Part shown: one piece after another, positions 1 to 64,000 of the stretch
Numbering within the stretch: position 1 is the stretch's first letter
Layout of the letters: every line of letters starts with the position of its first letter
Assembly (NCBI GenBank): GCA_027046965.1
Contig: JALTWR010000008.1
Location: 85,324-149,323, forward strand
DNA length: 64,000 nucleotides
Source: Candidatus Altimarinota bacterium
GTDB lineage: Bacteria; Patescibacteriota; Gracilibacteria; Absconditabacterales; Absconditicoccaceae
Direction: 5' to 3'
Translations under genes and position numbers: made by a program
Notes under the pieces: model-generated
Database searches by the model: none
What the model saw: only the letters and a program-made list of their open reading frames with translations
What the model was told of the DNA's origin: nothing

Positions 1-1
1 T

Positions 2-28
2 GCCATTAGAGAATTCTTAAATGAATAA
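2..28 (+). CDS. possible C-terminal end of an upstream gene
   Basis: An open frame enters from the left edge and ends AIREFLNE followed by TAA at 26-28. Eight residues are not enough to name a product. It is listed because a charged C-terminal tail before a TAA stop fits the local gene style and because the next gene begins about 100 bases later. It could equally be non-coding. Confidence 0.3.
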   Translation, partial: AIREFLNE

Positions 29-151
29 ATTTTAATGATACTATATTAAATTATAGGATTGGGAGTAAAATTTGTCAAAAAACATTAACCCTTTTTTTAA
101 AACTAAATATGAGTATAACTATATGAGTCTTTTACTAACTCTGAAAAACCT

Positions 152-1147
152 ATGTTACTTTATCAATCTAAAATATGGCGTGAAATTAATGAGGAGGTTT
201 TTGGTCGCAATATTTGGGAAATCAATCTTAATAGCTCCATTAAATGGGGTATTACAAAAACTAAAAGGTTTAAAAATCTAGGTTTTAATATTTATCAGCT
301 TTTGGGAGTAAATGCTGTATTCAAAAAAGAACTGTTAAAAAAAGATATTCAATATGTTACAAGTAAGGTTTTCACTAATCGGAGAGATATATATTTGCAA
401 ATTTGACGAGTTAATGAAATTGGGAGGTGCTCTTCTAAGATTTTGAGGAAAAGGGGGGAGTGTGAGGATCTTGTAGAGAAAAAAAAAGATATAAATAATT
501 TCCTCACAGAAAAAATCGGGCTTAAAAAGTCTTTTTATCAAAATATGCCAGAAGCTACTGTTGAGATTAATCTATCCCAATCTGAAGATGATATCTTTAA
601 AGATATTTCTGCCACCTCCAAAAGATATATTAGGAAATATGAAAAAAACAAATTAGCCCTTAAGGGAGTTGATGAAGAGAAAGGAGTTTCAAAGTTTTGG
701 GAGCTATGGAATCAAATGGCTCAAAAAAAGAATATTTCTATTTGGCCTCAGTCTCAAACTTTAAAATTAATAAATTTGTTGCATCAAAAAAAACAGTGAT
801 GACTTTTTGTCGCTGAAACTCCAAATTGAGATATTGCCTTTGGTGCAGTTATAATATTTTTAGAAAATAGGATTGTTTACCTATATGGTGCTTTAAACCC
901 TGCTTATCCTTGAAGTAGTTACCGGTTTATGTGGCATCTTATATTGTGGAGTAAACAAAAGGGATTTGAGATATTTGATCTATTAGGGGTTAAGAGTATA
1001 ATTGCACCAGAAACCCATACTTGGTCAGATATTTCTAGATTTAAATATTCTTTGGGGGGAGAACATATTGAATATATAGGAAATTTTGATATTGTTCATA
1101 ATGTGTTTCTTTATGAGGCAGCTAAGATATTTAAAAATTTAAAATAA
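152..1147 (+). CDS. FemAB-like peptidyltransferase (GNAT fold), start uncertain
   Basis: Read with TGA as Gly, one frame runs through in-frame TGAs at 404, 797, 800, 827 and 911 to TAA. It resembles FemX/FemAB (lipid II or interpeptide-bridge aminoacyltransferases) and the broader peptidoglycan-bridge family: an early LLYQSKIW segment like the usual LQS.W, a central MPEATVEINLS followed by SATSKRYIRKYEKN (the family's RxxxRxA-like helix), and a late YPGSSYRFMWHLILWSKQKG with GLGG-like spacing to HTWSDISRFKYSLGG. This matches the C-terminal GNAT half. The family normally has about 15 more residues before LLYQS. In this frame there is no ATG, GTG or TTG between the TAA at 116 and ATG 152, so the start is either here or lost to a frameshift. 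The substrate is unknown; likely a cell-wall or aminoacyl-tRNA-dependent role. Confidence 0.7.
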
Positions 1148-1154
1148 AACCAAA

Positions 1155-2566
<1,412 letters not shown>

Positions 2567-2570
<4 letters not shown>

Positions 2571-3157
2571 CTAATATTCGGAGCTATCATATAGTTTGGA
2601 GTGAGCATTGAAATTTTTTGCCAAGGAAAGCTTTTTATGATTTCTCATTGAAAATATTTTCTATTTCGGTCAAAAAATAACTCTCCATCTTGTAAAAATT
2701 GAAGGTTTATCATTTTTTCTTCTGGGATATAAGGGGAAAATTCAAATGTTTGATCAAATGCAGTTTGTTCTTCAATAGAGATTTCTTCATAATTTATAAT
2801 TTGATATGTTCCATTTTGCAAATCATAAAGCCAGGTTTTTTTCTTTTGCCCTATAAATAGATAAATTTTTGTTGGCAGGTTGAAATTTTTACTTAAGTGC
2901 TTAAAAAAAATAGGTTTGGAGAGTTGATATAGTTGGATTTTGGGATTAAGCCATTTGAGCAAATTGATAACTAAAGTGCCTATACGAATATTGGTAAAAC
3001 TTCCAGGTCAATTTATAATATAGACTTCATCTGTTGGATATCTTTTGATAATATCAGATAATAATTGGGGAAACTGGTGTTGTATTTGGCCGTAAGTTCT
3101 TCGTGTTTGTCATTTGGTTGATAGCCAAATTTGATTAGAGGAAATATTTATTAACAT
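2567..3157 (-). CDS. tsaB: tRNA threonylcarbamoyladenosine biosynthesis protein TsaB
   Basis: A 196-residue protein of the ASKHA fold. TsaB is the non-catalytic partner of TsaD, needed for t6A37 in ANN-decoding tRNAs. The diagnostic loop YIINGPGSFTNIRIGTL is present near residues 50-66, with the first Gly encoded by TGA. It is slightly shorter than the usual 210-230 residues, and the second half (KIYLFIGQKKKTWLYDL and onward) is divergent, as is common for TsaB. The start is an ATG reading MLINISSNQIWLST, typical of the first beta strand. It is monocistronic here and convergent with pepA. Confidence 0.85.
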
Positions 3158-3247
3158 TTGTCTTTTTCAAGATTAAAGCTTTTAGTTTATATTTATTTTT
3201 TGCAAAAGTTCTATATAATAAGCTGATTTAATATTCAAAAGCAAGAT

Positions 3248-4006
3248 ATGTTAAAATTTTATCCAGTGGTCTCTGCACATCTTAAGTGTGATAAGTTATT
3301 GTCTGATATTGAAAACTTACAAGCTAGTGGCCTTGTAACACATGAAATTGACTTGGCTGATGTGATATTGGTAATATGAGGAGATTGATGGATGTTGAAA
3401 AGCATCAAAAAATTTTTTAAATTTAAAAAACCGTTTCTAGGGATAAATTGTGGTACACTGGGCTTTTTGCTTAACAATATCTCTTCTTTTGATTCTTTGA
3501 GGAGTCTAACTTGGAGGGACTTTGATGTTGTAGAAGAAAATCTTCTGAAGGTTAGCAGCGATCAAAAACAAGACTGTGTGGCTGTAAATGATGTTATTAT
3601 ATGAGGAAGTATATTGGACTTTGGAGAGTTTAAAATTAAGGGAGAAAAGGAGCAAATTGAGTTTTTAGGAACAGGCACAGTTATAAGTACCCCCATTGGC
3701 AGCACAGCTTATTGGTTGAATTTGGGATGACCTGTGATGCCCTTAAAGGCTAATATTTGGTGAATAGCAGGCATTGCTAGCAAACCTTTTGAGTTAAAAA
3801 TAATAGATCCTCAAAAATTAAATATTTCATGGTCTAGTAAGTATAATTTTATGGTTGGTGTAGATTGACGGCAGTGCAGGTTTGATAAAATTAAATCACT
3901 GGATATTGCTCCTTCTGAGGAGAGGTTTAAATTATTGTTTTTAAAAGACCAAAATTTTGAGGTAAAGAGGCTAAAATATGCATCCAAAAAGCTTCATAAA
4001 TGCTAA
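3248..4006 (+). CDS. nadK: NAD kinase
   Basis: A 252-residue enzyme that phosphorylates NAD with ATP to give NADP. The nucleotide motif is ILVIGGDGWML at residues 40-50. Two of its three glycines (44 and 47) are TGA codons, one of the best proofs of recoding in the window. Further family blocks follow: PFLGINCGTLGFL, AVNDVIIGG, and STPIGSTAYWLNLGGPV, the NAD-binding TGSTAY-type motif. Length is at the short end for the family. It is divergent from tsaB. A TATAAT-like box lies about 25 bases upstream of ATG. Confidence 0.93.
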
Positions 4007-4008
4007 AG

Positions 4009-4037
4009 TTGCGCAAATTGGTCTATACTATTATAAT
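4009..4037 (+). promoter_or_regulatory. predicted sigma70-type promoter for the GGDEF gene
   Basis: TTGCGC at 4009-4014, a 17-base spacer, and a perfect TATAAT at 4032-4037. It lies between nadK and the GGDEF gene, with about 30 bases of leader before ATG 4074. Confidence 0.55.
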
Positions 4038-4073
4038 TTAATATAGGGAATTTTTAATTTTTTTAGGTTGTAT

Positions 4074-5300
4074 ATGTCTGATCTTAAGCCTAAAGAATCT
4101 TTTCCTACATCTAGGGATTGAGAAAATACTGTTTCTTTAATTTCAAAGAAAACTTGAGAAGTATTATCTCATATTTTTAACATTTTCAAAAATCATACTA
4201 CAGGAGTTGTTAATGCGTTGAAGTTTCATCAAGAATTAAAAAAAGTATTGCAGGAAAATGTCCAAAAAATCGAGCAAGAACCAGGGTTGTTTTTTAGGAT
4301 TTTGTTTTGAGAATTGTTACCATCTTATATAGAGAAAAATTTTTGAGTTAAAACTAAGGCTATTGGATATTTTGAGGAAACAGAGGATTGATCATTAATT
4401 AAATTTAGTAAGGCTCCTGAAGGGTGGCCAAAGAAACAAAGTGAAAAATGACAAAAAGAAAATGAGTGCCAAGATGTGGGAAGATGTTGATGCGAATATA
4501 ATCCTGATTCCAATGAAAATATTTTTAAGTTTAAATGGGGTGAATGATGTATAATTGCTCGGCTAGAGGGAGATGATTTGCACAATGTTAAGAGAGCTTG
4601 GAGTTTTTTTAAATTGGTTTTGATCTGGGAGGCTCTATTAATAGTCAAAATGTGAATTAAGGCTTTAAAAAAAGAGGTAAATAAACTTAGGAAAGATTCA
4701 ACAACGGGTCTTTTGAGAAGAGAAGCTTGGGAGAGGGCAGTATATGGCAATATAGAGTTGTTATCAAGGGGGAGTTTAGTATTTTTGGATCTTAACAATT
4801 TTAAGCAGATAAACGATAAATTAGGGCATGATACGGGAGATGAGGTTTTAAGAATGCTTTGAAATGCTATAACAGAGGCATTTAGGTCACAAAATGATAT
4901 TGCTGGAAGATGGGGTGGAGATGAATTTATAATTACTATAGGGTATGATAAGATAAGTCCTGATGAGATAATAAACAGAATAGGGAAAAAAATGGAACAA
5001 CAAATACAAAATTCAGAATTGGAAGATAGTGTAAAATCACAAATTCTATATCGGCTTTGTAACGGTAATTTAGGTCAAGATGATGCCCAATCTACTCAAT
5101 CTGCTGATAATTGTGGGTATAATTTTGTGGCTGTTTGAGTGGTAAATAGAGCTCAAATCAACAAGAAATTAGATAATTTAGAATGGGAAGACTTTAAAGG
5201 AATTTTGAAAAATTTGATTGAATCTTTGTCAGAAAATATGAAAAATCATAAAAGAAACCAAAAAGATAACGGGCAGCTCCCCAAAGACGGTGCTGATTAA
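4074..5300 (+). CDS. GGDEF-domain protein (putative diguanylate cyclase)
   Basis: A 408-residue protein whose C-terminal half is a GGDEF domain: [16 protein letters not shown], then [21 protein letters not shown], then [11 protein letters not shown]. The active-site GGDEF is intact, so cyclic di-GMP synthesis from GTP is plausible. The spacing before the motif does not give a clear RxxD inhibitory site. The N-terminal 200 residues hold no domain I recognise; they include a Cys-rich CQDVGRCGCEY stretch and a hydrophobic [22 protein letters not shown] helix just before the cyclase, possibly a membrane or coiled segment. A GGDEF protein is notable in a reduced-genome lineage. No EAL or HD-GYP partner is seen in the window. 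Confidence 0.85.
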
Positions 5301-5380
5301 GTCCTTTTGTGCTATTTTCGGTAGAAAAAGCTTTGAAAATCTGTATTTTTAGGATGTTTTAGTTGGCTAGATTTTGTAAA

Positions 5381-6367
5381 ATGAAAAAAAGAGTTTTGAC
5401 CTGAGTTAAGCCTACATCTGATGTGATTCACTTGGGGAATTATTTTGGAGCAATTAAGCAAATTTTGAACTGGCAAAAAGAATGACTAGATATAATCTTA
5501 TTTGTGGCAGATATGCACGCTACCACCACATTGCATGATTGAGAGACTTTAAGGAAAAATATAATTGGGTTAGTTAGGTCCTATCTTGCTAGTTGAATAA
5601 ATCCTGAGAGAGTATTGGTTTTTAAACAATCTGATGTTGCAGGCCATGTACAACTTTGATGGGTGCTGGCTAGCATTACTACTTTAGGATATATGAAAAG
5701 GATGCATGCTTACAAAGACGCTTTGCAAAAGTGAAAGTCTGATGAAATAACTATGGGGACCTTTAATTATCCTATACTTATGGCTGCTGATATTTTGCTT
5801 TATGATCCAGATTATGTGCCTGTAGGTAAAGATCAAAAACAACATTTGGAATTTACTAGAGACATCGCTGAAAAGTTTAATAGTATTTATGGAGAGACTT
5901 TTAAACTTCCTCAGTCCTGGATAGATAAAAATGTTGCTACTATACCTTGAATAGATGGTCGTAAAATGTCCAAGTCTTACAACAACTTTATTAGTTTGTT
6001 AGAAGATGATGATAGTTTATTAAAAAAAATTAGGAGGATCCCAACATCTCCGATCCCTATAGATGAACCTAAAAATCCAGATGAGTGCAATGTTTTTAAT
6101 ATGTTAAAGCATTTTTTAAGTGATGAGGAAGAAAAAAAAATCAGGAACAGGTATGAAAAAGGAGGATTAGCTTATAAAGAAGTAAAGGACCTGCTCTATG
6201 AAAAAATAAAAGAGTTTCTGGCGCCTATTAAAAGGGCTTATCAAAATATTCCTGATGAAGAAATTAAAAAATTATTAGCTCAAGGTGCCCAAAAAGCCAA
6301 TGAAATATCTAGTAAAAAAATAGAAGATGTGTATTTTAAAGTTGGGTATTTAATTTCAAAATCTTAG
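5381..6367 (+). CDS. trpS: tryptophanyl-tRNA synthetase
   Basis: A 328-residue class Ic synthetase that charges tRNA-Trp. It begins [20 protein letters not shown], containing the family GxxPTGxxHLGN block; the HIGH equivalent is HLGN. The KMSKS loop is exact ([13 protein letters not shown], near residue 195), with TGA encoding the Gly before it. The substrate region [17 protein letters not shown] is typical. Length is normal. ATG 5381 gives the canonical start and is preceded by an A-rich stretch without Shine-Dalgarno. TAG is followed 2 bases later by ruvA. Confidence 0.96.
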
Positions 6368-6369
6368 TG

Positions 6370-6921
6370 ATGTTTCATTTTATCAAGGGTAAATTGGAAA
6401 CTCAAATAGAAGATAAAAGTTTTGTTCTATCTTATGGAGGTCATATAGGGATAGAAGTGTTTTATCGTGGCCAGCAAAATGGAGAAGTTGAACTTTGGCT
6501 TTACCCTTATTTTGATGAAAACTTGCATACGCTCAGATATTTTGCTTTTGATTTTTTAGAACAAAAGGAATTTTTTGAGCAGATAATAAAGCTTCCAGGC
6601 CTGTGACCCAAAACAGCTTTTCACATAGCTTCGTTGCCAGTGGAGAATTTGAAAGAAGCTTTGAAAAGGGGAGATGTTGAGTTTTTTTCTGCAATTCCTG
6701 GCATAGGGACTAAAACATCTAAAAGGATAATAGTGGAGCTTCAAGGAGCTATTCCTTCGATTGGTGCTTCTGTTTCCAGTGAAGAGAAAAAGATTATAAA
6801 TATTTTAAAAAATTATGGTTATGATGCTGAACAGATTAAAGAAGCACTAAAGAAAATGCCATTTTCACTTTCTAAAGAGAATATGAAGGAAGCTATGAGT
6901 CGGCTTTTAAAGAATCTTTAG
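6370..6921 (+). CDS. ruvA: Holliday junction DNA helicase subunit RuvA
   Basis: A 183-residue junction-binding subunit that forms tetramers on four-way junctions and recruits RuvB. It shows the N-terminal OB domain (MFHFIKGKLE), two helix-hairpin-helix motifs (IKLPGLGPKTAFHIA and FSAIPGIGTKTSKRIIVEL, with one Gly as TGA) and the C-terminal RuvB-binding helices. ATG 6370 was chosen over an in-frame GTG at 6367 that overlaps the trpS stop. It is probably cotranscribed with trpS. Its last 29 bases overlap the end of the convergent O-antigen ligase-like gene. Confidence 0.92.
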
Positions 6922-8323
6922 AGCTTTTTTGAGAAAGGTACAATCCCCAAATAATTCCTCCTATTGTCATAAAAAAATAGGTTACGATTCTTTCGCTGAG
7001 AGGGTGTAATACAATGCTTTGTAAAAGTAGGGCTGCCAATCCAAAACTTCGGGCACCTAATAATTTTTGGATATGTGTCCCTTTTGTTTTTAAATACATA
7101 ATAGGCTTGAGCAAATTAAGATGTATACCTAGCCATATTAAAAAACCTATTATTCACAGCTCCATTCGTACTTGTAGGTAATGGTTTTCAGGATTTAGTC
7201 ATTTTAGAAATTCAGATCCTCATTTGGAGTTTATCTGACTAATTTTGTTGCAAACTTGAAGATGGGGTTTTAATCTACAAAGTTGATGTGATGCGGCACC
7301 AGAACTTCCGGGCCCTCGCCCAAGTATGGGTTTGTTTTGTACAAGTTTTCGGGTTTCATAAGTAAATATAAAGTGTCAAGTATTTGATCCACTTCTGGAA
7401 GTATATCATTTGTAAATGAAGGGAAACATCAACAATATTAATACACTTCATCAAATCAATAACTTTTTGAAGTATTTTTTTGATGATAAAAAAAACATTC
7501 AAAATAAAACAATACTTTCTAGTAAGAATGTAGCTATAGCTGCTCTAGAAAAAGTCAACATTATTGCCAAAAGCCATAAGCTCCAGTTGATTATAGTCTT
7601 TTGAAACTTTAACTTTTTAAGAACCATCACAAAATAAATAGGGAAAAATGCGGTTAGAAAAAAGGCTCGTCACAGTGGTAACTCAAACACAAATTGACTG
7701 CGTACAAAGCCATAAAGTATTTCTGTTTTCTGGGCTGCTATTGGTTGAGAAAGATGCATAGCAGAGTTTATTAAGTTTTTTTGGTATCCTATGTGAGTTA
7801 AAAAAGATGGTTTTGTAAATATCATAGCATACCAAAAAAAGGATAGGATAATTAAGTTAGGAAGCCATTTTTTGGTGAAAATTAATAAAAAGTTATATAA
7901 ATTTTTAAAAATTTGCTGATTGGTGCTAGCTAGATAATAACTAGCAAAAGATAAACTTAGAAGCACAATCAAATAGAAGATATCATATTTCACAAAGAGT
8001 ACATATCCTAATATGCTAGATGGATGTACAAAGGCAAGGACTAAAGCCCAAATTCCTAAAAAAATAGTTCAAATGGTGACAGTTTTAATTGTAGAGTTTT
8101 CAAAAAATTTTTGAGCTAGATAGGGATTTTTAAAAATTAGATAAATATCCCAAATAAACACTAAGATTATCAATATCTCTTTCCAAAGCCATATGGCATC
8201 GGGAACCAGTTTTAATTTGTATTTAAATAATGCAATTAAAGGGACCTGTAAGAGCAGCAATATCAAAAAAAATTTAATTGCAAAAATTAAGATACTTTCC
8301 TTTTTTAATGTTTTATTCCACAT
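6893..8323 (-). CDS. O-antigen ligase / polymerase-like membrane protein (Wzy_C)
   Basis: A 476-residue polytopic membrane protein with about ten hydrophobic segments. The large periplasmic loop after residue 280 carries the family pattern: LGRGPGSSGAAS, later NPENHYLQVRMELGIIGFLIWL. The conserved NxHNxYLq-type motif appears as ENHYLQV. Family members ligate or polymerise undecaprenyl-pyrophosphate-linked glycans at the outer face of the membrane. This fits the WecA-like (13.4 kb) and WecG-like (21.7 kb) genes in the same window. Its ATG overlaps the 3' end of the upstream PHP gene by 11 bases, so the two form an operon. Confidence 0.8.
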
Positions 8324-9236
8324 CTAGTTGCTGTTGATATTTGGAATAAAGCTGCTGGATGATTGGGGAGGGCCTGTAATCTGGGAAAAGAATTTGCCCC
8401 ATAGGAATATCTATATTTATTTGATTAGCTAATTGCTCAGTGTTGTGGATGAGTTGTTTTACAAAGCTTAAGTCCAATTGATTTTTTTTAGCTATATCCA
8501 GAATCTCTTTTTGAGTTAGTATATGGAAATCTCAGTGCTTAAATATATGAGGTGTATTGCCTGCTCAATATTTAATTTCCAATGATGCTAAAAATGCTTC
8601 TTTTTGAGAAGCTGTGGCATAATGATAATTTGAGGATATTATTGGCGTTCATAGGTCTTTAAGTTTATATAAACTTTCTCGCAAAACTTTGAACACAGGC
8701 AGTTTTTTGAAGTCTTGGATATTAAATTCTATAAGTAGATTTTGTGGTCCAATTATTTCAGATAGTTGTGAAAGTAAGTCTTCAGCTTGATTTAGAGATC
8801 CTCACGAAAGTATTAAATCTCATAGGACGCTGTTGTGGGAACCTACAATAAGATATACGTTTTTAAGGGAGGATAATTGTTTAAAATCTACTCTAGGGAT
8901 ATCATTAAAAAGCCCTTTGGTGTTCGCATATGTTGTAAGCTCAAGTAATTCTAGGTATCATTCATAGTTTTTTGCCAAAAAAGTAGCAAATTTAGGTTCC
9001 CAGTTTTTTGGGGGAGTAGAAGAGATAGTCTGTATTAAAGGCAAATCAACTCCTATAAGCGGATTTATATTGTTTTTTTTTGCATTGGTATAAAAATCTA
9101 TAATTCCGTACATTCACCAGTAATCTGTAAGAGCAATTGCTGACAAGCCTAACTTAGAAGCTGTGGAAATTATATCTTGTATGGAGGCACTCGCATCCAA
9201 TAATGAATAGCTTGAATGGCCATGCAAAGATATCAT
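8313..9236 (-). CDS. stand-alone PHP domain related to DnaE N-terminus
   Basis: A 307-residue protein matching the N-terminal PHP domain of DNA polymerase III alpha: HGHSSYSLLDASASIQDIIS, then LGLSAIALTDYWGMYGIIDF, then NINPLIGVDL. The polymerase palm, fingers and thumb that should follow are absent: the gene stops about where PHP ends (ANQINIDIP, similar to the end of the DnaE PHP region). Metal-binding H5 and H7 remain, but the usual TDHG His is Tyr39 (TDYW), so catalysis is doubtful. It may be a phosphoesterase of other function, or a relic. It overlaps the O-antigen ligase-like gene. Confidence 0.75.
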
Positions 9237-9335
9237 AATCGTTTGAAGGTAATCTAAAAAGTAATGCTAGATTATATTGTTTTTTATATGGATTTAAATA
9301 GAATGTCAATATTTAAGATTTTTCACTCTTAAAAT

Positions 9336-9643
9336 ATGTCTAATGCAAGTTTAATTAGCAAAGGAGTGGAAATAATTACCATGTCTAAATTTTCTAAATC
9401 CCAAGACTTGACGTCTCTGTTGAAGAAGTTTTTGATTTTGCCTTTGTGCTAAGATGAATATGGGCTTGTTTTAATATGGGGCATTATCCCAAAGAACAAA
9501 AATACAGATTTCAAAGATTCAGAAAATATGCAGATAGATTCTTTAAAGGCGAGAATCTCTTAGGCTACTTTTTAGAAGAGGTTGATGAAATAAACACAAT
9601 TTTCTTTAAAAAATTTTGAAAGTTAGTGCCGTCTTCCTTTTAA
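9336..9643 (+). pseudogene. two short overlapping-frame ORFs, possibly one frameshifted small gene
   Basis: This fills most of the 420-base gap between the PHP gene and nrdA. ATG 9336 opens 38 codons (MSNASLISKGVEIITMSKF) to TAA 9450-9452. Another frame from about 9400 to TAA 9641 reads VSVEEVFDFAFVLRG, then WACFNMGHYPKEQKYRFQRF, an amphipathic charged sequence with two TGA-Gly codons and no stop. Joining the two by a shift near 9400 would give a protein of about 95 residues. I recognise neither piece. It could be a decayed gene, a sequencing error in a real small gene, or chance. Confidence 0.3.
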
Positions 9644-9655
9644 GCAATACAACTT

Positions 9656-12193
9656 TTATTGACAAGACTCACACATCACTTTTTCAAAGGGATCAGTAGG
9701 ACAGGCGTTTTCTCAATAAAGCTCCCCAGACCTTAACTTTTCAAAGTACTCGTCACCTTTTGTTAGTCTAATATATTCTTCAATAATTTTTTCTTCTTCA
9801 GCACTAGGATTATTGGGGTCTATGGTTTCTAGCTTTTTCTCTAATTCTTTAATTCTTGCTTGTTTGGGGTCAGATGAATCTGTTAATGTTGTGGCGATTT
9901 TAACTTTTTGCTTTACTCCAAACCCCTTCCTTGCTCCACGTTTGTTAACCTTTTGGGTATATTTTTCTCCTTGTATTTTTTTCTCGATAAAACAATAATA
10001 TGTTGCTTTGAGCCCTTTTTTCCAAGCATAAAGGTATATTTCCTCCATGTTATCTCTTAATTCTTCTTTGAGATACATATTTCTACTAATGGATTGATCT
10101 ACCCATTTTTGCCAAGCAGCAGCTATATCAATTTGTGAAAAAGGTGATATTTCATAAGCGGTCTTAAACAGTTTTTTATCTATTATTCAGTCCAATTCAG
10201 GTATGTTTTGTATGCTACCTCCAGCATTAATTATTTTGGATTTTATTTCTTCATTCCATAGCCCTTTTTCTTTTAATTGATTTATAAGTGCTTTTATAAT
10301 TATGGTAAATTTTCCTGATAATGTTTCTCTAGAATATACGTTGGCAAAATAAGGATCAATAGTAGAGGAGGTCCCAGCTATTAATGAAATGGATGAGGTC
10401 GGAGCAATAGCCATTAATACTAGATTTTTTCTAGGTTTGTATGGTGGCTTTTCCCATTTAGCATATTCTTTTTGATAAAATGGAAAAGCTCCTTCCACTT
10501 GAGCTAATTCTTCAGAGGTTTGAAGGGCCGTAGTGTATATAAACTCTCCAAGTTTGTCAGAGAGTTTAACTGCTTCAGGAGATTCATAAGGTATATGCAA
10601 GTCTATAAACATTTCTGCCAGTCACATAATTCCAAGTCAGATTGGTCTTAAGTCTTGTGAATTTTTTTTGGATTCTGGTGAAGGATAAAAGTTTATGTCT
10701 ATTACGTTATCTAGAGCTTGTATAGCTATTTGTACTGTCTTTTTTAACTCTTCCCAGTTGATTAGCTCTAGCTTTTGTTCAAATGAAAGCTTTGATATGT
10801 CTTGATGATGTGTTTTTTTCACAAATTTGGATAGATTTATAGAGGCAAGGTTACAAACGGCTGTACTTTGTTCAGAATTTGGAATTCATATTTCTGTACA
10901 TAAATTGGATGAGTGGATTATGCTATATTCTTTTGCAGGATTTTTTTCATTAAATCTATCTTTAAATGTGATCCAATAGTTACCAGTTTTTGCTAGCCTT
11001 ATCAAAATTTCCTTGTAAAGATTTGTAGCCTTCATCTTTTTCCATAACTTCAATTCTCCTTTTTCAGCTTTTTGTATACATTTGGAGTAGTATTTACTAA
11101 ATTCTTTACCCCATTTAGTTACCAGTCCTGGGCATTCTTTAGGGTCAAACATATACCAATCTTGGTCTTTTTGCACTCTTTCCATAAACTCATCTGGTAT
11201 CCAGCTGGCTGTGTTTAAGGATCTTGTCCTAAGATAATCATTTCAGTTGGTCTCTTTTAGGTCCAAGAATTCTGTAAAGTTGTAGTGCCATGGCTCCATG
11301 TATATTACTTCAGATGACCTCCTTCTTCCTCCTTGCATTATAGCATTTATGATTGTATCATAGATTTTGATAAAAGGAATAGGCCCTGATGATTTTGAGT
11401 TAAGAGTGTCAATATGAGATCCAGATGCTCTGAGTTTGCCAAAATAAGTTCATACTCATCCAGCATATTTAGCGAAAAAAGCAGTTTCTTTTGCTTTGTC
11501 CATAATACTCTCTAGAGAATCTCCAACTACGTTTACATAGCAGCTGCTCAGTTGAGAGATTTTCATACCTGAATTAAATAAGGTGGGAGTAGAGTGGACA
11601 TATTTTAACTGTGCCAGTTGGTTATAGATTTTTATAGCAAGTTCCTCTTTGTCTTGTTCTGTAAGAGACAGTCCCATTGCAATTCTCATCCACATCCATT
11701 GAGGCTTTTCCACCAATCTTTTTTGAGAGTCTCTAGTTAAATATCTATCTTTCATTATAGAAAGTCCAAAGTAATTTAAGTGTTTGTCAAATTCATAATT
11801 TATACTTAACTCAATAGCTCCTAGGTTAAAATCTTTCATTTTAGGATTTAAAATTCCGTTTTCAACTCACCAGTTTATATAATCAGCAAAAGAAGCAAAT
11901 TGTTTGTTTACCTCTTTATTGATTATTTTTACTAACTGAGCAGTAGCTACTTCATCATATAGGGGATCATCTGTAATTAAAGGTTCAATAGCCTTCAAAA
12001 GCAACTGATCTATTTCTTCTGTTTTTACTTGTGGAGGTAGCTTTAATTCAAAATTTTTTAGTATTTTTACCAAGGGTATAAATTGATCTTCAAATGGTAC
12101 ATGTTGAGTTACCTCTTCAATAGCTTTTATAATCTTTTCGGTTTTAAAAGGCTCTTGAGTGCCGTCTCTGTGTATTACTACTTTTTGGCTCAT
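9656..12193 (-). CDS. nrdA: ribonucleoside-diphosphate reductase alpha subunit (class I)
   Basis: The large subunit (845 residues) reduces ribonucleoside diphosphates to deoxyribonucleotides. The N-terminus is an ATP-cone (RDGTQEPFKTEKIIKAIEEV), the allosteric activity site. Catalytic features are visible: the first active-site Cys in SQLSSCYVNV, the finger-loop NLCTEI with Cys and Glu, the SLNTASWIPDEFM region, and a C-terminal shuttle pair CESC in the last residues. NLASINLSKFV and APTSSISLIAGTSSTIDPYF fit class I NrdA. It lies 21 bases downstream of nrdB on the same strand, so the pair is an operon. In-frame TGAs are read as Gly throughout. Confidence 0.95.
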
Positions 12194-12214
12194 AATGTAG
12201 TATTGTGTTATAGT

Positions 12215-13201
12215 CTAAAAGTTTGTATATTGGTTTGGGGTTGTTTCAAAAAAGTTTTGTAATACCATCAAATCTTGCTTTTCAAGCCATTTAATAGGAT
12301 TTTTGTCTACACCAAAATAAGGAGCAAATCCTAGTTCCTCTAGTCTTCTATCTGTAATAAATTTTAGGTATCATTCCATCTCTTCATAAGAGACACCAAA
12401 AACTATATGATTTTCAAAATGTCTTTTTAAGAACTTTAATTCCAGTTCTACACCATCAGTTAGAGTTTTTCTTACTTTTTCCACAAATTGCTCATCTTCA
12501 GCCAATTCAGGAGTTTCTTCTAGCATAGCTAAAATTAATTCTATTCCTAGTTGTAAGTGAAAGCTTTCATCTATTAATACTAAATCTACACCATTGTTAA
12601 CATTTTTCATTTTCCCTGTTTCTCTCATAGCAAAATACAAGGTGAACGCTGAGTAAAAAAATATTCACTCTTGCAAGATATTGTTTACTAAAATTGCATA
12701 TAAAATTTTCTTTTTTCATTCTAATGTGTCAGGGTCAATAATGTTACCAGCTCCCACGCTAATGGCATCTGCGGCTTGAGCCACCAGTCCTTGTTTTTCT
12801 TTTAATAGAGGGTCTGTAGTGGTTTTTTCATACATCTGCTTACGATCCATACTGAAAGTGTTAAGTATCATTTCAAAAAAATCTGAGTGAATGTCTTCCA
12901 TAAACATTTGTACTGTCATAGCCATTTTTGCATGAGGATGAACTATGTAAGGGTAAAATGCTTCTCATAGCACATTTTGAACTAATAATTCGCTAGTGAC
13001 AAAATAACCAATTAGATCGTGAAATAAACGCCTTTCATCATCATTCAAAGATTCGTAATCCATAACATCTTGCTGGATATTGATTTCTTCCGGAAACCAT
13101 ACTGCCTGCTTTTGCCTCACATATAGCTCGCGAAAAACATCATGAGATCCGTCAAGTTTGATGCCGTCTAATACAGACTTTTTCCCTACGATTTTCACCA
13201 T
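12215..13201 (-). CDS. nrdB: ribonucleoside-diphosphate reductase beta subunit, apparent class Ic (radical-site Phe)
   Basis: A 328-residue ferritin-like small subunit that houses the metal cofactor generating the thiyl radical in NrdA. The metal ligands are E71, E102 and H105 in the first half, and the second-half E-x2-H is in LIDESFHLQL. The spacing equals that of E. coli D84, E115 and H118. The residue at the tyrosyl-radical position is Phe109 (MEDIHSDFFEM) and the first ligand is Glu, both as in the Mn/Fe class Ic enzyme of Chlamydia. ATG 13201 (MVKIVGKKSVLDG) was preferred to a TTG at 13252 because the extra 17 residues are hydrophobic and unlike the family. Confidence 0.92.
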
Positions 13202-13330
13202 TGCTCTTAAAATTAGGATGTAAACTAGATATAGGGGGATTGCAGCGATCAAAATACTACATATAGTGGTATGATTTTCGATTCTGTATTCAAGGAAAAA
13301 AGTAAAAAAAATTTTTGTAGCTAAACTAGA

Positions 13331-13358
13331 TTGTTTTTTGCTTTAAAGTTGATATAAA
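13331..13358 (+). promoter_or_regulatory. predicted promoter for the WecA/MraY-like gene
   Basis: TTGTTT at 13331-13336, a 16-base spacer, and TATAAA at 13353-13358, about 40 bases before ATG 13397. The 195-base divergent region between nrdB and this gene must also hold the nrd promoter on the other strand; I could not place it with confidence. Confidence 0.4.
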
Positions 13359-13396
13359 TTATTTAGCGTAAAGAAATTTAATGATAAAAAAATGCT

Positions 13397-14476
13397 ATGA
13401 TGGAAGTGAAGGTCTTGATAGGACTTTTGGGGCTAACTGGGGCAATAGCAGGATGGTGGATATTTAAAAAGATTGGTATTAAAGATAGACCTTGACCAGA
13501 TTTAACTAGAAAATATCAGGTTCCTACACTGCAAGGGATTATGTTGTTTGTTTTGTTTTTGGTAATTATGTATGTTTTTTATCCGAATTATTTTAGTGAT
13601 ATTAGATTTATATCATTTGTGATAGCAGGGGGAATTTTGGTGTTGGTAGCTGTTTTAGATGAATTTCGAAAACTTCCCTCTTGGTTTAGACTGTTTGTTC
13701 AAATTTTGGCAGCTTCAGTTGTTTTTTTTGTGGGAGGAATCGGGTTTAATTCTATTTTGGTAGGAGATTTGGTCATACGTTTGCCTTTGCGAGTAGATTT
13801 TATTTTGAGTGTTGTTTGGTTTTTGGTATTTGTAAATGCCTTGAATTGGTTTGATGGAATCAATGGTCAAGCTTCATGATTAGCAACTTTAGGCTTTTTT
13901 TCTATAGCTCTTTTAACTAAGTTTATAGTTGTGCCAGCTTATTGGGAATATATTAAACCTTCTGAGCTTTATACTTTGGAAATGATTATGAATATAGGTT
14001 ATGTATTGTGAGTACTATCCTTTTTTTATTTTATAATGGAATGGAAGCCATTAGGGTTGTTGAGGGATGCTGGGGTGATGTTTTTAGGTTTTGCTTTGGC
14101 GTGGTTGACCTTACTAGGAGGGGGGAAAATGGGTACTGTTTTAATTGTACTCTCTCTTGTAATTTTTGACGCTATTTGGGTCATCTTGAGTAGAATTTTT
14201 ATTTACAAAAAAAATCCGCTGAAGGGAGATTATTATTCTCACCTACACTTTCGCCTTATGAACATTGGATGGTCTAGAGAAGAAGTAAGGGCTTTTGTCC
14301 TAGTATGGTCTTTGTTCTTTATGGTTTTGGTCTTGCTTCAGTGAACTAACAAGGTTGCAAAATTGACTATATTTTTTTTGATGGCTGTATTGTTTTTTGG
14401 TGTTAATTGGTATATATTTGTGGTAAAAAAATTGGACAAAAAGGGGAAGATGTATGGTAAAGAAAAGGAAAATTAA
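13397..14476 (+). CDS. polyprenyl-phosphate sugar-1-phosphate transferase (WecA/MraY family)
   Basis: A 359-residue membrane enzyme with about ten TM helices. The family moves a sugar-1-phosphate from a UDP-sugar to undecaprenyl phosphate, the first step of a lipid-linked glycan. The active-site loop is NALNWFDGINGQASG (family NxxNxxDGxxGLA), and a later cytoplasmic loop has DYYSHLHFRLMNIGW, the counterpart of the WecA HxHHRL motif. A basic KDRPGPDLTRKYQVPTLQG loop follows the first helix. The absence of MraY-specific features suggests a WecA-like rather than peptidoglycan role. A second ATG at 13400 is equally possible as start. The Rad50-like gene follows after 18 bases. Confidence 0.85.
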
Positions 14477-14494
14477 TTTATTAAGTCTGTAAAA

Positions 14495-17140
14495 ATGGAT
14501 CTAATAGCTGCAACTTATGAAAATATATGACCTTTTAAAGATCAGCTTGTTAGTATTAATTTTAAAAAAGGTAAATATCTTATAAAAGCACCTATTGGGA
14601 CCGGGAAAAGCTTTTTGTTTTTTGATGCACCTTTATTTGGATTGTATTGATCCTCAAGAAGTGTAGGGAGGGCTGTTTTGAATGTTAGAGCTTCACAAGG
14701 CTTTGTGAAATTGCTTTTTGAGGACAAATATGGGCAAAAGTGGTTTGTAAAAAGGAATATTAGTCGTAGTGCCTCTGGATGAGAAAAAGTTGCTTCAGAG
14801 CTTTTCAAACTAACAAAGGATGATATTGAGACCTATTTGGATGATTCTTTGAAAAATGTAGTTAATTGGTGAGTAGAGATTGAATCTCTTATTCAGCCAT
14901 ATCTAGTGGTTGAGGAATTTAAATCATCAAGGGAATTACAAAAGGCTTTGGATCTCTTGATGCCTCCCAAAGAGGTGTTTTTGAGTACCTCTTTTTTGGT
15001 GCAAGATTCAGAAAACATTTTTGAAATACAGCCATCGGAAAGGATTAGGGTTTTTAAGGAAATGTTTGGACTGCTTGATATTGATATGGCTAAGGAAGTA
15101 GTTGCTGATAAAAGAAAAGAGGTACGCTGACAAATAAGTGCCTTGGAAGATGTTACTATTGTTAATGAAAAATTAAAAAGGTCTTTGAGTAGTCTATATA
15201 CATTGCTAAAACGTTTGTTGGAAACCAACGGTGATAGCGGCTCATCAGATATAAAAACTTTTATTGAAGATTATGAAATTTTGTGAGATAAGATAAATAT
15301 AGAAAGTTTTAATCTTCATATTAGAGCAGATGACTTGAAATTTTGGGAAGATAAGGTGAAATTACAGATTCAGCAATATCATCACTTGAAAACATCCTTT
15401 GACGAAAAACAATCTCAATTTCTAAAAATAAAAAAGCAGCTTGATGAAGTTGTGGAAAAGATTGGCCAGCTCAGCTTGGATAAAGAAAATATAGAGAAAA
15501 AGCTCAAGCAAATTGACGCATCTAATATTGATGAACTAGATAAAAAAAGACAGATTATTGTTGATCAAATTAAGGATTTGGACAATCAACTTAACTGGAC
15601 TGCTTTGGGAATCAAAAAAGGTGACTATCCAAAGGTTTTTGTATTTTTTAAAGAGTTGGAAGAAGAGTGAAAAAGGCTATGACAGCAGCTTAGAAACTTA
15701 AAAGATAAGCTAGAAAACTTGGAATGACAAAAACTTAAAGTTCAAAGTTTTTTAAAGGATCTGGAGGAGTGAGGTGAAAAATACCAACAATTATTACATA
15801 AGGAAATTGAAACGCAAAAAAGATTGATCAACGAGCAGTTAGGACACATTGAAATAAAGCTAGAAGCTCTAGAAAAAGAAAAAAAGAGGAGTTTGAAGTT
15901 ACTAGAAGAGTTGCAAGTAAAATTAAAAGGCATTAAAAAACAAACCTTTTGGTGCAAAAAGATAAATGCAGATTGTCCATTAATTGTAGAGATTGGTGAA
16001 AAGGTTTTTGGCATTCAAGCACAAGAAGACTTAGTTTTACAGATAAATACATTGAAAGATGAACTAAAGGAAATTGATTTGCAATTAAAAGGTCTTTTAA
16101 AACAAAGGGAGAAGTTAAAGAGTGATTTGAAAAATATAGAAAAAACGGTTGATATTTCATCTTATATTCAAAAAGAAAAAGAACAAATTATGTCTAATTG
16201 GGACTTAGCAGATCTGGAAAAACAATTACAAAAACTCCGTATCGATCTAATTCAACAAGAAGAAATCCTAAACGCAAAGAGAGAGGCTTTTAAAAAGCTT
16301 TGATGAGTTGTTTTTAAAAAGCAAATTTGGCCCCAATGGGAAAACCTTAATAGTCAGCTTAGGGATATTGATGAACAGATAAATATATTGAAGTCTCAAC
16401 AAAAAGAGAAAGAAAGTTTGATGGCTAAAGTTCAAAAAATTAATGGGGAGATTAGCCAACTTGAAAAGCATAAATCTAATCTAAGAGAACAGATAGAGCA
16501 GTTGCAAAGTATGATAAGCGAACTGGACAAACAATTAAATAATATAGATTTTAGATCTCTTGATGCCAAGCTTCAAGACATTAACAAGGTAAAAACCAAT
16601 ATTGTACAGTTGGAAGAAATAATTAAAGATTTTACTTGGAGGCAAAAGGAGCTTCATAAATTAAAAGACAAAGAAAAGGTCTTAAAGGACCTTACAAACA
16701 TACTCGGTAAAGAATTGATGGTAGTAGTGCTGCAAAATTTTTTGCCTGTCTTAGAAGATCAGATAAACTCATTGCTAAGTGAAGTTGTTGATTTTCAATT
16801 GCGCTTTAGTATGAAAGAGACTAAGTCTGGAGAACAGCAGCTTGATATTAAGATCCTAGATATGCATTGAGAAAGGGAAGTGAAGTCTTTGAGTTGATGA
16901 CAAAAAGTAGTTTTGCGTCTTGCATGGATATTGTCTGTTTCAAGGATATTAAATGCTAGATTTTTGTTTTTGGATGAGACAATAAATAATTTGGATATAG
17001 ATTCAATTGGTAGAGTTGCACGTATGCTTAAGCATTTTTTAGAAAAATCGCCAATAAAAAAATTTTATGTTGTGACACATTCTGTTCAGATACAGTCTAT
17101 GGATATATGGGATTGAGTGGTAGAATTAAAAAGTGACTAG
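14495..17140 (+). CDS. Rad50/SbcC-like SMC-family ATPase
   Basis: An 881-residue ABC-type ATPase with a long coiled coil. The N-terminal half-site has Walker A (KAPIGTGKSFLFF, near residue 33). Residues of about 210-760 are heptad-rich coiled coil. The C-terminal half has the ABC signature VKSLSGGQKVVLRLAWILS and Walker B RFLFLDETINNLD. The organisation is that of SbcC/Rad50, which with the nuclease SbcD/Mre11 processes DNA ends. In mid-coil there is CKKINADCPL rather than a canonical CxxC zinc hook, and no SbcD gene is adjacent. Several signature glycines are TGA. Assigning it to SbcC rather than another SMC-like repair protein is tentative. Confidence 0.82.
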
Positions 17141-17260
17141 GGGTTTACTGCACTCTATTTGGAGGGCTTTTGTGATGCCTTCAGTCTAATCGGCAAAGGA
17201 AATTTATTAATAATAAAGTATTTAAGTCTTAGCTATTATAGAAATTGGGAAAGTCCATCC

Positions 17261-18637
17261 TTAAAGATCCAATATAAAATAAGTTAATGCTGCCAGAAAG
17301 CCTGCTATAGGTAGTGTGACAACCCAAGCTAATACAATATTTCTTACTATTTCTTTTTCGATATAGTCTTTTGTTTTCCCTTTTAGTCTTTTTTGATATT
17401 CTCTAAAAAATCCGACGCCAAATACACCTCATATAGCTACATGAGTTGTGCTTATAGGAAGTCCTAAGTGAGAAGCTAGCAGCACTGTAATGGCAGTTGC
17501 TAAGGCTATTGAGAAAGCTCTTGGTTGATCAATCTTTGTAATTTTTTTACCAACTGTTTTGATGATTTGGGCTCACCATATCATTAATCCTACTGCTAGT
17601 CCTAATCATCATAGCATCATAATCCATGTAGGTATGTGGGTTGATCATATCACTATTTCTCAGTTTTTAACCAAATCATTAATTGCTGCAACAGGTCATA
17701 TGGCATTGGCTACATCATTTGAACCATGAGCAAAACTCAAAAGGGATACTGCAAATACTAGAGGGACATTAAACATTCTTTTGATGGACTTTTTGGAGTT
17801 TTTAAACAATCAGTTGTGTTTTAATAGATAGATTCTCAATCGTATGTAGGTAATTAATCACACTAGTGTTCCCATCCACAATGATTGAGTTAAGTCTATA
17901 CTTATCACTTTTTTTAACCCTTTTAACATTAAATACATTGTAAAAACACCAGCCATTGTTCATACAAATACTGGTAGCCATCTTTGGGTTGCAGTGTACC
18001 TGTCTTTTTGCCTAAAAATGGTGACAACAATGATATATGAGAAAATAGCAGCTAATACGCCTCACATTAAAGGAGATATTATCCAAGAAAGTGCTATTTC
18101 TCCAATTTTACCCCAATTAATTATGTCTATTTTAGGTACTGCCATTAACCCTGCTCCTAGTAATGCTCCTATTGTAGAATGGGTAGCACTTACTGGCACT
18201 TTCATAAAGGTAGCTACATTGACCCAAATAGCTCATCATAATAATGTGGCTATCATAATATGTAAAAATATTTGAGGATCACTAATAGCTGTTGGAGAAA
18301 TAATTCATCCTTTGATTGTCTGAGTAACATCTCAACCAGCTATTAACGCTCAAGCTGCTTCGAATATTGCGGCTATTAAAACGGCTCCCACCAAGTTTAA
18401 TGCCTTGGCTCAAACTGCTGGGCCCATATTGTTTGCTACATCATTGGCTCCCATAGCCATAGCAAGGTAAAAACCTAGTATTGTAGCTAATATCAGGTAC
18501 TTGTTTATATTGCCATCATTTGCCATTGTGGCTCGGAAAATTATTCCTATTAATATCGCACCTGCTAGTATGTACTGAAAAAATCTTTTCCCATCAGAGG
18601 GGGTTATTATCTCTTTCAACAATTTTTTGGCTTTCAT
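17261..18637 (-). CDS. PiT-family inorganic phosphate transporter
   Basis: A 458-residue transporter with about eleven TM helices. The two inverted signature repeats are clear: MAMGANDVANNMGPAVG near residue 62 and SFAHGSNDVANAIGPVAAI in the second half, each with GANDVAN-type sequence. Further hallmarks are PVSATHSTIGALLG and LPISTTHVAIGGVFG. It imports phosphate (as metal-phosphate) with H+ or Na+. The N-terminus is short and basic (MKAKKLLKEI). There is no PhoU-like gene next door. It is convergent with the Rad50-like gene, with 120 bases between that hold nothing I recognise. Confidence 0.93.
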
Positions 18638-18708
18638 TTTATTTTTATTTTTAGTAAAAGATTATGCATATTTTTAGTTATTTTTGAGACAATGTGAAGT
18701 AAAAATTT

Positions 18709-18737
18709 TTGACAAACAAAATTGTGTGAAGTATAAT
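18709..18737 (+). promoter_or_regulatory. consensus sigma70-type promoter
   Basis: TTGACA at 18709-18714, a 17-base spacer and TATAAT at 18732-18737: a perfect match in both boxes and spacing. The expected start of transcription is near 18744, about 30 bases before ATG 18776. It drives the two small genes at 18.8-19.4 kb. Confidence 0.7.
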
Positions 18738-18775
18738 TAAATATGCTTTTAAATTGATAATATTTTTCAAACGTA

Positions 18776-19132
18776 ATGGCTATTTCACAAGGAGATATAT
18801 TTGCACTGCAAGAGTGATTTAAAAAACTATCAAATGAAGAAAAAGAGAAGAAAATTTTGGTTATGATAAAATATTTGGTAGAATCAGGTAATGTCTTTGA
18901 AAAATTGGAGGCATTTTTGTTAGCAAATCCAGGTAAGCTCAAAGGAGAAGAATTAGATCAGATATATGCAGCGTTGATAAATGCCTTGTATTCCTTTGCA
19001 TTGGAAGAAATTCATAGACAATTTGCCCATTTGGAGAAAATTTCCAAGATGCTTGATGAAGCTTACAAGAGAGAACAATCTCAAAGAGAAAGGGAAACTG
19101 AAGAATTAGATGATTTACTTCAAAACATATAA
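18776..19132 (+). CDS. small helical hypothetical protein
   Basis: A 118-residue protein that I do not recognise. It is highly charged and predicted almost wholly helical, with a C-terminal coiled-coil-like half (HRQFAHLEKISKMLDEAYKR) and an acidic tail. One Gly is TGA. It has its own consensus promoter and is followed after 2 bases by another small gene, so the two are a unit. A soluble structural or regulatory role is possible, but nothing points to one. Confidence 0.7.
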
Positions 19133-19134
19133 AA

Positions 19135-19389
19135 ATGGGACATCCAGAGATGTTTAATAAAAAAAATCCAGAGTTTAAAGACAAAAAAGAATTTGATACG
19201 GAATTTCTCAAAGAAAAGGGGCTGCACTCTAAGGAAATAGATTTATTGAGAGTGGCTCAGAAAAACAACTCTCCTGAAAATGCAAAAAGAGAAGTAGCTA
19301 AAAATTTCGAAGAGAATCTTGACCCTACTTTATTGGATAAGATAAAATGATCTAAAGCAGAGAGAGAATTGGATGGAGAAATTGTATAA
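19135..19389 (+). CDS. small charged hypothetical protein
   Basis: An 84-residue, very charged protein (MGHPEMFNKKNPEFKDKKEF) without Cys or membrane segments, with one TGA-Gly at 19348. It is not recognised. It follows the previous small gene by 2 bases and is convergent with aspS, whose stop lies 4 bases away; there is no terminator between them. The many Lys/Glu pairs suggest a disordered or helical linker-type protein. Confidence 0.65.
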
Positions 19390-19392
19390 AAA

Positions 19393-21234
19393 TTATTTTT
19401 CTCTTTTCTTTTTGATTTCTAATCCTAACTCTTTTAAAAGCTGTGGTTCGATCTCACTAGGAGCCTTTAACATCAGGTCTTCTCATTTTTGTGTTTTTGG
19501 GAAAGCAATTACTTCTCTGATATTCGGCTCATTTTGGTAAACCATTACAGCCCTATCAAATCCCACTGCAAATCATCAATGTGGGGGAATGCCATAAGAA
19601 AAAGCTTTGAGCATATGACCAAATCTGTTTTGAATTTGCTGAGGAGTTAGGCCCAATATTACAAAAATTGCCTCTTGTAATTGTGCGTCGTGAATTCTAA
19701 TACTTCCTCCTCAAATTTCATAACCATTTAGTACCAAGTCATAAGCATCAGCTTTTATTTGAAGTATTTGTTTTCTGTCTTCTCAAGATAGTTTACCATC
19801 TTTTTTTATCTTTTGGGCTAGTTCTAGTACTAATGGAATGTATTCGTCTTTGGGTTTAGTGAATGGATGGTGCATTGCTGCCATCTCGTCGCTTTCTTCA
19901 TCATACTCAAACATTGGAAAATCGACTACTCGAGCAAAGGCTAATTCATTTTGTTTTCATTGCAACAAGTTGAGATCTTTGATGAGTATATTTCTTAGGT
20001 ATCCTAGAAAATCAGTGGCTTTAAGCCATTCGTCAACTTGCATAAATATTGTAGCATTTGAATCATTGCCTAGTCATAAAGCTTGCTTAAATTGTTGTAG
20101 CAGCTCAGAGTTAAAATATTTTGTAAGAGGTGATTTTATTTCTGTCCCTTCCACCACAAAGTACGCTAGTCCTTTTGCTCACTTTTCTTTGAGAAGTTTT
20201 TCAAATTTATCTATTTCTCATCTGGTATAAACCTTGGGTACTACAATAGCTTTTGCAACACCTCCCGCCTCGATTATTTTTTTGAAAACTTGTAAATCAG
20301 TTTGTGATATTATAGTAGTTATATCTTGAAGTTGCAGTTGATCTGTTCTTAGTTCGGGTTTGTCTATACCGTATTGGTCCATAGCTTCGTCAAACGTCAT
20401 CCTTTTGAATGGCTTGAAAACCAACGGTCTTGAAGGATAAAGTGATTCGCTAAGGTGAGTAAATAAATCCTCTAGTATATTTAACACATCTTCTTGCTCC
20501 ACAAACGACATTTCCAAATCTATTTGAGTGAACTCTGGTTGTCTGTCTCATCTTAAATCTTCATCGCGAAAACATCTAGCCAATTGTACATATCTGTCAA
20601 ATCAGCTTACCATCAAAATCTGTTTAAGTTGTTGGGGGGATTGAGGTAATACATATGCTTTTCCTGGAGAGTGTCTAGAAGGTACTATATATTCTCTAGC
20701 CCCTTCTGGAGTATTTTTGATAAGTGCAGGAGTCTCAATGTATAGGAAATTGTGTTTGTTTATCAGATAGTTTAGTGCCTCTTGTGTTATTTTGGCTCTT
20801 GCTATAATATTTTGCTGCATTCTTTGTCTTCTGAGGTCTAGGTATCTGTATTCCATCCTTGTTTCTTCTTTAAGCTGGGTTTCAACATCCACAGGGAACG
20901 GTAGAGTTTGTGACTCACTTAAGATTTCTATTTTAGAAGGGATCACCTCAATCTCCCCAGTTGGTATGTCGGGGTTTTCAGTTCATTGGGGTCTTTTTAC
21001 AACTTCTCCATGGACTTTTATTACATATTCTGGTCCGATTTTTTCTAGAAGCTCCATTATATCGGTGGCAGTAGTTTTGGGGTCAGCTTTTATTTGAGTT
21101 ATTCAATATCTATCTCTAAGATCTACAAAAATGATCCCTCAATGATCTCTTATAGAGTTTACTCGTCCTGATAAGACAACGTTTTGTCCGATATGAGAGG
21201 TATTTAACTCTCCAAGCGTATGCGTCCTATGCAT
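19393..21234 (-). CDS. aspS: aspartyl-tRNA synthetase
   Basis: A 613-residue class IIb synthetase of the bacterial type. It has the N-terminal OB anticodon domain ([39 protein letters not shown]), motif 2 ([20 protein letters not shown]) and motif 3 ([12 protein letters not shown]). A GAD insertion domain lies between motifs 2 and 3 ([20 protein letters not shown]), characteristic of bacterial AspRS. Motif 1 is around [20 protein letters not shown]. Whether it is discriminating or also charges tRNA-Asn cannot be judged here. It follows the basic small gene by 18 bases. Confidence 0.96.
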
Positions 21235-21252
21235 GGTATTTTTGTTCTTTAA

Positions 21253-21597
21253 TTAAATAGATCTTCTAGAAGCTTTAGCTAATTTTTTTCTAATCCATCC
21301 AGAGATGGGGATCTCAACAAACTCAAGACCTCCAGATGGAAGTTTCACTAGTCTGTATCAGTCTCTGTCTACTCTTAGCCTAGTCTCCCAGCAGATTTTC
21401 CTTCCTTTGGCGAACCGGTGATAAAGATGCCCTTTGGGGTTTTCTTTTGCAATTACTACGCCAAGCTGTTTAGCTTCCTCCAAAGAAAGTTTCCTTTTGG
21501 GATAATTAAATCTTTTTTCTCACTTCATTCTAGAAGCTTGTTTTTGAAGCTGTCTTTTTTTGGCTGCTATCCCACGTTTGTTTGTCCTTGAAGCCAT
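21253..21597 (-). CDS. basic hypothetical protein upstream of aspS
   Basis: A 114-residue protein of strongly basic character (MASRTNKRGIAAKKRQLQKQ at the start, WIRKKLAKASRRSI at the end), with no membrane segment. Three TGA-Gly codons lie in the frame. The Arg/Lys-rich ends and a short globular core (WETRLRVDRDGYRLVKLPSG) look like a nucleic-acid-binding or ribosome-associated protein. I cannot match it to a known ribosomal protein. It is the first gene of an operon with aspS. The MAS start and its spacing support the ATG. Confidence 0.65.
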
Positions 21598-21672
21598 GTT
21601 AAAATTCTTTAAAAACAGTAAAGCACGGTAAATGATAATTATTTTGTGTTTTTAATCAATTGAAGTTTGTAT

Positions 21673-22419
21673 ATGGAATATCAAGATTGTCTCGAGGTTT
21701 TTTGGCAAAAACTGTGTGGCTTAAGTAAAGATAATTGTGGTTCCAAAGTCTTGGAATTGTACCATACTAAAGGGTTTTTAACAGTAAATTTCGCTTATTT
21801 TGCAGTGTTGGTAAAGTGAAATATTATTGATGGAGCGTGTAATGAGTTTTGAAAGTATTTTTTGTCTGCTGATTTGATCTTGCCAGATGGTATTGCTTTG
21901 AGACTGCGAGCCAAAAAGAAAAAATGAATGAGCTTGGAAAATATGAATTGAGATGATTTTTTGCGTTGGTTCTTTGGACGGCTGGATGGGTTGGAAAAAA
22001 ACTATGTGGTTGTAGGATATTGAGGTAAAAATGATGAACTTTTAATAGAGAAAACTAAACAAGAGTTTACTAAAGTTAGCAAAAAATGATTTGACAAATT
22101 TTTTCATGGGTATGGTGAACTGCCTTGGGAACAGCTAAATTACTTAAAATCTTACAAATGATTAAAAATTCTTTTACAATCTAGAGGGGGACCTCAAGAA
22201 GAGTGGACAGTTAAAAATTTAGATAAACTTCGTGACTTTGGTTTTTTGGTGTTTAATGTTTGAGGTCTTTTTGATCATCGGAGTGGTGTTGAACCTAGAG
22301 CACCCAAGGTCTTGCAAAAATTTAAATTGGAATGGTTGCGGCGTTTAATCCTTAATCCTCAAAAAAATTGGGTTAAAGTAAAGGATAGTTTTAGAGTTTT
22401 TAAGGAGATTTTGAGATAA
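21673..22419 (+). CDS. WecG/TagA/CpsF-family glycosyltransferase (GT26)
   Basis: A 248-residue cytosolic or membrane-associated glycosyltransferase that adds the second sugar (for example ManNAc) to an undecaprenyl-linked carrier. Family blocks are visible: ADLILPDGIALRLRAK, ENMNGDDFLRW (the tGsDl block), NYVVVGYGGKNDELL, and GGLFDHRSGVEPRAPKVLQK followed by EWLRRLILNPQ. The conserved glycines include several TGA codons. It would act after the WecA-like enzyme at 13.4 kb. It is divergent from the basic gene and lies directly before the L10 leader. Confidence 0.88.
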
Positions 22420-22461
22420 GAGAAGTTGATTAAATTAATCTGAGCGTGCAATAATTTTCTC

Positions 22462-22489
22462 TTGAAATTAACTTAAAAACTCATATACA
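22462..22489 (+). promoter_or_regulatory. predicted promoter of the rplJ-rplL leader
   Basis: TTGAAA at 22462-22467, a 16-base spacer, and TATACA at 22484-22489, just before the L10 leader hairpins. It fits a transcript that begins at about 22496. Confidence 0.5.
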
Positions 22490-22497
22490 TTCAAAAT

Positions 22498-22612
22498 GTA
22501 GTTTGAATATCAAACTACCAAAGACAGTAGGTTCCTTGTGTTTGCAAGGGTAAAGCCTACCGAGGTGGGAATCTTAAATTTAATATTTTTCCACCTTGGA
22601 GGTGGTTTTATT
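22498..22612 (+). ncRNA. ribosomal protein L10 leader with attenuator
   Basis: The 5' leader has the fold of the L10 leader element. An 8-bp hairpin (22498-22505 with 22511-22518) is followed by the kinked stem: GTAGG 22527-22531 pairs with CCTAC 22556-22560, and CCTTG 22534-22538 pairs with CAAGG 22545-22549, with AAAG-type internal bulges. In other bacteria the L10(L12)4 complex binds this stem and represses its own synthesis. Here it is followed by an intrinsic terminator, so control is probably by transcription attenuation: GAGGTGG right after the stem can also pair with the CCACCTT arm of that terminator. Confidence 0.8.
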
Positions 22613-22616
22613 TTTT
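22591..22616 (+). terminator. intrinsic terminator/attenuator inside the L10 leader
   Basis: CCACCT, loop TGG, AGGTGG (22591-22605), followed by TTTTATTTTTT. It sits 12 bases before the rplJ ATG, so read-through is needed for rplJ-rplL expression. The short stem suits a conditional attenuator. Confidence 0.6.
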
Positions 22617-22627
22617 ACATTTGTAGG

Positions 22628-23149
22628 ATGGCTCTAACTAGGAAAGAGAAGGGTAAAGTAATAGATGAGTACAAAAAACTTTTGCAGGATGCTAAAAATG
22701 TGGTAGTTATGGAGCAGAGTAGTATTCCTGTAAATGATGTGGTAAACTTGAGAAAGTGAGCAGCAGTTGGCGGGGGCAAATTAAAGGTGGTTAAAAAGAG
22801 ATTGTTTTTGAGAGCATTGGAAGAAAGTGGTTATGAAAATGTTGCTAGAGAGGATTTGTCTTGATCGGTGATGGTGTTGTTTTCTTTGGATGATGAATAT
22901 GCTCCTTTGAAATCGGTTGCTAAGCAAATTAAAAGCTGGCAAAAAGAGGGCAAGGAGTTTGGTCTTAAGTTTTTAGGGTGATGGTATGAAAAAGCTTGGA
23001 AGGATGCGCAATTTGTTGATACGATTGCGAGTATGCCTACTAAAGATGAATTGCTTGGTCAATTTGCATATCTGCTCAACTATCCATTGCAATCTTTTGC
23101 TTATGCTTTGGACCAAATTGCTAAGCAAAAAGAAGGCGAAGGTAATTAA
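22628..23149 (+). CDS. rplJ: ribosomal protein uL10
   Basis: A 173-residue stalk-base protein: it binds 23S rRNA and carries the L7/L12 dimers. The N-terminal domain reads MALTRKEKGKVIDEYKKLLQ, then VVVMEQSSIPVNDVVNLRKG, then KLKVVKKRLFLRAL, the typical L10 sequence. The C-terminal helix that binds L7/L12 is FAYALDQIAKQKEG. TGA encodes Gly at RKGAAV, DLSGSV and FLGGW. The gene is preceded by its own leader element and followed by rplL after 40 bases. Confidence 0.95.
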
Positions 23150-23189
23150 TGTTAGTATTTAGATTTTACACAGTTAATTAAAATTCAAA

Positions 23190-23570
23190 ATGGCGTTATC
23201 AGAAAAAGCACAGAAAATTATTGATTTGGTAAAGGAATTAAGTGTGGTAGAATTAAATGAACTTGTTAAGGCTCTAGAAGAGGAGTTTGGTGTTAGTGCG
23301 GCACCTGTTATGGTTGCTGGATGAGCTGCAGCTGGTTGAGAAGAGGCTGGTGGAGCTAAGGATTCTTTTGATGTAGAGTTGACAGAAATAGGAGATCAAA
23401 AAATTAACGTTATAAAGGTGGTTAAAGCTGAGTTGGGCTTGGGCCTTAAAGATGCGAAAGAGTTGGTTGAAAAAGCTCCTGTAGTTATTAAAGAGGGGGC
23501 TAAGCCTGAAGAAGCTGAAGCGTTGAAGGTAAAATTGGAAGAAGCTGGAGCCAAAGTTACTTTGAAATAA
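23190..23570 (+). CDS. rplL: ribosomal protein bL12 (L7/L12)
   Basis: A 126-residue stalk protein that recruits translation GTPases. The N-terminal dimerisation helix ([20 protein letters not shown]), a flexible Ala/Gly hinge (VAGGAAAGGEEAGG, with two TGA codons) and the globular C-terminal domain ([40 protein letters not shown]) are all normal. It is of full length. There is no Shine-Dalgarno; ATG follows an AATTCAAA stretch. Confidence 0.97.
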
Positions 23571-23596
23571 TATTTAATTATTTATTCTAAGCTATA

Positions 23597-24256
23597 ATGG
23601 CTATTTCTTTGGAAGAAGTTGTAAAAAATAAGGGATATATAGGAGGGCTTAAGTCGGATGCTAATCCCAAAACTAGAGATTGGTGGGTTGATGTGATAGA
23701 TTGAGTGGTTATTTTGGATCCTCAAAAAGTGGCAGTTGCTGTAGAAAAGTTAAAAGCTGCTATTGATGAGGCAGTATCATCTGGCAAGAAGGTATTGATA
23801 ATTTATGAAAAGAGCTTGCTTAGAGAGGAGATCGAGCAAATGGCTGCTAAAAAAGGGGTGTACTATCTTAATTACAAAGTGCCAGGAGGTATTCTTACAA
23901 ACTTTGATACTATATTAAAGAGGGTTAGGTCGATGAATGAGTTGAGAGACTTTATCAATTCTCCTCAGTTCCAGCTATTGACTAAAAAAGAAAAATTAAC
24001 TAAAGAGAGGGAGTTACAAAAGCTAGAGATGGTTTATAAGGGGATCAAAGATCTTGATTCACATCCAGACTTAGTTATAGTTGTGGATGGTATGTATAAA
24101 CCTTCTTTGCTAGACGAAGTTAAAAAGTCTAGGATTCCTTATTTTGTAATAACTTCACCATCTTTAAATAGAGAGTTGGATGAAGATAGGATTGTTGTTA
24201 CTAATGTTCAAAGTTATAAGGCATTAAGGAGTTTGTTGGAGTATGTGTTATCTTAG
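23597..24256 (+). CDS. rpsB: ribosomal protein uS2
   Basis: A 219-residue small-subunit protein. Although divergent at its N-terminus (MAISLEEVVKNKGYIGGLKS), it keeps the S2 pattern: VIDGVVILDPQKV, KVLIIYEKSLLREEIEQMA, the PGGILTNFDTI block, LPDLVIVVDG-like HPDLVIVVDGMYK, and the closing ITSPSLNRELDEDRIVVTN. It is shorter than E. coli S2 (241). The usual partner tsf lies one gene downstream. Confidence 0.93.
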
Positions 24257-24278
24257 AGATTTATTATTCACCTAGAAT

Positions 24279-24701
24279 ATGACTAAGTATGACTTTAGTG
24301 GACTGCTTAGTTGAGATTACATCCCTTCTGAGCTAGAGAGAAGGAGGGCTGTGCTTTATTACCTGCTTGTATGAATCTTAACCTCATCTGGGAAGGTCAA
24401 AAGTGAGTATGAAGAGTGGCACTTTAGACAGGCGATTTGATGGTGGTTGGTGTTTATTCTTATTTGGATTTTGAGTGTGCCTCTCTCTATGCTATTGGCT
24501 CTAGGAATTGGATTTGTTGCTTGGTTTATATGATTTGTGTTAATTGTTGGTTGGCTGGTCCTTTGAGGTTATCTGGTAAAAAATGCTTTGGATGGTAAGG
24601 TGGTGGTGGATAAAAAAGGCAAAAAAATGATATTATTCCCTTTTTTAAAGGGACTTGGAGACTGGGTAAGAGAGGTTTTTAATGCTGAAGAGGATAAATA
24701 G
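24279..24701 (+). CDS. membrane protein, DUF4870/Tic20-like
   Basis: A 140-residue protein between rpsB and tsf with two to three hydrophobic segments (WWLVFILIWILSVPLSMLLA and a Gly-rich second segment where TGA codes Gly). The pattern LYYLLVGIL...E..HFRQAIGWW followed by two helices and a short hydrophilic tail resembles DUF4870/Tic20-like small membrane proteins. Function is unknown. The family match is by eye only. ATG 24279 lies 22 bases after rpsB. Confidence 0.7.
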
Positions 24702-24734
24702 GATATAATTTATTTCAAAAATATAACTATAGCA

Positions 24735-25535
24735 ATGAAGGTAGATATAAAATTGGTGAAGCAATTAAGAGATATGACCAAAGCTCCTTTTAAGGATGTG
24801 AAAGATGCTTTGGAAGAGGCTTGAGGTGACTTGGATAAAGCGGTGGAAATATTAAAGGCAAAAGGGGCTGCCAAGGCAGCTAAAAAAGCTGATAGAGAGA
24901 CAAAAGAAGGTATTGTAAAGGTATTAGAAACTGACTCTTGAGTGTTTGGAGTAAAACTTTGATGTGAAACAGATTTTGTGGCAAAAAATGATATGTTTTT
25001 GGAGCTAGCTGATATGATCCTTCAAAAAACTGCTTGAAGAGGTGAGTTTTTTGGTTCGTGGGAAGATGCGCCAGAAGATCTAAAATCTGAGTTAACATCT
25101 TTGGTCCAAGAATATATAGGTAAGATAGGTGAGAATCTTAAAATATTAGATTTATTCGCTATTTCTAAAGAAACGCCTGTGTATGTATATGTGCATCCTG
25201 GTAATAGAGTTGTTTCATTGGTGTTTTATAAAGGAGATGAAGGAGTGGCAAAAGAAGTAGCATTGCAGGTTGCGGCTATGAGCCCATCCTTTAAGGATGT
25301 GGCTTCTATTCCTAAGCAGGAATTAGAAGACCTTAGAGCTAAATTTAAACAAGAATTAGCTGATTCAAACAAACCTGATGATATAGTAGAAAAGATAATA
25401 GAAGGTAAATTAGCAAAGGTCTTTGAGGAGATGGTTTTGGAAGAGCAGCCTTATATTAGAGATGATACTCAAAAGATGAAGGATGTTATGAGAGATAAAA
25501 TAGAAGTAGTAGAATTTAGGAGATTTAGTATATAA
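24735..25535 (+). CDS. tsf: translation elongation factor Ts
   Basis: A 266-residue nucleotide-exchange factor for EF-Tu. The N-terminal UBA-like domain is VKQLRDMTKAPFKDVKDALE, followed by the GDLDKAVEILKAKG block. The core TDFVAKN motif is exact (LGCETDFVAKNDMFLEL), with its Gly from TGA. The C-terminal dimerisation region has VYVYVHPGNRVVSLV and EVALQVAAMSPSF. It is of full length. ATG 24735 gives the standard start. Confidence 0.97.
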
Positions 25536-25544
25536 AATTAAACA

Positions 25545-25928
25545 ATGGCTAGATATGAACTAGTGGCTTTATTGGATCCTAGATTGCCTCAGGAGGAAGT
25601 AGAGGCTTTGGGTAAAAAGCTTAGATGATTTTTTGATGATTCTGCACTTAAGGATGAGGATGATATTGGTTTGTTGCCTTTGGAGTATGCTATTAAAGGT
25701 GTGGATAGAGCTTATTTCTTATCATTGCTGTTGGATGTTGAGCCTGCTATGCTGGAAGAGATTAGGAAAAAAATATCCTTGGAAAAAGGGGTTTTGAGGT
25801 TCTTTTTTTACAAAATGTGACCTAAAGATAAGTTTTTTAAGTTTAAGGAGTTAAATGCTAAGTTGGAAGAATCTTTATCAAAAGCAGATGAAATATCTTG
25901 AGAATTTGGAGAAATGAATATGAGCTAA
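25545..25928 (+). CDS. rpsF: ribosomal protein bS6
   Basis: A 127-residue small-subunit protein that pairs with S18 in the central domain of 30S. It starts MARYELVALLDPRLPQEEVE, typical for S6, followed by a PLEYAIKGVDRAYFLSLLLD strand (the family's KLAYPI-kG-YvlL) and a divergent acidic tail. It begins the conserved rpsF-ssb-rpsR trio. TGA encodes Gly at KLRGFFD, YKMGPK and ISGEFG. Confidence 0.92.
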
Positions 25929-25964
25929 TGATTTTAGATTTTATAATATTAAGCATACTGTAAA

Positions 25965-26372
25965 ATGCCAGGACAAAGAAGTGTAAACGAAGTTATTATG
26001 ATTGGATGGGTAGCTAATGACCCTCAACTTAAAGAGAGTCAAAGTGGTCAAAAACTAACAGTATTTAATTTGGGTACAAGAAGGTTTTGGACCACTAAAG
26101 ATGGTGAGCCAAGAGAAGAGGTTCAATATCACAAAGTTGCAACTTGGGGGAAGTTGGCAGAAAGGGCTCACAAGATCCTTTCAAAGGGAAGAAGAGTTTA
26201 TATTAGAGGTTATTTGCACAATAGAAAGATTGAAGTGGAAGGAGAGGAGAAACCAAGGGTTATAACAGAGGTGGTAGTTAATGATTTGTTGTTGTTGGAT
26301 AGGAGGAGGAATGGAGATAGAAAAGAAGAGAATGGTGTTGAAGAAGAAGTTGCTAATGGAGAGGAGGAATAA
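25965..26372 (+). CDS. ssb: single-stranded DNA-binding protein
   Basis: A 135-residue OB-fold protein. It starts MPGQRSVNEVIMIGWVANDP, with the SSB-type NxVxLxGxLxxDP strand, then LTVFNLGTRRFW, VQYHKVATWGKLAERAHKIL and GRRVYIRGYLHNRKIE, the usual family blocks. The tail is acidic, but it ends in EEVANGEEE rather than the DDIPF tip that recruits partners in E. coli. It lies between rpsF and rpsR as in most bacteria. It has no TGA codons. Confidence 0.95.
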   Translation: MPGQRSVNEVIMIGWVANDPQLKESQSGQKLTVFNLGTRRFWTTKDGEPREEVQYHKVATWGKLAERAHKILSKGRRVYIRGYLHNRKIEVEGEEKPRVITEVVVNDLLLLDRRRNGDRKEENGVEEEVANGEEE

Positions 26373-26402
26373 TAAATGTTTTATATTTATTGAGGTTAAG
26401 TA

Positions 26403-26603
26403 ATGAAAAAAACTTTTTTTGCTGATTCCAAAAATCATGAGTATATAAATTGGAAGGCGGTATCAGCTCTTAAAAAATATGTAACAAGATTTGGAGATAT
26501 TAAACCTAGAAAGTATACCTGAGTTAGTGTTAAGGTTCAAAAAAAGATAAGGAAGAGTATCATAAGAGCAAGAGAACTAGGCTTGCTTCCATATATTCGT
26601 TAG
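26403..26603 (+). CDS. rpsR: ribosomal protein bS18
   Basis: A 66-residue small-subunit protein. The S18 core is clear: the YINWKAVSALKKYVTRFGDI block, then KPRKYTGVSVKVQKKIRKSI and RARELGLLPYIR, which matches the family's kiTG-s-kqQR-l-aIKRAR-lgLLPy. The TG Gly is TGA. It is short at the N-terminus (MKKTFFADSKNHE). It belongs to the rpsF-ssb-rpsR unit. Confidence 0.95.
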
Positions 26604-26644
26604 TAAAGCGGATTTGGAGAGTTTTATTAGATTTGTTTTTCAAG

Positions 26645-26824
26645 ATGGCAACTAAACTTAATAGAGTCAGGAAATATAAATGGAGTAAAAGAATTAAGAC
26701 CCATTGATTTAGAGCTAGAATTAAAACTAAAGATTGAAAAAAAGTGTTGTTGCGTAGAATGAGAAAAGGAAGGAAGGTTTTAACTGTATCAGATTACAAG
26801 AGGAAATTCGGTCCTTGAGCTTAA
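26645..26824 (+). CDS. rpmH: ribosomal protein bL34
   Basis: A 59-residue basic protein with the L34 signature THGFRARIKTKDGKKVLLRR followed by MRKGRKVLTVSD. The N-terminus (MATKLNRVRKYKWSKRIK) differs from the usual MKRTYQP, and there is a short C-terminal extension ending GPGA. L34 normally lies next to rnpA and dnaA; here it closes a ribosomal run before rpoB, so synteny is altered. Two TGA-Gly codons fall in the core and one in the tail. Confidence 0.88.
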
Positions 26825-26900
26825 GAGATTACATCTTCTTTAATATTTACCCTGATGGGTTTATGAAATTATTATCTTGTTTTAGATGGTGATATATGCT

Positions 26901-26930
26901 AACCCCTATTGTAAAATGGATAGGGGGTTT
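26901..26930 (+). promoter_or_regulatory. hairpin in the rpmH-rpoB intergenic region
   Basis: AACCCCTAT at 26901-26909 can pair with ATAGGGGGTT at 26920-26929, with a 10-base loop and one bulged G. It is not followed by a T-run (TGTCC follows), so it is not a normal terminator. It sits 47 bases before rpoB and may be an RNA-processing site or an attenuator separating the ribosomal genes from rpoBC. Confidence 0.4.
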
Positions 26931-26976
26931 GTCCTAATAATGGAAAAAAGTGTTTATTAAATAAAATTTTTTCATC

Positions 26977-30525
<3,549 letters not shown>

Positions 30526-30547
30526 AAAATTTTATATTAACTTATAA

Positions 30548-34420
<3,873 letters not shown>

Positions 34421-34459
34421 TTTATTGGATAGTTTTTTTCAATTTTATGACTTGTTTTA

Positions 34460-34490
34460 CCTCCTTCCATATAGGAAGGGGGCTTTTTTA
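34460..34490 (+). terminator. Rho-independent terminator of rpoBC
   Basis: Stem CCTCCTTCC (34460-34468), loop ATATA, GGAAGGGGG (34474-34482, one G-T pair), then CTTTTTTA. It lies 40 bases after the rpoC TAA and 12 bases before the 3' end of the convergent thyX-like gene; on the opposite strand the tail is weaker. Confidence 0.85.
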
Positions 34491-34501
34491 TGTTTTTGAG
34501 A

Positions 34502-35851
34502 TTATTTAACTTGGATATCTTGCAACCCTCTTTTAATGTCAAAATCTATATCTTCATTGTCCAAAAATAGTTTTATGTTGTGCTTTTGTTCAATATACTT
34601 TCATATTTGGTGTGCGACTTTTCTTAATGTTGGGTGGACGAATCTTGTTGATCTAAGTTCCGCCAAATATACTAAAGCTGGAAGTGTTCATTGTAAAAAA
34701 TTAGTAGTGAGGTATCACATAGGAATATAATATTGCCTTATCTCTGGGGATATATCAAGCTGATCTGTTAATTGTTTTATTTCCTTAAGGTGTTTTTGAG
34801 CTTCTTTTTGCAATTCTTTGGGTAGTTGTTGAATGTACCAAGGGTGAAATCCTATTTTGTCTGTTAATAGGGGCATTTGCTGATCTGGGGCTCTATGTCT
34901 TTGTAAATCTCTAAAAGACCCAAAGTCTAGCAAAAACTTAAAACTTATTATCCCTAAGCTATTGAGAAATTGAGGGAGTTCTGTTTTAGCATTAGGTCTT
35001 TGCTCTAAAAGTGGTTGATATTTTTTAACCTGCTTTGTGTCTATATTATCCTTGTAAACCTCGAATTCAGGATATGGATACTCAAAAAAGTAATAAAAAT
35101 CTTTTGATAACTCGGCGTATCTTTCTGTATCTTCATAAGTTTTAGTGGTGAAAGAGTTTGGATATTTTTGGATGCTAACCTGTAAAATAGCTTTGGCAAC
35201 TTCTCTTACTTCTTCAAGAGGATGGTGATTGAGCCGTAAGATTCTATCTTGTATTTGCCTTAGATTGCTGTGCCAGGCTAAATTAGTTGATGTTCAGGCT
35301 GGCAAAAACCCTCTTGCTATATCAAAGGCCTTGGCATTTATGGCTTTTTGCCAAATACTCTCTTTTTGATCTGGATTTCTAGGATACTTTTTTGCTAAAT
35401 GATTTTTTAGGGGAGGCAAAATATTTAAATAAAATTGTCTTTGCTTTTCTTGAATCTGTTCTCCTAGCGATGTTCAACTTGGGTTGTGAATCTTTTGTTT
35501 TGAAAAATCAATATACCTTGTTGAACTCTCTTGTCCAGAATATAATTTGTGATGTTGAATGGCCTTAGCAGCTAGCATACTTATTCATTCAACGAAGAGT
35601 GTAGCAGAGCCACAATCTCCGATGCTTTTATGTCCATATCATACATAAAATTTGCTCATAAAATTGGCTGCTCATTTTTGTTTGAGAATTTCAAGATGGT
35701 GCTTAATTCAGCCTGTGGAGCGAGAGTGTAATGCTTGTAACATAGCTTCTGCTTCAGCATCTATTACAGCTCAGGTATCCAAAATATAAACGTTAGCTCA
35801 AGAGGAAGTTTGAACGTGTAAATGCTGGAGTTTATTTAGATCTTTTTGCAT
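34502..35851 (-). CDS. thyX: double-domain ThyX-like flavin-dependent thymidylate synthase
   Basis: A 449-residue protein that looks like two fused ThyX domains. ThyX makes dTMP from dUMP with FAD, NADPH and methylene-tetrahydrofolate. The first half has GHKSIGDCGSATLFVEGIS and then HHKLYSGQESSTRYIDFS (residues 100-117), aligned with the RHRxxSxNExSxRY motif: the Ser, Gln/Glu and SxRY part is kept, but RHR is HHK. The second half has FRDLQRHRAPDQQMPLL (RHR at 318-320) but lacks the SxRY part. The two halves thus hold complementary pieces of the active site. It is usually about 220-250 residues as a single domain. No thyA is seen in the window. Monocistronic. Confidence 0.8.
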
Positions 35852-36029
35852 GATAGAAATTTAATTGTTAAATCTAACTACAGAGTAAAAATTTTGGACT
35901 ATAAATCTAGGAAAGGTTGATTAAAAATTTATTGCTTTTATTTGTTTTGTTGTTGTCTTGAAAAAAGAAACTAAATTATTATTATCCTTGGTACTGTGAA
36001 AGTTTTTTATATTGTCAACAAAGTGGTAA

Positions 36030-36308
36030 ATGGCTCACAAGAAAGCGGCTGGTAGTGCCAAGAATCTTAGAGACTCAAAGCCTAAGTATCGTTGAGTTAA
36101 ATTGTTTGGTGGACAGTTTGCAAAAGCTGGTAATGTTATTGTTCGTCAAAAAGGCGAAAAATATTATCCGGGATCAGGAACCTATATGAGTAAAGATTTT
36201 ACTATTCATGCAAAAATGGATGGTATAGTGAAATTTGCCAAAAAAGTAGTTAGAAAGTTTGATGGCAGAAGATTTGAAAAAACTATGGTGATGATAGAGC
36301 CTAAATAG
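36030..36308 (+). CDS. rpmA: ribosomal protein bL27
   Basis: A 92-residue large-subunit protein near the peptidyl-transferase centre. It starts MAHKKAAGSAKNLRDSKPKY, without the cleavable N-terminal extension known from Firmicutes, then GVKLFGGQFAKAGNVIVRQK and PGSGTYMSKDFTIHAKMDG, as in other L27 proteins. L21 (rplU), its usual neighbour, is not upstream. It opens the rpmA-rpmF-nusB-rnc-secF-dcd run. The 180 bases upstream hold no other gene that I can see. Confidence 0.96.
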
Positions 36309-36336
36309 ATATTTTATAAAATTTTAAAGTAGAAAA

Positions 36337-36564
36337 ATGGCTGTTCAAAAAAAGAAGGTATCCAAAACAAGATCGCATAGAAGGCATTCAACTTGGGAGA
36401 CTAAAAAGCTCAAAAAAATTACTAATAAGTTAAATATAGTTAGATGTCCAAACTGTGGAGAAGAAATTTTAGCTCATAGAGTATGTCCAAATTGTGGATA
36501 TTACAAATGAGAGCAAATAATCACAATTAAAGTTAAGTCCAAGGAAAATGTGGTTGAAGCTTAG
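36337..36564 (+). CDS. rpmF: ribosomal protein bL32
   Basis: A 75-residue protein. It starts MAVQKKKVSKTRSHRRHSTW, typical for L32, followed by a four-Cys zinc ribbon, CPNCGEEILAHRVCPNCGYY. The Cys-containing form suggests a zinc-bound L32. The YKGEQI Gly is TGA. It is spaced 28 bases after rpmA. Confidence 0.95.
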
Positions 36565-36597
36565 TTTTATTGTTGGGTAAAGTTATTTAAATAAGAT

Positions 36598-37155
36598 ATG
36601 GTAAATATTCGTGGTAGGATTATAGCGAGAAAAGCAGTGTTCATTTACTTTTATATGAGGTATTTTTGGGAGTTTTTGCCCAGGCAAGACTGGGTATTGG
36701 ATGACGTTTATCAAGCAGTGAAGGCGGCTTTGCTTAAGGAGATTGATTACAGTGAGTTCAAAAAACAGTTGGAGTTAAGTCAAAGTCAGCTAAAGGATCG
36801 AGAAAATATGATTAGTTATGTATTGAATAATTTTTTTCAAAAAGAGATAGATATTGTAGATGGGGCGTATATAGATAAAGTTGCCCCTTTTTTTGATGAA
36901 TTTAAAAATGAAGTAGAACAAAAGGTAGATCTTTTGGCTCGCTCATTTAAATTTGAAGAAATGGATATTGTGGATAGAGCTATTTTTTTACTAGGGTATG
37001 TAGAAAAAAGGAAAGTGGGAACAGAACCAAAGTTGATTCTTAATGAGATGATAGAATTAGCGAAAAGATATTGAGATGAGGGATCCTCAAAGTTGATTAA
37101 CGGAATAGGTCATCATCTAATAATAGAAGAGAGTGTGGTTGAAAAAAATAACTAA
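36598..37155 (+). CDS. nusB: transcription antitermination factor NusB
   Basis: A 185-residue all-helical protein. The N-terminal GRIIARKAVFIYFYMRYFWE resembles the NusB RxxArexalqaLYq start, and the C-terminal EEMDIVDRAIFLLGYVEKRK, then TEPKLILNEMIELAKRYGDE and LINGIGHHL, match the family's VDraILRlavyEl...p..vvinEaVelAK.fg...s..FVNGvL. It is longer than typical (about 140) by an extended middle. NusB works with NusE (S10) on rRNA antitermination. The neighbouring rpmF and rnc fit an RNA-biogenesis unit. Confidence 0.88.
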
Positions 37156-37200
37156 ACTCCTAAAATAACGAAGGTAATTACTTAAATTAGTGTTTGCAAG

Positions 37201-37953
37201 ATGGCTATAAAAGAGTGGGAGATAGCAATTAACAAAAAACTTCCTCAGCGAGAGGCGTACCTAAAAAAATTGGGAATAAATATAGACGAAGTCAAGGATA
37301 AGCAACTGCTGGCTACTGCTTTTATCCATAAATCTTTTGCAGCTGATTATAAGGATATTGTCCCTTATAATGAAAGATTAGAATTTGTGTGAGACGCAAT
37401 ATTGTGAGGTGTGGTAGCAAAATATTTGTATTTAACACTAACAGATCAATCTGAGTCAGTTCTTACTTTGTACAAAATAGCTTTGGTTAGAGAGGAAATG
37501 TTAGCTGAAGTCGCATTAGAAATTGACTTGGCTCATCAGATTTTAGTGGGCAAAGGAGAGCAAAAAAGAGGTGGTAACTTTAAAAATAAAATTTTAGCTG
37601 ATAGTCTGGAGGCTTTGATAGGATATATATATTTAGATTTATGATATGAGGAAGTAGAAAAATTCATTAAAAACACTGTGCTCAAAAAGTTACCAAAAGT
37701 TGGAGAAAAAGTAAACATTAAGTCTTATAAGACAAGCTTGCAGGAGCTAATCCAAAAAAAATACAAGACATTGCCCACCTATAAGGATTTTGTTAATGAA
37801 ACAGATGATAGAGGGAATCCCCTTACTTTTAGATCTGAAGTATGGGTTAAGGGGCAAAAAGTTGCTCAGTGAATAGGTCCTAACAAAAAAAAAGCTCAGG
37901 AAGATGCAGCTAAAATAGCATATGAGGCTCTTCTGAATGGAAAAACCAATTAA
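37201..37953 (+). CDS. rnc: ribonuclease III
   Basis: A 250-residue double-strand-specific endoribonuclease for rRNA and mRNA processing. The signature NERLEFVGDAILGGVVAKYL begins at residue 58; Gly64 is TGA, and the catalytic Asp65 follows. The second catalytic block is ILADSLEALIGYIYLDLG. The C-terminal dsRBD (KTSLQELIQKKYKTLPTYKD, then GPNKKKAQEDAAKIAYEAL) is complete. It is of normal length. secF follows after 25 bases. Confidence 0.96.
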
Positions 37954-37978
37954 ATTTATCTAGTTAATAGTAAAACCT

Positions 37979-38923
37979 ATGAAAACAGCGTGGGATATTG
38001 TAGGGAAATGGCCTTTGTGGGTATGAATTGCTCTTACATGGATGGTGGCAGCTTTGTTCTTGTTTTTTAACAATATGAGATTAAGTATTGAATTTACCGG
38101 ATGAGCTCAAGCCAAAATTGCCAATCTTTCTGGGGCTGATAGGCTGAGTGAGGATCTCAAGAGTTACTTGTCGTCCCAAGGATATGAAGATATACAGATA
38201 GGAGTGGCCAAAGAAGGGGCATATCATACAGTGCTTATAAAAGCTGCTATACCTAAGGATCAAGATGCTATTCAGTTTTCAGATATGGTCAAAGGTTTTT
38301 TGCTTTCTCATGGATATGTAAAAAATGTTGATGATATACTTTCTTTCTCTTTAGTATGACCTAGCATAGGGGATTATATGAAAAAATCAGCTGTGAAGGC
38401 TATCATATGGGCATTGATATTAATTGTTGTATATATGCTTTTTGCATTTGCATCCATTAGGGAGCATATATCACCTTTGCTTTTAGCATTGGTAACACTG
38501 TTTACATTGCTTTTTGACGTAAGTAGTGCGGCAGGGTTTTATGGACTGTGGGAAGCTATAAACCCAACTATTCAGGTAAATAGCATATTTATAATAGGGG
38601 TATTGATTATTATGGGTTATAGCATTAACGATACTATTATAATTTTTGATAGGATTAGGGAAAATCTTATCTTAGAAGACTCTAAGCTCAAAAAAGGTAA
38701 AATTACTGAAAAAGAAGTTTTCAATAAATCTTTGTGGCAAACAATGCGTAGGTCCATAGGAACCTCTCTTTCCACCTTGCTAGCTTTGTTCGCTTTATTT
38801 TTATTTGGAACAGAAATCTTAAAGATTTTTGCAGTTGTTGTTTGAGTTGGTGTGATAGCTGGTACTTATAGTTCTATATTTGTGGCAGCACCTCTTGCGT
38901 ATTTCCTATCAGGTAAAAAGTAA
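37979..38923 (+). CDS. secF: preprotein translocase subunit SecF
   Basis: A 314-residue membrane protein with six TM segments. SecF works with SecD to drive late steps of Sec export with the proton gradient. TM1 is followed by LSIEFTGGAQAKI (the family's D/E-F-x-GG motif, one Gly from TGA), a periplasmic domain (residues 45-125), and the conserved TM4-5 loop GYSINDTIIIFDRIRENL. The C-terminal RRSIGTSLSTLLALFALFLF is also typical. SecD is not adjacent, which is unusual as secD usually precedes secF. Confidence 0.95.
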
Positions 38924-38924
38924 G

Positions 38925-39977
38925 ATGCTCGTTTTGGTAGATAAGGATATTAAAAAATTGCTTTCTCAAAAAGCTTTGAGATCCCTTAGTAGGTCATCGT
39001 TGGATGCATTTGTACAACCAGCCAGCTTGGACTTACCTGTTGGTAAAGAAATTTTTTTGGTGGACCAGAAGTTTTTACCCCTATGATGATCTGTAGAAAA
39101 GCATCTGTTAAGACATCAAGTAAAGAAAGTTAGGCTTCGCAGATGAGAGAAATATACTTTATTTAAAGGGCAAACTTATCTGATTCCTGTTTTAGATATA
39201 TCTTTGCCAGAAGGTATTGAATGAAGACTTTCTCCCAAAAGTAGTATAGGAAGGATAGACTTACTCGTTAGAGGAGTCTTTGATAATGTGGCAATGTATG
39301 ATATCATCCCTACTTGAAGCAAATGAAGGTTGCGACTTGAGGTTACTCCTCAATCTTTTAATGTGGATATTAGTCCAGGGGTATCTCTTTCTCAGCTTAT
39401 GTTTTTGGCTGGACAAAAAAGAGGGGAAATAAAGGTAGAGGAGCTCAAGGAGCAAATACTGCTGTCCTCAAATCACTCTATGATGGTTGATGGTAAATTA
39501 GTTTTTACTATTGATTTGGAGTGAGAAGTTGTATGATACAAGGCTATAAGCACCTCCAAAGTTATAGATTTAACTAAGACTTCGTTTTACAATCCGGAAG
39601 ACTTTTTTAAGCCAGTTAAGCTAGATCCTTGTAAAGCATTTAAAAGGCTTACTTTGAGGGCTGGAGACTTTTATATTTTTGCTACTAAAGAAATAATTAA
39701 TGTGCCTTTAAATATTGCCTTGGAATGGCAGCCTTTTTCTCATTTGTTGGGAGAATTAAGAGTTCATTATGCATGATTTTTTGATCCAGGATTTAGAGCA
39801 AAGGGAGTTATGGAAGTGCGTGCTCGGGAAAACATTAAACTTTATGATGGGCAACCTATTGGAATGTTTGAAATATATTTTACCAAATGAGCTCCGGCTA
39901 CGCCGTATTGAAGTGCTGGTAATAATTATCAGGGACAAAAATGACCTAGATTAGCAAAATTCTTTAAAGAAAACTAA
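38925..39977 (+). CDS. dcd: dCTP deaminase, double-domain type
   Basis: A 350-residue nucleotide enzyme of the dUTPase/Dcd fold, about twice the length of ordinary Dcd (about 190). The first half has DAFVQPASLDLPVGKEIFLV and LSPKSSIGRIDLLVRG, the usual SSxxR block. The second half repeats the fold, with LRAGDFYIFATKEIINVPLN and HYAGFFDPGFRAKGVMEVRA, the GxxDPGF-x-G motif. This arrangement matches the two-repeat dCTP deaminase known from Alphaproteobacteria. It would supply dUTP or dUMP for ThyX. ATG overlaps no gene and follows the secF stop by one base. Confidence 0.85.
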
Positions 39978-39983
39978 ATAGTT

Positions 39984-40011
39984 TTGCAAAAAACCAGTTT
40001 TTAAGTATAGT
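39984..40011 (+). promoter_or_regulatory. predicted promoter for the Rel gene
   Basis: TTGCAA at 39984-39989, a 16-base spacer, TATAGT at 40006-40011, 30 bases before ATG 40041. Confidence 0.5.
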
Positions 40012-40040
40012 TTTTAGTGTCTACTTTTTAAACAAGCTCG

Positions 40041-42302
40041 ATGCTCAAAGCGTTAGATAAGTTTTTTGATTATAAACCGGTTTTGTCTATTGAGGAGTTA
40101 GAAAGGACAGATTTCAAGAATCTTTTGGAAACTGCAAAAACCTATCTTTCTGAAGATGAAGTTGCAAAAGTAAAGCAAGCCTATGAATTTGCTAAGCAAG
40201 CTCATGGAGATGATAAGAGGCTTTCAGGTGAGCCTTATTTGGTTCATCCTGTTAAAGTTGCTAATTTTTTAATGGTTTTGAAGCCAGATATTGAAACTAT
40301 AATTACAGCTCTTTTGCATGATGTGATAGAAGATACGCCTTATACTTATGAAGATATTCAGGTCCGTTTTTGAAAAAAAGTAGCGGATATGTGTAGTGGT
40401 TTGGAAAAAGTATCTAAAGTTAGATACAAAGATCTGCCCAAGGATAAGGCAGGAGAAGCTAGACACTTGGAAACTCTAAAAAAGACCTTTTTGGCAATGG
40501 GTAGAGATTTGAGAGTAATATTTATAAAGCTAGCAGACCGTGTACATAATATTCAAACTTTACATTTTCATCCCAAAGAAGAAAAAAGGAAAAGAATAGC
40601 TCTCGAGACAATGAAAATTTATGTCCCTATTGCTCAAAGACTTTGATTAAGTTATTTTCAAACATTATTGGAAAATGGTAGTTTTAAAATATTGAATCCT
40701 CAGGAATTTGATAGGATATACTCATTTTTGAAAAAAAAGTTCCCCCAATCAGATGTAATAATTAAAAGGGGAATACAAAAACTAACCCAGCTTTTTGAAA
40801 AAGAATGATTTAAAGAGTTTGAAATTAAATGAAGAATCAAGTCTCCATATAGGGTATGGAAAAAGATGCAAAAATACAAAACTGATAATCCAGCGAAGAT
40901 TTTGGATATAATAGCATTTAGAATAATATTGCCTGATGTGGCATCTTGTTATGCTGCATTGGGGATTATTCATCAGTACTATATACCTTTGCTAAACAAA
41001 ATTAAGGATTATATTTCTTTGCCTAAGCCAAATGGATATAGGTCTTTGCATACGACTGTTTTAGGATTTTTTTCCTATCCTGTTGAATTCCAAATAAGAA
41101 CATTTGAGATGGATCAAATTGCAGAATATGGTGTTGCAGCTCATTTTGCTTACAAGGAGGCTGGTAAATCTGTTAGTGTCAGTCAACAACAAGCCCATTG
41201 GATTCAAAAGCTTCAAGAAATAGTTAAAAAATACCAATGATATGATGATAAGCAATCTTTTGAAGATGAGCTTCAGGTTGAAGTTTTAGGTAAAAATATT
41301 TTTGTGTATACTCCTAAGGGGGATGTTGTAGAGTTACCTCAAGGTAGTTGAGTTTTGGATTTTGCCTTTAGAATTCATACAGATATCTGACTAAAAGTTA
41401 AAAGTGCTATTGTTAATTGAAAGATTGTTCCGTTGGATTATAAGCTTAAAACCTGAGATATTGTCGAGATTAAAACTTATAAAAATAGGTATTCTGCTTC
41501 CAAAGGTTGGTTAAACTATATTGTTACACCTAGTGCTAGGGCTAAACTTCAAAGATTCTTGAAGCAAAAAGACAAAGAGTTGTATATTCAAAAGGGGAAA
41601 GAGCTTCTAAATGCCAGATTAGAAGAATTGGGCCTTCCGTTGTTGGGTTCGGCGGAGGATAAAATCTCCAAACAACTATCAAAAGATGAGTTAGAAAACA
41701 ACTTGATATTAATTGCTCAAGGACAACTTCCTATGCTGAGATTTCTTAAAAAGTTTTGGTTAAGAGAAATAGAGGCTTTGGAAAAACAAAAATTAGCTAA
41801 ACAGCAAGTAAAGGATGAGATTCAAAAAGATTTAGCATCTGTTAAAAGTGAGGTGATCATAGATTTTGATAAATCTAAACTTAATTACTCCTTTTGTCAG
41901 GCTTGTAATCCTAAAGTATGAGATAGAATAATAGCTAAGACAGGTAGGACAGCTATCAAAGTGCACAAAATTAGTTGCAAATCTTTAAAATCTATTAATT
42001 ATGCTCATCTTTTAGAGGCTCATTGGGAAAATCAACAACCTCAACCGTACAAAATTTCTTTTAGAATTTGGGTTTTGAATAGGCCTGGGGCATTGTTGCA
42101 GCTACTTTCCGTTTTAGAAGAATTTAGAATCAACATATTGGACCTCAAATTAGGAGACAAAAAGATGATAGATGGACAAGAGTATGTGGCTACTGAATTA
42201 GTACTTTCTTTAACCCAACCAGCTAAAATTGGTTATCTAATCAAAGAGTTGAAAAATCAGCGTAGATTGGTAATATGTGATAAACTAGATTTGGTCGAGT
42301 AA
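40041..42302 (+). CDS. rel: bifunctional (p)ppGpp synthetase/hydrolase (RelA/SpoT homolog)
   Basis: A 753-residue long RSH protein. HD hydrolase domain: YLVHPVKVANFL with His, LLHDVIEDTPYTYED with HD and ED, and FIKLADRVHNIQTL. Synthetase domain: GRIKSPYRVWKKMQKY, ILDIIAFRIILPD and PKPNGYRSLHTTVLG. Then come a TGS domain (IFVYTPKGDVVELPQGSGVL), a helical and Cys-containing region (CQACNPKVGDRIIA) and an ACT domain (RIWVLNRPGALLQLLSVLEE). Both catalytic sites look intact. It synthesises and degrades the alarmone on amino-acid starvation. Its own promoter lies upstream; the zinc-ribbon gene follows. Confidence 0.96.
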
Positions 42303-42327
42303 TTTATATTTTTCAATCTCATAGCAG

Positions 42328-42780
42328 ATGAGTTGAGAGTTGGTGGATTTTGCACAGATGGCTTCATGACTGGTTAGTAATGTTGCTAACTTTTTACTGA
42401 TATTGACTATAGCTTTTCGGGTATGGGTAGTGTTGTGGATTGCTAAGGATATTTCTCTAAGAACTAATTCATTTGCTTATCAGCTATTTTCTATTTTGAT
42501 TGGCCTAGTACCTATTGTTGGGTATTTTGTATATCTTCTGATTAGACCACCATTCTTTTTGAAAGATGATGGTTATTGGAGAGAATCTTTGGAACTACAG
42601 AGTATTGTCTGTAAACAATGTGATGGATTAAATCTGCGTGAATGGGATAAATGTGGATGGTGCGGAGCAACCTTAAAAGTTCAATGTAAAGAGTGTAAAA
42701 ATCTAGTGTGGAATGACTTGGAATATTGTACGTGGTGTGGAGCTCCTCTTTTGATAGAGGAGAATGGTAAAAAAAACTAA
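42328..42780 (+). CDS. membrane protein with double zinc ribbon
   Basis: A 150-residue protein with two N-terminal TM segments (VANFLLILTIAFRVWVVLWI and YQLFSILIGLVPIVGYFVYL) followed by LIRPPFF and eight cysteines in four CxxC pairs: CKQCDG, CGWCGA, CKECKN, CTWCGA, that is, two zinc ribbons facing the cytosol. Start ATG 42328 (MSGELVDFAQMASG) needs two TGA-Gly codons upstream of the standard-code ORF. This architecture is common in candidate-phylum bacteria; function is unknown. It lies between Rel and IleRS. Confidence 0.8.
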
Positions 42781-42817
42781 ATCAATATTTATGTATTTAA
42801 AATTTTGATAAAATTCA

Positions 42818-45800
42818 ATGAAGGACAATAAAAAAGTTGTTGAAGAAGTGTTGAACTTTTGGAGAAACAATAAAATTTTTCAAAAATCTGTCTTAAATAA
42901 TCCACTAGATAGGAATTTTATTTTTTATGATGGGCCTCCATTTGCTTCAGGGACTCCTCATTACGGCCATCTTTTGGCATCGTCTATCAAGGATGTGATT
43001 CCAAGATTTATGTCTATGAAATGATGGAGAGTATATAGGAAATGGGGGTGGGATTGTCATTGATTGCCAGCTGAGAATTATGTTGAAAAGAAACTTTGAA
43101 TCTCTTGAAAAAAGGAAATAGAGGAAAGGTTATGAATTCAGAAGTTTGTTGAAGCATGTAGAGCCGCAGTAATGCAAGTTAACGATGAATGGAAACGGTT
43201 TGTGGATCATATTGGAAGATGGGTTGATATGGAAAATGCTTATTTCACCATGGATGTGGATTTTATGGAGTCGGTGATATGGGTGTTTTCTTCTTTGTAC
43301 AAAAATAATCTTATATATAAAGCCTTTAAGCCACAAGGATATTGTCCAAGGTGTGGAACAACACTTTCTAACAATGAAATTAACGAATGATATGCACCCA
43401 AGCAAGATCCAGCTATTACGGTGAGATTTCCATTGAATGAACAACTATCTAAATTTACCCCCATAGTGGCGTGAGTTATTAAAGACTCACAATGAAGAAT
43501 ATTAATGTCTTACCACAATAAGGAAAATATATTCTTACTATTTGGTGGTAAAGTTGAACAAGGTGAATCTTTAGAGGAAGCTTTAAAGAGAGAGCTTGAA
43601 GAAGAGTTAGGTATCAAGACTAGATCTGCCCAAAAGCTTGGTGCGATGAAGATTATTCATAGAGGTAGGCCATACAAAGTTTATTATTTTGATGTACAAG
43701 ATTGGGAAGGTGAAATTAAAAACAAAGAGCCTCATTTACATAAAGATCTAAAGCGAGTTGAGGTCGTTCAGGATTTAGACTCTCCCTTGGGTTGGGGGGC
43801 AAAAGTTGATGGTGTGATAATTGATGATCCATCAAGACTTATAAGGGAATACGTTGATTTGTGGATTTTGCAATCTTGAATTTTAAAAGATGAAGGCACA
43901 CTAGATGCTCCATTTAATCTTCTAGCTTGGACTACAACCCCTTGGACATTACCATCCAATATGTTTTTAACAGTTGGAGAAGATATTCTCTATTCAATCA
44001 TCTGGGATAAAAATGATAGGCAATATTATGTTTTGGCAACAGCTAAGCTAAAAGACTATTACAAAAGTAGATGAGATTTTATTGAGGTTTATCGTCTTCC
44101 TGGACAGGAGCTTCAATGATTGGCTTATCAGCCACTTTTTGATTTTTATTTAAAATCTTCTCATATAGACCCTTTTTACAAAGATAAAGTTTTCAAAGTT
44201 TTAGTTTGAGACTTTGTTAGTACTGAAGAGGGAACTTGAATCGTACATATGGCACCTGCATTTTGACAAGATGATTTTAATCTGGTGGCCAGTCAACCTG
44301 ATTTCGGGCTTAGAAATACTGATAGGTGGCTTTTTAATCCTGTTGATGATTTTTGAAAATTTACTAATGAAGTAGGTCTTTGGCAATGAAAAAGTGTTTT
44401 TGAGGCAAATAAGGAAGTTATCACTTATCTTAAAGAACACGGAAAAATAGTAAAGCACCAAACTATAGAGCATAGTTATCCTCATTGTCGGCGTTGCGGT
44501 ACACCTTTGATTTACAAGGCTGTACCATCTCGGTTTGTGGATGAACCTGCACTTAGTGAGGAGTTGGTAAATAGAGCACAAGATCTTTATTTCGTACCTG
44601 AAAGTGTAAAGAATAGGTTTTTGAACCTTTTAAAAACTGCTCCAGAGTGGAACATTTCTAGGGCTAGATATTGGGGCTCTCCTTTGCCTGTGTGGGAGAG
44701 CACTGACTATAACTTGGACAAAGCTAATGAAATAAAAGCAACCCTTCAGAGGCGGGGTATATCTAAAGATACTGTTTTTGATAAAAGGAATTGAAGGATT
44801 ATTGTTGGGTCCTTGGATGACCTTTACAAGTTTGATAAATTTGGATGAGGACAGTCTATAAGTAGAATTTTGCTTACGAGGCATTGAGAGGCTATTTCAA
44901 ATATCAAAAAAACCTTTGACTTGAAATGAAGTGCTTTAACCGAAAAAGGGCAACAACAAGCTAAAGAGCTAATCTGAAAGCTGGAAAATTTGGCAGCTGA
45001 CGATCTTAAAAGGGGTGATTTTGTGATAATTGTTTCTCCTTTGAGAAGAACATTTGACACAATTTATCCTTTACTTCAGCAGTATTTAGGGACAGAGGCA
45101 GAGGAACTCTCTAAAAAATATAAGAAAATTGCTAGTGAGTGGGAACAGGCTATCCAAAACAAGGATCTCTCAGTGTTCAATATGTCTCCAGTGTGGCTCA
45201 AGGATGGAGTGGTCTTAGTTGATTTTAGGCTTGCAGAGAGAGGCCTCTTTTCTCTGGAGGGTAATACTCCTGGTAAATGAGAGGAATTCATTACCGCAGG
45301 CTTTAATGGGGATGAGTCTTATCAAAATTTTGAGGCAAGAATTAAGCAATTTTTAAAGGATACTATAGTTAAATTCGGGGGGAAGAGTATAATTGTAGTT
45401 TGACATGGAGCTCCACTTTTGCTTATGAGACATATTCTGGAGGGTAAAGGATCTATTCAAAATAAGCTTGATTATATTGATGAGTTGATGTTGCCCAAAG
45501 CACAGTCTTATTTGATTTTTGGAGATAAATTAAAAACTCAGCATTTTGAATCGCCTCATAGTGTAGATCTGCATAGACCATATGTTGATCGATATAAATT
45601 TGATATATCTGGTTTAACTTTTTTTAGGATAAAGGAGGTTCTTGATTGCTGGTTTGAGTCTGGATCTATGCCTTATGGGCAAGAAAATTATCCTCATAAA
45701 TACAGCAGATATGGGATTCCCAAAGATAAATTTCCATTTCCAGCAGACTTTATAGCTGAAGGTCTGGATCAAACCAGAGGATGGTTCCATGCATTGCATG

Positions 45801-47029
45801 TGATATCAAATGGGGTGATGAGTGCCAACTCCTTTAAAAATGTGGTGGTAAATGGGTTGATATTGGCAGAAGATGGTAAAAAAATGTCTAAGAAATTAAA
45901 AAATTACCCAGACCCTAAAAAATTACTAGATAAGTATTGACCTGATGCATTTAGACTTTATGTGCTAGGATCGCCTGCTGTTAGAGCAGAACCTCTAAGA
46001 TTTAGCGAAAAATGAGTAGATCAAGTTCTTAAGTCTATGGTATTGCCGTTGGGTAATGTTTATAATTTTTTGGAGATGTATGCAAAAGCCGATTGATGGC
46101 AAAATAACTCTCCAAAGATATGGTTTATGAGGCATGCCAAAGCTGAAGGTACTCACAAAGATGCTTCTGTTTTACCACAAGATCTTCAAAGGATACAAAA
46201 TGGAGAATTGGATGAGATATTACTTAGGATACGTCCAGATGTGATTTTGTATTCTCCATGGCTTAGGACAACTCAAACAGCTGAATATATTAGACAGAGG
46301 TTGGAGCAAATTGGAGTGAGTCTTAAAGAATTTAAATCATTGGAGGAATTAGCTCTAGAAGTTCCTCAAGATAGAGTTTTAAAATGATATCAAGATATTG
46401 TTAAAAATTATCCCGGTCAAAAGGCGCTGATAGTTTCTCATAAGCAAGTAGGTGGCTTGTTGTTTTCAAAATTACTTGGGGTTGGTGGTTCTATATCTAT
46501 GGAAAATCTTGAAGTAATTTGATTGCCTACACAACAGATTAAAAGTGAGTTGGATAAATGGATTTTATCTGAGTTTAATCTGGTTTTACAAAGGGTAGAG
46601 GAATACTTAAATAAGTATGTATTAGATTTGCCTGTGAAAGAAATAGATAACTTTATTGATAAATTTACTAATTGGTATTTGCGTAGGTCTAGAAGGAGAT
46701 TCTGGGCTTCGGGAATGGATGAAGATAAAAAAGGAGCTTATTGGACGCTATCATATATTTTTGAAGGATTGCTAAAAGTTATGGCACCTTATGCTCCATT
46801 TATGACAGAAAAAATATGGTTGGAGGCAAAAAAAGCTGGTCTTATGCGAGGAGAAGAGAGTATACATCTTGAAGGGTTTCCATTGGCTTTTGCTCATTAT
46901 ATTGATCAAAAACTTATGGAGGAAATTAATTTGGTAAGGAAAATAGTTAAATTGGGGCTATATTTGAGGTCCAAAAATAAAATAAAAGTTAAACAGCCTT
47001 TACAAAAGCTTTACATAAAATTAGAATAA
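42818..47029 (+). CDS. ileS: isoleucyl-tRNA synthetase with inserted Nudix and two histidine-phosphatase domains
   Basis: A continuous 1403-codon frame. The synthetase body is plain: DGPPFASGTPHYGH (HIGH, H48-H51), WDCHGLPAENYVEKKLG, WTTTPWTLPSN and GTGIVHMAPAFGQDDF of the editing domain, ISRARYWGSPLPVW, VLDCWFESGSMPYG, DGKKMSKK (1021-1026), and NWYLRRSRRRFW of the anticodon domain. Three foreign domains interrupt it. Residues about 206-330 are a Nudix hydrolase (PIVAGVIKDSQGRIL; Nudix box GGKVEQGESLEEALKREL and EEELGI). Residues about 684-905 are a histidine phosphatase (LLTRHGEA, H689; VVGHGAP, H863). Residues about 1098-1235 are a second, SixA-like one (WFMRHAKAEG, H1106; VSHKQ, H1208). 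The protein ends soon after KIKVKQPLQKLY, so the last part of the usual C-terminal region is missing. Charging of tRNA-Ile is expected; the inserts may hydrolyse ApnA or other nucleotide by-products (inference). Confidence 0.93.
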
Positions 47030-47030
47030 A

Positions 47031-47438
47031 ATGACACTATTTTGGTCAACAGTTTTTGCCGCAGACGGCGAGACAAGCTCTACCGCCGCAAACGGTCCTA
47101 CTGAGTTATTGGATGCCGTTGTTAAAGATGAAACAGTTGCGAATTCAGTAAATAATGTGGGTGATATGGAGGTAAAATGAATAACCGAAGTCTTAAATAA
47201 TTTGGTTAGTGGAGATGGTATAATACCAAGTTATATTCAATGGACCATATATTTTGCACTGATTATTGCCATGATTTTGATTATTTACAATGGGGTAGTG
47301 ATTATTACGGCTCAGTGAGATGAAGGCAAGCTAAATAGTGCCAAGACTAGATTAATAGCTTTGTTTGCATGAGTTGTCTTGTTGTTTGCTTTCCCAACTT
47401 TGGTAAAAATAGTCGTTTCTCTTATTAGTAATTTATAA
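47031..47438 (+). CDS. VirB2/TrbC pilin-like small membrane protein
   Basis: A 135-residue protein whose ATG follows the ileS stop by one base. It has a hydrophobic start (MTLFWSTVFAADG, possible signal), a polar linker, and two TM helices around a short loop: WTIYFALIIAMILIIYNGVV, then ITAQGDEGKLNSAKTRL, then LIALFAGVVLLFAFPTLV. The GDEGKxxxAK loop between two helices is typical of VirB2/TrbC-like pilin-type proteins in candidate-phylum bacteria. Role is uncertain: secretion or conjugation-type pilus, or another membrane assembly. Confidence 0.7.
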
Positions 47439-47453
47439 ATTAACAATCTCTTC

Positions 47454-48344
47454 ATGAGAAAATTTCTTTTAAAGGTTTTGTTGATGGTGAGTTTTTTGCT
47501 GCCATTAACTTTTGCAGCACCTAAAGAGACCATTTTGGATAATGGTGAGCTGTCTCAGCAAGTCCAAAATTGGCAATGGAATTTGACGGTAGGGGATGGG
47601 CTCAAGCAGACTATTAGAGGACTTTTTTATCCTGGTAATGATTGATGATTTTTTTACAATTCTTTGATGAGGATCGGGGTTTTGATCCTTTTGTTTTTTC
47701 TAATGTGGGCGGGTACCGAGTTTATATTGAATGCCAATGATGAGAATAAAAGGAAAAAGGCCCAACTTTCTTTTTTGTACATTCTCTATGGAACTGCTTT
47801 GTTTTTTGGAGCCAACTGGATTTTGACTTCGGGATTAAAACTATGATCTCCTATTGCTCCTGACGAGCTGGTTAGGAACACTTCTGAAGCTGTGCTGTTG
47901 GCCACCATTTGAATATTGAGGGCACTGGCCTATTTTGTAGCTATAATATTGATTATTTATTTTTGATACAAAATAATAGCAGCTTTTGATAAGGAGGACA
48001 AGATAGCTAATGCTAGAAGAGGAGTGATGAACGTGGCTATAGCTCTAGCATTTATAGGAGTGATTGAATTTATATATGGTGCGGCTTCTAGATCTACCTT
48101 TAGAACAGAAATATGAGATTTTTTGGTAAGGGTGGCTAAAGTGTTATGATGGGTGATAGGTGCTTCTTTAGTCTTGATGATTTTGTATGCAGGAGTCTTG
48201 CTCATAACTTCCAGGTGAGATGAGGAGGCTTATCAAAAAGCTAAAACTATACTAAAAGTGGCTTTTATAATAATTATAATTATAGCCTTGTTCTTGCTTT
48301 TGTTTTATCAACTATTTTGAGAGCTTACTAAATTGATTCCTTAA
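47454..48344 (+). CDS. membrane protein with three VirB2/TrbC-like modules
   Basis: A 296-residue protein with a signal peptide (MRKFLLKVLLMVSFLLPLTF, then AAPK) and six TM helices arranged as three helix-loop-helix modules. The loops have the same pattern as in the preceding gene: FILNANDENKRKKAQLS, IIAAFDKEDKIANARRG and LITSRGDEEAYQKAKTI. It therefore looks like an internal triplication of the pilin-like unit. The ATG lies 15 bases after the previous gene. The next gene overlaps it by one base (TAATG). Function is unknown; the cluster could form a membrane channel or appendage base. Confidence 0.7.
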
Positions 48345-49012
48345 TGAAGGCATTAAAACTTGGAGTAAAGCGGGATGAATGTATAGAGACCTCTTTAAAG
48401 GCCTGAAATATTTTTTTACAAGATGGATATTTGTGGCTTAGTTTTCCCTCAAAATATATAGATCTTGAATGTAAACATAGACCCAGCTCAGTTAAAGAAA
48501 GCGTGGCAGGAGTAGTGTATGAATCAACGCTTAGCCTAATATCGTGGATGCATCAAAGATGGTTTGCTTCCCGGGCTTCGGTATTGGGGCTTTTTTTTGA
48601 TTGGATAGATATAGGGGATATGAAGTTTTTTAAAAAAATAAAAAAAAGTCTCTCAGGAGGGGATGCTTTCTCTCAGACGGTAGTGGTATTTCCAGATTTG
48701 TGGACTCTTTATAATGTTAAGATGTCTAAGCTTTATCATCCAGATCTAATATTGTGATGATGGCAATCAAGATCTGCTAAAAAGAAAGCTTTTGAGAAGA
48801 TAAGTCTGGGGAAAGTTAAAACTATATTTACTACTCATTCCTGAGTCTTTCAAAATTGGATAAATCTGCAACAAATAATAGTGCGGCGTCCGCATATACG
48901 ATATTACAAAAATCAACAACAACCTAGATATCGGCTACCTGATGTGATTGATAAAATTGCTTCTCTTTCAGGGGCCAAAGTAAAGTTTATTAAAGATTTT
49001 CGTATATTTTAG
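48344..49012 (+). CDS. degenerate PriA-like protein
   Basis: A 222-residue protein with weak resemblance to the primosomal helicase PriA: VVVFPDLWTLYNV (PriA lvPeisLt), LILGGWQSRSAKKKAFEKIS followed by LGKVKTIFTTHSGVFQNWIN (PriA G...ivvGtRSAlF-P), LQQIIVRRPHIRYYKN (where PriA has DEEHd-sYK) and YRLPDVIDKIA. The Walker A and the DEEH box are missing, so helicase or ATPase activity is unlikely. It begins on the stop of the membrane gene (TAATG) and its last 23 bases overlap the end of convergent mnmA. The assignment is by pattern only. Confidence 0.45.
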
Positions 49013-50060
49013 TAGAAATTTCTCATCCTCATACGACTCTTCCTTCTTGGTCATACAGGACTAAATGCTGTCATGGCGTGGGAGCGCGATGGGGTTTTTC
49101 AAATATTATCTGATTGGATTGGCTATTAATCTTTTTGACAGAAATTAGTTCTCAATGATATCTTATTTTTCCTTTTAATATACTATTTTTATCAAAATAC
49201 AGCATATTTAGCTTTTTTACTGATATATTAGTGTGGTAAAGATATTTTTCTTCTCCTACCCACAGGGTGTTGTTGGAGGTATCAATCTTTATCACATAAA
49301 GTGGCGGGTCAGCTTGTAACCCTAATCATCTTTTTTGGCCAATTGTATAATAAATCAATCCTTTATGCTCACCTAGGTATTTGTTAGTTTTTATATGTTT
49401 TATGGGGCCGGTAGGAATAGGTGTATTGGAGTGTTGGCGTATAAATCTGGGGTAGTCATCATCAGGAACAAAACAGATGTTTTGGGACTCCTGAGTTGAG
49501 ATTATCGGTAATCATTGCTTTTTTATTTCTTTTTTTATATCTTCTTTGGTAAAATGCCCCGCCGGAAACTGTACGTAATTTAAAAGTTGCTTTCCATCGG
49601 AGGCTTTGTTAAATATGATTTTCCGCAACATATAGGTTTGATCCTTTTTGGGATCTAAGGCAGCTTTTAGGGTCAATAGACCACTTTCTAGTTTGCTAAT
49701 TTGGGCGTAGTGTCATGTAGCAATTTTATCAGCTCCTAGTTGAACCCTTACCTTCTCTAGTACTTTCCATCTAACTTTTTGGTTACAATTAATGCATGGG
49801 TTCGGAGTAAATCAGTGCTGATATTGTTCTATAAAATCTTGGATAACTTCTTTTTTAAATTCTTTTATTACATCTATTATTTTTATATCTAATCCCAATG
49901 CTTGTGCTTGTTTGAATAATTCCAATGGAGGATGGCAGCATTTATTAGGATCAACAGTATTTTTGAGATGTACTAGTATCACATCATGCCCCTTTTGCTT
50001 CAAATACCAACTCACAAACACACTGTCTATACCTCCCGAAAACCCTACTATATATTTCAT
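48990..50060 (-). CDS. mnmA: tRNA-specific 2-thiouridylase
   Basis: A 356-residue PP-loop enzyme that makes s2U34 in tRNA Lys, Glu and Gln. It starts MKYIVGFSGGIDSVFVSWYL with the SGGxDS PP-loop. The two catalytic Cys are in TPNPCINCNQKVRW and SQNICFVPDDDYP. The family blocks TGHYAQISKL and DQTYMLRKI, and YTIGQKRWLG, are present. ATG 50060 was preferred to a TTG 24 bases upstream; this ATG overlaps the stop of the FtsQ-like gene (TAATG), showing translational coupling. Confidence 0.95.
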
Positions 50061-50920
50061 TATTGACTCAGTATTATGGCTCAAGATAAAGATCCAATAT
50101 CAGCTTTTTTTCGTTGGCGAATAGACTCTTTGAGTTTGCCTTGGTTTTCCAATAACAATAGGAAATTTTTTATTTGATTTTGAATATTTTTAGTGCCATC
50201 AAAATAAAGAATTTTATCTTTCCAAAATACCTCATATTTGGATCCGCCAGGTAAGTATATTACTTTTTGAGGGGATAAGTGTTTTTGGATTTTCTTGAGT
50301 TGTTGGGTTAAATCACTCTCTTTTACTTTAAAAAAGAATCAGCTAAGAGGAAAGTTTTTATTGTAATATTCAGGAAGATAAAATTTTGGGATATTTTTAT
50401 CATTTAATAAAGTAGAAGTTAATGGTATGGGGAAAAAGGTCTGATTGATGCTACCCCAAGCTTCTCAACTTAGCATTGCTATGAAAGCAGGAGGCAGATA
50501 TTTTATATTGATTATAACGCTATTGGGAGCATTTTTTTTGACAATAATATCATCGATAAGTGGATATTGATGTTTTAAGGTAGTTTTGAAAAGTCCAAGT
50601 TTGTTGGAAACCAAAATCACATTTTTGCCAGACAAAAAGTTGCTAATTTTGCTAAATAGGTCAGGGTTGTCATAATAGGATATTGTTTTTTTATCAAATT
50701 GAATTTGACGAATTATATTGGAAGGGGAGCTTATAACTAACTTATTTCATATCCAAAAGATGAACACTATTAGTAAAAGTCAAGGTAGTAACCTTAAAAA
50801 TTTAAATTTTTTGATATAGATTCTAAGTTTTTTAAATATCTTTGCTAGATTGGTTCTTTTCTTTTTGTTCAGAGCAAAGGATATCCTTTTTTGATGTGTT
50901 CTAGATCAATATCTTCTCAT
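50060..50920 (-). CDS. FtsQ/DivIB-like membrane protein
   Basis: A 286-residue bitopic protein: a basic cytosolic N-terminus (MRRYGSRTHQKRISFALNKK), one TM helix (LRLLPGLLLIVFIFWIGNKL) and a large outside domain. The pattern LGLFKTTLKHQYPLIDDIIV followed by NAPNSVIINIKYLPPAFIAM matches a POTRA-type domain of FtsQ (P.v..v.v.r..Pntl.I.v.E..p.A). It would act in divisome assembly. No ftsA or ftsZ is adjacent. It is between the PAP2-like and mnmA genes in one operon. The overall similarity is modest, so FtsQ is probable rather than certain. Confidence 0.65.
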
Positions 50921-50923
50921 CAA

Positions 50924-51367
50924 TTAAGCTATTAGGGTGACTAAAGCTACTGTTAGCAAAAATCCAATTAGGATTCCACCAACTACTTCATAAAATGTGT
51001 GTCATAGTCTTTCTTTTAAAGAAGGTTCGTGTTCCAAGCCTAGTACTGCATTAAGTTCGTTTGATATATAGTTAATATATTTTGCATGTTTTCCAGCTTC
51101 GTATCTTACATTGATAGCATCGTACCAAAAGAGTATTGAAAACACAAAAGCTATTGCAAACTCAGGCGTATTTATACCTTGGAAAAGACCAATTACTGTT
51201 ACCAATGATGAAGATATACCACTGTGGACTGATGGAAATCCACCAGCTCTTCGTAAGTAGCTAATATGCAGTTTTTTTTCAATAGAGAAATCAATAATTA
51301 CTTTTAATACTTGTATGCTGAAGCCTATTGCTAGGGGAATAATAAATATGGGGATGGTGGGCTGCAT
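50924..51367 (-). CDS. divergent PAP2 family protein (DUF212)
   Basis: A 147-residue membrane protein with four to five TM segments. The motif RRAGGFPSVHSGISSSLVTV corresponds to the family's GG-PSSHSA-v-aL, and YDAINVRYEAGKHAKYIN matches the D-a-gvRraaG-qA-vlN block. GHTFYEVVGGILIGFL near the end is the H-x5-E/GGx3-G pattern. These features place it in the YuiD-like divergent PAP2 proteins, of uncertain phosphatase function. It is the first gene of an operon with the FtsQ-like gene (3-base gap) and mnmA. Confidence 0.85.
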
Positions 51368-51444
51368 TCAAATTACTAGGAATTAAATCATTAAGATTTT
51401 AACAATTTGTCCTTGTAAATCAAACGTGGCTCAATAATTTTAGC

Positions 51445-51472
51445 TTGAAAATAGTTATTCAATTCTTACTCT
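51445..51472 (+). promoter_or_regulatory. predicted promoter for rny
   Basis: TTGAAA at 51445-51450, a 16-base spacer and TACTCT at 51467-51472, about 40 bases before ATG 51514. The -10 box is weak. Confidence 0.35.
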
Positions 51473-51513
51473 TTAAAAGGTTTAACCTTTAGAACATTAA
51501 AATTATTTAAGAT

Positions 51514-53031
51514 ATGTTTTCTAAAATAATACAAGTAATAGCCAACCAGTGGCTGGGAATTTTGCTGGTATCACTTTTTGTATTAGGATTTTTAATAGGC
51601 AAATACTGGATAGAAAAATCTTTGGCAAAAAAAATTAAATCTTATGAGAAGAAGGAAGCTGAATTGGAAAATCGTAAAGAACAAGTGATCAAAAAGGCAG
51701 AGCAGCAAGCAGAGCAGATCATTAAAAGGGCTGAAAAAGAAATAGATAAAAGAATGGCATTTTTGAAGCAGATGGAGGAGAATCTTATTAAAAAAGAAGG
51801 TAGATTAGAAAAAAAGGAGGAGTTTTTGGATGCGGAAAAGGCAAGAATTGAAGTGTTGCAAAAGGATTTGGAAGAACTCAAAAGCAAAGAAATAGAGAAA
51901 TTATCAGAAATTACCGATATGGATATAAATGAAGCCAAAGAACTACTTTTAAAAAAGGTTGAAGAACAATATCAGCAAGATATATTAAGCTATATAAATA
52001 AACTCAAGGAAGATCTCGCTCAAAATGCTAAACAGGTGGCAGCAGATACTATTTCAAAGGCATTGCCCAAGGTGGCTCCAGAATATGTAGGGGAGTTTAC
52101 TGCTATTATGGTGGACTTGCCAAATGAAGAAATGAAATGAAAAATAATAGGTAGAGAGTGAAGGAATATTTCATTTTTTGAAAAAGTTTTGTGAGTTGAA
52201 ATATTGATAGATGATACTCCTCAAGTTGTTAAGGTGGTGTCTCATGATCCTCAAAAGCGTTTTGTGGCTCAAAAAGTTTTGGAGAAACTTATAAAGAGTT
52301 GAAGAATAAATCCTGTTTATATAGAGGAGACATACAATAAGGTTATGGAGGAATTCGAAGATTTTGTGTTTGAAAAATGAAAAGAGGCCTTGTCTATACT
52401 TTGATTGCCAAAAATGCATCCTGAACTTACAAAAATGATATGAAAAATGTTTTTTAGGTATTCTTATGGACAAAATTTATGGCAACATAGTATTGAAGTA
52501 GCACAACTTTCAGCAGCTATAGCATCTGAACTTGGGCTAGATCCTAGCTTGGCTAAAAAAGCCGGGCTTTTTCATGATATAGGGAAAGTGGCTGAAAATT
52601 CTCATGAGGGACATACCAGGATATGAGCTGATATTTTGAGAAAGTTTAAGATGGATGAGGTGATAGTAAACACTGCAGAGGGGCATCACTTTGATGTGCC
52701 TTTGATAAGTCCTATTTGATATGTGGTAGTGGCAGCAGATGGTATTTCTGCATCTCGCCCTGGTGCTAGATTTGATACCAGAGAAATATTTATAGAAAGG
52801 ATGAGAGAGTTGGAAAATTTGGTAAATACTACATCTTGAGTAAAAAAATCTCATATAATGCAGGCTTGAAGAGAAATTATGGTATTTGTTGATCCTCAAC
52901 AAGTAAATGATCTAGAACTAGAAAAAACTGCTCAAGAGATATGACAGAAAATTGAAGAACAACTTGAATTCCCTGGTATTATAAGGGTGGTTGTAATTAG
53001 GGAATCAAAGGTTACCTCCTATGTAAGATAA
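51514..53031 (+). CDS. rny: ribonuclease Y
   Basis: A 505-residue membrane-anchored endoribonuclease that starts mRNA decay. It has one N-terminal TM helix ([19 protein letters not shown]), a long coiled coil (about residues 30-165), a KH domain ([20 protein letters not shown], then [10 protein letters not shown]; several Gly are TGA), and an HD domain ([20 protein letters not shown], then [10 protein letters not shown], then AEGHHFD). The C-terminal domain ends [14 protein letters not shown]. All match RNase Y in order and in length. Confidence 0.96.
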
Positions 53032-53052
53032 GTTTAAATATAATGCAAACAG

Positions 53053-54024
53053 ATGTTTCCTTATATAGATTTGTTATGCTGTAGTTTAAAAGCAGAAATT
53101 ATAGGGATAATCCTTTCTTTCTTTGTATTTTTGTGGGTCAGCTGGGTATTTAGTAAAGCTTTAGGTCTTAATTATCTTAAGTTAGTAAGTCTTCTTTATT
53201 TGTTTTTGATTTTCCCCTATCTGCTTGGAAGGTGGATGGATATGGCACTAACATATAAAATAATAATTCCAACTTCAATAAAACAGCTTTTGGGGTTGTT
53301 TTTTTCAGCTGATTTGTGATTTAATTTGGTTGGAGTGGTAATAGGTTTTTTGGTAGCTTTAGTGATTTTTTTGAGGTTTTCTACTTCCAAAGGTGAGATG
53401 AAAAAGTGGATTGATGCTATAGTATATTCTTTTTTTATAGCAGCTTTTGTTATGGGGATATTTTTAACTCTAGGAGATAATTTTTATGGTCGTGTGACAG
53501 ATTCTTTTTGGGGCATAAGTTCCTTTGAGCCATCATCCAATATTTATGGAATGAAAGTTTATCCGGTATGACTGTTCATCTCTCTTTTGTCCTTGATTGT
53601 ATTTATAATAGGTATTAGTATATTGCACTTTAAAAAAAGAGCTTGATGGGGGTGGTTTATGTTTTTGATCTGGCTGATAGGGATAAATGTTGTCTATGTT
53701 TATGTGTTTTATAGTAGGCAATGAATTTTGATTATTGGAGAATGAATGACTACAGCATTTTTGTGGTTAGTATGACTTTTGATAGGGCTTATAGGTTTTG
53801 CACTAGTAAGTAAAAAATTGCAATGAGTGGGATTGGGATTAGTGGTGCTACTTTTAGTGGCTTATTTGTATTTTTGGTATAGCTTTGTGAAACTTTTGAA
53901 TCAACAATTTATAAATCAAGCTATTGGCTTTGGATGATATTCTTTTGATTTAGTAAATTATGTTACTATAATAATAGCTCTCTGGATGATATTATTTTAC
54001 TTACGCCATCTTAAATGAAATTAA
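53053..54024 (+). CDS. polytopic membrane protein, Lgt-like
   Basis: A 323-residue protein with seven to eight TM helices. One region, LTLGDNFYGRVTDSFWGISS followed later by MKVYPVGLFISLLSLIVF, resembles the prolipoprotein diacylglyceryl transferase pattern GN-ingE-fGR-td-pwg...HP-qLYe. The catalytic His and Arg are not clearly placed, so it is either a divergent Lgt or an unrelated membrane protein. It starts 22 bases after rny. Its 3' end overlaps the next gene by 10 bases. Confidence 0.45.
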
Positions 54025-55571
54025 AGTTTGGCTCCAAAGATAGCGTTTATAAGATTTTTTCTTCACTAGAAAAACTTATACCTGGTAAAATGGTATATAT
54101 TTTTATAGATGAAGATAATCCTATATTTGATAATATCTGGCGATGACTCCAGATTAAAGAATTATTGGGTTCAAAAAATATAAAATATGCCTTTGTTCCA
54201 TTAAACAAAGCTCAGCAAAGATATTACCAGGAGGCTGGGTTGAATATTCAAGATCAGACCTCTACTCCTTCTTGGCGACAAAAGTTAGTAGATATCCTTT
54301 TTGTTGTGGGTTCCAGACAAAAAGAGTTAATTTTGTCTCGTAGCAGCAAAGGAGCTTATTTTATATTATTCATAGAATTATTAGCTATTTTTTTGGGTGT
54401 GAGATATATCTGGAACATATTGAATACTTCTGCAGTTGTGCTTGTTAAACCTGCTTATGAAGTAAAGCATTATGTTTATCCATTTGTTTATTATGATAAC
54501 ACTTTAAATATTGATAAACTTATTCCTGCTGAAGAAAAGATATATGTCCCTTATTATACTTGATCCTTTGAATATGAGCAAGCTTTGTCAATTCCTACCC
54601 AGGATATTAAATATCTTTCAAAACAAGCTGAAGGTGTCCTTAAAATTTATAACTATACTCCAAAATCTTATCCTTTGAGAGCCACTACAAGGTTTGTTAC
54701 CAGAGATGGGTTGGTATTTAGGAGTAAGCATTGGGTTAATGTGCCATCAGGTACCCCAGCTAATCCAGGTATAGCATATGTGGAAGTTAGAGCAGATGAA
54801 GTAGACGAGCAGGGTAATGTAATCTGAGCAAGATGAAATATTTCTACGGGTGAAGTCTTGTATATTAAAAATCTTTGACAAAGTCTTTTTGAAAAAAAGA
54901 TAGTAGCGTATCCCACTAAATCTTTTCAATGATGAGAAACTCAAAAAGTTGGTACTGTTACAACATGAGATATAGCTAATCTAAAAAAACTTATTGAATC
55001 CAGATTTCAAAAAAATCTCAAAAAAATAATAAAGGCCCATCTTAGGGCCAACACTGATCAAATATCTTTGCCGGTGTCATTGGCTGACTATAAAATCAAA
55101 AGATGGGATATACAAACTCCTCTTAATTCTAATCAAGGGGAAGTTAAATGAGTTGGAGTGTTTGAAGTTTCTTACAAATATATAAACTCGGATGATTTTA
55201 GAGCTGCAGTGGACAAATATCTTATGCAGAGGCCTTCTGAAGTATTTAAAGTCGTTAGAATCTCCACATCTGATGTACAATTTTTGGATATTCAAGATTG
55301 GAGTGAAGATTTCAATTTGCCTCCATACAAAGTACTGAGAATATTCACCGATTTTAAGATAATTGCCGGTTATGATTTTAAAAGAGATACCAATTTTATA
55401 AAAGAAGCGATCAAGGAAAAGATTAAAGGGAAAACAGCCAAAGAGGCAGTTGATATAATTAGAAAGGATTTTTGAGATCAAATAGATAGTGTTTGGATTA
55501 AGATTTCTCCTCCTTGGTATGATCAGCTTCCACAGCTCAAATCAAGGATTTATTTTAAGGAGCAAAAGTAA
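54015..55571 (+). CDS. membrane-anchored baseplate J-like protein
   Basis: A 518-residue protein: cytosolic N-terminus of about 110 residues with an FIDEDNPIFDNIW segment, one TM helix (AYFILFIELLAIFLGVRYIW), then a large outside region. That region has ATTRFVTRDGLVFRSKHWVN, then VPSGTPANPGIAYVEVRADE, and a C-terminal repeat GKTAKEAVDIIRKDFGDQID followed by PPWYDQLPQLKSRIYF. This matches by eye a protein type common in candidate-phylum bacteria and often labelled baseplate J/gp47-like. No phage genes surround it. It starts inside the 3' end of the Lgt-like gene. Confidence 0.55.
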
Positions 55572-55577
55572 TCAGGA

Positions 55578-56852
55578 ATGAAAAACTTGTATAAGGTTAT
55601 TGTGTTTTTTGGATTGCTCGCATTAGGATATATGAATTTTTTGAATCATAAATTTTCATATAGAGCTTGAAACACTCGATTGTCAAAAGCATATTCTGGC
55701 AACGATTATGTAAGTTTTTATTTCAATTCTTTTTCCCAGCCTATCTATCTACGAGAGGATACTGCTTTGCTAGCTTATATGGATCAATGCCATCAGCGTA
55801 AAAAAAATTGTATATTTGTCCCCTTTCAACAGAGCTTAGCAGATGGCATATGGATCTGATCTATCCAATATGTTTGAGAGTCTTTGGCCAAATTCAAGGC
55901 TAAAGGGCTTTATGGGTATCTTCAAAACCTCACCACCTTTGCTCCTTATTGGATAGCACCTTATGAATTTGGACAACTTTTGCTCCCTATCAGTGATACC
56001 TATAGGAAATCTATTTCTACCAAAGAAGACATACAACTTTCTTACAGGCAAGCTATTCAAATAGGTGATAAGGGGATTAACTTTAATTGTGATAAAAAGA
56101 AAATTTCTGATATAGTTAGTTTGCCCAACGACAAATTTGTCAAAGCCATCACTACTAAAAATGAAGTTTGGGAAGGTCTAAAAAATCCTTGCAGAAGTTA
56201 TCGTATTCCTTATTTACATGCTTTTAATCGATTTTACTATCTAAAGGATGCAGATCAAGCCTATAAATACTACAAAATCTCTGCATTTAACGAAGATGCT
56301 CCTAAGGCGGCGTTAAATATGGCATGAGTAGTTCAGAGTAGATTATGATATCATGACAAAGCATTAAATTTGTGGTTTGATCGTTTTGTGAGTTTCGGCG
56401 AAAAATTGTCAGGTAGTCGTAATTTTGAATTTGATTTAGAGCAAGCTCAAAGAGCTTATAAAAAAATTATTTATGAAATAGAGTTAATTTTACTTAATGA
56501 TGCTTCAAATATAGCTAGTGGTGATGTTAAGCATGATTTTGGAAGATTAGTCCAACTGGGATATATTAGACAAGCTGTTAATAATAAAATGCAACAATGT
56601 ATGCCTTACTGGCAACAACATATTGACCTGCTTAGGGAAAAAAATATTCTTAAGTTGGCAGGCAAGTTAAAGGATATCCCTTTGAATAGACGTTTTTGCC
56701 TGATGCTTTGAAGGGCTATTGAAGAAGGGTTTATAGATATTAATGATGGATATGTTTATTTCCCTTTTGCCAAAGAAGAGGAGCGTCGGGGGTATTATTG
56801 GGATGAAGAATTTGGAGACCGATTCCCTTATTTATATCCTGAGAATAAATAA
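55578..56852 (+). CDS. secreted or anchored protein with TPR-like region
   Basis: A 424-residue protein with a hydrophobic N-terminus (LYKVIVFFGLLALGYMNFLN) acting as signal or anchor. The rest is rich in Tyr, Lys and Asp; the stretch RFYYLKDADQAYKYYKISAF with later DAPKAALNMAGVVQSRLGYH resembles tetratricopeptide repeats. There are Cys pairs (CHQRKKNC) that might form disulfides outside. I do not recognise a specific family. It belongs to an operon of envelope proteins and its stop overlaps the next start (TAATG). Confidence 0.65.
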
Positions 56853-57106
56853 TGTTAAAGTACTTATTAATTGGCATTGTATGAATAGCATTGGTAGTTG
56901 CATTTGTAATATATAATCCTAACTTGGATATATGATTGCCAGAGATCAAAAAGCAATCTCAATATTGAATTCCCAAGGAGATCAGAAGCATTTATTCCTT
57001 GCCAGTAGATTGTACTAAATTAGATCTTAGGGGATACAAGTCTATGTCTGGCAAAATAATGTATTATGATTCAGGAGCACTTTTACAATTATGGCTAGAT
57101 AAATAA
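56852..57106 (+). CDS. small membrane-anchored hypothetical protein
   Basis: An 84-residue protein with an N-terminal TM helix (MLKYLLIGIVGIALVVAFVI) and a short outside part containing SLPVDCTKLDLRGYKSMSGK. It is not recognised. It starts on the stop of the previous gene (TAATG) and its own stop overlaps the next start in the same way, so it is tightly coupled in the operon. Confidence 0.65.
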
Positions 57107-57411
57107 TGAAAAAAGCTTTATCAAACTTGATGTTTTTACTTATATGATTTTTGCTTGGCTATACTTTTAGTATGGTAAATGTGTATTCTCTGGTTAAAAA
57201 GATTAACTTTGAAGATGTTAACATCTCTCTTTCTGGAGTGAATGCTGATCTACTAAAAGAGATGGTAGTTTTTTCATGATGAACTATCCAGATAGATCAA
57301 CACAAGTGGCAACAGTGGCTTTCTGGCCAAAAACAACAGATTGTTGATCAACTCAAAGAGCAGCTAAAAGAATACTTAATGAATCAACTTAATAGTTTAA
57401 TCTCTAAATAA
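57106..57411 (+). CDS. small membrane-anchored hypothetical protein
   Basis: A 101-residue protein with one N-terminal TM helix (LSNLMFLLIGFLLGYTFSMV) and a Gln/Lys-rich helical tail (SGQKQQIVDQLKEQLKEYLM). Several Gly are TGA. It is not recognised. It lies between another small anchored protein and the MoxR ATPase, with TAATG coupling at its start. Confidence 0.65.
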
Positions 57412-57419
57412 AAACATAA

Positions 57420-58559
57420 ATGGATTGATTGTTAGTAATCGTAGGAGTGCTTATATTGATAATTAGCATTGTCTTGATATATTTAACCTTTTTGTCTTCT
57501 TCAGATCAAGAGGATAAGCTTCTTTCAAAAGTGTCAAATAATATCTTAGATGATGAGATAAAATCAGCTGTTTTGCTTTCTCAAAAGAGTGGGGAAGGTG
57601 GAGATTTTGAAAAAGGACTTGCACAAGTTCAGATAACACATCCTGTCTTTTGAAATTTAAAGGAGCATCTTCATAAATATATAATCTGACAAGACGAGTT
57701 TGTAAATTCTTTGTTAATCGGCATTTTGAGTTCTAATCATATTTTGGTAGAGTGAGTGCCTGGGCTGGCTAAAACGAAGACTTTGGAAGTTTTAACTAGA
57801 TTGTTAAAATTGGACTTTAAAAGGCTACAATTTACTCCTGATATGCTCCCTTCAGATATTATTGGGACCCAGGTATTTAATCTTAAAACCCAGGAATTCA
57901 AGATACAAAAATGACCAGTATTCACAAATATTTTGTTGGCGGATGAGATAAATAGAACCACCCCCAAAGTTCAATCTGCTCTTTTGGAAGCAATGCAGGA
58001 GAAAAAAGTTAATATAGGTGGAGAAGAATTTGATCTTCCAGATCCTTTTTTTGTTTTGGCTACTCAAAACCCTATTGAACAAGAATGAACTTATTCTTTG
58101 CCAGAGGCACAAATTGATAGATTTATGTTCAAGGTGTTGGTTGATTATCCTAGTTTTGAACAGGAGGTCAAAATATTGGAAAAAGCCAATGAAGATATTG
58201 AACTAATTAAGCCTATAATATGAGTTGAAGAAATATTCCAGGCTAAAAAAGAAATGGAATTAATCAATGTCCCAGCTCAACTCAAGAGATATATAATTGG
58301 ATTGGTTAGGGCTACTCGTGTATTGGGTGATTATGTATTGTTGTGAGCTTCTCCAAGGGGGGAGATCGCAATATATCAATCTGCAAAAACTTTGGCTTAC
58401 CTTAAATGAAAAAAAGAAGTAGAAGTAGATGATATTCGTCAAGTTGCACTAAGTTCTCTAAGGCACAGGTTAATCTTGTCCCCACAAGCTGAAGTAGAGG
58501 GGCTCAAAGCAGATGATCTATTGATGCAAGTGTTACCTAAGGTGCCTACTATGATTTAG
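57420..58559 (+). CDS. MoxR-family AAA+ ATPase with N-terminal membrane anchor
   Basis: A 379-residue AAA+ ATPase of the MoxR type. Walker A is [17 protein letters not shown] (family GxPGxGKT, with Ala in place of the second Gly), Walker B is [20 protein letters not shown], and sensor blocks follow: [20 protein letters not shown] and [10 protein letters not shown]. It has an unusual N-terminal TM helix ([19 protein letters not shown]), which places it at the membrane. MoxR proteins assist assembly of complexes with VWA-domain partners; none is seen adjacent. It ends the envelope operon that began at 53 kb. Confidence 0.9.
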
Positions 58560-58577
58560 TGGTTTGAAACAAAATTG

Positions 58578-58605
58578 TTGATTTTCATTTTGATTATAGT
58601 ATAGT
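58578..58605 (+). promoter_or_regulatory. predicted promoter before the PH-domain gene
   Basis: TTGATT at 58578-58583, 16-base spacer, TATAGT at 58600-58605, 31 bases before ATG 58637. Confidence 0.45.
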
Positions 58606-58636
58606 TTGACAAATTTAATTTTTTCATCTCAACCTC

Positions 58637-59230
58637 ATGAAGCTATTTTCTAACTTTGATACCACATATCACATAAAAGTTTTTAACAAGGCCAAAAAAG
58701 AATATTGAAAAGATAAGGTTTTGATGGTGCAAAGGGATAAGATATATTTTGTTTTAAATGTTTTAATGCCTCTGTTAAGTTTTTTTATTTTGTTCTTGCT
58801 ATTTTTGATCATCGCTTTAGTTTGGGATTGGGGAGGTATAGGTAATAAAATAAAATGGGCTCTTTTTTGGATAGTGTTTGGACCAGGGTTTTTAATCGTA
58901 GCTTGAAGGGCATTGAGGAAATATATTGACTACAAGCTTGACTTTGCTCTTATAACTCCTTATCAGGTTAGCTTTTATAATCAACAGGGAATTTTTTCAC
59001 GTCAACTAAGAACGTTGGATGTGGATAAAATCAAGACCATAACAGTTGAAAAAGCAGGACTTTTGAGAAGTCTATTTAATTTTTGAAGTATTGTGTTTTT
59101 GTCTGAGGGGGATATGGATGGTAGATGAAGTTGAATGCTTAATTATATACATGCTCCAGAAAAGCTAAAAGAAAAAATAAAGGATATTATCAGAATTTAT
59201 GATCAAACGGAAGGTCAATGAGCAAACTAG
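58637..59230 (+). CDS. membrane protein with bacterial PH-like domain
   Basis: A 197-residue protein with two TM helices (FVLNVLMPLLSFFILFLLFL and WALFWIVFGPGFLIVAG) followed by a domain reading LDFALITPYQVSFYNQQGIF, then RQLRTLDVDKIKTITVEKAG and FNFGSIVFLSEGDMDG. This is the bPH2/YdbS-like pattern (iitn-rv...ls-r---vpl-kI-dv). With TGA as Gly the frame runs past the standard-code stop at 59219 to TAG 59228, overlapping the hsp20 start by 13 bases. Function is unknown. Confidence 0.75.
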
Positions 59231-59565
59231 ATGGAGTAGAGATCCCAACTGATGTTTGGGAGTCACCTCAAGAGATTGTTGTAATAATTCCTCTTGGGGG
59301 AGTAGAGAAATCTTCTTTGAAGGTAGCTTTGAAAAACCAAAAAATCATAATCGAGGGAGTAAGAAAAAAGCCAAAAATAGAAGATAAATTCAAACCAATC
59401 TTACAAGAGTGCTTTTGGGGACCATTTTTCAAGGAAATCACCTTGCCTTTGAATGTATATTTTGACAAGATTGTAGTTCAACTTTCAGCAGATAATGTTT
59501 TGAAAATAATTGTACCTAAAATTGCAATACCCAATGAAAAGGAGTTGGATATAGAGTTTATTTAA
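59218..59565 (+). CDS. small heat-shock protein, Hsp20/alpha-crystallin family
   Basis: A 115-residue ATP-independent chaperone. It begins near the alpha-crystallin domain: ESPQEIVVIIPLGGVEKSSL followed by KVALKNQKIIIEGVRKKPK (the family's lPGv-kedi-v-ve-n-L-I-geR), then ECFWGPFFKEITLPLNVYFD and VQLSADNVLKIIVPK, the A-x-nGvL motif region with Asn in place of Gly. It is short, with almost no N-terminal arm. Its ATG is inside the upstream gene. Confidence 0.85.
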   Translation: MSKLDGVEIPTDVWESPQEIVVIIPLGGVEKSSLKVALKNQKIIIEGVRKKPKIEDKFKPILQECFWGPFFKEITLPLNVYFDKIVVQLSADNVLKIIVPKIAIPNEKELDIEFI

Positions 59566-59622
59566 TTTTGATATTGACTTTGAAGCAGTTATTGTTATTT
59601 TCTTAAATGGGAGGTGATCGTG

Positions 59623-60144
59623 ATGAAAAAGTATCCCCAAGGTATAGTTTATGCGGCGGAGGTCTTGTCTTTTCTGAAGCAGAATTCATGTAGATGGTTT
59701 ACAGCATGGGAATTGTATCATTTAATGGACCTTTCATTCTCCACAATTAAGGGAGCATTGGTAATACTAGTGAGAACAGAGCTTGTTAAGTTCAAGAAAG
59801 GTAGAATCAAAGGACACGTCTTATTAATTTGGCTGGGATTTTTGGGGGGAATTATGTTTTTCCCATTCTCCTTGGAAAGCAAATTGAGTATGCTAGGAGG
59901 GTGGGGATTTATGACTCTAATGGGGTGGCGTGAGATTGGGAGATTACCCAATCAGTATGTTTTTTGTAAGGATGATGAGAATAATAATGGCGATAACGGT
60001 GATGGTGAAGGGGAGCCGTTGGAAGAAATTATTAAAAGAGAATTGAAGCGGAGAGGGGTTTGTGTTGGTGAGGAAATGGAGCAGGAGCAACAAGCTCCCC
60101 GCCCGGGTAGACTACCATTACCTGAATCAACACCCATTAGCTAG
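59623..60144 (+). CDS. hypothetical protein with winged-helix-like start and one or two TM segments; codon use atypical
   Basis: A 173-residue protein: an N-terminal MKKYPQGIVYAAEVLSFLKQ followed by WFTAWELYHLMDLSFSTIKG and ALVILVRTELVKFKKGRIKG, which resembles a winged helix-turn-helix, then a hydrophobic part (HVLLIWLGFLGGIMFFPF) and an acidic, Asn/Asp/Gly-rich tail. Start ATG 59623 is set by a strong GGGAGGTG Shine-Dalgarno at 59609-59616, rare in this genome. All of its roughly 20 glycines are GGN, none TGA, and a GC-rich CCCGCCCGGG tract lies near the end. These traits suggest transfer from a standard-code bacterium. It is not otherwise recognised. Confidence 0.65.
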   Translation: MKKYPQGIVYAAEVLSFLKQNSCRWFTAWELYHLMDLSFSTIKGALVILVRTELVKFKKGRIKGHVLLIWLGFLGGIMFFPFSLESKLSMLGGWGFMTLMGWREIGRLPNQYVFCKDDENNNGDNGDGEGEPLEEIIKRELKRRGVCVGEEMEQEQQAPRPGRLPLPESTPIS

Positions 60145-60153
60145 ATTAGCTAG

Positions 60154-60180
60154 AGGGGATGTTTTCCTTCCCCTTTTATT
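60154..60180 (+). terminator. intrinsic terminator between converging genes
   Basis: AGGGGA at 60154-60159 pairs with TCCCCT at 60169-60174; loop of 9 bases, followed by TTTATTTTTG. It ends the atypical gene and lies at the 3' end of the convergent M23 gene. Confidence 0.6.
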
Positions 60181-62062
60181 TTTGTATTATTTTTTCTAAC
60201 ATAAATGCTGCTTCTGCCCTAGTTGCAGGTTTGTTTGGCTGGAAATATTGTTTTCCAAATTTATCTTTAAAAAATAACCCGTTTTGAGTCCACCGATTAA
60301 AAATATGGCTTTTGTCGGCGGGGATATCTTTGAAAAGCGGCTTGGTGATGTTGCTTTTGAGTCCAAAACTTTTTGACAACAATATTGCAATCTCTCATCT
60401 TGTTAGGGGTTTTGCACTGTAACGGCTAAGATTGTGTTTAATTCCTGCTAGATCTAGCCAGGTAGCAAAATCTTTTTCCTTGATAAACAAATTTGGGGCA
60501 AACTTGTTTTTTTGATATATGGTAATCTTACCTTTTTGCAAAAGATGTATTATGGATTGTGAATAAGCAGAATCAAAGATATCTATTGGGTAAGTGCCTT
60601 TGAGCTTTTTGTCGCTCATTATTTTTCAATTCGTTATTTGTATTGCTGGGCTACTAGACTGGGGCAAAAATTTGAATATTAATATACCTTTGTAAGTTTG
60701 TTGATAGTTAAAGGTTCTTTGAGATATAGTTGATATGCAATTTGATGTTTTTACAAATTTTATGAGTGCTTGCTTTTGAGAAGAGGGGGGCAGACATCCT
60801 TTTGCATCTACAAATTTAATTTGAAAATTTCCTTCCCAAGGTATGCCTATAAGTTTTTGCGAAAATTTACCAATAGGGACAGCTATCCCTATATTAAATT
60901 TGCCTAGAATTGGATTAGTAGGTAAAGTTAAGATTTTAAAGCGTTGGATTTGGTTTTGACTAGAACTATCATAAATATTAATTGAGATCTTTTTCAAGAC
61001 TACAGGACCTATCTCTAGTCTTACAGTAGCTTTTCAAGGTCTCAAAGCCTTGATTGTGACGAATCTTCACTGCTTTGGAATTATAAGTATCTTTGAAACA
61101 TTAGAACGAATATTGGATGTGGTCCCCACCCTTAATGTTCGAGGTAATTCTAATGTTTTGGGTTTACCGGTTTTTTTGTCGAATGCTTGGATAAAGATTT
61201 GGGTAGTGCCTCATTTTTTAAGAGCAATTGTATTTGTCTTAATGTGGAGAGAGTATCTTTTTAGATAGTCGTTGATTTGTTCTTTTAAAATTTGTTCTCT
61301 TGATTTAAAGGTATTTGGAGAAACTTTATGGGTTTGATAGGCTTTTTGAGAGACTTGACTAGGAGAAGAATTTTTGAGTTGGACTAGTAAAGCATTTGTT
61401 TGTTCCAAAAATAGGATGGGGTCCAATGTTTTAAATTTAACTTGATCTTGGCATTCGCCGTTATTTACAACTACTCCTGGGTCTCCTCAGCAATTGTAGT
61501 AATAGGGGTGAGAGTTAGTATGATTATCAAGATCTATTTGAAAATGAAGGTGATTTCCCCAGGCATATCAGCTGTTTCATATTTTGCCTATAATTTGTCA
61601 TTCTTTAACATTTTGTCATTTTTTAACTAATACTTTATCTAGATGAGCATAGTTAGAATATATGGTAGTACCATTGACGTTATGCTTGATTACTACTACA
61701 TTTCACCATCAATTGCTCCATCAGGCTTTAATGATCGTTCAGTTTCAAATTGCTAAAACTGGAGTTCATTTGGCACTAGCTATATCTACTCCAAGGTGTG
61801 ATCAATACCCGACATCTCGTCAATTTTTATAGGTAGCAGTCCATAAAACAGAGTATATAAGACGGTAAATATTATTTGATTTATAATAGTTGTAATTAGC
61901 ATTCTTAATTATAGGGAGTTTTATTTTACAGCTTGAAGGTAAAAGGTCTCGGTTCGCCAAATATTTGCAGCTTGGTTTAGCTACCTGAGAGACAGGATAG
62001 GTTCGTGCCAAAGTATGGGATATGGACAATATACTAATTAAAATTATCACGAATTTTTTCAT
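60176..62062 (-). CDS. secreted M23 metallopeptidase with SLH-like C-terminal repeats
   Basis: A 628-residue exported protein. A signal peptide (MKKFVIILISILSISHTLAR) is followed by an M23 (lysostaphin-type) domain: GSHLGVDIASAKGTPVLAIG, with H89 and D93, and GNHLHFQIDLD with H171 and H173, the zinc and catalytic residues. Such enzymes cleave peptidoglycan cross-bridges or stems. The middle (residues 225-480) has beta-rich segments like LPRTLRVGTTSNIRS. The C-terminus has two or three S-layer-homology-like repeats: PLFKDIPADKSHIFNRWTQN followed by FQPNKPATRAEAAFMLEKII. It probably works at the cell wall under an S-layer. Five pieces in the standard code merge in one frame through TGA-Gly. Confidence 0.85.
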
Positions 62063-62143
62063 TTTTGCTTATTTAATGTCTATATTTTATATTATAATCT
62101 AAGTTTGGAATTGTGTCAATATTGGATTGGCTTGTTTTATAAA

Positions 62144-62171
62144 TTGACAACAGCGCTTTTTTGGTTATACT
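62144..62171 (+). promoter_or_regulatory. predicted promoter for the small gene at 62.2 kb
   Basis: TTGACA at 62144-62149, a 16-base spacer, and TATACT at 62166-62171, about 30 bases before ATG 62202. The 139-base gap upstream of the gene holds nothing else obvious. Confidence 0.6.
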
Positions 62172-62201
62172 AAAGTATATGTTTTTTAAAATCTAATATA
62201 T

Positions 62202-62468
62202 ATGCTTATGGGAATTTCGTGGAATTCAGGGCCGGAAAAACATGAAGGAGAGATCCCTTCAGGTTCTAAAGTTTATAAGATTGCAAATAATACAGCAAAA
62301 AGATTGGGTAGCGTCTTGGATTGAGTATCAGAATTTTTATGATATCCTGGATGGGAATGTGTTAAGGCTATATGGAGGAACTTTTTGTCCAAAATGGGGA
62401 TAATTTTAGGGGCAGGAGGTGAAATACCACGTGGTTTGCCTTATGAGTGTAGAGAAAAGTTGAGGTAG
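62202..62468 (+). CDS. small hypothetical protein
   Basis: An 88-residue protein with no clear family (MLMGISWNSGPEKHEGEIPS, then VYKIANNTAKRLGSVLDGVS). It has two TGA-Gly codons, stops at TAG and has no signal peptide; a mild hydrophobic stretch lies near NFLSKMGIILGAGG. It has a good promoter but no Shine-Dalgarno. A second in-frame ATG at 62208 could be the start. It is a possible regulator or structural peptide, not assignable. Confidence 0.55.
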
Positions 62469-62577
62469 TGGTAATAGGAGTGAATTCTTTAGAGTTTTCC
62501 CTATAGGATTTTTTGTTTATGAAATTAAGTTGTTGAGAGAAGTGGTGCCATTTTTGTTATATTTAGAACATTTTCTC

Positions 62578-62605
62578 TTGACATTTATTTAGATGTTATT
62601 ACAAT
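62578..62605 (+). promoter_or_regulatory. predicted promoter for the lipoprotein gene
   Basis: TTGACA at 62578-62583, a 16-base spacer and TACAAT at 62600-62605, close to consensus. The Shine-Dalgarno follows within about 12 bases, giving a short leader. Confidence 0.6.
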
Positions 62606-62631
62606 AGTCAATGCGAAAGGGGGGGATGATG

Positions 62632-63030
62632 ATGAAAAAGTTATATAAGGTTTTACTAGGTGTTATAGTAGGTCTTTCTTTAGTCTTAACGGGATGCGAT
62701 AGTAAGGCAGATGTTGTCTCTAGAAATATTAGTAGAGAAGCTGACCAATTCAAGATCTACAGGCGAATTGTATTCTATAATGGGTTTACAGGCGATTATA
62801 TTCTTGTTGTAGAGGGATATTGTTCTTTGGGCAATTTCGATGAAGAAAGGGAGCTGAGTGTAACATGTAAGGTAGGAGAAGGTAAGTATGTTAAGCATTT
62901 TCTTGGATTAAGTGCCACCGTTACCTATTTTGCAGAGCAATTGAGAGAGGCTAATGTTAGTCCTTACCATTATAAGGTATATTTCCGACCTACTACAATT
63001 GTGCCTAATGTGGAAATGGATACCCCTTAG
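62632..63030 (+). CDS. putative lipoprotein; TGA-free, strong Shine-Dalgarno
   Basis: A 132-residue protein with a lipoprotein signal peptide: MKKLYKVLLGVIVGLSLVLT, then GC, with lipobox LTGC. The mature part is not recognised (FKIYRRIVFYNGFTGDYILV). The start is chosen by a GGGGGGG run at 62619-62625; ATGs at 62626 and 62629 are in frame and also possible. All eleven or so glycines are GGN, none TGA. The region around the start (G-run, then ATGATGATGAAAAAG) resembles that of the gene at 59623. It has its own promoter and terminator, so it looks like an acquired single-gene unit. Confidence 0.75.
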   Translation: MKKLYKVLLGVIVGLSLVLTGCDSKADVVSRNISREADQFKIYRRIVFYNGFTGDYILVVEGYCSLGNFDEERELSVTCKVGEGKYVKHFLGLSATVTYFAEQLREANVSPYHYKVYFRPTTIVPNVEMDTP

Positions 63031-63059
63031 AAGAATGATTAGTTTTCTTGAGTTTGTTT

Positions 63060-63089
63060 GCCCTGGGGTATTTCCCCAGGGCTTTTCTT
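63060..63089 (+). terminator. Rho-independent terminator after the lipoprotein gene
   Basis: A perfect 9-bp stem: GCCCTGGGG at 63060-63068, loop TATTT, CCCCAGGGC at 63074-63082, then TTTTCTT. It is the most canonical terminator in the window. Confidence 0.92.
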
Positions 63090-63101
63090 ATTTACAAAAA
63101 A

Positions 63102-63129
63102 TTGAATTGTTAAGATAAACTGATATACT
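63102..63129 (+). promoter_or_regulatory. predicted promoter for alaS
   Basis: TTGAAT at 63102-63107, a 16-base spacer, TATACT at 63124-63129, 40 bases before ATG 63169. Confidence 0.5.
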
Positions 63130-63168
63130 GATGGCATAAAGCAGATTTAAAAATATATAGTTTAATCA

Positions 63169-64000
63169 ATGAGTGGAAAAATTACTTCAGAAAAAATAAG
63201 ACAGCTTTGGAAGCAATTTTGGGAATCATCTCCCAGAGATCACAAACGAGCAAAACCTGATTCTTTGATCCCTTCTCAAGAAGATAAAACAGTTCTTTTT
63301 ACTACAGCTTGAATGCAACAATTTGTGCCTTATTTGATGGGGAAGCCTCATCCTTTGGGCAAAAGACTTTACAATATTCAAAAGTGTGTAAGGACTTGAG
63401 ATATTGATGAGGTGGGAGATGAAAGACATTTAACTTTTTTTGAAATGATGGGTAATTGGTCCTTGTGAGATTATTTTAAAAAAGAAGCAATTAGCTGGTC
63501 ATATGAATTTTTGACTGATTATCTTAAGATACCCTCAAATAAAATTTGAGCAACTATTTTTAAATGAGAAAAATGAATACCCAAAGATGAAGAATCTCAA
63601 AAGTATTGGCAACAAGTAGGTGTGCTTGCTGAGAGAATTAAGCCTTTGGGGGCAGATGATAATTTTTGGGGGCCTGCTTGAGAAATTTGACCGTGTGGAC
63701 CATCTACTGAAATTTATGTGGATAGATGACCTGCATGGGGACCAGATGATCGAAACCTGGGTACCAATGATAGGTATATAGAGGTGTGGAACGATGTGTT
63801 TATGGAATTTTACAAAGATAAGCAGGGTAACTATACTCCTTTGCCTCAAAAAAATGTTGATACTTGAATGGGCCTTGAGAGAATTACAATGATAATGCAA
63901 GAGGTTCCAACCGTATTTGAAACCGATCTTTTTGAACCTATCATTAAAGTAATAGCAAAACATTGAATGGTTGATTATCCATTGGAAAAATATTTTTGGA
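63169..64000 (+). CDS. alaS: alanyl-tRNA synthetase, 5' part (runs off the window)
   Basis: The first 277 codons of AlaRS; the gene continues past the right edge. It begins [20 protein letters not shown], then [60 protein letters not shown] and [20 protein letters not shown], the class II motif 2 and adenylation blocks of AlaRS in order. Many conserved glycines (TTAGM, CVRTGD, SLGDYF, GEIGPCG) are TGA codons. The editing and C-Ala domains lie outside the window. Confidence 0.96.

Follow-up and report, generated by a model that had tools for sequence, protein, structure and literature searches.

Can an isoleucyl-tRNA synthetase (IleRS) hold three further enzymes within its body and still be a synthetase and, if so, what would they do there? 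The question is raised by one gene of the window (the whole stretch of 64,000 nucleotides analysed). The first-pass annotation had read this gene as one uninterrupted table-25 frame, and so it is: a single open reading frame (ORF) runs from ATG to TAA over 1403 aa, with 28 TGA codons read through as Gly and no internal TAA or TAG. Translation with table 11 splits it into pieces. Pfam finds tRNA-synt_1, NUDIX (E 3e-12), His_Phos_1 (E 4.9e-24) and Anticodon_1 in the protein, which also scores 775.8 bits against TIGR00392 ileS (NCBIfam), above the curated equivalog cut-off of 621.4. The class I signatures, the editing motif and the inserted domains, including two histidine phosphatases (HP1 and HP2), are placed as follows.

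42818..47029, forward strand: complete IleRS ORF with its inserts, 1403 aa, table 25, TAA stop included.
42959..42970, forward strand: HYGH, residues 48-51, placed by motif position in the sequence, the HxGH signature of class I active sites.
43451..43915, forward strand: insert A, residues 212-366, a Nudix hydrolase domain lying where the chain enters the editing (CP1) domain from its N-terminal side.
43547..43615, forward strand: Nudix box GX5EX7REUXEEXGU, residues 244-266, complete in the sequence.
43928..43960, forward strand: editing-domain motif WTTTPWTLPSN, residues 371-381, with the TTTPWT typical of IleRS editing; T372-T374 are invariant in 67 aligned rows.
44747..45520, forward strand: insert B, residues 644-901, the histidine phosphatase HP1 (HP match 684-886), lying downstream of WGSPLPVW and upstream of DLHRPYVD.
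44879..44887, forward strand: HP1 nucleophile motif R688-H689-G690, from sequence and alignment, G690 being a TGA codon.
45404..45406, forward strand: second catalytic His of HP1, H863, invariant in 20/20 aligned site-B HPs.
45881..45895, forward strand: KMSKK, residues 1022-1026, the KMSKS-type class I signature, found in the sequence.
46112..46531, forward strand: insert D, residues 1099-1238, the SixA-like HP2, which separates the catalytic core from the anticodon-binding domain.
46553..47008, forward strand: Anticodon_1 domain, residues 1246-1397, by Pfam and core profile.

The limits of the inserts were set by a core profile built from six insert-free relatives of the class and lie close to those first proposed, so that a Nudix domain and two HPs within a synthetase are confirmed. 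Once excised, insert A matches PF00293 (E 7.4e-14, 52.3 bits, cut-off 21.1) and is a Nudix domain; HP1 (E 7.1e-16, 58.9 bits, cut-off 21.7) and HP2 (E 8.3e-11, 42.4 bits) both match PF00300 as branch 1 HPs. Between inserts A and B lie residues 367-643 with the editing domain. The Nudix box reads G244-x5-E250-x7-R258-E259-L-x-E262-E263-x-G265-I266, following the consensus given in PMC11784022, and E259, E262 and E263 are the invariant Glu positions across 25 aligned Nudix inserts. HP1 has RHG and H863, with its second Arg at column R69 of the site-B HP alignment; G690 shares its TGA codon usage with the first Gly of the GHG motif (862). HP2 has R1105-H1106-A1107 and H1208. Judged by these motifs, the active-site residues of all three inserts are intact, as the first-pass annotation had held.

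The window protein reaches only core position 835 (of 1037), with nothing matching the usual C-terminal domain after Anticodon_1; this domain is therefore missing. A second IleRS was not found in the same genome, which is small, 94.8% complete and assembled in 32 contigs. By its predicted product, 42818..47029 encodes the sole IleRS found in its genome, with one Nudix and two HP inserts. It had also been proposed that the inserts enter where the core can still be aligned, and the core profile agrees, as does, for the first two inserts, structure prediction. A model of residues 1-1100, which includes inserts A and B and was made from a 67-sequence alignment, has a pLDDT of 91, and its core superposes on yeast IleRS over 660 residues at 3.2 Å. 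In an earlier model from 17 sequences, likewise ending at residue 1100, the catalytic core had a mean pLDDT of 63. All 50 VIA-align matches listed are synthetase or editing-domain entries, and HP or Nudix entries are absent among them. With inserts A and B present, the core is thus predicted to retain the IleRS fold. The best solved matches of the window protein are eukaryote-like IleRS, namely yeast IleRS (7d5c/8wnd) and Priestia IleRS2 (8c8u), whose core, editing and anticodon domains align with it end to end; unlike them, it has three inserted enzyme domains and lacks the C-terminal domain.

The protein is not alone. A cluster at 97% identity (10 member sequences), a protein at 80% and many full-length relatives at 41-47% were found. 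Organism names rest on protein-database labels, which are Absconditabacteria, SR1, Absconditicoccaceae, Peregrinibacteria, Peribacteria, Gracilibacteria, Moraniibacteriota, Paceibacterota and Falkowbacteria. No relative turned up when genome contigs were scanned with the window protein. Within the family (counted without G016), the Nudix insert is present in 27 of the 35 genomes read and absent from the other 8, and 19/35 have inserts at all three sites. Across the class sample, an HP lies inside the IleRS in 71 of the 112 genomes with a located IleRS (15/127 had none located), at four sites and with up to three HPs per protein. The phylum sample figure, 8/73, is a lower bound, some IleRS being fragments or absent from the list. 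Among 30 class genomes, all 25 frames longer than 600 aa that carry an HP are synthetases (19 IleRS, 5 ValRS and 1 AlaRS, the last a class II enzyme). Further insert types in class IleRS are GNAT (L040, L068, L083, L126), Y1_Tnp (Y1 transposase), a weak serine-hydrolase match and unidentified domains. To judge by these comparisons, the window IleRS is one among many insert-bearing synthetases of its class and phylum.

The catalytic His is kept in 136/136 HP domains that passed our filter (at least 120 model positions, score at least 20), at a median column identity of 34%; outside this set are three degenerate site-D inserts (L049, L057, L058), truncated domains and 12 loci added later. The Nudix and HP1 active sites are invariant while the rest of the inserts diverges. 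Because HP catalytic residues persist, the majority of the inserts would appear to be functional enzymes. In the family, the SixA-like insert is decaying: at least 5 of 21 site-D inserts are probably not enzymes, since in the three degenerate ones the insert remains and the HP match is gone, and in two others (L053, L054) one active-site residue of HP2 has changed. Among complete family proteins, 21/21 with a site-D insert are without the C-terminal domain, whereas 8/8 without the insert keep it.

In the HP tree, embedded HPs fall for the most part into groups of shared host and site, and free HPs lie in between. An AU test on thinned rows (113/156) rejects neither the grouping of every embedded HP in one clade (p 0.309) nor that of every IleRS HP (p 0.108). 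As one origin is not rejected, we limit our claim to phosphatase insertion at different sites and in different hosts and do not extend it to separate gene captures.

What the inserts resemble gives some guide to their chemistry. Nudix and HP families act on phosphate bonds. The best matches of insert A are MutT/NudG/BdRppH-type enzymes. Nudix enzymes of the Ap4A or ADP-ribose subgroups tend to have a Tyr about 17 or a Pro about 15 residues past the box, a rule that is not absolute; by this rule insert A, with His281 and Gly283 at those positions, lacks the subgroup residues. Among the 25 families listed of 48, no Nudix or phosphatase subfamily model reaches its curated cut-off on the window protein, and among those listed for excised HP1 none does so either. 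The PspA and CobC models both find all 20 site-B inserts, but HP1 of the window scores far under their curated cut-offs (37.7 vs 350 and 41.5 vs 162.9 bits); the MutT1 model finds 3/20 at E 0.001. HP2 matches phosphoserine phosphatase 1 at E 2e-8, ahead of SixA, for which 2rfl gives E 1e-6 and 1ujb gives E 0.0039. By profile, the solved proteins closest to the HP inserts are phosphoserine phosphatase 1 (4ij5), PhoE (1h2e) and SixA, which are stand-alone enzymes, unlike the embedded HPs.

We tentatively hypothesize, with a probability of roughly 0.4, that the Nudix and the two HP inserts act in cis, disposing of phosphorylated side products or dead-end ligands that arise at the synthetase. The inserts would be active as phosphohydrolases on board, and the physical tie to the synthetase may be what selection keeps, because HPs occur at four IleRS sites and also in ValRS and AlaRS, the latter unrelated, but in no other frame above 600 aa in the 30 genomes. 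As substrate one would expect a small compound that carries phosphate and is connected with aminoacylation: for the Nudix domain possibly a damaged or dinucleoside nucleotide, and for the phosphatases possibly a phosphomonoester. The inserts might have the Ap4A or alarmone role that the first-pass annotation had in mind. What sequences and profiles supply here is the fused frame, the synthetase catalytic and editing motifs, the insert active sites and related inserts throughout the family, class and phylum. In class Ia synthetases, the CP1 editing domain is a precedent for a hydrolytic core insert that cleans up after the reaction, and the LeuRS-type editing family reportedly inserts solely into synthetase hosts (PMC13114784); the Nudix and HP inserts belong to other families, and CP1 is still present in the window protein. 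Counting against on-board clean-up are the subfamily cut-offs that are not reached, the decay of HP2, the wide variety of inserts and the many relatives without an HP or without a Nudix domain.

Another view, unlikely in our judgement and yet a serious contender, is that the inserts are tolerated or structural: synthetase loops would accept compact domains with close ends, which now serve as sensors, as scaffolds or for nothing, with a catalysis unrelated to charging. The diversity of inserts (HP, Nudix, GNAT, Y1_Tnp, the weak serine-hydrolase match, unidentified domains) fits a general tolerance of insertions as well as it fits one shared task. HP2 is degenerate in 5/21 family members, and its mutual exclusivity with the C-terminal domain means that it could replace this domain structurally. 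An IleRS without HP is, moreover, common in the class outside the family (38/95, of which 22 were judged by frame length only and 16 were read). Mere tolerance, however, does not readily account for Nudix and HP1 active sites that stay invariant amid divergence, nor for HPs confined to synthetases among long frames.

It is improbable, we think, that the inserts repair the tRNA acceptor end, with the Nudix domain trimming a 3′ pyrophosphate and the phosphatase removing the phosphate, so that the tRNA becomes chargeable again. toxSAS enzymes reportedly pyrophosphorylate the 3′-CCA end of tRNA, and a small alarmone hydrolase is reported to reverse the modification (PMC11559606). Site B comes after the CP1 domain, there is also an HP-bearing AlaRS, and the Nudix part of the first (17-sequence) model matches, among others, the RNA pyrophosphohydrolase BdRppH. 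MutT-type structures, however, match it about equally, 66 of the 92 HP-bearing IleRS read are without a match to the family Nudix profile, and we know of no histidine phosphatase that acts on RNA. Alarmone genes offer no contrast either: RelA_SpoT matches occur in 25/25 genomes whatever their HP status, so this comparison does not discriminate.

A RelA/SpoT protein gene does lie upstream of the IleRS gene (40041-42302). Such a gene stands beside IleRS in 0/23 family loci compared, and a link to the stringent response through this neighbour was dropped for that reason. Of the other neighbouring ORFs tested, two were matched, in only one (L037) of the 23 family loci.

We would give still less credence to phosphatases that erase protein phosphorylation and would keep inhibitory phosphate off the synthetase or a partner, as HipA-type kinases would imply. 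HipA-family kinases are reported to inhibit glutamyl- and tryptophanyl-tRNA synthetase (PMC6581861, PMC8262856), mycobacterial MutT1 reportedly dephosphorylates phospho-NDK through its Nudix domain (PMC11784022), and HP2 has weak SixA and PSP1 matches. HipA_C (PF07804), on the other hand, passes its cut-off in 0/25 genomes, with one match below it (G040); 19 of these 25 have an HP-bearing IleRS. An assembly or gene-calling artefact, which 32 contigs might bring to mind, has practically no chance and is ruled out by the 97%, 80% and 41-47% relatives from other genomes and data sets, whose inserts argue against both chance and misassembly, and by a coherent alignment and model.

No enzyme with this architecture was known to the first-pass annotation, and among the literature matches listed, from a search with most subscription journals and preprints outside it, we found no description of such fusions; uniqueness itself does not hold, as many relatives share the inserts. 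The main text of a Gracilibacteria metaproteomics paper (PMC11452946) mentions neither tRNA ligase or synthetase, isoleucine, phosphatase nor nudix; passages in PMC11580382, PMC13114784 and PMC5370408 were checked as well. Automated annotation already displays the mix of domains, in Pfam lists and in the JGI name 'isoleucyl-tRNA synthetase/bisphosphoglycerate-dependent phosphoglycerate mutase'. A known IleRS with an extra enzyme domain, an N-acetyltransferase, is ileS_w_GNAT (NF040702), which GNAT inserts in the class recall; the window protein differs in having no GNAT and in scoring 287.5 bits against a cut-off of 1999. Mycobacterial MutT1 unites the same two families, Nudix and HP, in one polypeptide, with a reported protein-phosphatase role (PMC11784022), but is a two-domain protein, whereas the Nudix and HP domains of the window are separate synthetase inserts and not of MutT1 type.

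Returning to clearance in cis, one could extend it to the whole group: Patescibacteria may have built a phosphate-clearing layer into translation, in which HPs, often with Nudix, were repeatedly placed in IleRS, ValRS and AlaRS as a second proofreading, on phosphate rather than amino acid. We regard this extension as doubtful. Placement 'again and again' exceeds what the tree and the AU test support.

Essential, conserved synthetases here hold whole enzyme domains in mid-body, at different sites and in both class I and class II hosts. Should the inserts be active, these bacteria would have charging physically coupled to phosphate chemistry, and we know of no other lineage that needs phosphate chemistry at this step. 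It would imply that a compound, such as a damaged nucleotide, a dead-end ligand or a blocked tRNA, limits translation in small cells, and the reason why synthetases gain extra domains would become testable through active-site mutation.

The gene at 42818-47029 (+) is an uninterrupted ATG-to-TAA frame in code 25; TGA stands for glycine at 28 positions, and neither TAA nor TAG occurs inside the frame. TGA codons supply the glycine of the RHG motif and the first glycine of the GHG motif in the first of its two histidine phosphatases (HP). The product is an isoleucyl-tRNA synthetase (IleRS) by Pfam match and by passing the ileS equivalog cut-off, and its editing motif is present together with HYGH and KMSKK. 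No other full IleRS was found in the 0.85-Mb genome, the remaining matches of the IleRS search, on contigs 6 and 2, being a ValRS-like gene and a LeuRS-like gene. A RelA/SpoT-type gene lies immediately upstream (40041-42302), a neighbor not found in the 23 family loci compared.

Every protein was mapped onto a core profile of 1037 columns, built from six insert-free relatives of the class. The first-pass annotation had claimed a Nudix domain and two HPs inside the synthetase, and each insert, once excised, matches its Pfam family:

Residues 212-366, core 221 (site A): Nudix insert; NUDIX match, 7.4e-14
Residues 644-901, core 480 (site B): HP1 insert; His_Phos_1 match, 7.1e-16
Residues 1099-1238, core 676 (site D): SixA-like HP2 insert; His_Phos_1 match, 8.3e-11

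The protein ends at core 835; the C-terminal domain is therefore absent.

The same annotation had proposed looking for the insertions in related genomes, and they do recur there. Our family sample comprised 36 genomes, including the window's own, and IleRS was read in 35: a Nudix is present in 27 and all three sites are occupied in 19, with five further Nudix-bearing proteins sitting on truncated contigs. Large inserts are absent from five loci (L036, L038, L048, L051 and L052; L038 is truncated), while GNAT occupies site A in L040, L042 has a single HP and L043 has two at site B. The loss of the C-terminal domain accompanies the site-D insert in this family: the domain is absent in all 21 complete IleRS with that insert, the 42818-47029 product among them, and kept in all eight complete ones without it.

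In the wider class (127 genomes, IleRS located in 112), HP-bearing IleRS were found in 71, that is, 14/17 in the window's family and 57/95 elsewhere, one of the latter (L132) with a degenerate active site. Among the 38 HP-free IleRS outside the family, 16 were read (L191 and L197 are partial) and 22 were classed solely on the length of their open frame (no more than 1100 aa). Outside the class, a site-B HP occurs in at least 8 of 73 genomes of the phylum, of which 20 were read and the remainder judged from frames and matches listed, some IleRS being fragmentary or missing. HPs take four positions on the core (467-495, 512-514, 544-553 and 670-713), with tandem pairs at 467-495 in several proteins and three HPs within a single IleRS in L078 and L149. 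Other inserts in the class are GNAT (L068, L083 and L126), Nudix (L070 by Pfam, L151 by our own Nudix profile) and a serine-hydrolase-like domain in L149 (20.8 bits, under the 22-bit cut-off), with a similar stretch in L151. Further insertions were observed as follows:

L069:2975-3508 (+) and L137:1328-1768 (+): Y1 transposase (IS200-like, Y1_Tnp) domain within the IleRS editing region, by Pfam and by similar sequence, respectively
L126:859-1485 and 2500-3588 (+): unknown domain in two copies within one 1805-aa frame, next to GNAT and HP; sub-threshold MuF_C match in one copy of the doubled domain of L126/L083
L083:2567-3643 (-): the domain that L126 has twice, by similar sequence
L105, L106 and L108 (one other family): an unassigned IleRS stretch of about 128 residues where site B falls, plus some 90-100 residues at site A
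P0128 (database IleRS): HP and a P-loop kinase-like insert, by Pfam list and sequence

No description of such synthetase fusions was found among the matches listed in the searched literature. Automated annotation records the domain mix and NCBIfam holds a model for IleRS with GNAT, so the sequences are public yet, as far as searched, undescribed.

Embedded HPs extend to other synthetases. A PF00300 search of 30 class genomes returned 25 frames above 600 aa, all of them synthetases: 19 IleRS (the loci already mapped on the core profile), five ValRS and one AlaRS. The valS cut-off was passed by L156, L160 and L164, the alaS cut-off by L163; L160 shares 48% identity with L161 and 55% with L162 along their length. 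None of the shorter HP frames (up to 522 aa) in these genomes was identified as a synthetase, and three genomes (G156, G174 and G199) had no HP at all. Two database searches from an HP region, restricted to long proteins, gave synthetases by Pfam lists in 120/120 (best 120 of 1944) and 14/14 cases. In the tree, AlaRS HPs are placed among ValRS HPs (SH-aLRT 83-94). Individual cases include the following:

L163:2303-5482 (+): alanyl-tRNA synthetase (class II), HP inserted before the DTYGFPLDLT stretch
P0242: second alanyl-tRNA synthetase with an HP insert
L164:1003-5298 (+): valyl-tRNA synthetase with three HP inserts
L157:1031-4096 (+), code 25: ValRS-like protein of the window's genome, with about 120 unexplained residues after WGHRLPVWY, where its relatives hold HPs; no extra domain there by Pfam

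The Nudix-box glutamates (alignment E55, E58 and E59) are invariant across 25 Nudix inserts, as are RHG, the second arginine, one glutamate and the second histidine across 20 site-B HPs, the others of which are just 22-28% identical to HP1. Across 136 embedded HPs past a length and score filter, with a median column identity of 34%, the nucleophile histidine is kept in 136, the first arginine in 134, the second arginine in 135 and the second histidine in 132 (one of the four lacking it is truncated). The Nudix and HP1 thus look maintained as enzymes. At site D, the inserts of the family members L049, L057 and L058 no longer match HP, and those of L053 and L054 have each lost one catalytic residue; HP2 is therefore optional. 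A rival explanation is that the inserts are structural or tolerated domains.

By profile, the nearest solved relatives of the window Nudix are MutT, NudG and RppH-type enzymes, and those of HP1 are phosphoserine phosphatase 1 or PhoE; HP2 matches SixA and PSP1 weakly. Among the matches listed (25 of 48 families), the protein reaches no Nudix or phosphatase subfamily cut-off, nor does excised HP1 reach that of any listed phosphatase subfamily model. The protein has neither of the signature residues usual in Nudix hydrolases of Ap4A or ADP-ribose. Nudix-free proteins are the commoner case among HP-bearing IleRS (66 of 92 read, by the family Nudix profile), and an HP without a Nudix would need a phosphomonoester. 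Repair of tRNA ends by the inserts is a rival reading drawn from toxSAS biology. Removal of phosphate from protein by the HPs is another, weakened by HipA_C being above cut-off in 0/25 genomes.

Synthetases form ApnN from aminoacyl-adenylate (excerpt of PMC7705103), so it is a fair guess that the Nudix would clear nucleotide side products of the synthetase. Because HPs occur specifically in synthetases and keep their active sites, we prefer, with low to moderate confidence, the reading that the inserts may serve in clean-up.
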